Source: Vulcanimicrobium alpinum | Lineage (GTDB): Bacteria; Vulcanimicrobiota; Vulcanimicrobiia; Vulcanimicrobiales; Vulcanimicrobiaceae | Reading direction: 5' to 3' | Assembly (NCBI RefSeq): GCF_027923555.1 | Contig: NZ_AP025523.1 | Coordinates: 3,444,364 to 3,508,363 of the forward strand | DNA length: 64,000 bases | Shown here: piece after piece, positions 1-64,000 of the stretch | Layout of the letters: each line of letters opens with the position of its first letter | How positions within the stretch are numbered: the first letter of the stretch is position 1 | Program-made: the position numbers and the translations under genes | The notes under the pieces: generated by a model | Databases searched by the model: none | Seen by the model: only the letters and a program-made list of their open reading frames with translations | What the model was told of the DNA's origin: nothing

Positions 1-1
1 C

Positions 2-805
2 GCGACGGTCCTGCTGGCGGCGGGGATCGATCCCGCGAAATCGCGGCTGTTCGTGCAAAGCGACGTGCGCGAGCACGGCGAGCTGACGTGGTATCTGTCG
101 TGCGTCGCAGCGATGGGACAGCTCGGCCGCATGACGCAGTACAAGGAAAAATCCGAAGCGCAGCGCGGCGAAGTGCGCGTCGGCCTGTTCGCCTATCCGC
201 TGCTGATGGCGGCCGACATCCTGCTGTATCGCACCACGCACGTCCCCGTCGGCGAAGACCAGAAGCAGCACATCGAGCTGACGCGCGATCTCGCGCAGCG
301 CTTCAACGCGGCTTACGGCGGGGTGTTCGTCCTGCCCGAACCGGCGATCCCGGCGGCCGGAGCGCGGATCATGGGCCTCGACGATCCGACCAAGAAGATG
401 TCGAAGAGCGTCGCCGGCTCGTATCACGCAATCCGCGTCCTCGATCCGCCCGAACAGATCCGCAAAGCGGTGATGTCCGCGCAGACCGACAGCGGCCGCG
501 AGATTCGCATCGACCCCGCGCGTCCCGGCGTGACGAACCTGCTCGCGATCTACATGGCGGCGTCGGGCACGAGTGCCGCCGAGGCCGAGGCGCACTTCGC
601 CGGCGCGCGCGGCTACGGCGACGTGAAAAAGGAACTCGTCGATCTGCTCGTCGAGACGCTGCGGCCGCTGCGCGAACGGTACGCCGAACTCGCGGCCGAT
701 CCGGCGACGGTGCACGAACTGCTGTGCGCCGGCGCCGACGCGGTGCGGCCGATCGCTCGCGCCACCGCCGATGCGGCGAAGCGCGCGATGGGCGTCGGAA
801 GCTAG
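2..805 (+). CDS. trpS: Tryptophanyl-tRNA synthetase, 3' part
   Basis: Charges tRNA-Trp with tryptophan in the cytoplasm. The reading frame is already open at base 2, so the N-terminal part with the HIGH motif lies outside the window. What remains is the second half of the class I catalytic domain and the C-terminal helical domain: YPLLMAADILLY and VGEDQKQHIELTRD, then the KMSKS loop (KKMSKS at about 400-417) that holds the adenylate. It ends at a TAG inside a strong hairpin. Family assignment is secure; only the start is unknown. Confidence 0.95.
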   Translation, partial: ATVLLAAGIDPAKSRLFVQSDVREHGELTWYLSCVAAMGQLGRMTQYKEKSEAQRGEVRVGLFAYPLLMAADILLYRTTHVPVGEDQKQHIELTRDLAQRFNAAYGGVFVLPEPAIPAAGARIMGLDDPTKKMSKSVAGSYHAIRVLDPPEQIRKAVMSAQTDSGREIRIDPARPGVTNLLAIYMAASGTSAAEAEAHFAGARGYGDVKKELVDLLVETLRPLRERYAELAADPATVHELLCAGADAVRPIARATADAAKRAMGVGS

Positions 806-832
806 CGGACGAAGGCCTTCCGACGCGGTTTT
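792..832 (+). terminator. Terminator of trpS
   Basis: A perfect 10-bp inverted repeat (792-801 and 817-826) is followed by GGTTTT. The trpS stop codon lies in the loop. The T-run is short, so efficiency is uncertain. Confidence 0.6.
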
Positions 833-863
833 CCGAGCGTACAGAGCGGGTCGCGTGCTGTTC

Positions 864-892
864 TTGCACGCCCGGGTGGCGCGTGATAGTAT
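864..892 (+). promoter_or_regulatory. Sigma-70-type promoter for the zinc-ribbon gene
   Basis: TTGCAC (864-869) and TAGTAT (887-892) are separated by exactly 17 bases. Transcription from here would give a leader of about 105 bases before the TTG start at 1006. Confidence 0.6.
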
Positions 893-1005
893 CCACGCAT
901 AAAATCGACCGGTCTCGATCCCCGCGCGGTCCCGTCATCCGTGGCATCACCACACTCAGGTACTCGGCGAGTCGAAACCAGGCCAACCCGTAGGAGTCCA
1001 CTCGC

Positions 1006-1353
1006 TTGTATACCGATGAACGGCTGACTTGCACCGATTGCGGTGCGGAGTTTGTTTTCAGCGCCGGCGAACAGCAATTCTTCGCGACGAAGGGTTTTCA
1101 GAACAAACCCAACCGCTGCCCGGACTGCCGCGCCGTGCGCAAGAGTGCGCGCGCGAACAGCGGCGGAATCTCCGGCGGATACGGCGGCGGCGGCGGGATG
1201 CGCGGCAGCGATCGCGCGTACGGCGGCGCGCGCGAGATGTACAGCGTGACCTGCAGCAGCTGCGGACAGCAGGCGGAAGTGCCGTTCCAGCCGCGCGGCG
1301 ACAAGCCGGTATACTGCCGCGACTGCTTCCAGTCGCAGCGCTCGTACCGTTGA
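1006..1353 (+). CDS. Small protein with two zinc ribbons
   Basis: A 115-residue protein with two separate four-cysteine modules. The first is CTDC near residue 9 with CPDC near residue 38. The second is CSSC with CRDC near the C-terminus. A Gly/Arg-rich linker joins them. Each quartet should bind one Zn2+. Such proteins occur in several phyla and are annotated only as zinc-ribbon proteins; nucleic-acid binding is plausible from the basic Gly/Arg linker but not shown. The TTG start is chosen because AGGAG lies about 9 bases upstream and the first ribbon begins immediately after it. Monocistronic; thiD converges on it 8 bases downstream. Confidence 0.8.
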   Translation: MYTDERLTCTDCGAEFVFSAGEQQFFATKGFQNKPNRCPDCRAVRKSARANSGGISGGYGGGGGMRGSDRAYGGAREMYSVTCSSCGQQAEVPFQPRGDKPVYCRDCFQSQRSYR

Positions 1354-1360
1354 ACTCGGC

Positions 1361-2125
1361 TTAGCGCGTCTCCGGCGCGACGCGCGTGCCCGCGAACAGC
1401 ACGCCGTGCGCAATCGCGTCGGCGACGCGCGTGTGCGCGTGCACGATCGCATCGTCGAGCGTCGCGCCGGATGCCAGCGATGCTGCGATCGTCGCCGCGA
1501 GCAAATCGCCGGTGCCGCGCAGCACGTTCGCGATGCGCGGCGTGCGAAACGTGCGCACGCCCGCGTCGTCGGAAACGACGTCGATCGCGTCGCCGGCGAG
1601 ATGTCCGCCTTTCACCAGCACCGCGCGCGCGCCGCGCGCGCGCAGCGCCGGCGCTGCATCGCGCATCGCGTCGAGATCGCGCACGCTGCGCTCCAGCAGC
1701 GCACCGGCTTCGTCGAGGTTCGGCGTCAGCAGCGTTGCGCACGGAAGGAGCACGTCGCGCAGCGCGGCCACCGTCGCGTCATCGGCGAGCGGATCGCCGC
1801 CCGTCGCGGCAAGCACCGGATCGACCACGACCGGCACCCCCGCAAACGCCGCGAGCCCCGCGGCGACCGCGCGCACCGCGTCCGTGGAGAGGAGCGCGCC
1901 GACGTGAAAAGCGCCGACGCCCGCCTCGCGCAGCGCGTCGAATTGCGCCGCGATCGTCGCCGCGTCAAGCGGCGTGCGGCGCAGGACGCTGCGCGCATCC
2001 TGCGCGCTCACGCCGGCGATGACGCAGACGGGGCGCACGCCTTCGCGCGCGAGCACCTGCATCGCGAAGGTGACGCCCGCGAACGCGAGCGGATGGGTCG
2101 TGCCGACGGCGGCGACGACCGGCAC
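1361..2125 (-). CDS. thiD: Hydroxymethylpyrimidine/phosphomethylpyrimidine kinase-like protein
   Basis: Ribokinase-fold kinase that phosphorylates HMP and HMP-P for thiamine synthesis. Visible motifs are VDPVLAATGGDPL in the middle, LLTPNLDEAGAL, VLVKGGH, and the C-terminal anion hole/catalytic segment RGTGD. The usual N-terminal substrate motif (AGSDSSGGAGIQAD) is replaced by AVGTTHPLAFAGVTFAMQ, so substrate use may differ. The GTG start at 2125 sits two bases after the thiE stop, indicating translational coupling; a much longer upstream frame overlaps thiE and is not real. 254 residues, usual length. Confidence 0.8.
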   Translation of the reverse strand: MPVVAAVGTTHPLAFAGVTFAMQVLAREGVRPVCVIAGVSAQDARSVLRRTPLDAATIAAQFDALREAGVGAFHVGALLSTDAVRAVAAGLAAFAGVPVVVDPVLAATGGDPLADDATVAALRDVLLPCATLLTPNLDEAGALLERSVRDLDAMRDAAPALRARGARAVLVKGGHLAGDAIDVVSDDAGVRTFRTPRIANVLRGTGDLLAATIAASLASGATLDDAIVHAHTRVADAIAHGVLFAGTRVAPETR

Positions 2126-2127
2126 GT

Positions 2128-2718
2128 TCAGCCCCAGCGTTCGACGAGCTCGCGCGCCGCGCGCTCCGGATCGTCGCAGACGAGCGCCGAGATCACCGCC
2201 GCCATCGGCACGGCGGTCTCGCGCACCCGTCCGATCGTCGCGGAATCGATCCCGCCGATCGCCGCGCAGGGCACCGGCGACGCCTCGACGACGGCGCGCA
2301 CGCCGTTGATCCCGATCGGCCGACCGGCGTCCGGCTTCGAACCCGTGGCGAAGACCGGCCCCACGCCGACGTAGTCGATCAGCGCCGGATCGACCGCTCG
2401 CGCTTCGGCCGGCGTCCCGCACGAGAGGCCGATGATCTTGCCCGGGAGCCCGCGCCGCAGTGCGGTGAGGTCGAGCCCTGCGGCGTCTTCTTGCCCGAGA
2501 TGCACGCCGTCGGCGAGCCGCGCCAAGCCGACGTCGTCGTTGAGGAGCGCGATCCCGCCCGCGGCGCGCACCCGGCCGACGAGCGCGATCAGCGTCGTGC
2601 TGTCGATCCCGTCCTTCGCCCGGATCTGGACGAGCCGGATCCCGCCGCGCAGCACCGCCTCGGTGAACGCGATCGGCTCGACCCGCGCGGGGTCGACGAT
2701 CGCGTAGATCCCCCGCAA
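2128..2718 (-). CDS. thiE: Thiamine-phosphate synthase
   Basis: Joins HMP-pyrophosphate and thiazole phosphate into thiamine phosphate. A TIM-barrel protein of 196 residues with IYAIVDP at the N-terminus, LVQIRAKDG, LLNDDVGLA, GVHLGQED, and the phosphate-binding DYVGVGPVFATGSK. The start is taken as the TTG at 2718, immediately before the conserved first strand; no ATG or GTG lies in a better place. It is directly upstream of thiD and forms a two-gene thiamine operon. No TPP riboswitch was recognised in front of it. Confidence 0.85.
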   Translation of the reverse strand: MRGIYAIVDPARVEPIAFTEAVLRGGIRLVQIRAKDGIDSTTLIALVGRVRAAGGIALLNDDVGLARLADGVHLGQEDAAGLDLTALRRGLPGKIIGLSCGTPAEARAVDPALIDYVGVGPVFATGSKPDAGRPIGINGVRAVVEASPVPCAAIGGIDSATIGRVRETAVPMAAVISALVCDDPERAARELVERWG

Positions 2719-2726
2719 ACGCGAAC

Positions 2727-2746
2727 GAGGAGCGTCGCCGCTCCCC
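2727..2746 (-). terminator. Hairpin between lipoprotein gene and thiE
   Basis: Arms 2727-2734 and 2739-2746 pair with one wobble around a 4-base loop. There is no T-run, so it may be an attenuator, an mRNA processing site or nothing. Confidence 0.25.
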
Positions 2747-2771
2747 GTTTCCGAGCCGTTCGGAATTGCGT

Positions 2772-3335
2772 TCAGTTCAGCGGGGCCGCCGGGTTGACGA
2801 CCGCGACGGTGATCGAACCGGTCGCACCGCTCCCGGTCGCGCTCACGACGACGCAGTAGGGATAGGTCGGTGTGACGGTCGCCGCCGGACTCACCGCGAG
2901 GATCGCCGCGGGGACCGGGATGATCGCCGGCGGGGTGAAGACGATGTTGGCCGAGTTGGTGGGATCGACCGTGATGTACTGCGAGAAATCGGTGACCAGC
3001 GGCCCGGTGGTCCCCTGGGACGTGACGGTTACGGCGTTGCACGCCTTGGTGACGCCGCTCGAGTTGGTCGGGTAGGTGCCGCTCGAGACGAGCGCAGCGC
3101 TCCATTTGAACGTGTTGTTCGAAAGGGTGCCGTTCGTCGAGCCGCGCACGGCGACCGCACTGAGGTCGATCGGCGAACCCGGGATCACGCGAGCGACGTT
3201 GGTGCTGCCGAGGGTCGTTACGATGACGCGGTCGGCATTGTTGCTGTTATTGAAGCTGAGGACGGACCCCCCGCCGCTGCACGCGCTCAACGCGACGGCG
3301 GCCATGACTGCAAGGGGCAGGGCGAAGCGACGCAT
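2772..3335 (-). CDS. Predicted lipoprotein, unknown function
   Basis: 187 residues. The N-terminus MRRFALPLAVMAAVALSAC is a lipoprotein signal with lipobox LSAC, so the mature protein should be lipidated at Cys19. The rest is Ser/Thr/Val-rich with beta-type repeats (VIVTTLGS, VTVTSQGTTG, ITVDPTNSA, VVVSATGSGATGSITV), resembling an Ig-like surface fold. GGGAG lies 8 bases before the ATG. No family recognised. It precedes thiE by 53 bases on the same strand, but a functional link is not implied. Confidence 0.7.
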   Translation of the reverse strand: MRRFALPLAVMAAVALSACSGGGSVLSFNNSNNADRVIVTTLGSTNVARVIPGSPIDLSAVAVRGSTNGTLSNNTFKWSAALVSSGTYPTNSSGVTKACNAVTVTSQGTTGPLVTDFSQYITVDPTNSANIVFTPPAIIPVPAAILAVSPAATVTPTYPYCVVVSATGSGATGSITVAVVNPAAPLN

Positions 3336-3448
3336 GGATACGACTCCCGTAAGCACGGAAAAACCCCAGAGGCCATTCTCGAAGTCGCCGCCGGGCGTGT
3401 CGGCCGTTCCGTGGCTTGGAAGTCGGTTCCTTCGTTCTGCCGCTTCGA

Positions 3449-4270
3449 CTAGCGCGGTGCGACGGCGACCGTGACGTCGAACGGCGCGTCCGCGCCGTCG
3501 GCGAGCGCCGGGGCGACCGTCAGCGACCACGTGCGCGAGAGCGGGTCGAGCCGGCCCGCGGTGAACGTCAGCGAGCCGGTGTACTGCGCGTTGGGCGCGA
3601 GCGGCACGCCCTCGTAGAGGTGCTTGTCGGTCACCGCCCAGTTCTTCAGCGCGAGAATCCGGTAGACGCCGCCCTTGTCGTCGCGCAGAACGCTCTTCCC
3701 GTACGGCAGGACGGTAATGAAGCGATCCCCGAGGTTCGCGAACGTCACCACCATCGCGATCCGGTCTTCGAAGAACTCCATCTTTTTGACGGTGACGCGC
3801 AGCCCCGAGGCGCCGGCGGTCGACGTCGAGGCGAATGCGCGGTAGGGTTTCCCGGGGTCCTTGATATGCAGACCGCCGGCGGCCGGGAGCACGCCGATCG
3901 GCACCGTGACGTCCGCCCGGCGCCGCGCGTCGCGCGCGTGGTCGACGAAGCCGACCTGCTCGCGCACGAAGTACACGCGCCCGCGCTCGTCGCCGCGCGC
4001 GCCGACGATGCGCGCTGCAGCGATCGTGAAGCCATCCGCGTCGAAGACGCTGCGATACGCGGCGGCGCTGCCGAAGTACGCGCGCTCGTCGTCGCTGAGC
4101 ATCGCGAAGGCGGCGTCGTATTGTCCCGTGCGAAGCGCGTCGACGTAGCGCTTGACGAACGCCGTCTGCGGTCCCGCCGGAACGGGGCCGTAGCTCGGCG
4201 CCGCCGGCGGCGCTGCGCCGAGCAGCGCGAGGGCGCACGACGCGAGCGCGGTGCGCGCGAACGAGTTCAC
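3449..4270 (-). CDS. Exported protein, unknown function
   Basis: 273 residues with an N-terminal signal-like segment (FARTALASCALALLGAAPPAA) and no later membrane span. The first half (FVKRYVDALRTGQYDAAFAMLSDDERAYFG) resembles small NTF2/DUF4878-like exported domains. The second half is beta-rich and reminiscent of DUF4352-type domains (VTVKKMEFFEDRIAMVVTFA), but I do not claim a family. The GTG start overlaps the parB stop by 4 bases, so it is translationally coupled to the par operon. Confidence 0.65.
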   Translation of the reverse strand: MNSFARTALASCALALLGAAPPAAPSYGPVPAGPQTAFVKRYVDALRTGQYDAAFAMLSDDERAYFGSAAAYRSVFDADGFTIAAARIVGARGDERGRVYFVREQVGFVDHARDARRRADVTVPIGVLPAAGGLHIKDPGKPYRAFASTSTAGASGLRVTVKKMEFFEDRIAMVVTFANLGDRFITVLPYGKSVLRDDKGGVYRILALKNWAVTDKHLYEGVPLAPNAQYTGSLTFTAGRLDPLSRTWSLTVAPALADGADAPFDVTVAVAPR

Positions 4271-5145
4271 GACGATTCTTCTCCCAGCAGCAAGTCGACG
4301 ATGCGCGTCAGATCGTTGGCATCGGCGTAACGCAGCTCGATCGCGCCGCCGCGTTCGTGCGCGACCAATTTCACCTGCGTTCCGTATTTGTAGCGCAGCC
4401 GCGCGACGAACGCCTCGTCGTCGTGCTGCACGCGCGCCGAGGTCACGCGCGCGGCGCGGGGGCGCGCGCGCCCGCTCTCCTGCACGAGCGCTTCGAGCGC
4501 GCGCACCGTGAGTTCTTCGTCGGCGGCGCGGCGCGCGATCGCTTCGCGCCGTTCGGGCGGAAGCGCGAGCAGCGCGCGCGCGTGACGCGCGGTCAGCCGC
4601 CCCTCGCGCACCAAGGCTTTGATCGCATCGGAGAGCCCGAGCAGACGCAGCGCGTTCGCGATCGCCGGACGGCTGCGGCCCATCCGCTCGGCGACCTGTT
4701 CCTGCGTGAAGCCGTAGGCCTCGATCAAATGTGCGAAGCCCATCGCCTCTTCGAGCGGATCGAGGTTTTCGCGCTGCAGGTTCTCGATGATCGCGACCTC
4801 GAGCGACTCGCGATCGTCGGCGGTGCGGACGATCGCGGGGATCGTCTCGAGCCCCGCGGCGCGCGCCGCGCGCAGGCGACGTTCGCCCGCGATCAGTTCG
4901 AAGCCGTCGGCGCGTTCGCGCACGATCACCGGAACGAGCACGCCGAATGAGGCGATCGACGCGCGCAGTTCGTCGAGCGCATGCGGTGCGAACGTTCGTC
5001 GCGGCTGCTGCGGATTGGGACGGATGCGCGCCAGCGGCAGCACTTGCAGATCGCGCTTCGGCGGTGCGGCGGTGACGTCGGCGGTGCCGCCCTCGCCGAG
5101 CAGTGCGCCCAGCCCGCGTCCGAGCCCGCGCTTCGGCGCGCTCAT
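4267..5145 (-). CDS. parB: Chromosome-partitioning protein ParB
   Basis: CTP-dependent DNA clamp that loads at parS and spreads. 292 residues. The N-terminal tail has SAPKRGLGRGLGALLG, the ParA-stimulating motif. Next comes the ParB/Srx CTPase domain with LIAGERRLRAARAAG (GERRxRA motif), then the HTH DNA-binding domain (TQEQVAERMGRSRPAIANALRLL), and a C-terminal dimer domain. Its start overlaps the parA stop by 4 bases. Candidate binding sites are the two palindromes at 7446 and 7518. Confidence 0.96.
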   Translation of the reverse strand: MSAPKRGLGRGLGALLGEGGTADVTAAPPKRDLQVLPLARIRPNPQQPRRTFAPHALDELRASIASFGVLVPVIVRERADGFELIAGERRLRAARAAGLETIPAIVRTADDRESLEVAIIENLQRENLDPLEEAMGFAHLIEAYGFTQEQVAERMGRSRPAIANALRLLGLSDAIKALVREGRLTARHARALLALPPERREAIARRAADEELTVRALEALVQESGRARPRAARVTSARVQHDDEAFVARLRYKYGTQVKLVAHERGGAIELRYADANDLTRIVDLLLGEESS

Positions 5146-5942
5146 TCGAGGTGCTCGCCGGCGGCAGCCGGAGCGCCGACGAGTTCGCGCGCGAGCGAGA
5201 GATACGCTTGCGCGCCGCGGCTCTTCACGTCGAACAAGATCGCGGGCTTCCCGTACGACGGCGCTTCGGAGAGGCGGATGTTGCGCGGGATCTGCGTGTG
5301 AAAGACGCGATCGGGAAAGAACTTGTGCACTTCCTCGAGCACTTCGGTCGCGAGCTTGGTGCGGCCGTCGAACATCGTGATGAGCACGCCGCCGATCGTC
5401 AAGTCGGGGTTGAGACCTTCTTTGATGCGGCGGACGATCGCGATGAGCTGGCTCAGCCCTTCGAGCGCGTAATACTCGGCCTGCACCGGGATGATCACTT
5501 CGTCGGCGGCGGTGAGCGCGTTGATCGTCAGCAGGCCGAGCGACGGCGGGCAGTCGATCAGCACCTCGTCGTAGCGGTCGCGCACCGCGGCGAGCGCGGT
5601 CTTCAGCCTGTTCTCGCGCTGCAAGGCGGAGACGAGTTCGACTTCCGCGCCGGCGAGGCTCAGCGTCGCCGGAACGACCGCGAGCTGCTCGATCTCGGTC
5701 GGCAGGGTCACGTCGGCGATCGCGGCGTGCTGCAGCAGCACGCTGTACATGTCGCGGTCGACGGTACGCTTGTCGACGCCGACTCCCGTCGTGGTATTCC
5801 CCTGAGGGTCGACGTCGACGACCAGAACTCGTCGGCCCAGGAGCGCGAGGGATGCGCCGAGATTAACCGCGGTCGTCGACTTGCCGACGCCGCCTTTCTG
5901 ATTGACGATCGCGATGACGCGTGCCGACGTACCGGAAACCAC
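5142..5942 (-). CDS. parA: Chromosome-partitioning ATPase ParA/Soj
   Basis: Deviant Walker ATPase that binds DNA nonspecifically and moves ParB-parS complexes. 266 residues. KGGVGKSTTAVNLGA (deviant Walker A with the signature lysine) near residue 16, VLVVDVDPQGN (A'), and VLIDCPPSLGLLT (Walker B). GTG start, nine bases after the upstream gene; couples to parB by ATGA overlap. Confidence 0.96.
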   Translation of the reverse strand: MVSGTSARVIAIVNQKGGVGKSTTAVNLGASLALLGRRVLVVDVDPQGNTTTGVGVDKRTVDRDMYSVLLQHAAIADVTLPTEIEQLAVVPATLSLAGAEVELVSALQRENRLKTALAAVRDRYDEVLIDCPPSLGLLTINALTAADEVIIPVQAEYYALEGLSQLIAIVRRIKEGLNPDLTIGGVLITMFDGRTKLATEVLEEVHKFFPDRVFHTQIPRNIRLSEAPSYGKPAILFDVKSRGAQAYLSLARELVGAPAAAGEHLE

Positions 5943-5951
5943 GAAGAGCGC

Positions 5952-7358
5952 CTATTCTGCCGGGGACACGGGGAAATGCTCGTCGATGTAGCGTTCCGCG
6001 CGCTCTGCGAGCAAGGCCGCGTCGTTCCGAGACGGATCGTCGGTGACCTCCTCGAAGAGGGCCCGGAGCACGTGGCCGACGCGGGCGTCGCCGCGAAAGC
6101 CGGGTTTGGCCAGCCCCCGCCGTTCGAACAGCGCGAGGATGTCGATCCCGCGGATCGCAAGGTCGCGGACGCCGAGCGCCGGACCTTCGGCCATCACCGC
6201 GGCGATCCGCGCCTCGAAACGCTCGTTCGAGTCGTCGCGCTTGGGCAATCCCGAGCCGTCGATGTCGGCGTGCCGGAGGGCGAAGAGCCGGTCGAGATGC
6301 TCGGGACCGATCCTGCGGATGAAGCGGCGCAGCGTCTTGTCCTGCAGCTCCGGATCGGCGGCGTACATGTGGTGGCGGACGAGGTGCGCGACCGTCTCTA
6401 CCGTTTCGTTCGGCAGGCGCAGGCGCGCCAGCATCGGCGCGACGAGGGCTGCGCCGACGTGCTCGTGTTGATAAAACGTGTTTCCGCGGCCTTCGGGGCG
6501 AGGCGCGGCCGTGCGCGGCTTCCCGATATCGTGGAGCAGGGCCGCGAGCCGCAACGTGACGTCGCCGGTGGGCGCCGCATCGAGCGTCGCGAGGTTGTGG
6601 CGGTAGACGTCGTAGGCGTGCCAGTCGTTCTGGTCGACGCCGAGCCCTTCGAGCAGCTCCGGCCAGAGATGAACCAGCACGCCGGTGCTGCGGAGGATCT
6701 CGATCCCGACCGACGGCGCGGCCGCGGTGAAGAGCTTCGCGAACTCATCGCCGATCCGTTCCGCCGAGACGGTCGCAAGCAACGGCGCCGCGCTCGCGAT
6801 CGCCGCGGACGTCCGGGCGGTCGGTTTGTACGCGAAGCGTGCCGCGAACTGCGCGGCGCGGAGCATGCGGAGCGGATCCTCGACGAAGGTCGCCTCATCG
6901 ACGATGTCGATCCGCGCCGCCCGGATATCGGCGACGCCACCGTAGGGATCGACGACGGCGTCGTCCGCGATCCGCCGCGCGATCATGTTCATTCGGAAGT
7001 CGCGCCGGCGCAGGTCGTCCTCGAGCGGGATCTCGGGCCCGGACTCGACCGCAAACGCGCGATGCCCGGTTCCGGTCGAGCGCTCGCGCCGCGGAAGCGC
7101 GATATCGGCCTCGCCGGCCGGATGCCGGAACTTGAGCACCGAGAACGACGCGCCGACGACGTCGACGCGGCCCGCCGATCGGAGTGCTTCGAGCAGCACG
7201 TCGAACGCGATACCGGTGACGACGTAGTCGAGGTCTTTCGGCGGTCGCGCCACCCCGTCGAGTCGGGATCGGAACTCGTCGCGCACCCGTCCGCCGACGG
7301 CATAGAGCGACGCGCCCGGCAAGAGCTGGACCAGAACGTCATCGAGGGAGTGTCGCAC
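5952..7358 (-). CDS. CCA tRNA nucleotidyltransferase / poly(A) polymerase family protein with HD domain
   Basis: 468 residues. The N-terminal class II nucleotidyltransferase domain has YAVGGRVRDE (GG motif), DLDYVV (metal-binding DxD), and RRDFRMNMIA. The tRNA-binding/neck region follows with EDPLRMLRAAQFAARF. A C-terminal HD phosphohydrolase domain shows LHDIGKP and QHEHVGA. This is the architecture of CCA-adding enzymes, which repair tRNA 3' ends; A-adding or poly(A) polymerase specificity cannot be excluded from sequence alone. GTG start. It lies between rsmG and parA, an unusual insertion in the conserved gene order. Confidence 0.88.
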   Translation of the reverse strand: MRHSLDDVLVQLLPGASLYAVGGRVRDEFRSRLDGVARPPKDLDYVVTGIAFDVLLEALRSAGRVDVVGASFSVLKFRHPAGEADIALPRRERSTGTGHRAFAVESGPEIPLEDDLRRRDFRMNMIARRIADDAVVDPYGGVADIRAARIDIVDEATFVEDPLRMLRAAQFAARFAYKPTARTSAAIASAAPLLATVSAERIGDEFAKLFTAAAPSVGIEILRSTGVLVHLWPELLEGLGVDQNDWHAYDVYRHNLATLDAAPTGDVTLRLAALLHDIGKPRTAAPRPEGRGNTFYQHEHVGAALVAPMLARLRLPNETVETVAHLVRHHMYAADPELQDKTLRRFIRRIGPEHLDRLFALRHADIDGSGLPKRDDSNERFEARIAAVMAEGPALGVRDLAIRGIDILALFERRGLAKPGFRGDARVGHVLRALFEEVTDDPSRNDAALLAERAERYIDEHFPVSPAE

Positions 7359-7445
7359 GCGCCCGCTATTGTACCGCGCCGCGCTACCCCGCAGCGCTGA
7401 GCCGCTCGCAGGTCACGATCCGCGGCAGCGCCCTGCCAAACAGAG

Positions 7446-7461
7446 CGTTTCCCGGGAAACG
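7446..7461. promoter_or_regulatory. parS-like ParB binding site 1
   Basis: A perfect 16-bp palindrome, CGTTTCCCGGGAAACG. It matches the parS consensus TGTTTCACGTGAAACA except for the outer pair and the central CACGTG changed to CCCGGG. It lies in the 322-bp gene-free stretch upstream of the par operon, where parS sites are common. Confidence 0.75.
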
Positions 7462-7517
7462 CCCTCACGACTCGGGCGGATCGTTGCCTTCCGACGAGCC
7501 CGGATTCACGATCGCGC

Positions 7518-7533
7518 CGTTTCCCGGGAAACT
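7518..7533. promoter_or_regulatory. parS-like ParB binding site 2
   Basis: CGTTTCCCGGGAAACT, the same 14-bp palindromic core as the site 72 bp away. Two copies in one intergenic region make chance unlikely. Otherwise 7359-7680 holds no gene that I can see. Confidence 0.75.
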
Positions 7534-7680
7534 CCCGGTCGCGCAGAGCTAGCCAAAGCGGAACCACCCCGGGTCACGCTGAGCCTGTGGCGCCACGATC
7601 GCGCCCGACGGGGTGTGGTCGCCCAGCCCGCAGCGCGCGATTGGGGGCGCCGCTTCGACGGCTCAACGTGACCCCGCGCC

Positions 7681-8376
7681 CTACGAGAGACAGAGCGGTC
7701 GTTTCGTCGGGATGCCGTCTCGGCGGGGGAAGCGTGGGCCCGTCGGCGTCCGCTTCTCCAAGATGAGGAGCCGGCGTTCGCCGTCGATCGCTCGCTCCCC
7801 GACCAATTCGGCGCCGAGCACCAGCGCGGCGTCGTGCACGGCGTTGCGCTCGCTTTCCGCCAGCGATCCCCGCTGCAGCAGCGCACGGCCGCCGAGCGCC
7901 AGAAACGGCACGGTCAACTCGGCAACCGCCGGCGACGAACCGACCGCGCGCGCCGTCGCAGTCGCAAACGCCTCGCGCAATCCCGGCTCCCGCCCGGCCT
8001 CCTCGGCACGCCGGGAGATGACCTCCCCGTCCAGCCCAAGCACGGCGAGCGCTTCCTCCAGGAACCCCGCCCGCTTCTTGATCGGCTCCAGCAATACGAC
8101 CCGCACCGCGCCCGCGATCGCGAGGGGGATCCCCGGCAGGCCGTTTCCGGACCCGACGTCGATCAGCGGGCTCCGGACGTCCCCGCGGAGGGTCAGCGCG
8201 TCCAGGATGTGGGCGGCGAACGCGGCACCGTCTTTCGCCCCGGTGAGGTTGATCCGCCGGTTCGCCGCAAGCACCAGCGCGGCGTAGATCGCAAGCCGCT
8301 CGGCGAGCCCCTCGCCGACGCCGGCCTCCACAAGCGCGGCGCGGGCGGCGGGATCCGGCAGGGGGACCGGTTTCAC
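7681..8376 (-). CDS. rsmG: 16S rRNA (guanine-N7) methyltransferase RsmG
   Basis: SAM-dependent methyltransferase of G527 in 16S rRNA. 231 residues with INLTG (residues 42-46), the SAM-binding LIDVGSGNGLPGIPLA, and VVLLEPIKKRAGFL. The GTG start overlaps the mnmG stop by 4 bases, the classical gidA-gidB coupling. The C-terminal tail beyond about residue 210 is an extension compared with the usual 200-215 residues. Confidence 0.95.
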   Translation of the reverse strand: MKPVPLPDPAARAALVEAGVGEGLAERLAIYAALVLAANRRINLTGAKDGAAFAAHILDALTLRGDVRSPLIDVGSGNGLPGIPLAIAGAVRVVLLEPIKKRAGFLEEALAVLGLDGEVISRRAEEAGREPGLREAFATATARAVGSSPAVAELTVPFLALGGRALLQRGSLAESERNAVHDAALVLGAELVGERAIDGERRLLILEKRTPTGPRFPRRDGIPTKRPLCLS

Positions 8377-10232
8377 GCCGGCGCGGCGGTGAGCCGGTGG
8401 ACGTGCACCCCGAGGAGCGCGATGTCGGTCGGGGTGATCCCGGGGATGCGCGTCGCAGCGCCCAGCGTGCGGGGCCGCGTCCGGTCGAGCTTCTCTTTCG
8501 CCTCCCGCGACAACGCCCGGATCGACGCATAGTCGAGATCGGCCGGCAGGACGACTGCTTCATCGCGCGCGGCGCGCTCGATCGCCGCCTGCGTCCGACG
8601 CACGTAGCCGTCCATCTTCAGCTCGATCTCAACGCGAGCGCCCGTCCCGGCGTCGATCTCCGGCGGCAGGAACGGCGCCACGTCGGCGATCCCGAGCTCA
8701 GGCCGCCGCAGCGCGTCGGCCAGGGTCGAGCCCGGCGCGAGGTCGCTGGAGGCGATCCGCGCCGGCGCCCGGGAGCGTTCGGCGGCACGCCGCGCCGCGT
8801 CGAGCGCATCCCGGCGCCGCGCGAACGCCTCCCACGCCTCGTCGTCGACCAGCCCGATCTTGCGGCCGACCGGGGTGAGGCGCAGGTCGGCGTTGTCGTG
8901 CCGCAGGACGACCCGGTGCTCCGCACGCGACGTCAGCATCCGGTACGGCTCGTCGACGCCGCGGGTCACGAGGTCGTCGAGCAGGACCCCGATGTACGAC
9001 GTTTCGCGGCCGAGCCGCAACGGCTCGCGGCCGGCGGCGCGTCGCGCTGCGTTGATCCCGGCGATCAGCCCCTGCGCCGCCGCCTCTTCGTATCCGCTCG
9101 TTCCGTTGAGCTGACCGGCGTGAAAGAGCCCGGCGACCCGCCGCGTCTCGAGGCTGACGTCCAGTTCTGTCGGCTGCACGAAGTCGTATTCCACCGCATA
9201 GCCGGGGCGGAGCACGAGCACGTCCGCGAAGCCTGGGAGGGTCCTTAGCATCGCGAGCTGGATGTCGGCAGGGAGGGACGTCGAGAAGCCGCCGACGTAG
9301 AACGTCGGCTCGTCCCAGCCTTCGGGCTCGACGAAGATCTGGTGCGTCGCGTTGTGTGCGAATTTGACGACTTTGTCTTCGATCGACGGACAGTAGCGCG
9401 GCCCGATCCCGCGGATGAGGTCGAGGCCGTAGAGCGGCGAGCGGTGCAGGTTGGCGCGCACCAGCGCGTGCGTCGCCTCGCTGGTCTCGACGATCCAGCA
9501 CGGCAGCTGCGGGCCCGCGAACGCGGCCGGGCTCCGGTAGGAGAACGGGAGCGGCACCGCACTCGGCATTTGTGGTGACATGGCATCCAGCGCAAGGGAC
9601 GTACGATCGACCCGCGGCGGCGTCCCGGTCTTCAGCCGCGCTAGGGGAAAGCCCAAGCGCGCCAGCGCGCTGGAGAGCCCGACCGCGGGCGCCTCGCCGA
9701 AGCGGCCCTCGGCGCGCACCTCATCGCCACGGAAGGTCTTCCCGCCCAGGAACGTTCCGGTGGCAAGGACGACGCTCGGCGCGCGCAGCGTCCGGCCGTC
9801 GGCGAGCACCACGCCCCGAACAGCCCCCGCCTCGACGACGAGGTCGTCGGCCATCCCGGCGACGACGGTGACCCGCGGCTCCGCGCCGAGTTCCGCCCGT
9901 GCGGCGCGGACGTACCCCGGCTTGTCGGCGAGGGCGCGCAGCGCGCGGACGGACGGGCCCTTCGACTCGTTCAGGAAGCGCGCGTGGAGGGAGACGCGGT
10001 CGGTGACCCGCGCCATCGCGCCGCCGATCGCGTCGATCTCGCGCACGAGCTGGCCTTTGGCGCTCCCGCCGATCGACGGATTGCAGGCCAAGGTGCAGAT
10101 CCGTTCCGGATCGCCGGTGACGAGCAGCGTGTGCGCGCCCAGCCGCGCCGCGGCAAGGGCGGCTTCGAATCCGGCGTGGCCGGCGCCGACGACGATGACC
10201 GCGGCATCGTCGCCGCGCGAGACGGTGCGCAT
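8373..10232 (-). CDS. mnmG: tRNA U34 carboxymethylaminomethyl modification enzyme MnmG
   Basis: FAD-dependent partner of MnmE that installs cmnm5 at U34 of certain tRNAs. 619 residues. The FAD fold VVGAGHAGFEAALAAARLG is near the start; CNPSIGG, KTGTPPRVD and GYEEAAAQGL are diagnostic. The start is placed at the ATG at 10232 rather than 14 codons upstream because the FAD motif follows directly. Head of mnmG-rsmG. Its usual upstream neighbour mnmE is 50 kb away on the same strand, across the island. Confidence 0.96.
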   Translation of the reverse strand: MRTVSRGDDAAVIVVGAGHAGFEAALAAARLGAHTLLVTGDPERICTLACNPSIGGSAKGQLVREIDAIGGAMARVTDRVSLHARFLNESKGPSVRALRALADKPGYVRAARAELGAEPRVTVVAGMADDLVVEAGAVRGVVLADGRTLRAPSVVLATGTFLGGKTFRGDEVRAEGRFGEAPAVGLSSALARLGFPLARLKTGTPPRVDRTSLALDAMSPQMPSAVPLPFSYRSPAAFAGPQLPCWIVETSEATHALVRANLHRSPLYGLDLIRGIGPRYCPSIEDKVVKFAHNATHQIFVEPEGWDEPTFYVGGFSTSLPADIQLAMLRTLPGFADVLVLRPGYAVEYDFVQPTELDVSLETRRVAGLFHAGQLNGTSGYEEAAAQGLIAGINAARRAAGREPLRLGRETSYIGVLLDDLVTRGVDEPYRMLTSRAEHRVVLRHDNADLRLTPVGRKIGLVDDEAWEAFARRRDALDAARRAAERSRAPARIASSDLAPGSTLADALRRPELGIADVAPFLPPEIDAGTGARVEIELKMDGYVRRTQAAIERAARDEAVVLPADLDYASIRALSREAKEKLDRTRPRTLGAATRIPGITPTDIALLGVHVHRLTAAPA

Positions 10233-10273
10233 GGAACGCCCGCCATCGTAGCACGGTTGTACGGATCGCACCA

Positions 10274-10814
10274 ATGGCCGATCCCGCGCGCCGCTTGCGC
10301 ACCAACACCGACGGACCGTTCTTCGTCGACGCGTCGTGCATCGATTGCGATGCCTGCCGCAGCTTCGCGCCGCTCACGTTCGCCGCGCGGGGCGCGCATT
10401 CGGCGGTCGTCGCGCAGCCCGCGGAGCCCGCCGACGTCGCGGCGGCGCAGCGCGCGCTGACGGCGTGCCCGGTCGGCGCGATCGGCGACACGGCGCATCG
10501 TCAGGTGCGCGACGCGATCGCTTCGTTTCCGCTCTTCGTCGACGGACCCGTCTCCGAGCTGGGATTCAAGCGCGCGCGTCGTACGGCGCGACCGCGTATC
10601 TGGTCGCGCACGCCGATGGCAACTGGATGATCGACGCGCCGCGGTGGAATACGTCGCTCGCGCATGCACTCGAAGCGCGCGGCGACGTGCGGTACGTCTT
10701 CTGACGCATCGTGAGGACGTCGCCGATGCGGCGCGTCACGCCGCGCTTTTCTGGGCGCGGCGGATCATCCACGCGCGCGACCGCGGCGCGATGCGTCCGA
10801 CGCGGAGATCGTGA
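10274..10814 (+). pseudogene. Broken ferredoxin/metallo-beta-lactamase-fold gene
   Basis: The first frame encodes a [4Fe-4S] ferredoxin-like domain (VDASCIDCDACRSFAP, then LTACPVGAI). Around 10568 the reading continues in another frame (ARASYGATAYLVAHADGNWMIDAPRWN), as in ferredoxin-MBL fusion proteins. Around 10700 a further one-base loss interrupts what should be VFLTHREDVADA, and another slip near 10795 is needed to continue. The gene is finally cut by IS256 copy A1 within GATCGTGA. At least three lesions make it a decayed gene, unless some are assembly indels. Confidence 0.7.
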
Positions 10815-12179
10815 AGTCAAGTCCCAAATCTGCTGTAATTCCGGTTCGTCGATCGCGTAAGTTAGGCTGCTCGTCTGTCTCGTTTTACGGCGGCCGGCTT
10901 GGCCACCGTCGTTGCTTTCCATTCGAAGTATTCGGTCATGTCGAAGTAGGCTCGGCTTAACCATTCGTCGTTTTGCTCGGAGAGTAACGCGCCGACCATG
11001 CGAATCGCTGCGGCGTCGTTTGGGAAAATGCGAATGACTTTCTCCCGGCGACGAATCTCTTCATTGAGCCGCTCTTGCATGTTGCTCGTGCGCAGTCGCC
11101 GACGATATTTCTCCGGCAGCGGCAAGATCGCAAACATGTCTTCGAACGCTCCTTCCAAGCACACGCACGACTTCGGCGCTGTTTCTGCGAAGCGGGCCAT
11201 GAATTCCGCATATCGACGCTCAGCCTCTTTGCGATCAGTTGCGAGAAAGATCAGCCGAGCTGCAGCGGTTACGTTTTCGCGTTCTTTCTTGGGCGCGTGA
11301 TCGAGCAAGTTCTTCATCACGTGGAACTGGCAGCGCTGCCATGTCGCGCCGACGAATTGCTTGGCGATCGCCTCGCGTAAGCCCGAGTGATTGTCGGAGA
11401 CGGCAACGTCGACGCCGTGCAAGCCGCGTGCTTTGAGGCCGCGAAAGAACTCGTTCCACGTCGCAAAGCTCTCCGAATCGCCGATCGAAAGACCAAGGAT
11501 TTCTCGGTATCCGTCAGCGCGAATGCCGCTCGCGATGAGGAGCGCTTTGCTGACGACGCTCTTGTCGGTGCGCACCTTCGTAAAGAGCGCGTCAACGATG
11601 ATGAACGGGTACGCCGCATCAAGCCGACGATTCAAGAATCCCGCGACCGGCTCGTCAAGGGCCTTCGCGAGGCGACTGACCGTCGACTTCGAAAACGACG
11701 TCCCACACAGACCTTCGGTTATCCGCGTGACCTTCCGCGTCGAGACGCCGTTGACGACCATCTCCATCAGGCCCACGACAAAGGCTTGTTCGCTGCGGCG
11801 ATAACGCTCAAAGATGTCGGTTGAGAAGCTGCCGTCGCGCGTTTGCGGCACGCGCAGGACCAGCGATCCGACGCGGGTCGAGAGCTGTCGATCGCGATAC
11901 CCATTTCGATAGCCCTCCCGTTCTTGACAGCGTTCGTACCGCTCGGCGCCCAGATGATCGCGCATCTGCGCCTCGAGCACTTGGTTCAAAATCGTTTCGA
12001 CGAGCTTCCCGAGCGCCGCAGGTTGATCGAGCAACGCTGGAATCGCGTCGCGGGATAGGGTAAGATCGTAATCGGCCACCGTTCCGGTCCTTTCGATTGA
12101 AGTGTTGTCAACGTCAATCTTCGAACCGGAGCGGTGGCTACCCGCCCGCTGAATTTACATCAATTATAGGGACTCTGCC
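10815..12179 (-). mobile_element. IS256-family element A, copy A1 (complete)
   Basis: 1365 bp, with imperfect terminal inverted repeats (AGTCAAGTCCCAAAT... against GGCAGAGTCCCTATA...). It is flanked by the 8-bp target duplication GATCGTGA (10807-10814 and 12180-12187), so this is an undisturbed insertion. It is the reference copy for the other eight A elements. The left side lies in the ferredoxin/MBL gene remnant. Confidence 0.95.
10862..12079 (-). CDS. IS256-family transposase (A1)
   Basis: 405 residues, GTG start. DDE residues are placed at IIVDALFTK (D), VSDNHSGLREA (D) and QERLNEEIRRREK (E), with the family hallmark WQRCQFHVMKNLL (C/H region) between the second D and E. Mutator-type transposases excise by copy-out and generate 8-9-bp duplications, which is what this window shows. 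Intact, so potentially active. Confidence 0.95.
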   Translation of the reverse strand: MADYDLTLSRDAIPALLDQPAALGKLVETILNQVLEAQMRDHLGAERYERCQEREGYRNGYRDRQLSTRVGSLVLRVPQTRDGSFSTDIFERYRRSEQAFVVGLMEMVVNGVSTRKVTRITEGLCGTSFSKSTVSRLAKALDEPVAGFLNRRLDAAYPFIIVDALFTKVRTDKSVVSKALLIASGIRADGYREILGLSIGDSESFATWNEFFRGLKARGLHGVDVAVSDNHSGLREAIAKQFVGATWQRCQFHVMKNLLDHAPKKERENVTAAARLIFLATDRKEAERRYAEFMARFAETAPKSCVCLEGAFEDMFAILPLPEKYRRRLRTSNMQERLNEEIRRREKVIRIFPNDAAAIRMVGALLSEQNDEWLSRAYFDMTEYFEWKATTVAKPAAVKRDRRAA

Positions 12180-12249
12180 GATCGTGATCGAAGTGCCGCT
12201 GCTCTCGATTAGCGAGCATGGATGAATCAGTGTGATCCGGGGAGGCAGC

Positions 12250-12430
12250 ATGGACGATCTTGGCATCGATGTCGGCAAAGCGACGCTGTATGCGAGTTGC
12301 TTCAGGGTGAGCGGTCTACTCTTAAGACCGTGCCGAACAACATCAAGGGCTTCGATCAGCTATCGAAGTGGCTGATGAATTGTAAGGCCGTTGATGTGCA
12401 CGCCCGCATGGAAGCAACGGGAACCTATGG
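12250..12430 (+). pseudogene. IS110-family transposase, N-terminal remnant
   Basis: The frame begins MDDLGIDVGKATLYASCF at an ATG with GGAGG upstream. It shifts near 12303 and continues GERSTLKTVPNNIKGFDQL...MEATGTYG. This is the RuvC-like N-terminal domain of IS110-family DEDD transposases (first acidic residue in GIDVGK; E in MEATGTY). One frameshift, then truncation by the IS481 copy at 12431. Confidence 0.75.
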
Positions 12431-13595
12431 TGTAGAAGTCAGGATTTGATCTGACGGTTGTCGAATACCGGTGGTGAATCCTCCTGAGGAGCCATCCATG
12501 AACAGCGACCGAAAAGTCATCAAGGCGAAAGTGGGCCTACTCCAGCTCGGCAAGCAGCTCGGAAATGTGACTGAAGCCTGCCGCGTGATGGGTTACAGCC
12601 GTGATAGCTTCTACCGTTTCAAAGAGCTCTACGAGACGGGCGGCGATCTAGCCTTGGCCGAGATCACCAAGCGAAAGCCGAACCTCAAGAACCGCATTGC
12701 TCCCGAAGTCGAGGATGCGATTGTCGATCTTGCGATCGAGTTCCCTGCGTACGGTCAAGTGCGCGCAGCGAACGAGCTCGCCAAGCGTGGGATGCGTATG
12801 TCGCCGGCGGGACTTCGCGGGGTGTGGCTGCGACACGATCTTGAGACGATGAAGAAACGGCTCAAAGCGCTGGAAGCAAAGAGCGCCCAAGATGGGCTCG
12901 TCCTGACTGAGGCGCAAGTCGTCGCGCTGGAGCGTGCCAAGCTCGAGAAAGAAGCGCACGGCGAGTTCGAGAGTGAGTGCCCCGGCTACTGCGGCGCGCA
13001 GGACACCTTCTTCGTTGGGACGATGAAGGGCGTCGGCCGCATCTACCAGCAGACCTTCATCGACACCTATGCGAAGGTGGGCGTCGCGAAGCTCTATTTG
13101 GACAAGACACCAATCACTGCGGCCGACCTGCTCAACGATCGCGTGTTACCGCTATACGAAGAGTACGGGATTACGTTGCAACGGATCCTGACCGACCGCG
13201 GCACGGAGTTTTGCGGGCGTGAGGGACATCCGTACGAGCTCTACCTGGCGATCGAAGACATCGACCACACCCGAACGAAGGCACGCCATCCGCAGACCAA
13301 CGGCATCGTCGAGCGTTTTCACAAAACGATGCTTGATGAGTTTTATCGGATCGCGTTTCGCAAGACGATCTACACGTCGCTCGAGCAACTGCAGCGGGAC
13401 CTCGATGCGTGGACCGAGGAGTACAACACGCAGCGTCCGCATCAAGGACGCTGGTGCTACGGCAAGACGCCGATGCAGACATTCGTCGACAGTGTCTCCC
13501 TTGCGAAAGAGAAACAGATCGCTTAGACTGAAACCCAACCTATCTGACACTACCGCAAGATCGTACGACTGTCAGATCACATAGTAGCTACTACA
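12431..13595 (+). mobile_element. IS481-family element C, copy C1
   Basis: 1165 bp with inverted ends TGTAGAAGTCAGG... and TGTAGTAGCTACT.... Other undisturbed copies show 7-bp target duplications. Here the flanks differ (CCTATGG on the left, GGTCGTG on the right). The left neighbour is an IS110 remnant and the right one an ilvE fragment, so sequence has been deleted or exchanged after insertion. Confidence 0.92.
12498..13526 (+). CDS. IS481-family transposase (C1)
   Basis: 342 residues from the ATG preceded by GAGGAGCC. N-terminal helix-turn-helix ([20 protein letters not shown]), then a retroviral-integrase-type DDE core. Likely catalytic positions are D in [15 protein letters not shown] in [11 protein letters not shown], and E in [16 protein letters not shown]. 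Intact. Confidence 0.93.
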
Positions 13596-13596
13596 G

Positions 13597-13836
13597 GTCG
13601 TGGAACGTGCGATCGATCGCAGCGAAATCTTTTGCGCGGACGAGATGTTCTTGAGCGGCAGCGCGGCGGGCGTGCAATGGATCGAATCCGTCGATCATCG
13701 GAGCATCGGCAATGGCACGCAAGGCCCGGTCGCGAAAGCCCTGATCGATCTCTACGGCAAAGTCACCCGCGCCGAGCTGCCCAAGTATTCCGACTGGCTG
13801 CTCAAGACGTACGCCTCCCGAACGGTGCGTGCATGA
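13597..13836 (+). pseudogene. ilvE: Branched-chain amino acid aminotransferase, C-terminal fragment
   Basis: About 79 residues (RAIDRSEIFCADEMFLSGSAAG, then GPVAKALIDLYGKV). They match the last quarter of PLP-dependent class IV branched-chain aminotransferases, including the ADE.F..G(T/S)AA segment that contacts PLP phosphate. The N-terminal three quarters were removed at the IS481 edge, so it cannot encode a functional enzyme. Confidence 0.8.
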
Positions 13837-13918
13837 GCGACCGTTCGGCTACCCTTTCGTCTACCGTTTCGGGAAAACAGGTATCGTGGACCTGATAAAG
13901 CGTACAGAACCCATTACC

Positions 13919-14009
13919 TAGGCGGTGGGGTCCGCCTCACGAGATCGTGGAACCGCCGCTCGTCGGCCAATGACTCCTGTGCCGCTGCATGTGTGCTTAG
14001 GAGCTCCCG
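13919..14009 (+). promoter_or_regulatory. Fluoride riboswitch R1 (translational type) before the complex-I-like operon
   Basis: Core GGCGGTGGGGTCCGCC, then GGAACCGCC, then GGCCAATGACTCCT, the conserved crcB-motif order. The 3' segment ACTCCT (13973-13978) is complementary to AGGAG (13999-14003), the Shine-Dalgarno sequence of the first gene, whose ATG is at 14012. There is no T-run. Fluoride binding holds ACTCC in the aptamer and so should free the ribosome site. This differs from R2, R4 and R5, which have terminators. One aptamer base deviates from GGCGATG. Confidence 0.82.
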
Positions 14010-14011
14010 CG

Positions 14012-14974
14012 ATGACAGCTACCCTTCCGGCGCCGCTCGTCCAAATTTTTCAAGTCGCAGCGGCGCTTTTTCTCTCGCCGCTTCTGACCGGAGTCATCGC
14101 GCGTTGGGAAGCATTGGTCGCCGGTAAGCGCGGGCCCTCGGTTCTCCAAACGTACCGCGACATCGTCAAATTCTTGCGCAAGGCCTCGATTCGGCCCGAT
14201 GTTGCGTCGCCAGTTTTTCGCTATGCGCCGTACGTGGTCTGCGGGAGTTACGCGACGATCGCGACGCTCATCCCCGTGCTTACAACTTATCCGCTCCCGG
14301 GCGCTACCTACGGTGATATTCTCGCTGGCGCGTTTCTCTTTGCCCTAGGATCATTCGCAACGTCCCTTGCCGCTCTCGATTCGGGATCGCAATATGCGAA
14401 TATCGGTGCGAGCCGGGCAACGATGGTCGGGATATTCGTCGAACCGACACTCATTTTCGTCTTTTTTTCCGTCGCATTCATTAGCGGAACGGACTTGCCG
14501 TACGCGATGAATGCGCAATTGCGCGATTCATTGGCAAACGTTTTGAGACCGGCGCATGTTCTGGCGACTGCAGCATTCTTTCTCATGCTGCTCGTGGATA
14601 CCGGCCGTATTCCGATCGAGAGTTCATCGGCAACGACAGAGTTCGGGATGATCGACGATGCGCGGCTGTTTGAGCATACCGGTCCGGAGATGGCGCTATT
14701 CAAATGGGCCGGATCGATCAAACAATTTCTTCTCTACACTATTTTTATCAACGTTCTGCTCATTCCTCAAGGATTATCAACAGACGGCTCGGTAACGAGC
14801 GTAGCCTTCGCCCTGGTCACGCTCTTTCTAAAAATGTTGCTCGTCGGCGCGCTCGTAACGATCATCGACACGACTTTTGCGAAATTGCGGCTGTACCGCG
14901 TCGTCGAATTTATCGCGACGGGCTTGCTCGTCGCGCTTCTCGCGGTCGTCGCATACGTGGCCGGATTCGGATAA
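14012..14974 (+). CDS. Hydrogenase-4 component C / NuoH-like membrane subunit
   Basis: 320 residues, about eight membrane helices. Homologue of HyfC/HycD and complex I NuoH, the subunit linking the peripheral arm to the ion-pumping arm. Conserved segments: KRGPSVLQTYRDIVKFLRK, the acidic IGASRATMVGIFVEPTLIF, and DTGRIPIESSSATTEFGMIDD. The start ATG has AGGAG at 8 bases. First gene of a six-gene run in which each start overlaps or abuts the preceding stop, all behind riboswitch R1. Confidence 0.93.
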   Translation: MTATLPAPLVQIFQVAAALFLSPLLTGVIARWEALVAGKRGPSVLQTYRDIVKFLRKASIRPDVASPVFRYAPYVVCGSYATIATLIPVLTTYPLPGATYGDILAGAFLFALGSFATSLAALDSGSQYANIGASRATMVGIFVEPTLIFVFFSVAFISGTDLPYAMNAQLRDSLANVLRPAHVLATAAFFLMLLVDTGRIPIESSSATTEFGMIDDARLFEHTGPEMALFKWAGSIKQFLLYTIFINVLLIPQGLSTDGSVTSVAFALVTLFLKMLLVGALVTIIDTTFAKLRLYRVVEFIATGLLVALLAVVAYVAGFG

Positions 14975-14975
14975 G

Positions 14976-15641
14976 ATGCATACCTTATCTGTCCCCCAGG
15001 CTCTTGCCGGAAGCGTCGCTGTGGTTTTGCTGCTCGTGCAGCTCGCAATGCTTCGTTCGCTCGTTCTCGTTGAGTTGATCGCGCTGTACGCGTTACAATC
15101 GTTGCTCGTGGCGATTGTCTGTGCGACGGTCGGCGTTGTCGATGGCGCTTGGGATCTCATCTTTCTTGCGATCATAACGGTCGTGGTAAAAGCGTTTGCT
15201 CTGCCGCTGTACATGCGAGTCCTCTCGCACCGAGTATCGTCACGCGTCGAAATTCCGGCGCGTATCAATGTCACGGCTTCCTTGCTCATTGCCGCTGCGC
15301 TGATCGCACTCGCGATGACGACTGCCTCTCGGCTTCCTTTGCACGCGGGCGCCTTTCTGCCGTCGGCAAATCTTGCGACGACCCTCTCCATCGTTTTCGT
15401 CGGGTTTCTGATTGCCATTCTGCGGCCCAATGCGCTCGCGCAAGTCATAGCATTTCTGACGCTCGAAAATGGCCTTTTTTTCGGCACCGTAACCCTCGCG
15501 CCGGGGCTTCCGCTCGTTGTCGGAGTTTTGCTGCTCATCGATGTCGTCATCGCTGTCGTCGTCTTCGCCGTGCTCGTTCGCGTCATCGTCAACGAACGCG
15601 GTTCGATTGCGACGAGCTCGCTCGAAAGTTTACGCGGATGA
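14976..15641 (+). CDS. Hydrogenase-4 component E-like membrane subunit
   Basis: 221 residues, about seven membrane helices. Resembles HyfE, whose C-terminal part is NuoK-like. Conserved stretches: VVVKAFALPLYMRV and VIAFLTLENGLFFG, the latter with a membrane glutamate of the NuoK type. It begins one base after the TAA of the preceding gene and ends in an ATGA overlap with the next. Confidence 0.85.
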   Translation: MHTLSVPQALAGSVAVVLLLVQLAMLRSLVLVELIALYALQSLLVAIVCATVGVVDGAWDLIFLAIITVVVKAFALPLYMRVLSHRVSSRVEIPARINVTASLLIAAALIALAMTTASRLPLHAGAFLPSANLATTLSIVFVGFLIAILRPNALAQVIAFLTLENGLFFGTVTLAPGLPLVVGVLLLIDVVIAVVVFAVLVRVIVNERGSIATSSLESLRG

Positions 15642-17080
15642 ATCCGATTGTTGCCGCGATCGTTGCCATCCCCGGGATGCTCGCGATCGTGTGCCTTCTT
15701 TTGCCGTATACCGTGGGCCGTGCGTTGACGGCGGTCGGCGCCGTCGTTACAGCGATGCTCATCGCCATTGTTGCGGTGATGGTTTCGCAGCACCGAGGAA
15801 CCATCGATGCGCAGTCCACATTGTTTCTTCTCCCGCTCGGTATCGTGTATGCATGCGTGGGCATCTACACCGTCTGGTACGTCGAAGCGGAAGCGCATGG
15901 TTCCGATCGCGAGCGCTTCCGACGGGAGTTTCTGGCCCTAACGAATGCATTTGCGTTCGTCGAAGTCATCGTTCCGCTCGTGACAAATATGGCTGGCCTA
16001 TGGGTTGCGATGGAGGCGACGACGATCGTCGCTGCCTTGCTCGTTCGGTTGCAGGGCACGCCGGCTGCGCTCGAAGCTGCGTGGAAGTATATCCTCATTG
16101 CATCGTGCGGCCTCGGACTCGCGCTGGTCGCCGTCATCGTGCTCTATGCGGGTGGTACGGAGGCGCTCGGAACGCGGTACTCGCCTGATTGGGCCGCGTA
16201 TGTTTCGGCTGCGCGCCGACTGAATCCCGACGCCGTGCGCCTTGCGTTCCTGTTCGCACTTGTCGGCTTCGGAACGAAAATGGGACTTGCGCCCATGCAT
16301 ACCTGGCTTCCGGACGCTCATGGTGCCGGTCCAACGCCGACGAGCGCGATGCTTTCGGGCGTCGTCCTCAGCGACGCGCTCTACGCAATCTTACGGTTTG
16401 CCGCAATCACGAATGCGGCACTCGGACCGTCATACGCGCGTCACCTTTTTGCCGTGCTCGGTTTGCTCTCGCTCTTCCTCGCCGCATTCTTTCTCCTTCA
16501 GCAGCGCGATCTCAAGCGTATGTTTGCCTATTCAAGTATCGAGCACATGGGGATCGTCGCGACCGCGCTTTCGTTTTCGGCTCCGATCGCCGTCGCAGGA
16601 GCGATGCTTCATGTCGTTAATCACGCGGCCACGAAGTCGCTAGCATTTCTTGCAGCCGGTCGCATCGCGGAACGGTACGAGACGCGTGAAATCGCGGGCA
16701 TCCGCGGCGCGCTGGTAACACTCCCCGTCAGCAGCGCCTTTCTCGCGATTGCGGGCCTCGCACTTGCGGGCATGCCACCATTTGGAATGTTCCGGAGCGA
16801 ACTCATGATTCTCGTCGGCGGTTTTTCCAGCGCGCCTCTCAGAGCCGGAGCACTTCTCGTGCTGCTGGTCATTGCGTTTGCAGGCATCGTGCGCTGGATC
16901 GCGGCAGTCACGGGAGGAGCGCCGCCTGAGAGCATCGTTCGCGGAGAACGAGCAATATTTCCCATCATCGGAATGGCGCTGGGCGTGGTCATCGTGGTTG
17001 GCCTCGGCGTATACGTGCCGAACGTTCTTAAAGTGCTGATCTTTGGGGTCCAACATATCCTCGCGGGAAACGTCTCATGA
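15638..17080 (+). CDS. Hydrogenase-4 component F / Mrp-antiporter-type subunit
   Basis: 480 residues, 13-14 membrane helices. Homologue of HyfF and NuoN/NuoM. The ion-path residues of this family are present: the TM5 glutamate (LWVAMEATTIVAAL) and the TM7 lysine (FGTKMGLAPMHTWLPDAH). HVVNHAATKSLAFLAAGRI carries a further conserved His/Lys set. Starts in an ATGA overlap. Retention of these residues argues that ion translocation is under selection. Confidence 0.93.
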   Translation: MNPIVAAIVAIPGMLAIVCLLLPYTVGRALTAVGAVVTAMLIAIVAVMVSQHRGTIDAQSTLFLLPLGIVYACVGIYTVWYVEAEAHGSDRERFRREFLALTNAFAFVEVIVPLVTNMAGLWVAMEATTIVAALLVRLQGTPAALEAAWKYILIASCGLGLALVAVIVLYAGGTEALGTRYSPDWAAYVSAARRLNPDAVRLAFLFALVGFGTKMGLAPMHTWLPDAHGAGPTPTSAMLSGVVLSDALYAILRFAAITNAALGPSYARHLFAVLGLLSLFLAAFFLLQQRDLKRMFAYSSIEHMGIVATALSFSAPIAVAGAMLHVVNHAATKSLAFLAAGRIAERYETREIAGIRGALVTLPVSSAFLAIAGLALAGMPPFGMFRSELMILVGGFSSAPLRAGALLVLLVIAFAGIVRWIAAVTGGAPPESIVRGERAIFPIIGMALGVVIVVGLGVYVPNVLKVLIFGVQHILAGNVS

Positions 17081-18459
17081 ACGTCCTCTCACTCAGTGAA
17101 GCGCAGAATCTGATACGGGCGCGTCTGCGTTCCGGCTCGCGGTTCGTCAGTGCGTTTCTCGATGACACCCGCGAAGGTCGGATCGTTCGTTACGTCTTAG
17201 CGAACGAGCGGCACCTCGAACCGTATGCCGCCATGCTGGAAGAACCGCTTCCAACGCTCACCGACATCACGCCCGCTGCGGCTTGGTACGAGCGTGAACT
17301 CCGCGACATCGACGGAATTTCCGTGTGCGGCGAGCTCGACGGTCGGTCCCTCGATCCGACCGTTTCGGAACCCGTTCGCCGCTCGGCATCTTCCGAAGTC
17401 TCAACCGTTCTGTATGGCCCCGTGCGCTCGGGCATTTCCGAATCGGCGCGCTGGCTTATCGAAACCGCCGGTGAGGATTTCCTGGGCGTTCAGGCGACGA
17501 TGTTTTACAAGCGTCGCCGAATTGAAGCCCGATTCATTGGAGTGGCGCTCGATCTCGCGCCGTTTATCGCCGAACACGTTTCGGGCGCGACCGCAGCCAG
17601 CCATGCGAGTGCGTTTTCCCGAGCGTGTGAGGTCGCACTCGAGATCACCATACCAAATCGAGCGCGCGCTGCGCGGGGCGTCCTCGTTGAGTTCGAACGG
17701 ATTCACCAGCATCTCGACGTGCTAGCGAAACTCGCTGACGATGCGTCGCTCGCCGTTGGGGCTGCGCAAACGTTCGCGCTCAAGGAACGCGTGCATCGTT
17801 TTCTTGCAGCAGCGACTGGAAATCGTTTTGCGCGGGGGTGCGTTGCGATTGGCGGGGTTCGCGACGATCTAATCCCTGCGCTGCGGCGCGAAGCTGCGCG
17901 GTCGCTTGACGACCTCGAACGCGATATCCTTGCGGTCGTTGCGACGCTGTTCGAAACCCCATCGCTGACCGATCGACTGATCGGAACCGGACATCTTTCC
18001 GCAGAAACCGTCGTACGCTTTGGCGGTGTTGGGCCGGTTGCCCGAGGAAGCGGCGTCTCATGCGATGCACGCACGCGGGACGGTTGGCTCTCAACCCCGC
18101 TCGAAGGTGATGAGGCACTCGAACGTGCGGGAGATGCCTTTGCCCGCGCGAGCGTCCGACGGCGCGAAATTCGTCGGGCATTCCGACTGATTCGAAATGC
18201 ACTCGACGGGGCAAGTGAAGGGCCTCATCGGGTCGAGACGCCGCTGCGCAGCGGTATGGGCTACGCGCGCGTCGAGTCACCGCAGGGTGAACTTGTATAT
18301 TTCGTTCGCATCGACGACGGTCTCCAGCGCGTTGCGATTCGATCCGCGACCTTTGCGAACTGGCCGCTCTTTGCGCTGTCCCTTCCCGGAAATATTTTCA
18401 CGGATTTCTCGTTTGTCGAGCACTCGTTCGGAGCAATCCAGGCAGAGAGCGATCGATGA
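17077..18459 (+). CDS. Hydrogenase-4 large-subunit (NuoCD)-like protein lacking Ni ligands
   Basis: 460 residues. The N-terminal NuoC-like domain has ITPAAAWYERELRDIDGI. The NuoD-like domain has FERIHQHLDVLA and TGNRFARGCVAIGGVRDD. In [NiFe] group 4 enzymes the Ni cysteines lie in CGIC and DPCxSC. Here the first motif reads EHVSGATAASHASAF and the second TDFSFVEHSFG, so all four cysteines are absent. The quinone-site histidine of NuoD is also missing (GPVRSG instead of GPxHPA). It cannot bind a NiFe centre; it keeps only the scaffold. Related to Ehr-type (energy-converting hydrogenase related) subunits. Confidence 0.9.
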   Translation: MNVLSLSEAQNLIRARLRSGSRFVSAFLDDTREGRIVRYVLANERHLEPYAAMLEEPLPTLTDITPAAAWYERELRDIDGISVCGELDGRSLDPTVSEPVRRSASSEVSTVLYGPVRSGISESARWLIETAGEDFLGVQATMFYKRRRIEARFIGVALDLAPFIAEHVSGATAASHASAFSRACEVALEITIPNRARAARGVLVEFERIHQHLDVLAKLADDASLAVGAAQTFALKERVHRFLAAATGNRFARGCVAIGGVRDDLIPALRREAARSLDDLERDILAVVATLFETPSLTDRLIGTGHLSAETVVRFGGVGPVARGSGVSCDARTRDGWLSTPLEGDEALERAGDAFARASVRRREIRRAFRLIRNALDGASEGPHRVETPLRSGMGYARVESPQGELVYFVRIDDGLQRVAIRSATFANWPLFALSLPGNIFTDFSFVEHSFGAIQAESDR

Positions 18460-19196
18460 ACCGATGGTTCTTGCGCGGCTTGCGCACGGGAATTGTAACG
18501 ACCCGTTTTCCAAGCGGAATCGATGCGATGCCAGCCGGATGGCGCGGTCGCGCGGTATGCCAAGAAGGCGCTGATGCGCAATCGATTGCGCGCGCCGCCG
18601 CCGTCTGTCTGAGTGGTGCGATCGAGGAACGAAGCGGTGCGGTTGATGTCGATCGCTGTTTCCAGTGCGGTGAGTGCGCCCGCATCACGCCGCGAGCTTT
18701 CGCGATGTCAGCAGAGTTCAATCTCGCTCATTTCTCCGCCGACCCGACGGAGGAGCGAGCGCGCTTACGCGAGCGCGTGCGCTCGCTTGGAAAATCGATC
18801 ATGATTCGGCACATCGATGTCGGGAGCGACTGCTCGGAGGATCAGGAAATGCAGGCGCTCTTCAACCCGTACTATGACGTGACACGGCTCGGCATCTTTC
18901 TTACCGCATCGCCCAGGCACGCCGATCTCCTCGCTGTCACCGGTGCGGTGACCGGAGCGATGGCGGAACCGCTGCGGCGCACGTATGATGCAATGCCGGA
19001 ACCGAAGGTCGTCGTCGCCGTTGGTACGAGTGCGGCGTCGGGCGGAATCTTCGCCGGAAGCCCGGGAATAATCGGCGCGGTCGAGCGGGTGATTCCGGTC
19101 GACATCGCAATCCCGGGTTCGCCTCCGCCGCCGCTCGCCATCATCGCGGGCTTATGGCTCGCACTCGGGCGCATCCCGCCGGTTGCATGCAGATGA
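18456..19196 (+). CDS. Fused ferredoxin-like and HyfI/NuoB-like subunit lacking the N2-type cluster ligands
   Basis: 246 residues. The N-terminal part (LRGLRTGIVTTRFPSG) looks like HycF/HyfH. Its cysteines C51, C68, C71 and C74 could hold one [4Fe-4S] cluster, while the second cluster's ligands are gone. The C-terminal part is NuoB/HyfI-like (DVGSDCSEDQEMQ, VVVAVGTSAASGGIF, VDIAIPGSPP). The canonical cysteines in GSCxxC, GxCAxSGG and PGCPP are replaced by Asp, Glu, Ser and Ser, leaving no proximal cluster. Fusion of the two subunits and loss of the cluster are both unusual. ATGA overlaps on both sides. Confidence 0.88.
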   Translation: MNRWFLRGLRTGIVTTRFPSGIDAMPAGWRGRAVCQEGADAQSIARAAAVCLSGAIEERSGAVDVDRCFQCGECARITPRAFAMSAEFNLAHFSADPTEERARLRERVRSLGKSIMIRHIDVGSDCSEDQEMQALFNPYYDVTRLGIFLTASPRHADLLAVTGAVTGAMAEPLRRTYDAMPEPKVVVAVGTSAASGGIFAGSPGIIGAVERVIPVDIAIPGSPPPPLAIIAGLWLALGRIPPVACR

Positions 19197-21193
19197 CGGC
19201 GCCGTTCTCAGCGCTCATCGCTGCCGGGCTTGCGTGTCTCGCGGGTGCCGCGATCTCGGCCTTCGTTCGCGTGAAGTTTGCGCGATCGGTAGCGTTCGCG
19301 CTCCTGACCCTCGCGGGTTCTGCGGCATGCGTAGCAGCGGTCCTGGCTCTGCGGAGTGCTGCTCATGCGATATCATTCGGCAATCATATTGCGTTGCGGC
19401 TTGATGGGCTCGCGGGATTTTTCGTGCTCGTACTCGGCCTTGTCGCGACGCTGACCGCGCTGTTCGCGTGCGGTCGCCGACGCCGCAATGAACGCGGGCT
19501 CGGTTTGCATGCCTCGGGCAGCGCATGCACGATCCTCTTCGCATCATTGCTCGCCTGCAGTGCCGATGATGTGTGGCTCTTTCTCTTCGGCTGGGAACTC
19601 TTGGCGCTTGGTTTTGGTTGGGCGATTGCGTTTGCGGGTGAACGCGAGAACGCCGATCGTGCGGCGTATTTCACGCTTGTAATCACCCATGCGGCGGGTG
19701 CAGCGCTGCTGGGAGCGCTACTTATTCTCACCGTCCATTCTGGTTCGCGCGTCAGCGATGTGGCCGTCGGGTGGGCGCACCTCTCGCCGCAGATGGCGGG
19801 ACTCGTGTTCGTCGGGTTGCTGGCAGGTTTTGGAGCGAAGATCGGCATCTTTCCCCTACAGGGGTGGATGCCGTACGGATACCCGGCGGCACCCGGGCCC
19901 CTTGCCGCCCTCATGGCGGGCGGTGCGCTGAACGTTGGCTTTTACGGACTCGAGCGCTTCGTCGTTTCAGCGCCCGTCGCGGTACCGACGTGGTGGTCCG
20001 TCCTGGTGCTTGCTCTAGGCGCGTTCGGTGCCATCCTGGGAGTCATGTGGGCGCTCGCGCAGCGCGATATGCGGATGCTCGCTGCGTTTTCGAGCGTTGA
20101 GAACGCTGGCATCATCCTCGTGGGCATCGGTGTCGCGCTGGCGGGGCGCGCCGTTTCGCAACCGTTTCTGGTGGGCTTTGGGTTAGCGGCGGCGGCCGTT
20201 CAAATTCTTGCTCACGCGATCGCGAAATCGACGCTCTTTCTTGTCATCGGAGATGTCGATGACGCGACTGGGTCGACATCTTTCGATCTACTCGGCGGAC
20301 TATGGCGACGGCTTCCGGTGAGTACGACTGCGGCAACCGCTGCTGCCCTCTCGCTTGCCGCACTGCCGCCATTCGGGGGCTTTGCCGGCGAGTGGCTCTC
20401 TCTTGAGGCCACGATGCAGGCCTTTCGAACGGCGTCATTGCCGCTCGAAATCGCTCTCGCTGTCGCCGGGGCAGCAATTGGACTCGCGGCGGGTGCGGCG
20501 GTCGTCGCATTCGTGAAAACCGTCGGCATCGGATTTCTCGGCGCGGCACGCTCACCAGGTGCCGAACATGCATCGGGCTCGAAAAGTATGCTCACCGGTC
20601 TCGCGTACGCGGGTCTCGTGATCGCCTCGGTCATCGTTGGCAGCTGGACCCCGACCGTGCTCAACCTCATCGCGCCAGCGATCGATTCCATCGCACGCGT
20701 GGCGACGGTCGCGGCGATGATTCACGATGCGCCCCTCGTTCAGCCGCCGTTCCCAGGTTTTTCGTCAGTCTCGGGAATGGGTCTCGTCGGAACTGCACTC
20801 GCCTTCGCCCTTGGCTTCCGCATCCTGGTCGCTTTGATTCGGCGACCAGTCTCGCGCAGCGAAGCGCCTTGGACGTCAGGAAACCGCTATTATGCTTGGA
20901 CGCAATATTCCGGCACGGGATTTGCAAATGCGAGTCGCGTTGTGCTCGATATTGTCACGCGGGTCGTGCGCGAAACGAGCGGGGATGTCGCGGGAGACGG
21001 CAATTTACGCTACGAGAGTCGGGCTCGTCCATTCGCGGATCTGCCGCTAGCGATCGCGCTCGCTTCCGGATTCCTCCGTCTCTCAACGCTCGTTCGAAAG
21101 ACGCAGTCCGGATTCATTGCTGTATACCTCTCGTACATCTTAGCCTTTATCATCGCACTGCTTTTCATATACCCCTTGCTCCGCCTCTGGTAG
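19193..21193 (+). CDS. Hydrogenase-4 component B / NuoL-type subunit
   Basis: 666 residues, about 16 membrane helices. Homologue of HyfB and NuoL. Ion-path residues are kept: FLFGWELLALGF (TM5 Glu) and FGAKIGIFPLQGWMPYG (TM7 Lys), with AHAIAKSTLFLVIGD further on. The ATG at 19193 overlaps the preceding stop (ATGA); an in-frame upstream start at 19154 is less likely. In hyf operons this gene usually comes first; here it is last. Confidence 0.92.
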   Translation: MTAPFSALIAAGLACLAGAAISAFVRVKFARSVAFALLTLAGSAACVAAVLALRSAAHAISFGNHIALRLDGLAGFFVLVLGLVATLTALFACGRRRRNERGLGLHASGSACTILFASLLACSADDVWLFLFGWELLALGFGWAIAFAGERENADRAAYFTLVITHAAGAALLGALLILTVHSGSRVSDVAVGWAHLSPQMAGLVFVGLLAGFGAKIGIFPLQGWMPYGYPAAPGPLAALMAGGALNVGFYGLERFVVSAPVAVPTWWSVLVLALGAFGAILGVMWALAQRDMRMLAAFSSVENAGIILVGIGVALAGRAVSQPFLVGFGLAAAAVQILAHAIAKSTLFLVIGDVDDATGSTSFDLLGGLWRRLPVSTTAATAAALSLAALPPFGGFAGEWLSLEATMQAFRTASLPLEIALAVAGAAIGLAAGAAVVAFVKTVGIGFLGAARSPGAEHASGSKSMLTGLAYAGLVIASVIVGSWTPTVLNLIAPAIDSIARVATVAAMIHDAPLVQPPFPGFSSVSGMGLVGTALAFALGFRILVALIRRPVSRSEAPWTSGNRYYAWTQYSGTGFANASRVVLDIVTRVVRETSGDVAGDGNLRYESRARPFADLPLAIALASGFLRLSTLVRKTQSGFIAVYLSYILAFIIALLFIYPLLRLW

Positions 21194-21203
21194 AAGAGAT
21201 CGC

Positions 21204-21596
21204 ATGTTTTCTCACATCGTGCTCGCCTGGGATGAATCGAATGCTGCGCGACATGCTGCAGATTACGCCTTCGTGCTTGCGGAAAAATTCGGTTCGCGCA
21301 TCGACATTGTCAGCGTGCCTGCGCTTGAAGAAAATGCTGCGTTGGCTCTGACACTAGAGGCATTGCGAATCGAAGCCGAGCGCCGTGGACTGCAGACGAC
21401 GCGTGTCGTCGTTATGCCAGCCGATGTGAAGCCAGAGAGCGCGATCGTGAAACACGCCTATGATTCCGGAGCCGATGTGATAGTGATCGGTCATCGCCCG
21501 CTCGATCCGCTCGAACGTTTCATCGTAGGAAGCGTTTCGGAACGGGTTGTGCGGGCGGCGCCGTGTGCGGTCCTTTCGGTCGCTGGCTCCGAGTGA
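21204..21596 (+). CDS. Universal stress protein (UspA family)
   Basis: 130 residues, single Usp domain. IVLAWDESNAARHAADYA is the N-terminal strand/helix. The C-terminal VIGHRPLDPLERFIVGSVSERVVRAAPCAVLSV has the G-2x-G-9x-G(S/T)-like nucleotide-binding region in degenerate form (the first G is followed by HR). It starts 10 bases after the membrane complex operon and is probably its last gene, so it shares fluoride control. Confidence 0.85.
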   Translation: MFSHIVLAWDESNAARHAADYAFVLAEKFGSRIDIVSVPALEENAALALTLEALRIEAERRGLQTTRVVVMPADVKPESAIVKHAYDSGADVIVIGHRPLDPLERFIVGSVSERVVRAAPCAVLSVAGSE

Positions 21597-21633
21597 CCGT
21601 GCGACGTGCGTCCGCTTTCCCGAATGTTTCGTT

Positions 21634-21662
21634 TTGTAGGGAATTCCGCATGCTCGTGTAAG
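21634..21662 (+). promoter_or_regulatory. Possible promoter for riboswitch R2
   Basis: TTGTAG (21634-21639), 17 bases, TGTAAG (21657-21662). It would start transcription just before the aptamer at 21674. Weak boxes; position is the main support. Confidence 0.4.
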
Positions 21663-21673
21663 AAACGAAGTGA

Positions 21674-21739
21674 CGGCGATGGAGTTCGCCATAACCGCTG
21701 TCCACAGCTGATAACCCCTTACTTTCGTGAGGGGTTTTT
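21674..21739 (+). promoter_or_regulatory. Fluoride riboswitch R2 with terminator
   Basis: Aptamer GGCGATGGAGTTCGCC, ATAACCGCTG, then CAGCTGATAACCCC. The last segment begins a 10-bp terminator stem (21713-21722 with 21727-21736, loop TTTC) followed by a T-run. This is the classical fluoride-ON attenuator: fluoride sequesters the 5' arm and allows read-through to the NUDIX gene at 21789. Confidence 0.92.
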
Positions 21740-21788
21740 CTATGATCAAGCGTGGTATCCACGGGACATTTCCGAAAGAATCCGCAGC

Positions 21789-21957
21789 ATGAGCATGGAG
21801 CGGTCGAACGTCACGTTTGCACTCCGGGTTGCTGCCATCATTCGCGACGAGCGCGACCGGATATTGGTGGTCCGGGAGCATATCATCGGGATCGAGCAAT
21901 GGACCTTACCCGGCGGGGCGCTACTGCTTGGCGAGTCGCTCGTTCTTGCGCTCGAAC
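21789..21957 (+). pseudogene. NUDIX hydrolase, N-terminal half
   Basis: 57 residues remain from the ATG at 21789: ALRVAAIIRDERDRILVVREHIIGIEQWTLPGGALLLGESL. The start of the Nudix box (GGALLLGES for GxxxxxE) is present. The remaining REUxEExGU part was removed when IS256 copy A2 inserted. It would have been a riboswitch R2-controlled hydrolase. Confidence 0.75.
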
Positions 21958-23322
21958 GGCAGAGTCCCTATAATTGATGTAAATTCAGCGGGCGGGTAGC
22001 CACCGCTCCGGTTCGAAGATTGACGTTGACAACACTTCAATCGAAAGGACCGGAACGGTGGCCGATTACGATCTTACCCTATCCCGCGACGCGATTCCAG
22101 CGTTGCTCGATCAACCTGCGGCGCTCGGGAAGCTCGTCGAAACGATTTTGAACCAAGTGCTCGAGGCGCAGATGCGCGATCATCTGGGCGCCGAGCGGTA
22201 CGAACGCTGTCAAGAACGGGAGGGCTATCGGAATGGGTATCGCGATCGACAGCTCTCGACCCGCGTCGGATCGCTGGTCCTGCGCGTGCCGCAGACGCGC
22301 GACGGCAGCTTCTCAACCGACATCTTCGAGCGTTATCGCCGCAGCGAACAAGCCTTTGTCGTGGGCCTGATGGAGATGGTCGTCAACGGCGTCTCGACGC
22401 GGAAGGTCACGCGGATAACCGAAGGTCTGTGTGGGACGTCGTTTTCGAAGTCGACGGTCAGTCGCCTCGCGAAGGCCCTTGACGAGCCGGTCGCGGGATT
22501 CTTGAATCGTCGGCTCGATGCGGCGTACCCGTTCATCATCGTTGACGCGCTCTTTACGAAGGTGCGCACCGACAAGAGCGTCGTCAGCAAAGCGCTGCTC
22601 ATCGCGAGCGGCATTCGCGCTGACGGATACCGAGAAATCCTTGGTCTTTCGATCGGCGATTCGGAGAGCTTTGCGACGTGGAACGAGTTCTTTCGCGGCC
22701 TCAAAGCACGCGGCTTGCACGGCGTCGACGTTGCCGTCTCCGACAATCACTCGGGCTTACGCGAGGCGATCGCCAAGCAATTCGTCGGCGCGACATGGCA
22801 GCGTTGCCAGTTCCACGTGATGAAGAACTTGCTCGATCACGCGCCCAAGAAAGAACGCGAAAACGTAACCGCTGCAGCTCGGCTGATCTTCCTCGCAACT
22901 GATCGCAAAGAGGCCGAGCGTCGATATGCGGAATTCATGGCCCGCTTCGCAGAAACGGCGCCCAAGTCGTGCGTGTGCTTGGAAGGAGCGTTCGAAGACA
23001 TGTTTGCGATCTTGCCGCTGCCGGAGAAATATCGTCGGCGACTGCGCACGAGCAACATGCAAGAGCGGCTCAATGAAGAGATTCGTCGCCGGGAGAAAGT
23101 CATTCGCATTTTCCCAAACGACGCCGCAGCGATTCGCATGGTCGGCGCGTTACTCTCCGAGCAAAACGACGAATGGTTAAGCCGAGCCTACTTCGACATG
23201 ACCGAATACTTCGAATGGAAAGCAACGACGGTGGCCAAGCCGGCCGCCGTAAAACGAGACAGACGAGCAGCCTAACTTACGCGATCGACGAACCGGAATT
23301 ACAGCAGATTTGGGACTTGACT
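21958..23322 (+). mobile_element. IS256-family element A, copy A2
   Basis: Full 1365 bp. The flanks do not match (GCTCGAAC before, GACCTATT after), so one side was replaced after insertion. It joins the NUDIX fragment to DNA that originally belonged to the neighbourhood of 36.5 kb (see inversion). Confidence 0.93.
22058..23275 (+). CDS. IS256-family transposase (A2)
   Basis: 405 residues, identical in length and nearly identical in sequence to the A1 protein; all DDE residues present. Intact. Confidence 0.93.
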   Translation: MADYDLTLSRDAIPALLDQPAALGKLVETILNQVLEAQMRDHLGAERYERCQEREGYRNGYRDRQLSTRVGSLVLRVPQTRDGSFSTDIFERYRRSEQAFVVGLMEMVVNGVSTRKVTRITEGLCGTSFSKSTVSRLAKALDEPVAGFLNRRLDAAYPFIIVDALFTKVRTDKSVVSKALLIASGIRADGYREILGLSIGDSESFATWNEFFRGLKARGLHGVDVAVSDNHSGLREAIAKQFVGATWQRCQFHVMKNLLDHAPKKERENVTAAARLIFLATDRKEAERRYAEFMARFAETAPKSCVCLEGAFEDMFAILPLPEKYRRRLRTSNMQERLNEEIRRREKVIRIFPNDAAAIRMVGALLSEQNDEWLSRAYFDMTEYFEWKATTVAKPAAVKRDRRAA

Positions 23323-23331
23323 GACCTATTC

Positions 23332-24496
23332 TGTAGAAGTCAGGATTTGATCTGACGGTTATCGAATACCGGTGGTGAATCCTCCTGAGGAGCCATCCAT
23401 GAACAGCGACCGAAAAGTCATCAAGGCGAAAGTGGGCCTACTCCAGCTCGGCAAGCAGCTCGGAAATGTGACTGAAGCCTGCCGCGTGATGGGTTACAGC
23501 CGTGATAGCTTCTACCGTTTCAAAGAGCTCTACGAGACGGGCGGCGATCTGGCCTTGGCCGAGATCACCAAGCGAAAGCCGAACCTCAAGAACCGCATTG
23601 CTCCCGAAGTCGAGGATGCGATTGTCGATCTTGCGATCGAGTTCCCTGCGTACGGTCAAGTGCGCGCAGCGAACGAGCTCGCCAAGCGTGGGATGCGTAT
23701 GTCGCCGGCGGGACTTCGCGGGGTGTGGCTGCGACACGATCTTGAGACGATGAAGAAACGGCTCAAAGCGCTGGAAGCAAAGAGCGCCCAAGATGGGCTC
23801 GTCCTGACTGAGGCGCAAGTCGTCGCGCTGGAGCGTGCCAAGCTCGAGAAAGAAGCGCACGGCGAGTTCGAGAGTGAGTGCCCCGGCTACTGCGGCGCGC
23901 AGGACACCTTCTTCGTTGGGACGATGAAGGGCGTCGGCCGCATCTACCAGCAGACCTTCATCGACACCTATGCGAAGGTGGGCGTCGCGAAGCTCTATTT
24001 GGACAAGACACCAATCACTGCGGCCGACCTGCTCAACGATCGCGTGTTACCGCTATACGAAGAGTACGGGATTACGTTGCAACGGATCCTGACCGACCGC
24101 GGCACGGAGTTTTGCGGGCGTGAGGGACATCCGTACGAGCTCTACCTGGCGATCGAAGACATCGACCACACCCGAACGAAGGCACGCCATCCGCAGACCA
24201 ACGGCATCGTCGAGCGTTTTCACAAAACGATGCTTGATGAGTTTTATCGGATCGCGTTTCGCAAGACGATCTACACGTCGCTCGAGCAACTGCAGCGGGA
24301 CCTCGATGCGTGGACCGAGGAGTACAACACGCAGCGTCCGCATCAAGGACGCTGGTGCTACGGCAAGACGCCGATGCAGACATTCGTCGACAGTGTCTCC
24401 CTTGCGAAAGAGAAACAGATCGCTTAGACTGAAACCCAACCTATCTGACACTACCGCAAGATCGTACGACTGTCAGATCACATAGTAGCTAGTACA
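23332..24496 (+). mobile_element. IS481-family element C, copy C2 (inversion endpoint)
   Basis: 1165 bp. The left flank CCTATTC and right flank TCTGATT do not match each other. They match, in reverse complement, the left and right flanks of copy C4 respectively. Subtype-specific bases (TTATCGAAT near the 5' end, TAGCTAGTACA at the 3' end) are shared with C3 and C4 but not with C1 and C5. Confidence 0.93.
23399..24427 (+). CDS. IS481-family transposase (C2)
   Basis: 342 residues, same protein as C1, intact DDE core. Confidence 0.92.
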
Positions 24497-24572
24497 TCTG
24501 ATTCGAACGTCGAATCGCAACGGAGAGGTGCAGTTTTCGATCGGACTGCCCACTGGAGAATCGAGGAATCGC

Positions 24573-24917
24573 ATGAAGATCGAGCACAACGGAATGCTCG
24601 TACGTATCTACTTTTCGGAGAGCGCCCACCACGAGCACTCCGATACCTTGGGCCTCATTATTGCCGCACTTTCAAAAGCTGGTTTCGTTGGGGCATCGGT
24701 TTTTAAGGGCATCGAGGGCTACGGCTCCCATCGTTATATCTCTAGCGCAAGCATCATTGATGCCTACGTCGATCTGCCGATTTTGATCGAAGTCGTTGAC
24801 GACGAAGAAAAGGTTCGTTCGTTCATTCCCACCCTCGAAACGATCCTCGAGGATGGTTTGGTCACCCTCGAGCGCGTGCAAACGCTCTTCTATCGCGGAA
24901 CTCCGGTCTGCGGGTAA
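24573..24917 (+). CDS. DUF190 protein, copy 1
   Basis: 114 residues. DUF190 (PF02641) proteins have a PII-like ferredoxin fold and are often encoded beside crcB. Hallmarks: LVRIYFSES, ASVFKGIEGYGSHRYI, and DLPILIEVVDDEEKVRSFIPTLE. The ATG at 24573 is preferred over the start 45 bases upstream because GAGGA lies at the right distance and the homologous part starts here. Exact function unknown; effector or ion sensing is a guess. Confidence 0.88.
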   Translation: MKIEHNGMLVRIYFSESAHHEHSDTLGLIIAALSKAGFVGASVFKGIEGYGSHRYISSASIIDAYVDLPILIEVVDDEEKVRSFIPTLETILEDGLVTLERVQTLFYRGTPVCG

Positions 24918-24950
24918 AGCTCCCAGGCTTCTGCGGCGCGAAGTCCATGT

Positions 24951-24997
24951 AAAAGGATTATGGGCTCGCGCTTAAAAAGGATTATGGGCTCGCGCTT
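24951..24997. repeat. Tandem duplication of a 23-24-bp unit
   Basis: AAAAGGATTATGGGCTCGCG followed by CTT occurs twice in a row (24951-24973, 24974-24997 with one extra A), directly upstream of riboswitch R3. It may duplicate promoter or leader DNA. Confidence 0.8.
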
Positions 24998-25012
24998 AAA
25001 AAAAGAAATCTA

Positions 25013-25048
25013 TGGCGATGGAGTTCGCCAAAACCGCCTGTCCTGGGC
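25013..25048 (+). promoter_or_regulatory. Fluoride riboswitch R3, 3' end lost
   Basis: GGCGATGGAGTTCGCC, AAAACCGCC and TCCTGGGC are present; the GGCTGATGACTCC half has been cut off by IS256 copy A3 at 25049. The gene it controlled is no longer adjacent and cannot be identified. Confidence 0.85.
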
Positions 25049-25108
25049 AGTCAAGTCCCAAATCTGCTGTAATTCCGGTTCGTCGATCGCGTAAGTTAGG
25101 CTGCTCGT

Positions 25109-26476
25109 GATCGTGTCCCCAGCCGTGGTGTACGAGCGGTGGCTCGGCGAGGGTAGCGCTCAGCCGTTAATCACGGCGGAGAGCTTGGCGGGCTGATTAT
25201 CGCTGACGGCACTGAGTCCTTCGAGTTGCATGTAGCGCCGCTGCAGTTGCCATTCGTCGTTCTGTTCCAGTAGGAGCGCACCGACGAGGCGTACGATGGC
25301 AGCATCGTTCGGGAAGATACCGACGACATCGGTGCGCCGCTTGATCTCCGCGTTGACCCGTTCGAGCGGATTGGTTGAGGCGATCTGCTTGCGGTGCGCC
25401 TTGGGAAAGTCCATGTACGCGAGCACGTCGTTCTCGGCGTCGTCCATCATCGCCGCGAGCTTCGGGAACTTCTGCCGAAGCTGCTCGGAGACGATACGCC
25501 ATTGCTCGTGCGCAGCTTCCGCTGTCTCTTGCGCGAATACCGTGTTGATCAACGCGAGGACCATCTGCCGTTGCCCTTTACCCGCATGTGCGAGCGCGTT
25601 TCGCATAAAATGCACGCGGCAGCGCTGCCACGTTGCTTTGAATACTTTCGCGATGGCCGCTTTCAGGCCGACATGCGAGTCGGAAATGACGAGCTTGACA
25701 CCGCGCAATCCGCGGCGGCTCAAGCTGCGAAGAAAGTCGATCCAGAACGGCTCTGCTTCGCTCGGACCAACCGCGAGGCCCAACAATTCCCGTGTCCCAT
25801 CGGTGTTTACGCCGACGGCCAGTATCACGGCGACCGAGACGATGCGTCCGCCGGAGCGCGTCTTCACGTACGTCGCGTCGATCCAAAGATAGGGCCAGTC
25901 GCCTTCGATCGGCCGGGTAAGAAATGCGTTCACGCGTTCGTCGATCTCTTCGCACAGCCGTGAGACCTGACTCTTGGAGATGCCTGTCATCCCCATCGCC
26001 TTGACGAGCTCGTCGACCGAGCGCGTGGAGATGCCCTGGATGTAGGCCTCTTGGATGACGGCGGTGAGCGCCTTCTCCGCCGTGCGGCGCGGCTCGAGGA
26101 ACGCGGGGAAGTAGCTACCTTTGCGCAACTTGGGGATGCGCAGTCCGATCGTGCCGGAACGCGTCTCCCATTGGCGCTCGCGGAAGCCGTTGCGGGCGTT
26201 CTGTCGGCCGGGGCCGCGCTCGCCGTAGGGCAAGCCGCAGAGTTCCTCAACATCGATCTCCATGATCCGCTGCGCGGCGTACTGGAGCATCTCGCGAACG
26301 AAGTCGACGTCGCCGCCCTTTTCGACGAGCTCGGAAAGTGCGATACTGGGTTTGGCCATCGTGGATCCCTTTCGGTCGGTTATTTGTTGCAAAAACAACC
26401 TTCGCCGAAAGCCACGATGGCCGCTCTCTATGCTACAAGGGCGACCCTCTCATACACCACGGGCCGGGACACGATC
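25109..26476 (-). mobile_element. IS256-family element B, copy B1 (complete)
   Basis: 1368 bp with inverted ends GATCGTGTCCCCAGCCGTGG and GATCGTGTCCCGGCCCGTGG, about 26 of 28 bases alike. Reference copy for element B; inserted in A3. Confidence 0.93.
25160..26359 (-). CDS. IS256-family transposase (B1)
   Basis: 399 residues from [14 protein letters not shown] placed at [22 protein letters not shown] and [22 protein letters not shown] is the family C/H segment. Only distantly similar to the A transposase, so a separate IS256 lineage. The longer frame starting at 26398 begins inside the inverted repeat. Intact. Confidence 0.93.
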
Positions 26477-26979
26477 CTGCTCCGTCTGTCTCGTTTTACG
26501 GCGGCCGGCTTGGCCACCGTCGTTGCTTTCCATTCGAAGTATTCGGTCATGTCGAAGTAGGCTCGGCTTAAACATTCGTCGTTTTGCTCGGAGAGTAACG
26601 CGCCGACCATGCGAATCGCTGCGGCGTCGTTTGGGAAAATGCGAATGACTTTCTCCCGGCGACGAATCTCTTCATTGAGCCGCTCTTGCATGTTGCTCGT
26701 GCGCAGTCGCCGACGATATTTCTCCGGCAGCGGCAAGATCGCAAGCATGTCTTCGAACGCTCCTTCCAAGCACACGCACGACTTGGGCGCTGTTTCTGCG
26801 AAGCGGGCCATGAATTCCGCATATCGACGCTCGGCCTCTTTGCGATCAGTTGCGAGGAAGATCAGCCGAGCTGCAGCGGTTACGTTTTCCCGTTCTTTCT
26901 TGGGCGCGTGATCGAGCAAGTTCTTCATCACGTGGAACTGGCAACGCTGCCACGTCGCGCCGACGAATTGCTTGGCGAT

Positions 26980-28345
26980 AGTCAAGTCCCAAATCTGCTG
27001 TAATTCCGGTTCGTCGATCGCGTAAGTTAGGCTGCTCGTCTGTCTCGTTTTACGGCGGCCGGCTTGGCCACCGTCGTTGCTTTCCATTCGAAGTATTCGG
27101 TCATGTCGAAGTAGGCTCGGCCTAACCATTCGTCGTTTTGCTCGGAGAGTAACGCGCCGACCATGCGAATCGCCGCGGCGTCGTTTGGGAAGATGCGAAT
27201 GACTTTCTCCCGGCGACGAATCTCTTCATTGAGCCGCTCTTGCATGTTGCTCGTGCGCAGTCGCCGACGATATTTCTCCGGCAGCGGCAAGATCGCAAAC
27301 ATGTCTTCGAACGCTCCTTCCAAGCACACGCACGACTTGGGCGCTGTTTCTGCGAAGCGGGCCATGAATTCCGCATATCGACGCTCAGCCTCTTTGCGAT
27401 CAGTTGCGAGAAAGATCAGCCGAGCTGCAGCGGTTACGTTTTCGCGTTCTTTCTTGGGCGCGTGATCGAGCAAGTTCTTCATCACGTGGAACTGGCAGCG
27501 CTGCCATGTCGCGCCGACGAATTGCTTGGCGATCGCCTCGCGTAAGCCCGAGTGATTGTCGGAGACGGCAACGTCGACGCCGTGCAAGCCGCGTGCTTTG
27601 AGGCCGCGAAAGAACTCGTTCCACGTCGCAAAGCTCTCCGAATCGCCGATCGAAAGACCAAGGATTTCTCGGTATCCGTCAGCGCGAATGCCGCTCGCGA
27701 TGAGGAGCGCTTTGCTGACGACGCTCTTGTCGGTGCGCACCTTCGTAAAGAGCGCGTCAACGATGATGAACGGGTACGCCGCATCAAGCCGACGATTCAA
27801 GAATCCCGCGACCGGCTCGTCAAGGGCCTTCGCGAGGCGACTGACCGTCGATTTCGAAAACGACGTCCCACACAGACCTTCGGTTATCCGCGTGACCTTC
27901 CGCGTCGAGACGCCGTTGACGACCATCTCCATCAGGCCCACGACAAAGGCTTGTTCGCTGCGGCGATAACGCTCGAAGATGTCGGTTGAGAAGCTGCCGT
28001 CGCGCGTCTGCGGCACGCGCAGGACCAGCGATCCGACGCGGGTCGAGAGCTGTCGATCGCGATACCCATTTCGATAGCCCTCCCGTTCTTCGCAGCGCTG
28101 GTAACGCTCGGCACCCAGATGATCGCGCATCTGTGCCTCGAGCACTTGGTTGAGAATCACTTCGACGAGTTTGCCGAGCGCTGCCGGCTGATCGAGCAAA
28201 GCTGGAATCGCGTCGCGGGATAGGGTAAGATCGTAATCGGCCACCGTTCCGGTCCTTTCGATTGAGGTGTTGAACAACGTCAATCTTCGAACCGGAGCGG
28301 TGGCTACCCGCCCGCTCAATTTACATCAATTATAGGGACTCGGCC
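26980..28345 (-). mobile_element. IS256-family element A, copy A4 (subtype 2)
   Basis: 1366 bp. Subtype with GTTGAACAACG in the leader and GGCCGAGTCCC at the end instead of GGCAGAGTCCC. The left flank is inside A3 and the right flank inside an IS481 fragment, with no duplication, so two A insertions appear to have recombined here. Confidence 0.9.
27027..28244 (-). CDS. IS256-family transposase (A4)
   Basis: 405 residues, GTG start, DDE intact. Differs from A1 by a few residues (VILNQ for TILNQ, YQRCEEREG, WLGRAY). Confidence 0.92.
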   Translation of the reverse strand: MADYDLTLSRDAIPALLDQPAALGKLVEVILNQVLEAQMRDHLGAERYQRCEEREGYRNGYRDRQLSTRVGSLVLRVPQTRDGSFSTDIFERYRRSEQAFVVGLMEMVVNGVSTRKVTRITEGLCGTSFSKSTVSRLAKALDEPVAGFLNRRLDAAYPFIIVDALFTKVRTDKSVVSKALLIASGIRADGYREILGLSIGDSESFATWNEFFRGLKARGLHGVDVAVSDNHSGLREAIAKQFVGATWQRCQFHVMKNLLDHAPKKERENVTAAARLIFLATDRKEAERRYAEFMARFAETAPKSCVCLEGAFEDMFAILPLPEKYRRRLRTSNMQERLNEEIRRREKVIRIFPNDAAAIRMVGALLSEQNDEWLGRAYFDMTEYFEWKATTVAKPAAVKRDRRAA

Positions 28346-28898
28346 CTACCAGCAGACCTTCATCGACACCTATGCGAAGGTGGGCGTCGCGAAGCTCTAT
28401 TTGGACAAGACACCAATCACTGCGGCCGACCTGCTCAACGATCGCGTGTTACCGCTATACGAAGAGTACGGGATTACGTTGCAACGGATCCTGACCGACC
28501 GCGGCACGGAGTTTTGCGGGCGTGAGGGACATCCGTACGAGCTCTACCTGGCGATCGAAGACATCGACCACACCCGAACGAAGGCACGCCATCCGCAGAC
28601 CAACGGCATCGTCGAGCGTTTTCACAAAACGATGCTTGATGAGTTTTATCGGATCGCGTTTCGCAAGACGATCTACACGTCGCTCGAGCAACTGCAGCGG
28701 GACCTCGATGCGTGGACCGAGGAGTACAACACGCAGCGTCCGCATCAAGGACGCTGGTGCTACGGCAAGACGCCGATGCAGACATTCGTCGACAGTGTCT
28801 CCCTTGCGAAAGAGAAACAGATCGCTTAGACTGAAACCCAACCTATCTGACACTACCGCAAGATCGTACGACTGTCAGATCACATAGTAGCTAGTACA
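28346..28898 (+). mobile_element. IS481-family element C, copy C3 (3' half)
   Basis: Begins in the middle of the transposase (CTACCAGCAGACC) and runs to the 3' terminus TAGCTAGTACA. Carries the last 160 or so transposase residues only. Abuts the truncated CFA synthase gene. Confidence 0.9.
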
Positions 28899-29990
28899 GC
28901 GCCAGAAATTGCGCGCACTGCCAGCCATATAGATCTTCCAGATACGATACGTGCGCTCGTCGGTCGCAGCAATAACATTGTCGCAGCTCGCTTCGAGATT
29001 TTTGTGCCAGGCGCGTAGAGTTCGAGCGTAGTGTTCGCGGAGATTCTCGACGTCGCGGACCTCGAATCCAACCCTCCCTGCAGCACGGAGTATCGTCTCA
29101 ATGCTCACGAGGTCCCCGTCCGGAAAGACGTATCGGTCCATGAAGCCGCTCGCGCGACAGCCTCTGCCATCGCGACTCTGCTGAGCGATCCCGTGGTTGA
29201 GAAAAAGTCCGCCTTTGCGAAGTGCATCGAATGCGGTGTGGAAATATACTTGCAGCCGCTCTCGGCCGACATGTTCGATCATTCCAACGCTGACGATCTT
29301 GTGAAAGGTCTCGCCGCGCAAATCACGATAGTCGCGTAATTCAACGCGAACCCGATCTCCGACGCCCGCCTGGGCGATGCGTCGCTGAGCTTCTTCATAC
29401 TGCAGGCGACTCAACGTTACGCCAAGGGCCTCAGCACCGAATTGCTGCGCGGCACGCAGAACGAGGGCTCCCCAACCGCAGCCGATATCAAGTAGACGTT
29501 CCCCCGGACGTACCCGAAGTTTTCGTAATGTGTGATCGATCTTTGCGACCTGTGCATCGTCGAGTGTTTGCACGCCCTCGTCCCAGTAGCCGCATGAATA
29601 AACCATTCGCGAGTCAAGAAAGCTACGGTAGAATTCGATCGGCTGATCGTAGTGAAATCCGATCGCCGCCGCATCACGCTGTTTTGAGTGCCGCTTTCCG
29701 TGGAGTTGCGCTTCGTGCCGCGACGCTCGCGGTACGTTCGGCAGACGCATGAGCTGCGCGATCAGACGAGGCAGTGTGAGGCGAGGTAAGATCTCGAGCG
29801 CATTTTCAATCGCGTCGATCACCAACTCGATATCGCCGTCGATGTCGATCCATTTCTCGACGAACGCCCGCCCAGGGCTCAAGTCCAGCGGCGGAGCAAA
29901 TGCTGCTCGCAGGGCGAACGGTTCATTGATGAACAGCGTGAAGTGTGCGTTCTCGGTTGCTGGCACGCGCGTGCCATCCCAAAGTTCCAC
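28899..29990 (-). pseudogene. cfa: Cyclopropane-fatty-acyl-phospholipid synthase, C-terminus lost
   Basis: SAM-dependent enzyme that cyclopropanates membrane unsaturated fatty acids. N-terminal domain (WDGTRVP, FALRAAFAPPLDLSPGRAF), then HYDQPIEFYRSFLDSRMVYSCGYW, SAM motif RLLDIGCGWGALVLRAA, and VGMIEHVGRERLQVYF. The gene is cut after SARNFWR by IS481 copy C3, losing the last few dozen residues. Coding similarity continues in frame upstream of the GTG at 29990 (RTLFGRDFARTFAVELW) to about 30080, so the true start is further up and not obvious. Directly downstream of riboswitch R4 on the same strand. Confidence 0.85.
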
Positions 29991-30099
29991 CGCAAAAGTG
30001 CGCGCGAAATCTCGACCAAATAATGTTCGCAGAATCGCGACGGAGCGATCTGCGGCGCTTCTTTTTCCAGCCGCTATTAGAAATCGCTGTTGGAGGGGT

Positions 30100-30173
30100 A
30101 AAATAGAAACGCTCCCGCTATAACGCAGGAGCTATCAGCCCAAAACGGGCGGTTAATGGCGAGCCCCATCGCC
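30100..30173 (-). promoter_or_regulatory. Fluoride riboswitch R4 with terminator, before CFA synthase
   Basis: On the minus strand: GGCGATGGGGCTCGCC, ATTAACCGCC, GGGCTGATAGCTCC. The last bases start an 8-bp terminator stem (30111-30118 pairing with 30125-30132, loop GTTATA), followed by a T-rich tract. Near-ideal crcB motif. Confidence 0.93.
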
Positions 30174-30187
30174 AAATTTTTTTTTCG

Positions 30188-30216
30188 ATCATAGCACACG
30201 TTTTGATAAACGACAA
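30188..30216 (-). promoter_or_regulatory. Promoter of riboswitch R4/cfa
   Basis: On the minus strand TTGTCG, 17 bases, TATGAT, ending 14 bases before the aptamer. Good match to a sigma-70-type promoter. The rest of 30217-30404 holds no gene. Confidence 0.65.
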
Positions 30217-30404
30217 TCGAGTGCTCGTTAATGGTGAAGGGCGGTGGGCTGGCACTGCCCGCCTCCTCACTGAATCTATCGTGCGCTCGAGGGGATCGAG
30301 AGGCATCTCGAAGACCGGCATTCGTGAGTTGGACTGCTCGTGAGTTTTGGCTGAAGGGATGCGGACAGCTTCTGAAAGAATCGTCGCCTGAGGACCTGGT
30401 TTGA

Positions 30405-30487
30405 AGGTGGTGGAGTCCGCCTGCAGCGATCGTCTGCGAACTGCCGATTTCGGCCAATGACTCCTGGCGCGTGCTAGGAGTTTTTTG
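30405..30487 (+). promoter_or_regulatory. Fluoride riboswitch R5 with terminator, before DUF190-crcB-MFS
   Basis: GGTGGTGGAGTCCGCC, then GAACTGCC, then GGCCAATGACTCCT. ACTCCT (30460-30465) pairs with AGGAGT (30476-30481) to form a terminator followed by six T. Divergent from R4, 230 bp away. Confidence 0.9.
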
Positions 30488-30522
30488 TTTTCCGGCACAC
30501 TTTTTTCGCGAGACATCAATCT

Positions 30523-30885
30523 ATGAACGATGAAACGGCCAAGGCGTATCCGTACCGTCCTGCTTTGCGAGTGAGTATCTATATCGGCGAGCGCGACCAC
30601 CACGCCGGACAGCCGTTATATACGGCAATTGTCGAGCTAGCACGCAAGCTTGGAATCGCCGGAGCGACGGTTCTTCGCGGAATCGAAGGCTACGGTGCTG
30701 ATGCGGTGGTGCATTCCGCGAGCATCGTCGACCTTTCATCGAATCTTCCGTTGATCGTGGTCGTCATTGATGAACTTCCGAGGATACAAACGTTCATCTC
30801 GACGGTCGCCGACATGCTGGTCGATGGAATGATGACCACGGAAGAGCTTGAGATCGTCGATCATAAGCACGGAAAGATTTTGTGA
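30523..30885 (+). CDS. DUF190 protein, copy 2
   Basis: 120 residues: LRVSIYIGERDHHAGQPLY, ATVLRGIEGYGADAVVHS, LPLIVVVIDELPRIQTFIS. Its stop overlaps the crcB start (TGATG), so the two are translated together under R5. The pairing of DUF190 with crcB is widespread; the protein may modulate the channel, which is inference. Confidence 0.9.
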   Translation: MNDETAKAYPYRPALRVSIYIGERDHHAGQPLYTAIVELARKLGIAGATVLRGIEGYGADAVVHSASIVDLSSNLPLIVVVIDELPRIQTFISTVADMLVDGMMTTEELEIVDHKHGKIL

Positions 30886-31274
30886 TGGATCCACGCGCGA
30901 TGCTTGCTGTGGGAGCGGGCGCCGCAATTGGGGGTGTCGGTCGACTCCTGGTGACGGAGGCGGTCGTTGCACGGGTAGGAGCCGGATTTGGGCATTATGC
31001 CACGTTTTTCATCAATGTTTCCGGTGCATTCCTCATCGGTGTCGTGCTCGCTCTCGCGCAATCCCGCACGGAATTTAATCCGCTCTTGCGATTGTTTTTA
31101 GCGACGGGAATTCTTGGCGGCTACACGACCTTCTCAACATTCTCATTCGAGGTGTTCAATCTGGCAACCGGCGGATTCGTGCTTACCTCGATTGTATATG
31201 CTGTAGGGAGTGTCGCGCTGGGCGTTATCGCCGCGTTTCTCGGCGTGACGCTCGTGCGCGCGATCGGTGTATAA
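30885..31274 (+). CDS. crcB: Fluoride channel CrcB/Fluc
   Basis: 129 residues, four membrane helices, exports F- passively as an antiparallel dimer. Family motifs: IGGVGRLLVTE (GGxxRy), FFINVSGAFLIG (the N of the central Na+/pore region), and GILGGYTTFSTFSFE (Phe box and TTFST). The ATG at 30885 is taken over an upstream GTG at 30882. Preceded by GGAAAG and a fluoride riboswitch, which fixes the function. Confidence 0.97.
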   Translation: MDPRAMLAVGAGAAIGGVGRLLVTEAVVARVGAGFGHYATFFINVSGAFLIGVVLALAQSRTEFNPLLRLFLATGILGGYTTFSTFSFEVFNLATGGFVLTSIVYAVGSVALGVIAAFLGVTLVRAIGV

Positions 31275-31304
31275 AGATCGCGGCCCGACGGAGGCACCCG
31301 GTTG

Positions 31305-32507
31305 ATGAAGGTCTCGCCATTCGTATGGCTATGCGGAGTTGGGTTCCTCGGCCGCTTGAGCTACGAGATGATTCGTACGCCGATCGTTTCGCTTTTTGCC
31401 GTCAGGCTCGGCGCACCCACGCAGATCATCGGTCTTTTAGTTGCGGCCGTCACGCTGACGGGAATCGTCGTGAAATATCCGTCCGGGGCGCTCGCCGACA
31501 TTTTTGGGTTTCGCCGGATCATGTCGTATGGACTGATCGTGAAAGCGACGGCACCGTTCTTGTATATGCTGGTATCGACGTGGCCGCAGCTGCTCGTTTT
31601 GCGGCTGTACCACGGATTGTCAACGGCGCTGTACGCGCCCGTTGCCTCGGCATTCGTTGCGAAAGAATATCCCGAACAACGTGCGAGTCGCCTCGGCATG
31701 TACGGAGCATTCGAAAATGGCGGTGTCGTCTTGGGGCCGGTCTTCGGCGCCTATCTTTTGTCGGTTTCGTCATTCACCGTGGCCTTTCTCAGCTCCGGGA
31801 TCATCGGAATCATGGCCTTTAGGGGAATTTTCGAAATCCCGCGTGACGCTCGCCGCACTCCGGAGGCTGCGCGGCTCCGACCGGCAGATATCGCGCGGCA
31901 GATGCTCGCAGGCGCGAAAGAAATCGCCAGTGACGGCGCCATCCGCATCGTAAGCTTTGTTGAAGGCACGATGTACATGGGCGTGGGTACGCTGCAAGCG
32001 TTTCTGCCGCTCTATGCATTGAGCGTGCATATTTCGGTGGCGGAGGTGGGCGTGTTGTTCGGTATACAGGGTGCGGCTTCCATCATCGGTCGCCCGCTCT
32101 GGGGCAAGGCCTCGGATACGACCGGTCGTCGGCCGCTCGTTGTCGCTGGAATAGTGCTCTGCGCGGCAACACTCGTGACCATGCCGTTAACGGAGAATTT
32201 CTTGATGCTCTGCGGCTTGAACTTGCTGTTCGGGCTCGGCACTGGAATGGTTACGCCATCGACGACCGCATTGATCGGCGATTTGGTCAAGCGCAATGCC
32301 TTCGGTGCGGCGATGGGTGTCTTCGGCAGTTTGTGGGATATCGGTCATGCGAGCGGTCCCATCATCGCGGGCTTCTTGATTGCCTGGATTGGCTATCGGT
32401 ATGCGTTCTCGATCATCGCCGTGCCGATGCTTCTCGCGCTCGTCTTCTTCGTCAGCAGCAACGGCGTCCGTCGCGTGGCAGACCGGCTCGCCTCAAAACT
32501 TCCGTAA
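31305..32507 (+). CDS. MFS transporter, substrate unknown
   Basis: 400 residues, 12 predicted helices. ADIFGFRRIMSYG is the loop 2-3 motif A in degenerate form; KASDTTGRRPLVVAG is its second-half equivalent. GGAGG precedes the ATG. Thirty bases after crcB, so probably in the R5 operon; what it exports (drug, metal-fluoride complex, other) cannot be told from sequence. Confidence 0.88.
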   Translation: MKVSPFVWLCGVGFLGRLSYEMIRTPIVSLFAVRLGAPTQIIGLLVAAVTLTGIVVKYPSGALADIFGFRRIMSYGLIVKATAPFLYMLVSTWPQLLVLRLYHGLSTALYAPVASAFVAKEYPEQRASRLGMYGAFENGGVVLGPVFGAYLLSVSSFTVAFLSSGIIGIMAFRGIFEIPRDARRTPEAARLRPADIARQMLAGAKEIASDGAIRIVSFVEGTMYMGVGTLQAFLPLYALSVHISVAEVGVLFGIQGAASIIGRPLWGKASDTTGRRPLVVAGIVLCAATLVTMPLTENFLMLCGLNLLFGLGTGMVTPSTTALIGDLVKRNAFGAAMGVFGSLWDIGHASGPIIAGFLIAWIGYRYAFSIIAVPMLLALVFFVSSNGVRRVADRLASKLP

Positions 32508-32534
32508 GTAGCGTTCAAGGAGATGCTCGAATTT

Positions 32535-32593
32535 ATGCGGCTGATTGCTCGTTTGTGGATTTTGATCTTCGTTCTTGCGGCGACCCCGTCCGT
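32535..32593 (+). pseudogene. 5' stub of an exported or membrane protein gene
   Basis: From the ATG at 32535 (AAGGAG upstream): MRLIARLWILIFVLAATPS, a signal or membrane anchor, cut by IS256 copy B2 at 32594. It was the next gene of the R5 operon; identity unknown. Confidence 0.5.
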
Positions 32594-33793
32594 GATCGTG
32601 TCCCGGCCCGTGGTGTATGAGAGGGTCGCCCTTGTAGCATAGAGAGCGGCCATCGTGGCTTTCGGCGAAGGTTGTTTTTGCAACAAATAACCGACCGAAA
32701 GGGATCCACGATGGCCAAACCCAGTATCGCACTTTCCGAGCTCGTCGAAAAGGGCGGCGACGTCGACTTCGTTCGCGAGATGCTCCAGTACGCCGGGCAG
32801 CGGATCATGGAGATCGATGTTGAGGAACTCTGCGGCTTGCCCTACGGCGAGCGCGGCCCCGGCCGACAGAACGCCCGCAACGGCTTCCGCGAGCGCCAAT
32901 GGGAGACGCGTTCCGGCACGATCGGACTGCGCATCCCCAAGTTGCGCAAAGGTAGCTACTTCCCCGCGTTCCTCGAGCCGCGCCGCACGGCGGAGAAGGC
33001 GCTCACCGCCGTCATCCAAGAGGCCTACATCCAGGGCATCTCCACGCGCTCGGTCGACGAGCTCGTCAAGGCGATGGGGATGACAGGCATCTCCAAGAGT
33101 CAGGTCTCACGGCTGTGCGAAGAGATCGACGAACGCGTGAACGCATTTCTTACCCGGCCGATCGAAGGCGACTGGCCCTATCTTTGGATCGACGCGACGT
33201 ACGTGAAGACGCGCTCCGGCGGACGCATCGTCTCGGTCGCCGTGATACTGGCCGTCGGCGTAAACACCGATGGGACACGGGAATTGTTGGGCCTCGCGGT
33301 TGGTCCGAGCGAAGCAGAGCCGTTCTGGATCGACTTTCTTCGCAGCTTGAGCCGCCGCGGATTGCGCGGTGTCAAGCTCGTCATTTCCGACTCGCATGTC
33401 GGCCTGAAAGCGGCCATCGCGAAAGTATTCAAAGCAACGTGGCAGCGCTGCCGCGTGCATTTTATGCGAAACGCGCTCGCACATGCGGGTAAAGGGCAAC
33501 GGCAGATGGTCCTCGCGTTGATCAACACGGTATTCGCGCAAGAGACAGCGGAAGCTGCGCACGAGCAATGGCGTATCGTCTCCGAGCAGCTTCGGCAGAA
33601 GTTCCCGAAGCTCGCGGCGATGATGGACGACGCCGAGAACGACGTGCTCGCGTACATGGACTTTCCCAAGGCGCACCGCAAGCAGATCGCCTCAACCAAT
33701 CCGCTCGAACGGGTCAACGCGGAGATCAAGCGGCGCACCGATGTCGTCGGTATCTTCCCGAACGATGCTGCCATCGTACGCCTCGTCGGTGCG

Positions 33794-35158
33794 GGCAGAG
33801 TCCCTATAATTGATGTAAATTCAGCGGGCGGGTAGCCACCGCTCCGGTTCGAAGATTGACGTTGACAACACTTCAATCGAAAGGACCGGAACGGTGGCCG
33901 ATTACGATCTTACCCTATCCCGCGACGCGATTCCAGCGTTGCTCGATCAACCTGCGGCGCTCGGGAAGCTCGTCGAAACGATTTTGAACCAAGTGCTCGA
34001 GGCGCAGATGCGCGATCATCTGGGCGCCGAGCGGTACGAACGCTGTCAAGAACGGGAGGGCTATCGGAATGGGTATCGCGATCGACAGCTCTCGACCCGC
34101 GTCGGATCGCTGGTCCTGCGCGTGCCGCAGACGCGCGACGGCAGCTTCTCAACCGACATCTTTGAGCGTTATCGCCGCAGCGAACAAGCCTTTGTCGTGG
34201 GCCTGATGGAGATGGTCGTCAACGGCGTCTCGACGCGGAAGGTCACGCGGATAACCGAAGGTCTGTGTGGGACGTCGTTTTCGAAGTCGACGGTCAGTCG
34301 CCTCGCGAAGGCCCTTGACGAGCCGGTCGCGGGATTCTTGAATCGCCGGCTCGACGCGGCGTACCCGTTCATCATCGTTGACGCGCTCTTCACGAAGGTG
34401 CGCACCGACAAGAGCGTCGTCAGCAAAGCGCTGCTCATCGCGAGCGGCATTCGTGCTGACGGATACCGCGAGATCCTTGGTCTTTCGATCGGCGATTCGG
34501 AGAGCTTTGCGACGTGGAACGAGTTCTTTCGCGGCCTCAAAGCACGCGGCTTGCACGGCGTCGACGTTGCCGTCTCCGACAATCACTCGGGCTTACGCGA
34601 GGCGATCGCCAAGCAATTCGTCGGCGCGACATGGCAGCGTTGCCAGTTCCACGTGATGAAGAACTTGCTCGATCACGCGCCCAAGAAAGAACGCGAAAAC
34701 GTAACCGCTGCAGCTCGGCTGATCTTCCTCGCAACTGATCGCAAAGAGGCCGAGCGTCGATATGCGGAATTCATGGCCCGCTTCGCAGAAACGGCGCCCA
34801 AGTCGTGCGTGTGCTTGGAAGGAGCGTTCGAAGACATGTTTGCGATCTTGCCGCTGCCGGAGAAATATCGTCGGCGACTGCGCACGAGCAACATGCAAGA
34901 GCGGCTCAATGAAGAGATTCGTCGCCGGGAGAAAGTCATTCGCATTTTCCCAAACGACGCCGCAGCGATTCGCATGGTCGGCGCGTTACTCTCCGAGCAA
35001 AACGACGAATGGTTAAGCCGAGCCTACTTCGACATGACCGAATACTTCGAATGGAAAGCAACGACGGTGGCCAAGCCGGCCGCCGTAAAACGAGACAGAC
35101 GAGCAGCCTAACTTACGCGATCGACGAACCGGAATTACAGCAGATTTGGGACTTGACT
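33794..35158 (+). mobile_element. IS256-family element A, copy A5 (inside B2)
   Basis: 1365 bp, flanked by the 9-bp duplication GTCGGTGCG (33785-33793, 35159-35167). Encodes an intact transposase. Confidence 0.95.
33894..35111 (+). CDS. IS256-family transposase (A5)
   Basis: 405 residues, GTG start, DDE complete; at most a few changes from A1. Confidence 0.93.
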   Translation: MADYDLTLSRDAIPALLDQPAALGKLVETILNQVLEAQMRDHLGAERYERCQEREGYRNGYRDRQLSTRVGSLVLRVPQTRDGSFSTDIFERYRRSEQAFVVGLMEMVVNGVSTRKVTRITEGLCGTSFSKSTVSRLAKALDEPVAGFLNRRLDAAYPFIIVDALFTKVRTDKSVVSKALLIASGIRADGYREILGLSIGDSESFATWNEFFRGLKARGLHGVDVAVSDNHSGLREAIAKQFVGATWQRCQFHVMKNLLDHAPKKERENVTAAARLIFLATDRKEAERRYAEFMARFAETAPKSCVCLEGAFEDMFAILPLPEKYRRRLRTSNMQERLNEEIRRREKVIRIFPNDAAAIRMVGALLSEQNDEWLSRAYFDMTEYFEWKATTVAKPAAVKRDRRAA

Positions 35159-35335
35159 GTCGGTGCGCTCCTACTGGAACAGAACGACGAATGGCAACTG
35201 CAGCGGCGCTACATGCAACTCGAAGGACTCAGTGCCGTCAGCGATAATCAGCCCGCCAAGCTCTCCGCCGTGATTAACGGCTGAGCGCTACCCTCGCCGA
35301 GCCACCGCTCGTACACCACGGCTGGGGACACGATC

Positions 35336-36462
35336 GTGGGTTTCCGGGTAGTATTGGAGCACAGGCTTTCGATACTTCGGAGGTGCGCTATGCGCTCGGA
35401 TGATCAACAACATGCGTCGATGTGGACGACGCTCTCGCCCGAAGAAACCGTTCCCGCAGATCATCCGCTACGGCCGATTCGAAAAATGGTCAACGACGTG
35501 CTTGCGACGATGTCACCCGACTTCTCGAAGCTGTACTCGAAGCGAGGTCGGCCATCTATCGCTCCGGAAAAGCTTCTGCGATCGATCCTCCTGCAAGCGT
35601 TTTTCTCCATCAGGAGTGAGACGCTGCTCCTTGAGCAACTTCGCTATAACATGCTCTTTCGATGGTTCGTTGGTCTGGGCATGGACGATGCGATCTGGGA
35701 CGTTTCGACGTTTAGCAAGAATCGCGAGCGATTTCTCCGTGGCGAGATCAGCGACAAGTTCTTTGCAGCCGTCGTTGAGATCGCGCGCGAAAACAATTTA
35801 GCGAGCGACGACCATTTCACCGTCGATGGGACGTTACTTCAAGCTTGGGCCAGTCATAAAAGCTTCAAGCCCAAGAATGACGACGATAATCCGCCGTCGT
35901 CAGGCCGCAATCCGGACGTCGATTTTACCGGTACGACGCGTAAAAACGATACTCATGAGTCGACGACCGATGCAGACGCGCGGCTCTATCGTAAGAGCCG
36001 TAATACGGCGTCGGTCCTCGGCTATCTCGCGCATGCGCTGATGGAGAATCGGAATGGTCTCATCGTTGGGATTCGCACGACGAGGGCCACTGGAACGGCC
36101 GAGCGCGAAGCCGCGATCGAGCTCATTCGCGGCGTTGGAGGCGCGCGACGGATTACACTTGGCGCCGACAAGGGTTACGACGCAGCTGCATTTGTCGAAG
36201 AACTCCGAGCGATGAACGTGACACCGCACATTGCTCGAAATCTCAGTCGTCGAAGTGCGATAGACGAACGGACAACGCGCCATGCCGGCTACGAAGCGAG
36301 TCAGAGAAAGCGAAAGCGCGTCGAAGAAATCTTTGGTTGGGCAAAGGCTACCGCGAATCTCCGACAAGTTCATTATCGCGGACTACGACTCGTAAGCGAG
36401 ACCGTACGGTGGACGTCGATCGCATTCAATCTCGTGCGACTTCGCAACCTTGGAGTTGCATA
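35336..36462 (+). mobile_element. IS5-like element D1 (ends not recognisable)
   Basis: Only 54 bp separate the B2 edge from the transposase ATG, about half of what D2 has, and D2-type inverted repeats are not seen on either side. The element seems to have lost at least its left end. Confidence 0.7.
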
Positions 36463-36463
36463 A
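35390..36463 (+). CDS. IS5-like transposase (D1)
   Basis: 357 residues. N-terminal DUF772-type domain (HPLRPIRKMVNDVL, RPSIAPEKLLRSILLQAFFSIRSE) and a DDE_Tnp_1 core with DHFTVDGTLLQAW (first D), ITLGADKGYDA (second D) and KRVEEIFGWAK (E). Intact frame. Related to but clearly different from D2. Confidence 0.9.
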   Translation: MRSDDQQHASMWTTLSPEETVPADHPLRPIRKMVNDVLATMSPDFSKLYSKRGRPSIAPEKLLRSILLQAFFSIRSETLLLEQLRYNMLFRWFVGLGMDDAIWDVSTFSKNRERFLRGEISDKFFAAVVEIARENNLASDDHFTVDGTLLQAWASHKSFKPKNDDDNPPSSGRNPDVDFTGTTRKNDTHESTTDADARLYRKSRNTASVLGYLAHALMENRNGLIVGIRTTRATGTAEREAAIELIRGVGGARRITLGADKGYDAAAFVEELRAMNVTPHIARNLSRRSAIDERTTRHAGYEASQRKRKRVEEIFGWAKATANLRQVHYRGLRLVSETVRWTSIAFNLVRLRNLGVA

Positions 36464-36543
36464 TGACGATCGAAACGACGATACTCGACGACGTTTGGGC
36501 TTCAAAAAAGCAGTTCGAAGACACGAACAACCATACGAATAGG
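36463..36543 (+). pseudogene. 5' stub of an unknown small gene
   Basis: The ATG overlaps the D1 transposase stop (TAATG). MTIETTILDDVWASKKQFED and a few more residues remain before IS481 copy C4. The codon use and the start look real, but no family can be named from 27 residues. Confidence 0.35.
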
Positions 36544-37197
36544 TGTACTAGCTACTATGTGATCTGACAGTCGTACGATCTTGCGGTAGTGTCAGATAGG
36601 TTGGGTTTCAGTCTAAGCGATCTGTTTCTCTTTCGCAAGGGAGACACTGTCGACGAATGTCTGCATCGGCGTCTTGCCGTAGCACCAGCGTCCTTGATGC
36701 GGACGCTGCGTGTTGTACTCCTCGGTCCACGCATCGAGGTCCCGCTGCAGTTGCTCGAGCGACGTGTAGATCGTCTTGCGAAACGCGATCCGATAAAACT
36801 CATCAAGCATCGTTTTGTGAAAACGCTCGACGATGCCGTTGGTCTGCGGATGGCGTGCCTTCGTTCGGGTGTGGTCGATGTCTTCGATCGCCAGGTAGAG
36901 CTCGTACGGATGTCCCTCACGCCCGCAAAACTCCGTGCCGCGGTCGGTCAGGATCCGTTGCAACGTAATCCCGTACTCTTCGTATAGCGGTAACACGCGA
37001 TCGTTGAGCAGGTCGGCCGCAGTGATTGGTGTCTTGTCCAAATAGAGCTTCGCGACGCCCACCTTCGCATAGGTGTCGATGAAGGTCTGCTGGTAGATGC
37101 GGCCGACGCCCTTCATCGTCCCAACGAAGAAGGTGTCCTGCGCGCCGGAATCTGTCAAGGTGTTTGGTCCTGTTAGTCATCTGCTTTTTGTGAGCGC

Positions 37198-38202
37198 CTA
37201 CACGGCGACCCCGTCGTGAGCGGGCGGATTTATCCACACCGCGGGCGGTAACACGATCCGCTTTGGCGATCCGCCGATGAATCGTTCCGGTTTGGCGCGG
37301 TAAGCCGCGAGCATCACGTCGTGTCTGGCGGCGAGCACGCGGTCCGCCTGGCCGTGATGCACCATTGCCGGCGTCAGCATCGCGATTCCGGAGTGCCGGT
37401 GCTCGTTGTTGTACCAGGTCATGAACTCACCAACGAAATCGTGCCCGTGCTCAAACGACCCAAATCGATCGGGGAATTCGGGATGGTACTTCAGCGTGCG
37501 GAACTGGGACTCCGAGAAGGGGTTATCGTCGCTAACGTGCGGACGGCTGTGCGAACGTACGACGCCGAGCTTGTCCATCAGGGCGCACACGGGTTGCGCC
37601 GTCATCTCCGCGCCGCGATCGGCGTGAACGATCGCGTGCCCGGGCTGGATGCCTTCACGTTCCAGCGTCTGCGCGATGAAGTGCCGTGCGAGTTCGGCGT
37701 TGGCCCGATGCACGAGCATCCAGCCGACGACAAACCGGCTGAAGATGTCGAGCATCACCAGCAGCGAGAACCACTCACCCGGGTGCGGGCCGCGCAGCTT
37801 CGTGATATCCCACGAGAAAACTTGACGCGGACCGGTGGCCACCAGTTCGGGCTTACGGTACTCCGGATGACGTGCAATACGGCGACGTTCGCGCACCTCC
37901 GCGTTTGCTCGCAGCAGGCGGTACATCGTGCTCACCGAGCACAGGTAGATACCTTCGTCCAGCAAGGTCGCGTGGATCGTCGCCGGCGCGCGATCGGCAA
38001 ACCGCTCGCCATGCAGCACCGCGAGCACCTCAGCTTGCTCGTGTTCGCTCAGTGCTCTTCTCGAGCGCCGGCGCGAGATCACGGACGGAAGTCGTTCCGG
38101 CGTGCCGTTTAGGCGGCGCCGCAGCGTCGAGCGGCTGATGCCCGCTGCAGTGCACAACGCGCGCTGCGGAATCTCGTGGGCAAGTTCCAGCGCCGCACTC
38201 AT
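37198..38202 (-). CDS. IS3-family transposase OrfB (E1)
   Basis: 334 residues. Integrase-type DDE core: FSWDITKLRGP (D), VHADRGAEMTAQP (D), and SESQFRTLKYHPEFPDRF (E at the SESQF position). The ATG overlaps the orfA stop by 4 bases. Confidence 0.93.
   Translation of the reverse strand: MSAALELAHEIPQRALCTAAGISRSTLRRRLNGTPERLPSVISRRRSRRALSEHEQAEVLAVLHGERFADRAPATIHATLLDEGIYLCSVSTMYRLLRANAEVRERRRIARHPEYRKPELVATGPRQVFSWDITKLRGPHPGEWFSLLVMLDIFSRFVVGWMLVHRANAELARHFIAQTLEREGIQPGHAIVHADRGAEMTAQPVCALMDKLGVVRSHSRPHVSDDNPFSESQFRTLKYHPEFPDRFGSFEHGHDFVGEFMTWYNNEHRHSGIAMLTPAMVHHGQADRVLAARHDVMLAAYRAKPERFIGGSPKRIVLPPAVWINPPAHDGVAV
37230..37238 (+). promoter_or_regulatory. DnaA box inside IS3 element E1 (orfB end)
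   Basis: TTATCCACA, the strict DnaA box consensus, about 85 bp from the element's end. Confidence 0.6.
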
Positions 38203-38618
38203 TCTGCGTTCTCGTTCGTCTCGGGGCTCTCCAGATCGACGCCCAGGAGCCCCGCAAATTTTTTTTGGATATCGTTTATGAGCTCGGCGCGCGCCAACTG
38301 GCGACGGAGTTTCCGGTTTTCCCGCTCGAGTTCTTTGAGCCGCTGCGCAACCTCGTCGGCTTGCATTTTGGCTTTTGCACGTTGGCGCACCGCACCTGGA
38401 TCGAGGTCGCCTTGATCGCGCTGCCTTCGCCAGGCATAGAGCTGCGATGAGTAAATACCTTCGCGCCGGAGAAACGCTCCGATCGTGCCGGCTGGACGCG
38501 CATCAGCCTCGCGCACGATGCGCAGCTTCTCGGCGGCGGAGAACCGACGTCGCTGAGGTTTTTGGGGTGAACTGGTTGCCTTGATTTCCGTTGAAACGGT
38601 TCCGTTCGAGGACTGCAT
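38199..38618 (-). CDS. IS3-family OrfA (E1)
   Basis: 139 residues: helix-turn-helix (FSAAEKLRIVREADA, IYSSQLYAWRRQRD) and a leucine-rich coiled coil (RLKELERENRKLRRQL). An A8 run near its 3' end (codons CAA AAA AAA) is a likely -1 slippage site that would make an OrfAB fusion. Confidence 0.9.
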   Translation of the reverse strand: MQSSNGTVSTEIKATSSPQKPQRRRFSAAEKLRIVREADARPAGTIGAFLRREGIYSSQLYAWRRQRDQGDLDPGAVRQRAKAKMQADEVAQRLKELERENRKLRRQLARAELINDIQKKFAGLLGVDLESPETNENAE

Positions 38619-38666
38619 CTGTTGCAGGACTTTCTCGCCCCCGCGTGCTTTGCATCGTTCCGGATG

Positions 38667-38693
38667 TTTTCCACAGTATCCCCGTTATCCACA
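38667..38693 (+). promoter_or_regulatory. Two DnaA boxes inside IS3 element E1 (upstream of orfA)
   Basis: TTTTCCACA (38667-38675) and TTATCCACA (38685-38693), same orientation, 18 bp apart, between the element's end and orfA. They overlap the likely promoter region of the transposase. Confidence 0.6.
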
Positions 38694-39426
38694 GCTCTGC
38701 TGCTGCGACGAACGTTGTACAAAAAACTCCCTATGCTACCGGTACCACTCTATCTTGACACGGGGGGCGCCGCAGTAGCCGGGGCACTCACTCTCGAACT
38801 CGCCGTGCGCTTCTTTCTCGAGCTTGGCACGCTCCAGCGCGACGACTTGCGCCTCAGTCAGGACGAGCCCATCTTGGGCGCTCTTTGCTTCCAGCGCTTT
38901 GAGCCGTTTCTTCATCGTCTCAAGATCGTGTCGCAGCCACACCCCGCGAAGTCCCGCCGGCGACATACGCATCCCACGCTTGGCGAGCTCGTTCGCTGCG
39001 CGCACTTGACCGTACGCAGGGAACTCGATCGCAAGATCGACAATCGCATCCTCGACTTCGGGAGCAATGCGGTTCTTGAGGTTCGGCTTTCGCTTGGTGA
39101 TCTCGGCCAAGGCTAGATCGCCGCCCGTCTCGTAGAGCTCTTTGAAACGGTAGAAGCTATCACGGCTGTAACCCATCACGCGGCAGGCTTCAGTCACATT
39201 TCCGAGCTGCTTGCCGAGCTGGAGTAGGCCCACTTTCGCCTTGATGACTTTTCGGTCGCTGTTCATGGATGGCTCCTCAGGAGGATTCACCACCGGTATT
39301 CGATAACCGTCAGATCAAATCCTGACTTCTACAAATCAGATCGGCTCCAGCGTGGGGCCTACCGCGTTCATAGTTGACGTGCTCCCGAATGAAATGCCCC
39401 TACGTACATCCAAACGCCCGGTGTGC

Positions 39427-39432
39427 TATAAT
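39427..39432 (+). promoter_or_regulatory. Probable -10 box for riboswitch R6
   Basis: TATAAT preceded by GTGC, 19 bases before the aptamer; no convincing -35. A second TATAAT lies at 39441. The stretch 39334-39420 holds nothing else recognisable. Confidence 0.4.
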
Positions 39433-39451
39433 AGCAATCATATAATATCAC

Positions 39452-39510
39452 GGCGATGGGGCCCGCCGACAACCGCTCTTTTCGGGCTGATGCAACGGCG
39501 GGAGCATGCT
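39452..39510 (+). promoter_or_regulatory. Fluoride riboswitch R6 before the ABC ATPase gene
   Basis: GGCGATGGGGCCCGCC, GACAACCGC, GGGCTGATG. The first two-thirds match the crcB motif exactly; the distal part (CAACGGCGGGAGC) is atypical and no terminator is clear, so control may act on translation of the GTG start at 39546. Confidence 0.8.
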
Positions 39511-40257
39511 TTGTACGAACTTTCATTCCTCCACGAGGGCGATCGGTGATCGGCGCCACCCCTCAGAAACTCGCGCACCAACCGACCGACGTTTTTTCTA
39601 TCGACAACGTCGATGTCCAGCTCGGGGCGAAGCGGGTACTTGCACACTGCACGCTTCGTATTCAAGCGGGCGTCACGTGTATCGTCGGTCAGAGCGGCAC
39701 CGGGAAGAGTACGCTGCTCAAGGCGATGGTTGGCCTTATCCCACTAGCGCGCGGGTCGATCCGGTTCCGCGGACTTGAAGTCTCGACGAGCCATGTATCG
39801 ATGCTCGCTGAAATTCGTCGTAACGTCGCATTCGTCTTTCAAAATGGAGCGCTCTTTTCGTCATTGAGCGTCTTCGACAATTGTGCCCTCGCGCTTCGAG
39901 AGCGCGATCATTTGTCTGTCCACGAGATTGAACTTCGCGTCTTCGATGCACTCGAACGTGTTGGTCTGAGCGGTGCGCACGATCGCATGCCCACCGAACT
40001 ATCCGGTGGAATGATGAAGCGCGCGGCGATTGCCCGCGCACTCGCACAACACCCCGATGCAATCCTCTTCGACGAGCCAACAACCGGAGCCGACCCGATC
40101 CTTACGACCGTGCTCATGCAGCACATTCGCGCGATCACCGGCTCGCGCCCAGCGGCTTCCGTCATCATGACGCATGATATCGATGCCGTCCGGCGCTTCG
40201 CCGATCGGATCATCCTGCTCTTTGAGGGAAACGCAATCTGGGACGGGGTGCCATTAG

Positions 40258-41575
40258 CAGGCTGATGAAAAATCGGCCGAGTTGATGTTGGCGTGACGGC
40301 GTTTTTCGCGTATTATAAGAGCAAGTCTCCTCATACCTTGGTGAGGTTGCGGCCGATGCGGACTCATGATGAGCAGCGTGCATCCGTTTGGACGACGTTG
40401 CAGCCGGAAGACACCGTGCCCGGCGATCATCCGTTGCGCCCGATGCGCGTGATGGTCAACGAAATTCTGCGCGAACTCTCGCCGGAGTTTTCCAAGCTCT
40501 ACTCCCGACGGGGCCGGCCATCGATCGCGCCGGAGAAGCTGCTGCGAGCCTTGCTGTTGCAAATGTTCTACTCGATCCGCAGCGAGCCGATGCTGCTGGA
40601 GCAGTTGCGTTACAATTTGCTCTTTCGTTGGTTCGTGGGCTTGAGCATGGACGACAAGATCTGGGACCCCTCGACGTTCAGCAAGAACCGCGATCGGTTC
40701 TTGAATGGCGAAATCTCCGAGCGGTTCTTCGCCGCCGTGGTCGAGCGGGCGCGTGCCGACGAACTGCTCTCGAACGAGCATTTCACCGTCGATGGGACGC
40801 TAATCGAGGCGTGGGCCAGCCACAAGAGCTTTCGGCCCAAGTCGGACGACGAACCGCCGACCTCGAGCGGCGGTCGCAACGAGGGCGTGAACTTTCGTGG
40901 CCGGCCGCGCAGCAACGAGACGCACGTCTCGAGTACCGATCCGGACGCGCGGTTGTACCGCAAGAGCAGCGGCGCGCCGGCGATTCTCGGCTATCTCGGA
41001 CATGCTCTGATGGAGAATCGCAACGGCTTGATAGTCGGCGTGAAGACCACTCGCGCGACCGGGATCGCCGAACGCGAAGCAGCGCTGGAATTGATTCGCG
41101 GGGTCAGCGGAAGCAACCGAATCACGCTCGGCGCCGACAAGGCGTACGATACCAAAGACTTTGTCGAGGCGTTGCGAGCGCTCAACGTGACGCCGCACGT
41201 TGCTCAAAATACGACCCGTCGCCGCAGCGCGATCGACCGCCGAACCGTCCGCCATCCGGGCTACACGGTGAGTCAACGCAGGCGCAAGTTGATCGAGGAG
41301 AGCTTCGGGTGGGGCAAGACGATCGGCCGATTGCGCAAGGTGCATTTCCGCGGGCTTGATCTGGTCGGCGACATTGTGCGCTGGACGGCCGCGGCGTACA
41401 ACTTGATCAGGATACGCAATCTGAGGGCCGCGACATGATGCGAAGTGATGCTGACCCGAGGGGGCGTTTTCGAGATGAACCGCTCGGCAACGGGCTTCGA
41501 GAGGTCCGCCGACCTCCCGAAAACCGTGCTGAACGGGCAGTTCGCGAACCACGCGCCGATTTTTTCACGGGGCTG
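40258..41575 (+). mobile_element. IS5-like element D2 (complete)
   Basis: 1318 bp with imperfect ends (CAGGCTGATGAAAAATCGG against CAGCCCCGTGAAAAAATCGG). It is flanked by TTAG (40254-40257, 41576-41579), which fits the YTAR target of the IS5 group. Confidence 0.9.
40356..41438 (+). CDS. IS5-like transposase (D2)
   Basis: 360 residues. HPLRPMRVMVNEIL and RPSIAPEKLLRALLLQMFYSIRSE at the N-terminus; DDE at EHFTVDGTLIEAW, ITLGADKAYDTKD and KLIEESFGWGK. Intact. Confidence 0.92.
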   Translation: MRTHDEQRASVWTTLQPEDTVPGDHPLRPMRVMVNEILRELSPEFSKLYSRRGRPSIAPEKLLRALLLQMFYSIRSEPMLLEQLRYNLLFRWFVGLSMDDKIWDPSTFSKNRDRFLNGEISERFFAAVVERARADELLSNEHFTVDGTLIEAWASHKSFRPKSDDEPPTSSGGRNEGVNFRGRPRSNETHVSSTDPDARLYRKSSGAPAILGYLGHALMENRNGLIVGVKTTRATGIAEREAALELIRGVSGSNRITLGADKAYDTKDFVEALRALNVTPHVAQNTTRRRSAIDRRTVRHPGYTVSQRRRKLIEESFGWGKTIGRLRKVHFRGLDLVGDIVRWTAAAYNLIRIRNLRAAT

Positions 41576-41652
41576 TTAGATCTCGATAGTCCTACGAATC
41601 CAATCGTAGAACAATTCGTCTCAGGTTCGCTCAGCGGACCGATTCCACTTTA

Positions 41653-42150
41653 ATGGCCTACGTCAGTTCGCCGCTACGACACGACGAAACGCTACGCGGA
41701 TCACTTGCCGGCCGAGGCACGATTGCGAGTTTCGCTGAGCTACGGCAAGATTTTGCCGACGCATTGCGCGGACTACTCTGCGAACGTGAGGACGTTCTGA
41801 TGATTCTGGCGATTCGCGCGGACCGGATTGCCTCCATCGACGTGCCTGCCGCAGTGCTAGCTCTCACGGATCGCGCCTTGTTTGTTCTGCGGGAATCTCC
41901 CCGACTCGGCGTTCGAATCTCCTACACGCCCTTCTCTGCTCTGGGTGCGATCGATGTTGGACATTCGGCACTTCTCGGCGGCCTGCGGTTCGGGTTTCGG
42001 AGCAGTGTCACCGCACCACAATTTACCGCTTTCGATCTTCGCGGGAACGCTGCGGGGATCGTGTACAACACACTACTAGACGAGACAAAAATCTTTGAGT
42101 TCGTCCGCCGTTTGCGCGAGCTCAGCGCACCCAGCTCGCTTCCGAGGTGA
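41653..42150 (+). CDS. Hypothetical protein between ABC ATPase and DUF190
   Basis: 165 residues, no signal or membrane segment. The middle (AVLALTDRALFVLRE, GVRISYTPFSALGAID) has the strand pattern of bacterial PH-like domains, where a short A-L-T-x-x-R-L motif is common; this is only a resemblance. Its ATG overlaps the stop of the ABC ATPase (TAATG), so it belonged to the same fluoride-controlled operon before D2 inserted. Confidence 0.7.
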   Translation: MAYVSSPLRHDETLRGSLAGRGTIASFAELRQDFADALRGLLCEREDVLMILAIRADRIASIDVPAAVLALTDRALFVLRESPRLGVRISYTPFSALGAIDVGHSALLGGLRFGFRSSVTAPQFTAFDLRGNAAGIVYNTLLDETKIFEFVRRLRELSAPSSLPR

Positions 42151-42154
42151 GATC

Positions 42155-42499
42155 ATGACGGAGTTCTGTACGGGCCAACTTTTGCGAATTTTCGTCGGTG
42201 AACGTGACGCTTGGCACGGCCGACCACTTCATTTCGCAATCGTCGATTTGTTGAAAAAGCACGGGGTCGCCGGAGCCTCGGTCTTTCGCGGGATCGAAGG
42301 ATTTGGTTCTCATCACGAAATTCATGTAGCGAAGGTCTTCAGCTTCGGTTCCGATCTTCCCATTCTCATAGAAGTAGTCGATACGGAGGAAAAGATCGCG
42401 ACGCTCGTCCCGCTGATCGACGGAATGGTAAGCGAGGGCGCGATGACCTTGGAGCGGATCGAATACCGGCGGTATCTTCCGCGAAACGTGGAGCGATAG
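42155..42499 (+). CDS. DUF190 protein, copy 3
   Basis: 114 residues: LLRIFVGERDAWHGRPLHFAI, ASVFRGIEGFGSHHEIH, LPILIEVVDTEEKIATLV. Start at the ATG at 42155 with GAGGTGAG just upstream, five bases after the preceding stop. Last gene of the R6 operon. The stretch 42500-42589 shows no gene. Confidence 0.9.
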   Translation: MTEFCTGQLLRIFVGERDAWHGRPLHFAIVDLLKKHGVAGASVFRGIEGFGSHHEIHVAKVFSFGSDLPILIEVVDTEEKIATLVPLIDGMVSEGAMTLERIEYRRYLPRNVER

Positions 42500-44023
42500 C
42501 GTTCGATCCACAGAATCTATTCGGCTTTGAGGTCGTGCCGATTATCGGGGACATTGGTTTAGCGGCGTAGCATCGGCATCATGAGTATCTCACGCCGCTT
42601 CGGCGTTTTCAAGGGTTATGGATTGGTATCCGTTGATGCGTCGCCAGCTGCCAGAGAGGCGTTGAACGAGCTTGAACACCAAGTACGTCGCGGAGCTTCC
42701 GGTACGCAATCGCTTCGCAGCTTCGGTTCGTAATCGCACGGAAGCGAAGATCGATTCGATCGGATTGGTCGTTCGCAAGCTTTTCCAACTGCTCGACGGA
42801 AAGCGATAGAACGTCACCATGCGATCGACGTCATCGCGGATACATGCGGCGGCTTTGGGGTAATCTCGCTGCAATGTTTTCGCGAGCGCCTCGATCCGAT
42901 CGCGCGCTTCCGTCTCGCTCGGCGCGTTTACGATGCATCGCAGTTCGGTATGGACGCGCGGCTTCTGTTTCTCGGGAAGCTTGTCCAAGACGTTGCGTAC
43001 TTTGTGCAGCCAGCACCGTTGCTGTCGCGTGTTGGGAAGTGCCTTCCCGGCAGCAGCCCATAACCCGTTTGCGCCGTCGGCGATGAGGAGTTGCGGCATG
43101 TGTAAACCGCGCTTTTTAAGGTCTTCGAAAAGCTCCGTCCAACTCAGTTCGCTCTCACTCATCGCATCGTCGAGGGCCACCAAATGCTTGGTGCCATCGG
43201 CATCTGCCCCAATCACCACGAGCAACACGCGCCGTTCGTCAGCAGTCAAGTCCCAAATCTGCTGTAATTCCGGTTCGTCGATCGCGTAAGTTAGGCTGCT
43301 CGTCTGTCTCGTTTTACGGCGGCCGGCTTGGCCACCGTCGTTGCTTTCCATTCGAAGTATTCGGTCATGTCGAAGTAGGCTCGGCCTAACCATTCGTCGT
43401 TTTGCTCGGAGAGTAACGCGCCGACCATGCGAATCGCTGCGGCGTCGTTTGGGAAAATGCGAATGACTTTCTCCCGGCGACGAATCTCTTCATTGAGCCG
43501 CTCTTGCATGTTGCTCGTGCGCAGTCGCCGGCGATATTTCTCCGGCAGCGGCAAGATCGCAAGCATGTCTTCGAACGCTCCTTCCAAGCACACGGATCGT
43601 GTCCCGGCCCGTGGTGTATGAGAGGGTCGCCCTTGTAGCATAGAGAGCGGCCATCGTGGCTTTCGGCGAAGGTTGTTTTTGCAACAAATAACCGACCGAA
43701 AGGGATCCACGATGGCCAAACCCAGTATCGCACTTTCCGAGCTCGTCGAAAAGGGCGGCGACGTCGACTTCGTTCGCGAGATGCTCCAGTACGCCGGGCA
43801 GCGGATCATGGAGATCGATGTTGAGGAACTCTGCGGCTTGCCCTACGGCGAGCGCGGCCCCGGCCGACAGAACGCCCGCAACGGCTTCCGCGAGCGCCAA
43901 TGGGAGACGCGTTCCGGCACGATCGGACTGCGCATCCCCAAGTTGCGCAAAGGTAGCTACTTCCCCGCGTTCCTCGAGCCGCGCCGCACGGCGGAGAAGG
44001 CGCTCACCGCCGTCATCCAAGAG

Positions 44024-45389
44024 GGCCGAGTCCGTATAATTGATGTAAATTGAGCGGGCGGGTAGCCACCGCCCCGGTTCGAAGATTGACGTTGTTCAAC
44101 ACCTCAATCGAAAGGACCGAAACGGTGGCCGATTACGATCTTACCCTATCCCGCGACGCGATTCCAGCTTTGCTTGATCAGCCGGCGGCGCTCGGCAAAC
44201 TCGTCGAAGTGATTCTCAACCAAGTGCTCGAGGCACAGATGCGCGATCATCTGGGCGCCGAGCGGTACGAGCGCTGTGAAGAACGGGAGGGCTATCGAAA
44301 TGGGTATCGCGATCGACAGCTCTCGACCCGCGTCGGCTCGCTGGTCCTGCGCGTGCCGCAGACGCGCGACGGCAGCTTCTCAACCGACATCTTCGAGCGT
44401 TATCGCCGCAGCGAACAAGCCTTCGTCGTGGGCCTGATGGAGATGGTCGTCAACGGCGTCTCGACGCGGAAGGTCACGCGGATAACCGAAGGTCTGTGTG
44501 GGACGTCGTTTTCGAAATCGACGGTAAGTCGCCTTACGAAGGCACTCGACGAGCCGGTCGCGGGATTCTTGAATCGCCGGCTCGACGCAGCGTACCCATT
44601 CATCATCGTTGACGCGCTCTTTACGAAGGTGCGCACCGACAAGAGCGTCGTCAGCAAAGCGCTGCTCATCGCGAGCGGCATTCGTGCTGACGGATACCGA
44701 GAAATCCTTGGTCTTTCGATCGGCGATTCGGAGAGCTTTGCGACGTGGAACGAGTTCTTTTGCGGCCTCAAAGCACGCGGCTTGCACGGCGTCGACGTTG
44801 CCGTCTCCGACAATCACTCGGGCTTACGCGAGGCGATCGCCAAGCAATTCGTCGGCGCGACGTGGCAGCGTTGCCAGTTCCACGTGATGAAGAACTTGCT
44901 CGATCACGCGCCCAAGAAAGAACGGGAAAACGTAACCGCTGCAGCTCGGCTGATCTTCCTCGCAACTGATCGCAAAGAGGCCGAGCGTCGATATGCGGAA
45001 TTCATGGCCCGCTTCGCAGAAACGGCGCCCAAGTCGTGCGTGTGCTTGGAAGGAGCGTTCGAAGACATGCTTGCGATCTTGCCGCTGCCGGAGAAATATC
45101 GCCGGCGACTGCGCACGAGCAACATGCAAGAGCGGCTCAATGAAGAGATTCGTCGCCGGGAGAAAGTCATTCGCATTTTCCCAAACGACGCCGCAGCGAT
45201 TCGCATGGTCGGCGCGTTACTCTCCGAGCAAAACGACGAATGGTTAGGCCGAGCCTACTTCGACATGACCGAATACTTCGAATGGAAAGCAACGACGGTG
45301 GCCAAGCCGGCCGCCGTAAAACGAGACAGACGAGCAGCCTAACTTACGCGATCGACGAACCGGAATTACAGCAGATTTGGGACTTGACT
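44024..45389 (+). mobile_element. IS256-family element A, copy A7 (inside B3, subtype 2)
   Basis: 1366 bp, flanked by ATCCAAGAG (44015-44023, 45390-45398). Confidence 0.95.
44125..45342 (+). CDS. IS256-family transposase (A7)
   Basis: 405 residues, GTG start, intact DDE. Carries FFCGLKARG where other copies have FFRGLKARG, a private substitution, also seen as a matching base in the A6 part at 46622. Confidence 0.92.
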   Translation: MADYDLTLSRDAIPALLDQPAALGKLVEVILNQVLEAQMRDHLGAERYERCEEREGYRNGYRDRQLSTRVGSLVLRVPQTRDGSFSTDIFERYRRSEQAFVVGLMEMVVNGVSTRKVTRITEGLCGTSFSKSTVSRLTKALDEPVAGFLNRRLDAAYPFIIVDALFTKVRTDKSVVSKALLIASGIRADGYREILGLSIGDSESFATWNEFFCGLKARGLHGVDVAVSDNHSGLREAIAKQFVGATWQRCQFHVMKNLLDHAPKKERENVTAAARLIFLATDRKEAERRYAEFMARFAETAPKSCVCLEGAFEDMLAILPLPEKYRRRLRTSNMQERLNEEIRRREKVIRIFPNDAAAIRMVGALLSEQNDEWLGRAYFDMTEYFEWKATTVAKPAAVKRDRRAA

Positions 45390-46663
45390 ATCCAAGAGGC
45401 CTACATCCAGGGCATCTCCACGCGCTCGGTCGACGAGCTCGTCAAGGCGATGGGGATGACAGGCATCTCCAAGAGTCAGGTCTCACGGCTGTGCGAAGAG
45501 ATCGACGAACGCGTGAACGCATTTCTTACCCGGCCGATCGAAGGCGACTGGCCCTATCTTTGGATCGACGCGACGTACGTGAAGACGCGCTCCGGCGGAC
45601 GCATCGTCTCGGTCGCCGTGATACTGGCCGTCGGCGTAAACACCGATGGGACACGGGAATTGTTGGGCCTCGCGGTTGGTCCGAGCGAAGCAGAGCCGTT
45701 CTGGATCGACTTTCTTCGCAGCTTGAGCCGCCGCGGATTGCGCGGTGTCAAGCTCGTCATTTCCGACTCGCATGTCGGCCTGAAAGCGGCCATCGCGAAA
45801 GTATTCAAAGCAACGTGGCAGCGCTGCCGCGTGCATTTTATGCGAAACGCGCTCGCACATGCGGGTAAAGGGCAACGGCAGATGGTCCTCGCGTTGATCA
45901 ACACGGTATTCGCGCAAGAGACAGCGGAAGCTGCGCACGAGCAATGGCGTATCGTCTCCGAGCAGCTTCGGCAGAAGTTCCCGAAGCTCGCGGCGATGAT
46001 GGACGACGCCGAGAACGACGTGCTCGCGTACATGGACTTTCCCAAGGCGCACCGCAAGCAGATCGCCTCAACCAATCCGCTCGAACGGGTCAACGCGGAG
46101 ATCAAGCGGCGCACCGATGTCGTCGGTATCTTCCCGAACGATGCTGCCATCGTACGCCTCGTCGGTGCGCTCCTACTGGAACAGAACGACGAATGGCAAC
46201 TGCAGCGGCGCTACATGCAACTCGAAGGACTCAGTGCCGTCAGCGATAATCAGCCCGCCAAGCTCTCCGCCGTGATTAACGGCTGAGCGCTACCCTCGCC
46301 GAGCCACCGCTCGTACACCACGGCTGGGGACACGATCAGCACACGCACGACTTCGGCGCTGTTTCTGCGAAGCGGGCCATGAATTCCGCATATCGACGCT
46401 CGGCCTCTTTGCGATCAGTTGCGAGGAAGATCAGCCGAGCTGCAGCGGTTACGTTTTCGCGTTCTTTCTTGGGCGCGTGATCGAGCAAGTTCTTCATCAC
46501 GTGGAACTGGCAACGCTGCCACGTCGCGCCGACGAATTGCTTGGCGATCGCCTCGCGTAAGCCCGAGTGATTGTCGGAGACGGCAACGTCGACGCCGTGC
46601 AAGCCGCGTGCTTTGAGGCCGCAAAAGAACTCGTTCCACGTCGCAAAGCTCTCCGAATCGCCG

Positions 46664-48029
46664 AGTCAAGTCCCAAATCTGCTGTAATTCCGGTTCGTCG
46701 ATCGCGTAAGTTAGGCTGCTCGTCTGTCTCGTTTTACGGCGGCCGGCTTGGCCACCGTCGTTGCTTTCCATTCGAAGTATTCGGTCATGTCGAAGTAGGC
46801 TCGGCCTAACCATTCGTCGTTTTGCTCGGAGAGTAGCGCGCCGACCATGCGAATCGCCGCGGCGTCGTTTGGGAAGATGCGAATGACTTTCTCCCGGCGA
46901 CGAATCTCTTCATTGAGCCGCTCTTGCATGTTGCTCGTGCGCAGTCGCCGGCGATATTTCTCCGGCAGCGGCAAGATCGCAAGCATGTCTTCGAACGCTC
47001 CTTCCAAGCACACGCACGACTTGGGCGCCGTTTCTGCGAAGCGGGCCATGAATTCCGCATATCGACGCTCGGCCTCTTTGCGATCAGTTGCGAGGAAGAT
47101 CAGCCGAGCTGCAGCGGTTACGTTTTCCCGTTCTTTCTTGGGCGCGTGATCGAGCAAGTTCTTCATCACGTGGAACTGGCAACGCTGCCACGTCGCGCCG
47201 ACGAATTGCTTGGCGATCGCCTCGCGTAAGCCCGAGTGATTGTCGGAGACGGCAACGTCGACGCCGTGCAAGCCGCGCGCTTTGAGGCCGCGAAAGAACT
47301 CGTTCCACGTCGCAAAGCTCTCCGAATCGCCGATCGAAAGACCAAGGATTTCGCGGTACCCGTCAGCGCGAATGCCGCTCGCGATGAGTAGTGCTTTGCT
47401 GACGACGCTCTTGTCGGTGCGCACCTTCGTAAAGAGCGCGTCAACGATGATGAATGGGTACGCTGCGTCGAGCCGGCGATTCAAGAATCCCGCGACCGGT
47501 TCGTCGAGTGCCTTCGTAAGGCGACTTACCGTCGATTTCGAAAACGACGTCCCGCAGAGGCCTTCGGTTATCCGCGTGACCTTCCGCGTCGAGACGCCGT
47601 TGACGACCATCTCCATCAGGCCCACGACGAAGGCTTGTTCGCTGCGGCGATAACGCTCGAAGATGTCGGTTGAGAAGCTGCCGTCGCGCGTCTGCGGCAC
47701 GCGCAGGACCAGCGAGCCGACGCGGGTCGAGAGCTGTCGATCGCGATACCCATTTCGATAGCCCTCCCGTTCTTCACAGCGCTCGTACCGCTCGGCGCCC
47801 AGATGATCGCGCATCTGTGCCTCGAGCACTTGGTTGAGAATCACTTCGACGAGTTTGCCGAGCGCCGCCGGCTGATCAAGCAAAGCTGGAATCGCGTCGC
47901 GGGATAGGGTAAGATCGTAATCGGCCACCGTTTCGGTCCTTTCGATTGAGGTGTTGAACAACGTCAATCTTCGAACCGGGGCGGTGGCTACCCGCCCGCT
48001 CAATTTACATCAATTATACGGACTCGGCC
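46664..48029 (-). mobile_element. IS256-family element A, copy A8 (inside A6, subtype 2)
   Basis: 1366 bp, flanked by AATCGCCG (46656-46663, 48030-48037). An A element inserted in another A element, so transposition immunity is not operating. Confidence 0.95.
46711..47928 (-). CDS. IS256-family transposase (A8)
   Basis: 405 residues, GTG start, DDE complete. Confidence 0.92.
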   Translation of the reverse strand: MADYDLTLSRDAIPALLDQPAALGKLVEVILNQVLEAQMRDHLGAERYERCEEREGYRNGYRDRQLSTRVGSLVLRVPQTRDGSFSTDIFERYRRSEQAFVVGLMEMVVNGVSTRKVTRITEGLCGTSFSKSTVSRLTKALDEPVAGFLNRRLDAAYPFIIVDALFTKVRTDKSVVSKALLIASGIRADGYREILGLSIGDSESFATWNEFFRGLKARGLHGVDVAVSDNHSGLREAIAKQFVGATWQRCQFHVMKNLLDHAPKKERENVTAAARLIFLATDRKEAERRYAEFMARFAETAPKSCVCLEGAFEDMLAILPLPEKYRRRLRTSNMQERLNEEIRRREKVIRIFPNDAAAIRMVGALLSEQNDEWLGRAYFDMTEYFEWKATTVAKPAAVKRDRRAA

Positions 48030-49276
48030 AATCGCCGATCGAAAGACCAAGGATTTCTCGGTATCCGTCAGCACGAATGCCGCTCGCGATGAGCAGCGCT
48101 TTGCTGACGACGCTCTTGTCGGTGCGCACCTTCGTAAAGAGCGCGTCAACGATGATGAATGGGTACGCTGCGTCGAGCCGGCGATTCAAGAATCCCGCGA
48201 CCGGCTCGTCGAGTGCCTTCGTAAGGCGACTTACCGTCGATTTCGAAAACGACGTCCCACACAGACCTTCGGTTATCCGCGTGACCTTCCGCGTCGAGAC
48301 GCCGTTGACGACCATCTCCATCAGGCCCACGACGAAGGCTTGTTCGCTGCGGCGATAACGCTCGAAGATGTCGGTTGAGAAGCTGCCGTCGCGCGTCTGC
48401 GGCACGCGCAGGACCAGCGATCCGACGCGGGTCGAGAGCTGTCGATCGCGATACCCATTCCGATAGCCCTCCCGTTCTTGACAGCGTTCGTACCGCTCGG
48501 CGCCCAGATGATCGCGCATCTGCGCCTCGAGCACTTGGTTCAAAATCGTTTCGACGAGCTTCCCGAGCGCCGCAGGTTGATCGAGCAACGCTGGAATCGC
48601 GTCGCGGGATAGGGTAAGATCGTAATCGGCCACCGTTCCGGTCCTTTCGATTGAAGTGTTGTCAACGTCAATCTTCGAACCGGAGCGGTGGCTACCCGCC
48701 CGCTGAATTTACATCAATTATAGGGACTCTGCCTTCGTCAGCGGGGCCGGCGCCAAGATGGATGCCGTCGACCCACAGGTACACGTAGCGATTGCCATCG
48801 AGGCGGCGTGTCTTCCACGTGTCGTACTCCGCACCGAATTCGGCGTTCACGCGAGCGATCGTCGAAGCCGAAAGCGGAGCTTCTGCGCCGAGTAATCCGC
48901 GCAGCGTCGGCTCGAAATCGCGATGCGCGAGGCCTTCGATCCACAGCTGATGGATCGTCTTGTCGATCGACGGAAGCCGACGTCGGTATTTGGGGATCAG
49001 CGCTGACTCGTGCGCAACGCCGCGAACGCGCGGACGGCGGATCGCGATGGGGCCGATGCTCGCGGTAATTGTTCGTTCGGGATCGTGCCCATCGCGGAAA
49101 CCAATGCGCTTGCCGTCGCGGCGTTCGTAACGGAGTCGGCCGAGCAACTCATCGACCTCCGCTTCGAGGTACGATTGGACGAGTTCGGCGACTTTGGCCC
49201 GGCACAATTCGTCCAGTTCGACTGAAAAGTCGCGCTCGGGCTTGGCAACGGGATCTGGTTTGGGGTAAACTTTCTT

Positions 49277-50572
49277 GGGTCTTCCGGTTTTGTAGTGGGC
49301 GGGCGAGAGGAAATCGGTCGGCCGTCGTAATGCTACGCCATGCGAGACACCGAATTCATCCGCGGGTTGCTGCGCGTCGAAGATCCTTGGGACGTGACCG
49401 AATCAAAGCTCGATCTCGAGCGAAATCGGGTCGATGTTCGGCTTGAATGGCAAGGCGCGGGTCGCTGTCCAAAATGCGATCGGGAGTGCCCCAAGCACGA
49501 TCATCGCGAGCGCGTCTGGCGTGACCTCGATCTGGCCGGCGACCAACTTTTCTTGCACGCCTCCGTACCCCGGATCGATTGTCCCGAGCACGGCGTCACG
49601 ACCGTTGCGATTCCCTGGTCAAGCGGTCGCACCGAGTTTACGTCGCGCTTCGAGCGTTTGGCGATCGCCCTCCTACTCGAGATGTCCGTCGCGGCGGTCG
49701 CGCGTCGCTTGGGCATCAGCTGGGAGCAAGTCGATTCCATTATGCTCCGGGCGGTCGAGCGCGGTAAGCAGCGGCGACTGCCACGTCTTGTGCGGCATCT
49801 CGGCATCGACGAGAAGGCCGTCAAAAAGCGGCATCGGTACTTCACGATCGTGTCCGACTTGGACCGCGGCGAGGTCCTGTGGGTCGGTCGCGGTCGCAAG
49901 CGCGAATCGATTGACGCTTTCTACGACGGCCTTTCGCACGAACAACTTCATGCCATTGAGGGCATCGCGATGGATATGTGGCAGCCGTACTTCGAGTCGA
50001 CCGTAGCACACGTGCCCGATGCGGCACGGAAGATCGTCTTCGATAAGTACCACATCACGGCATATCTCACCAAAGCCGTCGATCTCACTCGTCGAGCGAT
50101 GATGCGTGACAAGACGCTCGACCGAACGGCATTGAAAGGGACTAAGTATTCCTGGTTGCGCTCGTTTGCGAATCTCGACCGCGACGAACGACGTGATCTG
50201 AGCGCCTTGCGGAGCCAGTACAAACGCCTTGGCCGCGCGTGGTCGATGAAGGAGCACTTTACGGAGTTCTGGCGATATCGGCGTGAGTCCGCAGCGCGTC
50301 GTTTCTTTGCCGATTGGTACCGGTGGGCGACGCACTCTCAATTGCCCGAAATGATCAGCGTCGCGCGCACGCTCAAACGTCACTTTGCGAACATCATCAC
50401 GTACATTCGCAAGCCGATCACCAATGCGGCAGCCGAGAGCCTCAACAGCAAGATCCAAATGATCAAATTCCGCGCGCGCGGCTATCGCAATGAGGGCCGA
50501 TTTGCAGCGGCGATTCTATTCCACTGTGGTGGGCTCGACCTCTTGCCCGCCCACCCGAAGTCCTGAAGCGCC
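49277..50572 (+). mobile_element. ISL3-family element G, copy G1
   Basis: 1296 bp, ends GGGTCTTCCGGTTTTGTAG and GGCGCTTCAGGACTTCGGG (shared GTGGGCGGG just inside). The left flank is in element F (ACTTTCTT) and the right flank at the 3' end of araC (CAAAAAAC); no duplication, so adjacent DNA was deleted. Confidence 0.9.
49340..50566 (+). CDS. ISL3-family transposase (G1)
   Basis: 408 residues. N-terminal zinc finger (CPKCDRECPKHDH, IDCPEHG), helix-turn-helix (MSVAAVARRLGISWEQVDSI), DDE core with HLGIDEKAVKKRHRY, VAHVPDAARKIVFDKYHI and ITNAAAESLNSKIQ. Intact. Confidence 0.93.
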   Translation: MRDTEFIRGLLRVEDPWDVTESKLDLERNRVDVRLEWQGAGRCPKCDRECPKHDHRERVWRDLDLAGDQLFLHASVPRIDCPEHGVTTVAIPWSSGRTEFTSRFERLAIALLLEMSVAAVARRLGISWEQVDSIMLRAVERGKQRRLPRLVRHLGIDEKAVKKRHRYFTIVSDLDRGEVLWVGRGRKRESIDAFYDGLSHEQLHAIEGIAMDMWQPYFESTVAHVPDAARKIVFDKYHITAYLTKAVDLTRRAMMRDKTLDRTALKGTKYSWLRSFANLDRDERRDLSALRSQYKRLGRAWSMKEHFTEFWRYRRESAARRFFADWYRWATHSQLPEMISVARTLKRHFANIITYIRKPITNAAAESLNSKIQMIKFRARGYRNEGRFAAAILFHCGGLDLLPAHPKS

Positions 50573-50579
50573 CAAAAAA

Positions 50580-51302
50580 CTAGCGTTGCGCAGCGAGCGC
50601 GCGAAATCGAGCCGGCGTTATCCCTTCCGCTTGGCGAAATGCTTGAGTGAAATGGCTTTGGTGAGCGAACCCCGTCGCTAGCGCGATAGCCGCAAGGTCC
50701 ATACCCGATGCGACGAGGTGCTGCTTTCCGCGCGCGATCCGTCGGGCGCGGACCCAACGATGCGGTGGGATTCCTGCACGCTTGTGGAACCACCGGTTTA
50801 AAGCATGTTGTGGTAGGTCCGCGATCTGCGCGATCTCTGCAAGCGTCACCGGTCCGTCGAGCTTGGCTTCAACGTATTCGACAATCCGTCGCCACGCGAG
50901 ATCACTGCCGCTGGTGACGGTGGGGTAGCGGCCGGTGCCGATTTCAGCCAGGCGCAACAAGATAGCGTCAGCCGCATGTTCAAGCGCGAGCGGATCGATC
51001 AGCGTCGTCCGCATCAGTCGCGCAACGTTTGCGGCATAGTGAACGATCAAAGGATCGCTGACGTGTCGGACATCTCCAAGGGCAGGCACGCGCGCAAATC
51101 CTTGCCCAAGAAGCCCAGCGATGCGTTCCGGGCTGACGAACAGCGACGTCATTTCGGCGAACTGCCATTCGAACCGGTGCTCCTGCGAGGCGTCGATGAT
51201 ATGCGTCTCCCCAGGCTCGAATACGAATCGGCGTCGAAATCCGGCGCCACCTTGCAAGTCGCCTCGAAAACCGGTCCCCGCCAAGGTCACGAAAATTTGC
51301 AT
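50580..51302 (-). pseudogene. AraC-family regulator, C-terminal part (split by G2)
   Basis: 240 residues ending in a double helix-turn-helix domain (TLAEIAQIADLPQHALNRWFHKRAG, DLAAIALATGFAHQSHFTQAFRQAEG, TPARF). The upstream part is at 58144-58256. The duplication ATTTGCAT allows the two to be joined in frame as HDEMQIFVTLAG. This piece alone still has an ATG and could be expressed as an N-terminally shortened activator. Target genes unknown. Confidence 0.85.
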
Positions 51303-52385
51303 GGCGCTTCAGGACTTCGGGTGGGCGGGCAAGAGGTCGAGCCCACCACAGTGGAATAGAATCGCCGCTGGAAATCGGCCCTCATTGCGATAGCCGCGCG
51401 CGCGGAATTTGATCATTTGGATCTTGCTGTTGAGGCTCTCGGCTGCCGCATTGGTGATCGGCTTGCGAATGTACGTGATGATGTTCGCAAAGTGACGTTT
51501 GAGCGTGCGCGCGACGCTGATCATTTCGGGCAATTGAGAGTGCGTCGCCCACCGGTACCAATCGGCAAAGAAACGACGCGCTGCGGACTCACGGATCGTG
51601 TCCCGGCCCGTGGTGTATGAGAGGGTCGCCCTTGTAGCATAGAGAGCGGCCATCGTGGCTTTCGGCGAAGGTTGTTTTTGCAACAAATAACCGACCGAAA
51701 GGGATCCACGATGGCCAAACCCAGTATCGCACTTTCCGAGCTCGTCGAAAAGGGCGGCGACGTCGACTTCGTTCGCGAGATGCTCCAGTACGCCGGGCAG
51801 CGGATCATGGAGATCGATGTTGAGGAACTCTGCGGCTTGCCCTACGGCGAGCGCGGCCCCGGCCGACAGAACGCCCGCAACGGCTTCCGCGAGCGCCAAT
51901 GGGAGACGCGTTCCGGCACGATCGGACTGCGCATCCCCAAGTTGCGCAAAGGTAGCTACTTCCCCGCGTTCCTCGAGCCGCGCCGCACGGCGGAGAAGGC
52001 GCTCACCGCCGTCATCCAAGAGGCCTACATCCAGGGCATCTCCACGCGCTCGGTCGACGAGCTCGTCAAGGCGATGGGGATGACAGGCATCTCCAAGAGT
52101 CAGGTCTCACGGCTGTGCGAAGAGATCGACGAACGCGTGAACGCATTTCTTACCCGGCCGATCGAAGGCGACTGGCCCTATCTTTGGATCGACGCGACGT
52201 ACGTGAAGACGCGCTCCGGCGGACGCATCGTCTCGGTCGCCGTGATACTGGCCGTCGGCGTAAACACCGATGGGACACGGGAATTGTTGGGCCTCGCGGT
52301 TGGTCCGAGCGAAGCAGAGCCGTTCTGGATCGACTTTCTTCGCAGCTTGAGCCGCCGCGGATTGCGCGGTGTCAAGCTCGTCATT

Positions 52386-53550
52386 TGTAGTAGCTACTAT
52401 GTGATCTGACAGTCGTACGATCTTGCGGTAGTGTCAGATAGGTTGGGTTTCAGTCTAAGCGATCTGTTTCTCTTTCGCAAGGGAGACACTGTCGACGAAT
52501 GTCTGCATCGGCGTCTTGCCGTAGCACCAGCGTCCTTGATGCGGACGCTGCGTGTTGTACTCCTCGGTCCACGCATCGAGGTCCCGCTGCAGTTGCTCGA
52601 GCGACGTGTAGATCGTCTTGCGAAACGCGATCCGATAAAACTCATCAAGCATCGTTTTGTGAAAACGCTCGACGATGCCGTTGGTCTGCGGATGGCGTGC
52701 CTTCGTTCGGGTGTGGTCGATGTCTTCGATCGCCAGGTAGAGCTCGTACGGATGTCCCTCACGCCCGCAAAACTCCGTGCCGCGGTCGGTCAGGATCCGT
52801 TGCAACGTAATCCCGTACTCTTCGTATAGCGGTAACACGCGATCGTTGAGCAGGTCGGCCGCAGTGATTGGTGTCTTGTCCAAATAGAGCTTCGCGACGC
52901 CCACCTTCGCATAGGTGTCGATGAAGGTCTGCTGGTAGATGCGGCCGACGCCCTTCATCGTCCCAACGAAGAAGGTGTCCTGCGCGCCGCAGTAGCCGGG
53001 GCACTCACTCTCGAACTCGCCGTGCGCTTCTTTCTCGAGCTTGGCACGCTCCAGCGCGACGACTTGCGCCTCAGTCAGGACGAGCCCATCTTGGGCGCTC
53101 TTTGCTTCCAGCGCTTTGAGCCGTTTCTTCATCGTCTCAAGATCGTGTCGCAGCCACACCCCGCGAAGTCCCGCCGGCGACATACGCATCCCACGCTTGG
53201 CGAGCTCGTTCGCTGCGCGCACTTGACCGTACGCAGGGAACTCGATCGCAAGATCGACAATCGCATCCTCGACTTCGGGAGCAATGCGGTTCTTGAGGTT
53301 CGGCTTTCGCTTGGTGATCTCGGCCAAGGCTAGATCGCCGCCCGTCTCGTAGAGCTCTTTGAAACGGTAGAAGCTATCACGGCTGTAACCCATCACGCGG
53401 CAGGCTTCAGTCACATTTCCGAGCTGCTTGCCGAGCTGGAGTAGGCCCACTTTCGCCTTGATGACTTTTCGGTCGCTGTTCATGGATGGCTCCTCAGGAG
53501 GATTCACCACCGGTATTCGACAACCGTCAGATCAAATCCTGACTTCTACA
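52386..53550 (-). mobile_element. IS481-family element C, copy C5 (complete, inside B4)
   Basis: 1165 bp, flanked by the 7-bp duplication CGTCATT (52379-52385, 53551-53557). This copy sets the duplication length used to interpret C2 and C4. Confidence 0.95.
52455..53483 (-). CDS. IS481-family transposase (C5)
   Basis: 342 residues, intact, same subtype as C1. Confidence 0.92.
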
Positions 53551-54308
53551 CGTCATTTCCGACTCGCATGTCGGCCTGAAAGCGGCCATCGCGAAAGTAT
53601 TCAAAGCAACGTGGCAGCGCTGCCGCGTGCATTTTATGCGAAACGCGCTCGCACATGCGGGTAAAGGGCAACGGCAGATGGTCCTCGCGTTGATCAACAC
53701 GGTATTCGCGCAAGAGACAGCGGAAGCTGCGCACGAGCAATGGCGTATCGTCTCCGAGCAGCTTCGGCAGAAGTTCCCGAAGCTCGCGACGATGATGGAC
53801 GACGCCGAGAACGACGTGCTCGCGTACATGGACTTTCCCAAGGCGCACCGCAAGCAGATCGCCTCAACCAATCCGCTCGAACGGGTCAACGCGGAGATCA
53901 AGCGGCGCACCGATGTCGTCGGTATCTTGGCAGAGTCCCTATAATTGATGTAAATTCAGCGGGCGGGTAGCCACCGCTCCGGTTCGAAGATTGACGTTGA
54001 CAACACTTCAATCGAAAGGACCGGAACGGTGGCCGATTACGATCTTACCCTATCCCGCGACGCGATTCCAGCGTTGCTCGATCAACCTGCGGCGCTCGGG
54101 AAGCTCGTCGAAACGATTTTGAACCAAGTGCTCGAGGCGCAGATGCGCGATCATCTGGGCCCCCCGTGTCAAGATAGAGTGGTACCGGTAGCATAGGGAG
54201 TTTTTTGTACAACGTTCGTCGCAGCAGCAGAGCTGTGGATAACGGGGATACTGTGGAAAACATCCGGAACGATGCAAAGCACGCGGGGGCGAGAAAGTCC
54301 TGCAACAG

Positions 54309-54728
54309 ATGCAGTCCTCGAACGGAACCGTTTCAACGGAAATCAAGGCAACCAGTTCACCCCAAAAACCTCAGCGACGTCGGTTCTCCGCCGCCGAGAA
54401 GCTGCGCATCGTGCGCGAGGCTGATGCGCGTCCAGCCGGCACGATCGGAGCGTTTCTCCGGCGCGAAGGTATTTACTCATCGCAGCTCTATGCCTGGCGA
54501 AGGCAGCGCGATCAAGGCGACCTCGATCCAGGTGCGGTGCGCCAACGTGCAAAAGCCAAAATGCAAGCCGACGAGGTTGCGCAGCGGCTCAAAGAACTCG
54601 AGCGGGAAAACCGGAAACTCCGTCGCCAGTTGGCGCGCGCCGAGCTCATAAACGATATCCAAAAAAAATTTGCGGGGCTCCTGGGCGTCGATCTGGAGAG
54701 CCCCGAGACGAACGAGAACGCAGAATGA
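54309..54728 (+). CDS. IS3-family OrfA (E2)
   Basis: 139 residues, same as E1. The A8 tract is at 54661-54668; slipping back one base there would enter the orfB frame. Confidence 0.9.
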   Translation: MQSSNGTVSTEIKATSSPQKPQRRRFSAAEKLRIVREADARPAGTIGAFLRREGIYSSQLYAWRRQRDQGDLDPGAVRQRAKAKMQADEVAQRLKELERENRKLRRQLARAELINDIQKKFAGLLGVDLESPETNENAE

Positions 54729-55729
54729 GTGCGGCGCTGGAACTTGCCCACGAGATTCCGCAGCGCGCGTTGTGCACTGCAGCGGGCATCAGCCGCTCGA
54801 CGCTGCGGCGCCGCCTAAACGGCACGCCGGAACGACTTCCGTCCGTGATCTCGCGCCGGCGCTCGAGAAGAGCACTGAGCGAACACGAGCAAGCTGAGGT
54901 GCTCGCGGTGCTGCATGGCGAGCGGTTTGCCGATCGCGCGCCGGCGACGATCCACGCGACCTTGCTGGACGAAGGTATCTACCTGTGCTCGGTGAGCACG
55001 ATGTACCGCCTGCTGCGAGCAAACGCGGAGGTGCGCGAACGTCGCCGTATTGCACGTCATCCGGAGTACCGTAAGCCCGAACTGGTGGCCACCGGTCCGC
55101 GTCAAGTTTTCTCGTGGGATATCACGAAGCTGCGCGGCCCGCACCCGGGTGAGTGGTTCTCGCTGCTGGTGATGCTCGACATCTTCAGCCGGTTTGTCGT
55201 CGGCTGGATGCTCGTGCATCGGGCCAACGCCGAACTCGCACGGCACTTCATCGCGCAGACGCTGGAACGTGAAGGCATCCAGCCCGGGCACGCGATCGTT
55301 CACGCCGATCGCGGCGCGGAGATGACGGCGCAACCCGTGTGCGCCCTGATGGACAAGCTCGGCGTCGTACGTTCGCACAGCCGTCCGCACGTTAGCGACG
55401 ATAACCCCTTCTCGGAGTCCCAGTTCCGCACGCTGAAGTACCATCCCGAATTCCCCGATCGATTTGGGTCGTTTGAGCACGGGCACGATTTCGTTGGTGA
55501 GTTCATGACCTGGTACAACAACGAGCACCGGCACTCCGGAATCGCGATGCTGACGCCGGCAATGGTGCATCACGGCCAGGCGGACCGCGTGCTCGCCGCC
55601 AGACACGACGTGATGCTCGCGGCTTACCGCGCCAAACCGGAACGATTCATCGGCGGATCGCCAAAGCGGATCGTGTTACCGCCCGCGGTGTGGATAAATC
55701 CGCCCGCTCACGACGGGGTCGCCGTGTAG
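54725..55729 (+). CDS. IS3-family transposase OrfB (E2)
   Basis: 334 residues, same as E1, DDE complete. Confidence 0.92.
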   Translation: MSAALELAHEIPQRALCTAAGISRSTLRRRLNGTPERLPSVISRRRSRRALSEHEQAEVLAVLHGERFADRAPATIHATLLDEGIYLCSVSTMYRLLRANAEVRERRRIARHPEYRKPELVATGPRQVFSWDITKLRGPHPGEWFSLLVMLDIFSRFVVGWMLVHRANAELARHFIAQTLEREGIQPGHAIVHADRGAEMTAQPVCALMDKLGVVRSHSRPHVSDDNPFSESQFRTLKYHPEFPDRFGSFEHGHDFVGEFMTWYNNEHRHSGIAMLTPAMVHHGQADRVLAARHDVMLAAYRAKPERFIGGSPKRIVLPPAVWINPPAHDGVAV

Positions 55730-58143
55730 GCGCTCACAAAAAGCAGATGACTAACAGGACCAAACACCTTGACAGATTCCGGGGCGCCGAGCGGTACGAA
55801 CGCTGTCAAGAACGGGAGGGCTATCGGAATGGGTATCGCGATCGACAGCTCTCGACCCGCGTCGGATCGCTGGTCCTGCGCGTGCCGCAAACGCGCGACG
55901 GCAGCTTCTCAACCGACATCTTTGAGCGTTATCGCCGCAGCGAACAAGCCTTTGTCGTGGGCCTGATGGAGATGGTCGTCAACGGCGTCTCGACGCGGAA
56001 GGTCACGCGGATAACCGAAGGTCTGTGTGGGACGTCGTTTTCGAAGTCGACGGTCAGTCGCCTCGCGAAGGCCCTTGACGAGCCGGTCGCGGGATTCTTG
56101 AATCGTCGGCTTGATGCGGCGTACCCGTTCATCATCGTTGACGCGCTCTTTACGAAGGTGCGCACCGACAAGAGCGTCGTCAGCAAAGCGCTCCTCATCG
56201 CGAGCGGCATTCGCGCTGACGGATACCGAGAAATCCTTGGTCTTTCGATCGGCGATTCGGAGAGCTTTGCGACGTGGAACGAGTTCTTTCGCGGCCTCAA
56301 AGCACGCGGCTTGCACGGCGTCGACGTTGCCGTCTCCGACAATCACTCGGGCTTACGCGAGGCGATCGCCAAGCAATTCGTCGGCGCGACATGGCAGCGT
56401 TGCCAGTTCCACGTGATGAAGAACTTGCTCGATCACGCGCCCAAGAAAGAACGGGAAAACATAACCGCTGCAGCTCGGCTGATCTTCCTCGCAACTGATC
56501 GCAAAGAGGCCGAGCGTCGATATGCGGAATTCATGGCCCGCTTCGCAGAAACGGCGCCCAAGTCGTGCGTGTGCTTGGAAGGAGCGTTCGAAGACATGCT
56601 TGCGATCTTGCCGCTGCCGGAGAAATATCGCCGGCGACTGCGCACGAGCAACATGCAAGAGCGGCTCAATGAAGAGATTCGTCGCCGGGAGAAAGTCATT
56701 CGCATCTTCCCAAACGACGCCGCGGCGATTCGCATGGTCGGCGCGCTACTCTCCGAGCAAAACGACGAATGGTTAGGCCGAGCCTACTTCGACATGACCG
56801 AATACTTCGAATGGAAAGCAACGACGGTGGCCAAGCCGGCCGCCGTAAAACGAGACAGACGAGCAGCCTAACTAACGCGATCGACGAACCGGAATTACAG
56901 CAGATTTGGGACTTGACTGGTATCTTCCCGAACGATGCTGCCATCGTACGCCTCGTCGGTGCGCTCCTACTGGAACAGAACGACGAATGGCAACTGCAGC
57001 GGCGCTACATGCAACTCGAAGGACTCAGTGCCGTCAGCGATAATCAGCCCGCCAAGCTCTCCGCCGTGATTAACGGCTGAGCGCTACCCTCGCCGAGCCA
57101 CCGCTCGTACACCACGGCTGGGGACACGATCGACTCACGCCGATATCGCCAGAACTCCGTAAAGTGCTCCTTCATCGACCACGCGCGGCCAAGGCGTTTG
57201 TACTGGCTCCGCAAGGCGCTCAGATCACGTCGTTCGTCGCGGTCGAGATTCGCAAACGAGCGCAACCAGGAATACTTAGTCCCTTTCAATGCCGTTCGGT
57301 CGAGCGTCTTGTCACGCATCATCGCTCGACGAGTGAGATCGACGGCTTTGGTGAGATATGCCGTGATGTGGTACTTATCGAAGACGATCTTCCGTGCCGC
57401 ATCGGGCACGTGTGCTACGGTCGACTCGAAGTACGGCTGCCACATATCCATCGCGATGCCCTCAATGGCATGAAGTTGTTCGTGCGAAAGGCCGTCGTAG
57501 AAAGCGTCAATCGATTCGCGCTTGCGACCGCGACCGACCCACAGGACCTCGCCGCGGTCCAAGTCGGACACGATCGTGAAGTACCGATGCCGCTTTTTGA
57601 CGGCCTTCTCGTCGATGCCGAGATGCCGCACAAGACGTGGCAGTCGCCGCTGCTTACCGCGCTCGACCGCCCGGAGCATAATGGAATCGACTTGCTCCCA
57701 GCTGATGCCCAAGCGACGCGCGACCGCCGCGACGGACATCTCGAGTAGGAGGGCGATCGCCTAACGCTCGAAGCGCGACGTAAACTCGGTGCGACCGCTT
57801 GACCAGGAATCGCAACGGTCGTGACGCCGTGCTCGGGACAATCGATCCGGGGTACGGAGGCGTGCAAGAAAAGTTGGTCGCCGGCCAGATCGAGGTCACG
57901 CCAGACGCGCTCGCGATGATCGTGCTTGGGGCACTCCCGATCGCATTTTGGACAGCGACCCGCGCCTTGCCATTCAAGCCGAACATCGACCCGATTTCGC
58001 TCGAGATCGAGCTTTGATTCGGTCACGTCCCAAGGATCTTCGACGCGCAGCAACCCGCGGATGAATTCGGTGTCTCGCATGGCGTAGCATTACGACGGCC
58101 GACCGATTTCCTCTCGCCCGCCCACTACAAAACCGGAAGACCC

Positions 58144-58256
58144 ATTTGCATTTCGTCATGGGCATGTGATCCGTGATCGTCGCCGGCAACGCGAACAAAA
58201 TGCGCGCCGACACCGTTGCCGCCGAAACGACAGACCACTTCGCCGGGTGCCAACAT
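58144..58256 (-). pseudogene. AraC-family regulator, N-terminal part
   Basis: MLAPGEVVCRFGGNGVGAHF ... AGDDHGSHAHDEMQ, open from the ATG at 58256 (next in-frame stop at about 58319) to the ISL3 edge. Probably the start of the cupin-like sensor domain whose rest lies at 51302. Confidence 0.75.
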
Positions 58257-58343
58257 CAGATTGAAGATTCGCGTTCCGATGGTCTGGTCCCGGTTTCGTG
58301 GACACCATGATAGGCCTCAAAGCGAGGTCAGGAAAATGGTGAT

Positions 58344-58988
58344 TCATGGGAGAGGCAAGGCGATAATTTCCGCGTGAATACAAGCTGGAGGCAGTACGCC
58401 GCGTAGCTGAAGGAAGCGAACCTGTTTCGCAGGTTGCTCGGGCCCTTGACATTCGGCCGGAGCGCCGGCGATGCTCACCACAAACGACGCTGCACGTGCG
58501 AGCGCGGTGCTCTCGTTGCGCGTGTCGTTGCGGCGGCATCCCTCGGTCAGCGCATGCGGCATGCCGAGGCCGGGATTGTTGTAGCTGGCGACGTTCGAGA
58601 CGGAAATGATGTCGATATTCGGCGCGGACGAGCCGCGGCGTTCGTCGGTGATCGAGGTGAGCTGCGTGCCGTCGCGATCGTAGGCGCGGAACGTCAGCGT
58701 GCGCGGACGGAAATCCGGCGGGCACGTCTCAACCGCCGCATACGGTTCGCAATCCGCCGCGTCGGCGTGGACGAAGATCGGGCCCGTCTCGGCATACGGT
58801 CCGCCGGTGCGGAACGGGCGCTGCGCGAGCAGGATGAGCCGCGTGCCGGCCGGCGTGAGGCGAAGGCACGCCCGGCACGGGTTGCCCTCGTCGGTCGACG
58901 TCTGCACGGTCCACGCGTCGCCGTGCTCGTCGCGCAGCATATCACGCGCGCGTCGCGCGACGCTCTGGTCGATCGGAGGATAGCGCAT
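58344..58988 (-). CDS. DUF1203-like protein, chimeric C-terminus
   Basis: The first 105 or so residues match DUF1203: CRACLRLTPAGTRLILLAQRPF and GGPYAETGPIFVHAD. Function of the family is unknown; the Cys pair and conserved PYAE..PIFVH suggest a small redox or metal protein. From about 58472 downward the frame is merely the antisense of an IS3 remnant, so the natural C-terminus is lost or altered. The start at 58988 overlaps ada by 47 bases but includes the family N-terminus; the ATG at 58940 is an alternative. Confidence 0.65.
   Translation of the reverse strand: MRYPPIDQSVARRARDMLRDEHGDAWTVQTSTDEGNPCRACLRLTPAGTRLILLAQRPFRTGGPYAETGPIFVHADAADCEPYAAVETCPPDFRPRTLTFRAYDRDGTQLTSITDERRGSSAPNIDIISVSNVASYNNPGLGMPHALTEGCRRNDTRNESTALARAASFVVSIAGAPAECQGPEQPAKQVRFLQLRGVLPPACIHAEIIALPLP
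58370..58472 (+). pseudogene. IS3-type OrfA remnant
   Basis: REYKLEAVRRVAEGSEPVSQ and ALDIRPER are the N-terminal helix-turn-helix of IS3-type OrfA. A TAA replaces a sense codon just before (position near 58364), and the sequence breaks off near 58472. Different lineage from element E. Confidence 0.6.
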
Positions 58989-60069
58989 CGATCTCATCCG
59001 TCGACGATCGCACGTTCGCGCGGCGCGCGCGCTCCGCGCGCGCATCGGCTTCGCGCCGCAGCAATTCGCGTTTGCGCGCGACGCCCCAGCGATAACCGGC
59101 GGCGTCTCCGTCTTCGCGGACGACGCGATGGCACGGGATCGCGACGGCGAGCCGGTTCGCGGCGCACGCCGCGCCCACGGCCTGCGCCGCATGCGGATTC
59201 CCGATCGCGCGCGCGATCGCACCGTACGTCGCGGGCTCGCCGGGTGCCAGGCCGCGCAGCGCGTTCCACACGCGGCGCTGGAACGCCGTGCCGCGCACGT
59301 CGAGCGTGAGGTCGACCGGCACGGCGGGGTCGTCGACGAGCGCGACGACCTGCGCGAGCGTCGCAGCGAGCGCACCGTCGTCGCGCGTGCGCTCGGCGTT
59401 GGGGAACGACGCCGCGAGCTCCGCGACGAGCGCGTCGTCGTCGTCGCCGAGTTCGATCGCGCACACCCCGCGCGCGCTCGTCGCGACCAGCACGCGGCCG
59501 AGCGAACTCGGCGCGATCGCGTATGCGATCTGCTCGCCGCGACCGCCGGACCGCACGCTCCCCGGCGTCATCCCGAGCACGCCTTCGCCGTACACGCGGC
59601 TCGGCGATCCGAAGCCGGCGTCGTAGATCGCGTCGCTCACGCGCGCGCCCGCCCGCAGCCGTTCGCGCAGACGTTCGGCGCGCAGCGCGCGCGCGAACTC
59701 GCCGGGCGTCACCCCGGTGATGCGCCGGAACAGCCGCTGAAAGTGAAACCGGCTCAGCCCGACCGCGCGCGCCGCATCGCCGAGCGACGGCGGATCGTCC
59801 GACGAGAGCAGCGCCGCCGCGCGTTCGATCGTGCGCACCGCTTCGGCGTCGGGCGCGCCGTCGTCGGGCGCGCAGCGTTTGCACGCGCGGAACCCGGCGG
59901 CGCGCGCCTCCGGCGCATCGGGGAATGCGACGACATTCCGGCGCACGGGCGTGCGCGAAGGACAGCCGCTGCGGCAATAGATCCCCGTCGAGCGGACGCC
60001 GAAGCGGAAGGTGTCATCGCGCCGGCGAGCTTCGATTTGCTCCCAGCGCGCGTCGTCGATCGTTTCCAT
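58942..60069 (-). CDS. ada: Ada: methylphosphotriester/O6-methylguanine-DNA methyltransferase and regulator
   Basis: 375 residues. N-terminal Ada zinc domain (RSTGIYCRSGCPSRTP, FRACKRCAPD; four Cys, one accepts methyl from phosphotriesters). AraC-type helix-turn-helix (SLGDAARAVGLSRFHFQRLFRRITG). C-terminal methyltransferase with AIPCHRVVRE, whose Cys takes the methyl group from O6-meG. Repairs alkylation and activates its own regulon. ATG at 60069 chosen 11 codons inside a longer frame because the domain begins there. Downstream of mnmE on the same strand. Confidence 0.95.
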   Translation of the reverse strand: METIDDARWEQIEARRRDDTFRFGVRSTGIYCRSGCPSRTPVRRNVVAFPDAPEARAAGFRACKRCAPDDGAPDAEAVRTIERAAALLSSDDPPSLGDAARAVGLSRFHFQRLFRRITGVTPGEFARALRAERLRERLRAGARVSDAIYDAGFGSPSRVYGEGVLGMTPGSVRSGGRGEQIAYAIAPSSLGRVLVATSARGVCAIELGDDDDALVAELAASFPNAERTRDDGALAATLAQVVALVDDPAVPVDLTLDVRGTAFQRRVWNALRGLAPGEPATYGAIARAIGNPHAAQAVGAACAANRLAVAIPCHRVVREDGDAAGYRWGVARKRELLRREADARAERARRANVRSSTDEIDALSSDRPERRATRA

Positions 60070-60126
60070 GATCGTGTTACCGTAGCGCTCCGCGCACCGC
60101 ACGGCGTTCCGTGCGTTGCTCCGGCA

Positions 60127-61476
60127 TCACTTGCCGATGCAGAACCGGGCAAAGACCCCGTCGAGGATCGCTTCGGTTGCCGCGGCCCCGGTGATCTCGC
60201 CGAGCGCGGCGACCGCGGCGACCAGATCGGGGGCTACCAAATCGAGCGGATCGCCCCGGTCGAGCGTCGCGCGGGCCTGCGCGAGCGCGTCGCGGCCGCG
60301 TGCGACGGCCGCGGCCTGGCGCGCCGACGCGAGATGCGGCCGGCCGGGATCGGGCGCCTCGCCGCCGAGCGCCGCCGCCCCGATCGCCGCCCGCACCGCC
60401 GCGACGGTCTCCGCGGCATGCGCCGACCCCGAGAGCGCGTCCGCGTCCCTCACGTCGCGCGTCTCGAACGCGGCGCGTCCGAGATCGGCCTTGTTGAACA
60501 GCACGATCCGCGGCCGGGCGCGCGTGCGCTCCAAGATCGCGCGCGCGTCGTCGTCGAGCGGCCGCGACCCGTCGACGACGACCAGCGCCAGCGCGGCGCC
60601 CGCCAGAGCCTGCTCGGCCCGGCCGATCCCGATCCGCTCGAGCCGGTCGTCGCTCGCGCGCAGCCCCGCGGTGTCGACGATCCGCACCGCGACGCCGTCG
60701 ACGACGACCCGCTCCTCGATCACGTCGCGGGTCGTCCCCGCGATTTCAGAGACGATCGCACGCTCTTCACCGAGCAGGCCGTTGAGGAGCGAGGACTTTC
60801 CGGCGTTCGGCGGCCCCACGATCGCCAGCGCCATCCCCTCGCGCACCAGCCGACCGCGCTCCCAATCGCGTTCCAACTCCGCGAGCTGCCCGTCGATCGC
60901 GGCGACCGTCGCGGCGACGCCGGAGCGCGGCGGCTCGGGGACCTCGTCGGGATAATCGATCGAACCCGCGAGCTCTTCGAGGATCGCTCCGAGACCCGCG
61001 CGCGCGCCGCCGACCGCGTCGCGCAGCGCCCCGGCGAGATTCGCCGCCGCGGCGCGCGCCCCAGCGCGCGTCTCGGCGTCGATCATGTCGGCGACCGCTT
61101 CAGCCGCACTCAAGTCGAGCTTGCCGTTGAGGAACGCGCGCCGGGTGAACTCGCCGGGCTGGGCGGGGCGCGCGCCGGCGCGGAACAGCGCGCGCAGCGT
61201 CTCGCGCGCGACGACCGGACTCCCATGCACGTGCAGCTCGACGACGTCTTCGCCGGTCGCGGTGCGCGGCGCGTCCATCGCCAGCGCGAGCCCGCGGTCG
61301 ATCACCGCGCCGTCGAGGTCGAGGATCTCGCCGTACACCGCGGCGCGGTCGCGCAGCGGTTCGCGGCTGCGGAAGACGCGCGCGGCGATCGCGCGCGCTT
61401 CGGGGCCGCTGCAGCGCACGATCGCGATCGCACCTCGCCCGGGCGGCGTCGCGAGCGCCGCGATCGTCTCGTTCAT
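60127..61476 (-). CDS. mnmE: tRNA modification GTPase MnmE
   Basis: 449 residues. N-terminal formyl-THF-binding domain, helical domain, and inserted G domain: GPPNAGKSSLLNGL (G1), SEIAGTTRDVIEE (G2, K-loop), DTAGLR (G3), FNKADL (G4). The C-terminal CIGK is the family signature. Acts with MnmG on tRNA U34. Its usual neighbour mnmG has been separated by the island. Confidence 0.97.
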   Translation of the reverse strand: MNETIAALATPPGRGAIAIVRCSGPEARAIAARVFRSREPLRDRAAVYGEILDLDGAVIDRGLALAMDAPRTATGEDVVELHVHGSPVVARETLRALFRAGARPAQPGEFTRRAFLNGKLDLSAAEAVADMIDAETRAGARAAAANLAGALRDAVGGARAGLGAILEELAGSIDYPDEVPEPPRSGVAATVAAIDGQLAELERDWERGRLVREGMALAIVGPPNAGKSSLLNGLLGEERAIVSEIAGTTRDVIEERVVVDGVAVRIVDTAGLRASDDRLERIGIGRAEQALAGAALALVVVDGSRPLDDDARAILERTRARPRIVLFNKADLGRAAFETRDVRDADALSGSAHAAETVAAVRAAIGAAALGGEAPDPGRPHLASARQAAAVARGRDALAQARATLDRGDPLDLVAPDLVAAVAALGEITGAAATEAILDGVFARFCIGK

Positions 61477-61506
61477 CTCACCGCGCGCGGTGCGGACGGA
61501 CGGCGG

Positions 61507-62139
61507 CTACTCCGCCGCCTTCGGGTGGACGACCAGCCGCCGCTCGGGTTCGACGCCTTCGGACTCGGTGCGCACGAACGGCGAATCCGCCAGCGCCAGG
61601 TGCACGATCTTCCGTTCCGACGGCAGCATCGGTTCGAGCTTGATCGCACGGCCTTCGCGCACCACGCGTTCGAGCGTCGCGAGCGCGAGCGTTTTCAGCT
61701 GATCGGCGCGGCGCGCACGGTAGCCTTCGGCGTCGATCGTGTAATAGCGGCGGTTGTTACGCACGCCGGCGTTGATGATGTTGTTGTAGATCAGGTTGAG
61801 CGCTTCGAGCGTCTTGCCCTCACGACCGATCAGCGACGCCAGGCGCGGACCGCGCACTTCGAAGTACTCGCCTTCGCTGCGCTGGAGAAACACGATGTCG
61901 ACATCGTCGAGGCCCATCTTCGCGAGGATCTCGGCGAGCAGATCGCGCGCCGGCTTCGCGTCGTCGGGGAGCGGTGAGGGCTCGACCGGCGCCATCGGTT
62001 CACGCGGCGGTCCCGAACGCCGCGGCGGACGCCGTTCGCCGCCGCCGCTGGGAGCCGACGGAGCGCGCTTCTCAAGGGTGCGCCCTGCGCGGCGCCGCTG
62101 ACCGTGGGCGCGTCGGCGCCCGCCTTCGTAGTCGTCCAT
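61507..62139 (-). CDS. jag: Jag/KhpB RNA-binding protein
   Basis: 210 residues. Basic, disordered N-terminus; KH domain with LIGREGKTLEALNLIYNNIIN (GxxG as GREG); R3H domain with RRADQLKTLALATLERVVREGRAIKLEPMLPSERKIVHLAL. Start at the ATG at 62139 with AAGGA 5 bases away. Between yidC and mnmE as in many bacteria. Confidence 0.94.
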   Translation of the reverse strand: MDDYEGGRRRAHGQRRRAGRTLEKRAPSAPSGGGERRPPRRSGPPREPMAPVEPSPLPDDAKPARDLLAEILAKMGLDDVDIVFLQRSEGEYFEVRGPRLASLIGREGKTLEALNLIYNNIINAGVRNNRRYYTIDAEGYRARRADQLKTLALATLERVVREGRAIKLEPMLPSERKIVHLALADSPFVRTESEGVEPERRLVVHPKAAE

Positions 62140-62164
62140 CCTGTCCTTCTGGGGTTCGAGGCGC

Positions 62165-63007
62165 TTAGCGCCGGGTTCGCTTCTTCGGGCGGTACGCGCG
62201 CTTTCCGTTCCGCGCCGCGGCACCGTCGCCGCTCTTGCCGTTGGCGGCTTTCGCCTGCGCCGCCACCGCGACGGCCGGCTCCGGCGCGGCGAGGACCGCG
62301 GCACCGCTGCGGTTGCCGATTAGGCCGTGGCGCCGGAACATGACGTACTGCTGCGCGACCGTGAACACGTTGGTCGCCAGCCAGTAAATATACAGCGCCG
62401 ACGCCCAGCGGTACTTGAAGCCGAAGAACGCGATCATCGCCGGCGAGATGAACGCCATGATCTTCTGCGTCTGCGCCTGCTGCGGATCGCTCGACGGCGG
62501 GCTGCCGTAGCGCACCGTGAAGTACATCGAGATCACGTAGAGCACGAGCAGGAAGATGTCGGGCTCGGCGAGGTTGTTCGCGAACACCGACGGGAGCGCG
62601 TGCGAGATCGACGAGCCGATCCACAGCCAATGCTCGGTCTTGAACGTCTCGTTCTGCGCCTGGATCGCCCAGAAGAGCCCGATGAGGATCGGGAACTGGA
62701 TCAGCAGCGGGACGCATCCGGCCAGCGGGTTGACCTTGTGCTCTTTGTAGAGCGCCATCGTCGCGGCGTTAAGCGCCTGCGGGTCGCTCTTGTACTTGGC
62801 CTGGAGCTGCTTCATCAGCGGCTGGATCTTCTGCATCTCGGCCATCGAGCGGAATTGGATGTCCGAGAGCGGCCACATCACGACGCGCACCAAGAGCGCG
62901 AGGACGATGAGCGCCCAGCCGTAGGACGGGATCACCGCATGCAGGGCGGTGAGCATCCCGCTCAGCGCGTGGACGAGCGGGTCGAGAAAGTTCGCGGCGA
63001 GGAGCAC
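62165..63007 (-). CDS. yidC: Membrane protein insertase YidC
   Basis: 280 residues, five membrane helices and no large periplasmic domain, the short YidC/OxaA type. Substrate-groove region IVLALLVRVVMWPLS with the conserved Arg; LMKQLQAKYKSDPQAL coiled-coil hairpin; PLAGCVPLLIQFPILIGLFW. Basic C-terminal tail for ribosome contact. The GTG at 63007 follows the yidD stop closely. Confidence 0.93.
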   Translation of the reverse strand: MLLAANFLDPLVHALSGMLTALHAVIPSYGWALIVLALLVRVVMWPLSDIQFRSMAEMQKIQPLMKQLQAKYKSDPQALNAATMALYKEHKVNPLAGCVPLLIQFPILIGLFWAIQAQNETFKTEHWLWIGSSISHALPSVFANNLAEPDIFLLVLYVISMYFTVRYGSPPSSDPQQAQTQKIMAFISPAMIAFFGFKYRWASALYIYWLATNVFTVAQQYVMFRRHGLIGNRSGAAVLAAPEPAVAVAAQAKAANGKSGDGAAARNGKRAYRPKKRTRR

Positions 63008-63011
63008 GAGG

Positions 63012-63242
63012 TCAGGGGGCCTTTCCAGAGGGGACCGGGTCGTAGCCGCCCGGATGCCAGGGTCCGCACCGCGCCAGTCGTTGCAGCGCGAGGGTACCGC
63101 CGCGCAGGATCCCGTGTTTCTCGATCGCCTCCGCCGCATACTCCGAACAGGTTGGAGCAAACCGGCACGACGGGGGCAGCACGGGCGAGATGAACCGCTT
63201 ATAGAGGCGCAGCAGCCCGATCGCGGCGTCGCGGGCTCTCAT
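63012..63242 (-). CDS. yidD: Membrane protein insertion efficiency factor YidD
   Basis: 76 residues: [28 protein letters not shown] with three conserved Cys, and [14 protein letters not shown]. Overlaps the rnpA stop (ATGA). Confidence 0.96.
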
Positions 63243-63562
63243 CCCGCTTGACCCAGGACCCGGCCGACTTCGGCGGCGAGGGCCTCGAACGCGAGCTCGC
63301 CGGCCCCCTTCCGGGCGATGACGACGATGTCGTGGAACGGCGGCATCCCGAGCGGATACCGGTCCAACAGCGCCTTGATGCGGCGGCGCAAGCGATTGCG
63401 CACCACCGCGATCCCGACCGCTCCGCTTACGGTGATCCCGACCCGCGTGCGACGGCGCCCGTCGGCGACGAAACAGGTCAGGAACGCGCCGGCGCGCCGA
63501 CGTCCCCGCCGGGTAACGCGGGCGAAGTCGCCGCGACGGCGGAGCGAGTCGTAGGCGCGCAC
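63239..63562 (-). CDS. rnpA: Ribonuclease P protein component
   Basis: 107 residues, basic. [15 protein letters not shown] is the RNR RNA-binding signature. GTG start five bases after rpmH. Confidence 0.95.
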
Positions 63563-63567
63563 GCGGG

Positions 63568-63702
63568 CTAGGCGGAGAGGCGGTGACGCCCCTTCTTGCG
63601 GCGCGCGGCGAGGACGCGGCGGCCGTTTTTGGTCTGCATGCGGGCGAGAAAGCCGTGGACACGCTTCCGGCGCCGGTTATGCGGCTGGTAGGTCCGCTTC
63701 AC
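63568..63702 (-). CDS. rpmH: Ribosomal protein L34
   Basis: 44 residues, too short for the ORF threshold: [20 protein letters not shown], then [24 protein letters not shown] start with AGGAGA upstream. Confidence 0.97.
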
Positions 63703-64000
63703 GAAAAGAGATCTCCTAGAACGTCACGGGCCCGGAGTCCGAGCCCATGCGGTGCGACACGACAGTATACCGGCCGCGTGGCGGCAAGGTCAAGGAAATC
63801 CCGTTTCTAAGAACCGTTCTCTTCTTGTCCACAGCCGGTGGACGGGGCTGTGGAAAATTCCCGTCGCGGGCGCCGGCCGAGCCCGGCCGGATGCGGACTC
63901 CTGCCGTTCCGGGAGCGTGTGTGAAACTCGTGGATACGTTCGAGAAGGCTCGATGCGGCGGGCGGGTTATCCCTGTGGAAAAGTGGACAGAACGGGGGAT
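63703..64000. other. Gene-free region upstream of rpmH with DnaA boxes, likely part of oriC
   Basis: Contains TTGTCCACA (63825-63833), TTTTCCACA on the minus strand at 63849-63857 and again at 63974-63982, and a weak TTATCCCTG (63967-63975). rpmH is next to dnaA and oriC in many bacteria. No gene seen; it should also contain the rpmH promoter (minus strand). Confidence 0.65.

What the first reader, a model, noticed from the sequence alone, without database searches (positions are those of the whole stretch)
14012..21596. Fluoride-controlled complex-I/hydrogenase-4-like membrane complex without a redox centre
Seen: five subunits homologous to HyfC, E, F, G and B and a fused HyfH/HyfI-like subunit, plus UspA. 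The large subunit has EHVSGATAAS and TDFSFVEHS where the Ni-binding CGIC and DPCxSC should be. In the small subunit the four [4Fe-4S] ligands are D125, E128, S192 and S222. Only one possible ferredoxin cluster remains (C51, C68, C71, C74). TM5 Glu and TM7 Lys of both antiporter subunits are kept. Known: group 4 [NiFe] hydrogenases and complex I need these ligands; genes annotated as formate hydrogenlyase subunits have been reported behind fluoride riboswitches. Inference: an ion-translocating machine uncoupled from H2 or quinone chemistry, used to manage H+ or Na+ (and so HF entry) under fluoride stress.
Basis: partly seen in the sequence, partly recalled or inferred. Interest (0 to 1): 0.95.

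Follow-up and report, generated by a model that had tools for sequence, protein, structure and literature searches.

The report
Fluoride-switched complex-I relative, redox core lost
Behind a predicted fluoride-sensing RNA lies an intact set of genes for a membrane complex related to respiratory complex I and hydrogenases that lacks all the cysteines that would hold nickel and the neighbouring iron-sulfur cluster, so it likely moves ions to help cells survive fluoride rather than making or using hydrogen.

Summary
Confirmed, and wider than the finding claimed. Window 14012-21596 encodes HyfC-E-F-G-I-B plus UspA behind a fluoride riboswitch (13912-13986). The small subunit lacks all four proximal-cluster cysteines. 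One N-terminal [4Fe-4S] motif is invariant, so "without a redox centre" is not literally true. It is not decay: 0 of 91 close homologues carry CCCC; dN/dS is 0.04-0.28 in the closest pair.

In this phylum, C-E-F-G-I-B operons have the riboswitch upstream in 25 of 26 testable cases, other operons in 0 of 36. On plasmids, at Rfam's cut-off: 6 of 6 against 0 of 7. One archaeon shows it too. None of 32 riboswitch-linked large subunits has the four cysteines. So the "formate hydrogenlyase" that reviews list in the fluoride regulon is, in every copy tested here, not formate hydrogenlyase.

Likely role (inferred): an Mrp-like H+/Na+ translocator defending pH and membrane potential against HF. Known kind: Ehr complexes; the fluoride-linked lineage is a new variant.

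The parts
13912..13986 (+). Fluoride riboswitch aptamer (RF01734), G6-C38 variant with an insert, 26 nt before HyfC
   Evidence: 35.4 bits, cut-off 34; G6-C38
14012..14974 (+). HyfC / NuoH-like membrane subunit
   Evidence: PF00146, E 1.5e-30; FHL subunit 4, E 4e-39
14976..15641 (+). HyfE-like membrane subunit
   Evidence: NF008556, E 7.9e-19, below its cut-off; no Pfam hit
15638..17080 (+). HyfF-like antiporter subunit
   Evidence: PF00361, E 4.2e-50
17077..18459 (+). HyfG-like large subunit (30 kDa + 49 kDa parts), no Ni ligands
   Evidence: PF00346/PF00329; columns 169/172/454/457 = S,T,I,E; model nearest to FHL HycE
18456..19196 (+). Fused ferredoxin-like + HyfI/NuoB-like small subunit, proximal-cluster cysteines replaced
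   Evidence: PF13370 + PF01058; D125/E128/S192/S222; C51/C68/C71/C74 kept
19154..21193 (+). HyfB-like antiporter subunit (start uncertain, overlaps HyfI)
   Evidence: PF00361, E 2.8e-39
21204..21596 (+). Universal stress protein
   Evidence: PF00582; also follows HyfB in 8 of 12 type A operons incl. this one
21666..21977 (+). Second fluoride riboswitch (21666-21727) and the front part of a NUDIX gene (from about 21786)
   Evidence: 44.2 bits; NUDIX profile 3-50 of 134
28875..30182 (-). Fluoride riboswitch (30119-30182 -) before a cyclopropane fatty acid synthase-like gene (28875-29990 -)
   Evidence: 59 bits; PF02353, E 6.7e-90
30397..31274 (+). Variant fluoride riboswitch (30397-30473) before DUF190 (30523-30885) and CrcB (30882-31274)
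   Evidence: 29.9 bits, below cut-off; PF02641 and PF02537

Best explanation
This is an intact six-subunit Ehr-type relative of complex I and group 4 hydrogenase, lying behind a predicted fluoride riboswitch, that has lost all [NiFe] and proximal [4Fe-4S] cysteines and would therefore likely work as an Mrp-like H+/Na+ translocator that defends cytoplasmic pH and membrane potential under fluoride. Shown by sequence: the gene set and order C-E-F-G-I-B, loss of the ligands, invariance of the membrane-arm charged residues and of one N-terminal [4Fe-4S] motif, homology of the RNA to RF01734, and purifying selection. Inferred: (1) fluoride binding to the aptamer turns expression on, in some operons perhaps by freeing a Shine-Dalgarno sequence that pairs with the aptamer's CTCCT strand; (2) with no proximal cluster there is no electron path to the old active site, so ion movement is driven by existing ion gradients rather than redox; (3) this offsets the acid load and loss of potential caused by HF entry and so sustains the force that drives F- out through CrcB; (4) the remaining cluster and the rebuilt Ni pocket have a structural or gating role.
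For: Riboswitch directly upstream here and upstream of 25 of 26 testable C-E-F-G-I-B operons in the phylum against 0 of 36 others; plasmid replicate 6 of 6 against 0 of 7 at Rfam's cut-off; archaeal copy, only riboswitch of its genome. No Ni cysteines in 13 type A, 18 type B (three partial), 91 close and 120 Actinomycetota-type sequences. No proximal-cluster cysteine set in 13 of 13 type A loci. Quinone-site columns (Nqo4 H38/Y87, recalled) hold S121/G170. Membrane-arm charges invariant in type A. dN/dS 0.04-0.28. Same islands carry CrcB, DUF190, enolase, inorganic diphosphatase, MutS, Cfa. Review: HF entry lowers pmf and internal pH, Na+/H+ antiporters are the next most common riboswitch-linked class after exporters, Fluc uses membrane potential (PMC11139923, passages).
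Against: No transport, fluoride response or structure of the complex was measured. A four-cysteine [4Fe-4S] motif is kept in every type A locus, which is odd for a machine with no redox role. Type B and the Burkholderiales operons keep the proximal cluster, so a redox-free mechanism cannot hold for the whole lineage without argument. Mrp antiporters manage without peripheral subunits, so keeping both here needs a reason. In the window the predicted anti-Shine-Dalgarno pairing is only 5 bp and not above shuffles (p 0.35). Many type A riboswitches score below Rfam's cut-off.
Confidence: 0.5

Rival explanations
1. A redox-driven ion pump with an unknown acceptor: electrons enter at the one ferredoxin-type cluster and reduce something at or near the rebuilt pocket, so the complex is a primary pump.
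For: The four ferredoxin cysteines are invariant (13 of 13 type A loci; 120 of 120 listed homologues). Type B and Burkholderiales relatives behind the same riboswitch keep the proximal cluster.
Against: Type A has no proximal cluster, no Ni ligands and no quinone-site His/Tyr at the expected columns (residues recalled). The distance from the outer cluster to the pocket is expected to be too long without the proximal cluster (recalled, not measured).
Confidence: 0.25
2. A fluoride- or HF-binding machine: the rebuilt Ni pocket binds fluoride and couples it to the antiporter arm, exporting F- or sensing it.
For: Dedicated fluoride link. Invariant or nearly invariant polar pocket residues E166, H167, S169, T172, H176, D443 in the close family and E457.
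Against: No direct evidence of fluoride binding; the islands already carry CrcB; the pocket residues differ between lineages, as a shared fluoride site would not predict.
Confidence: 0.1
3. A decaying or merely hitch-hiking operon carried in a fluoride island without a fluoride role of its own.
For: The island is rich in transposase genes and the neighbouring NUDIX gene is cut short.
Against: Intact frames, dN/dS well below 1, a family of 91 clusters with fixed motifs, its own riboswitch, and recurrence behind riboswitches in several phyla.
Confidence: 0.06
4. A true formate hydrogenlyase or hydrogenase, as database names say.
For: Names such as 'formate hydrogenlyase subunit 5' are given to relatives by one source; the fold is closest to FHL HycE.
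Against: 0 of 32 riboswitch-linked large subunits have the four Ni cysteines, while 33 type C rows do. The likely source is an aerobe (PMC9758169, abstract).
Confidence: 0.01

Closest known systems
Ehr complexes (energy-converting hydrogenase-related)
   Same: Group 4 hydrogenase architecture without the Ni/Fe-coordinating residues (definition: PMC6349859 and PMC10284858, passages)
   Different: Gene order C-E-F-G-I-B, fluoride riboswitch, fused ferredoxin-HyfI, and in type A no proximal cluster; other Ehr operons seen here lack the riboswitch
Formate hydrogenlyase / hydrogenase 4 (Hyc/Hyf)
   Different: No Ni ligands, no proximal cluster
Mbh and respiratory complex I
   Same: MbhJ/MbhL and NuoD/NuoB homology
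   Different: No N2-type cluster, no quinone-site His/Tyr at the expected columns
Mrp Na+/H+ antiporters
   Same: HyfB and HyfF match Mrp A and D subunits; a non-redox use of the same arm
   Different: Mrp has no large/small peripheral subunits (recalled)
Fluoride-resistance islands, e.g. Enterobacter cloacae FRM GI3
   Same: Fluoride riboswitch with crcB, uspA, eno, ppaC (PMC5533749, abstract and passages)
   Different: The six-gene operon named there has no complex-I-like genes

Membership tests
Group 4 [NiFe] hydrogenase / FHL | Four Ni-binding cysteines (two CxxC) | tested here: not met
   S169, T172, I454, E457; 0 of 91 close homologues CCCC
Group 4 [NiFe] hydrogenase / FHL | Proximal [4Fe-4S] cysteines in the small subunit | tested here: not met
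   D125, E128, S192, S222; 0 of 13 type A loci CCCC
Group 4 [NiFe] hydrogenase / FHL | HyfB/C/E/F membrane arm | tested here: met
Complex I (NDH-1) | Quinone-site His and Tyr of the 49 kDa subunit (positions recalled) | tested here: not met
   S121 and G170 against the NuoD-like row L118
Complex I (NDH-1) | N2 cluster cysteines | tested here: not met
Ehr complexes | Related to group 4 hydrogenase but lacking the Ni/Fe-coordinating residues | tested here: met
   definition from passages
Ehr complexes | Coupling of a cytoplasmic redox reaction to charge translocation (suspected in print) | not testable with these tools
   PMC6349859, passage
Mrp antiporters | No large/small peripheral subunits (recalled) | tested here: not met
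   HyfG and HyfI present
Fluoride riboswitch regulon | RF01734 at or above the gathering score just upstream | tested here: met
   35.4 against 34 bits, 26 nt before HyfC
Fluoride riboswitch regulon | Expression rises with fluoride | not testable with these tools

The most novel reading that the evidence does not exclude
A whole complex-I-type machine, peripheral arm included, that runs without any redox chemistry: the dead Ni/quinone cavity, rebuilt around E166, H167, S169, T172, H176, D443 and E457, binds a non-redox ligand (H+, a cation, or fluoride itself) whose binding gates or drives the antiporter arm, making this a fluoride-dedicated ion machine of bacteria and at least one archaeon, long mislabelled formate hydrogenlyase.
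Probability: 0.25. Interest if true: 0.95.

Novelty: new variant of a known kind. Interest (0 to 1): 0.87.

Why it matters
[quoted passage not shown] In every riboswitch-linked copy that I could test the catalytic cysteines are gone, so for these the label is a misannotation; the real partner would be an ion-translocating complex, which fits the known pH and membrane-potential cost of fluoride. I did not see the sequences behind the original list. If the type A complex works without redox, it is a natural complex I with the core site removed, in which the open question of how the peripheral arm talks to the antiporter arm could be tested without electron transfer. The likely source organism, Vulcanimicrobium, is in culture.

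Tried and rejected

Led nowhere or against the reading: the sister archaeon G150 shows no riboswitch (L143), but its contig ends before the place where it should lie. L086 (type B) has none in 620 nt upstream nor by Rfam at E 5. L100's was seen only by pattern. In L053, L054 and L058 Rfam's clear hit is a farther one, in front of a small gene; the near one scores 20.5 and 21.2 bits in L053 and L054 and is not found in L058, where only the pattern sees it. In Alicyclobacillus (L122) a riboswitch precedes a lone HyfG; no other subunit was found convincingly within 21 kb. The anti-Shine-Dalgarno idea has 8-11 bp in L052, L055, L056, L058, L080 and L100 but is no better than shuffles in the window and many others. 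L124 (other gene order, no riboswitch) has also lost the proximal cysteines (T-D-E-S), so that loss is not special to the riboswitch lineage. Apart from Mycobacterium branderi, the genomic context of the Actinomycetota-type homologues is unknown: genome contigs allowed one scan. Structure models came without coordinates, so pocket distances were not measured.

Paper searches. Apart from the passages cited, I saw listings only, and no listed paper described a Ni-less complex behind a fluoride riboswitch. Subscription papers are mostly not held; I did not look up the original fluoride riboswitch paper.

Selection: of the matches I fetched 12 type A loci of other genomes, all 58 others down to E 1.2e-31 and two weaker ones; weaker matches were not fetched. 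Loci L007-L014 appear to be the same contigs as some of L048-L059 (contig lengths agree) and were not counted again. The pattern was fitted on type A/B sequences. Twelve operons were dropped from its counts because upstream DNA was not held (1 A, 4 B, 7 C). The six plasmid operons with a riboswitch include two pairs that look nearly identical. The 13 plasmid operons compared are 12 of the 30 listed among 85 records with a HyfC match, plus L124, which like L122 was found through HyfG.
Full report
WHAT IS THERE. The window is bases 3444364-3508363 of a single-contig 3.508 Mb genome. Its middle (about 12-56 kb) has 0.57-0.62 GC against 0.70 at the edges, so the operon sits in an island. All six fluoride-riboswitch matches of the whole genome at E<=0.001 fall in this window; three pass Rfam's cut-off. 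The seven genes are intact and tightly packed, four pairs overlapping. [quoted passage not shown] Erebus (PMC9758169, abstract and passages). This identification is inference from size, G+C and the names of homologues.

MEMBRANE ARM. In the type A loci (12 or 13 per subunit) these charged residues are invariant: HyfF E126, E146, K150, K214, H228, K333, E388; HyfB E148, K229, H354, K358, E413, K455; HyfC E144, E210; HyfE K72, E92, E164, D189. Their assignment to translocation helices is recalled.

NOT DECAY. Between the closest pair (L048, L050) dN/dS is 0.25 for HyfG, 0.28 for HyfI and 0.04-0.12 for the others; the other three pairs have dS above 1 or undefined. Type A is one clade (SH-aLRT 100). 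Type A, ten distant homologues, type B and the archaeal copy form one group of 41 rows (99) apart from type C (quick tree, with long branches flagged by the tool).

RIBOSWITCH LINK IN THE PHYLUM. Of 149 genomes, 131 have a HyfG match at E<=1e-10 and 13 have type A. In up to 620 nt held upstream of the first gene, a fluoride-riboswitch core was found in 12 of 12 type A operons, 13 of 14 type B (the archaeal copy counted here) and 0 of 36 others; not testable: 1, 4 and 7. Fisher p for A+B against the rest is 1.8e-16, with a pattern fitted on A/B. By Rfam alone (E<=1e-4, same strand, within about 560 nt) it is 11 of 12 for type A and 10 of 13 for bacterial type B, with none anywhere in the type C stretches. 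Many type A riboswitches are below the gathering score: the near ones of L057 (23.9 bits), L053 (20.5) and L054 (21.2) are weak, and that of L058 is not seen by Rfam. Nine type C loci have no Ni cysteines either and no riboswitch, so the link belongs to the C-E-F-G-I-B lineage, not to Ni loss as such. The window's own genome has another copy elsewhere (L092) that reads CCCC and has no riboswitch.

REPLICATE OUTSIDE THE PHYLUM. On plasmids, the six best-listed HyfC matches (43-46% identity) all have a riboswitch at Rfam's cut-off upstream. They are Mycobacterium branderi (a NUDIX gene in between), Burkholderia multivorans, two B. cenocepacia and two Caballeronia. Order C-E-F-G-I-B was read in full in four of them; the stretches of L145 and L146 end inside HyfG. 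Seven operons of order B-C-E-F-G-I have no riboswitch in 12.8-17.3 kb. Neighbours of the riboswitch-bearing operons include CrcB, DUF190, enolase, inorganic diphosphatase, MutS and Cfa. In a euryarchaeal MAG the only riboswitch of the genome precedes the operon. M. branderi also lacks the proximal cluster (N-D-D-A); the three Burkholderiales copies read keep it. All 13 plasmid operons, with or without riboswitch, lack CCCC at the Ni columns (two read at the first pair only).

COUNT BEHIND '0 OF 32'. 12 type A + 13 type B operons with a riboswitch + 7 plasmid records (six operons and the lone HyfG of L122), each read at the Ni columns; L145 and L146 only at the first pair.

MECHANISM. A review states that HF entry lowers the proton-motive force and internal pH, that Na+/H+ antiporters are the next most common riboswitch-linked class after exporters, and that Fluc channels use the membrane potential (PMC11139923, passages). 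[quoted passage not shown] A complex-I-type membrane arm without a redox core, in an island with CrcB, fits an H+/Na+ translocator. That step, and expression by fluoride, are inferred. A redox role through the one remaining cluster is the main rival, and is stronger for type B, which keeps the proximal cluster.

WHAT IS KNOWN. The crcB RNA before 'formate hydrogen lyase' genes dates from 2010 (PMC2864571, passage) and is repeated in PMC8004769 and PMC11139923 (passages). Ehr complexes without Ni ligands are known, function open (PMC6349859, PMC10284858, passages). I saw no paper joining the two in the listings. The best label is a new variant of Ehr complexes.

Noticed in passing
window 13912-13986 and 30397-30473; upstream of HyfC in L048, L050, L051, L052, L055, L056; L049 13370-13447: A variant fluoride aptamer: of 42 extracted, 31 have A6-U38, 9 have G6-C38 and 2 mix. 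The G-C form is about 10-14 nt longer and also precedes DUF190-CrcB in the window. Position numbers follow the T. petrophila aptamer as recalled.
   Followed up: partly
window 28875-30182 (-): A cyclopropane fatty acid synthase-like gene has its own strong fluoride riboswitch (59 bits; PF02353); a cfa gene also lies beside crcB in the Burkholderia multivorans island L123.
   Followed up: no
P0160-P0241; Mycobacterium branderi plasmid, L120: A large set of homologues, with Actinomycetota names on the large-subunit side, has D-E-D-S (71 of 120) where the proximal cluster ligands should be, perhaps a carboxylate site in place of the cluster.
   Followed up: partly
between riboswitch and HyfC in L054, L058, L083, L088: A small charged ORF of about 110-150 residues, 39-74% identical among the four, lies just before HyfC; L053 has an unrelated small ORF there.
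   Followed up: partly
window 21666-23275 and 10862-12079: A riboswitch-linked NUDIX gene is cut short just before a 405-residue transposase-like ORF that is also present at 10862-12079 on the other strand.
   Followed up: no
L052, L054, L055, L056, L058, L091, L104 and others: Single stretches hold several fluoride riboswitches each, up to seven on one contig of G109 within 16 kb, before NUDIX, MutS-V, metallophosphatase, dynamin-like and unknown genes.
   Followed up: partly
L122 9513-11215 (Alicyclobacillus sp. ALC3 plasmid): A lone HyfG-like gene directly behind a fluoride riboswitch, with CrcB and DUF190 nearby but no convincing other subunits within 21 kb.
   Followed up: partly
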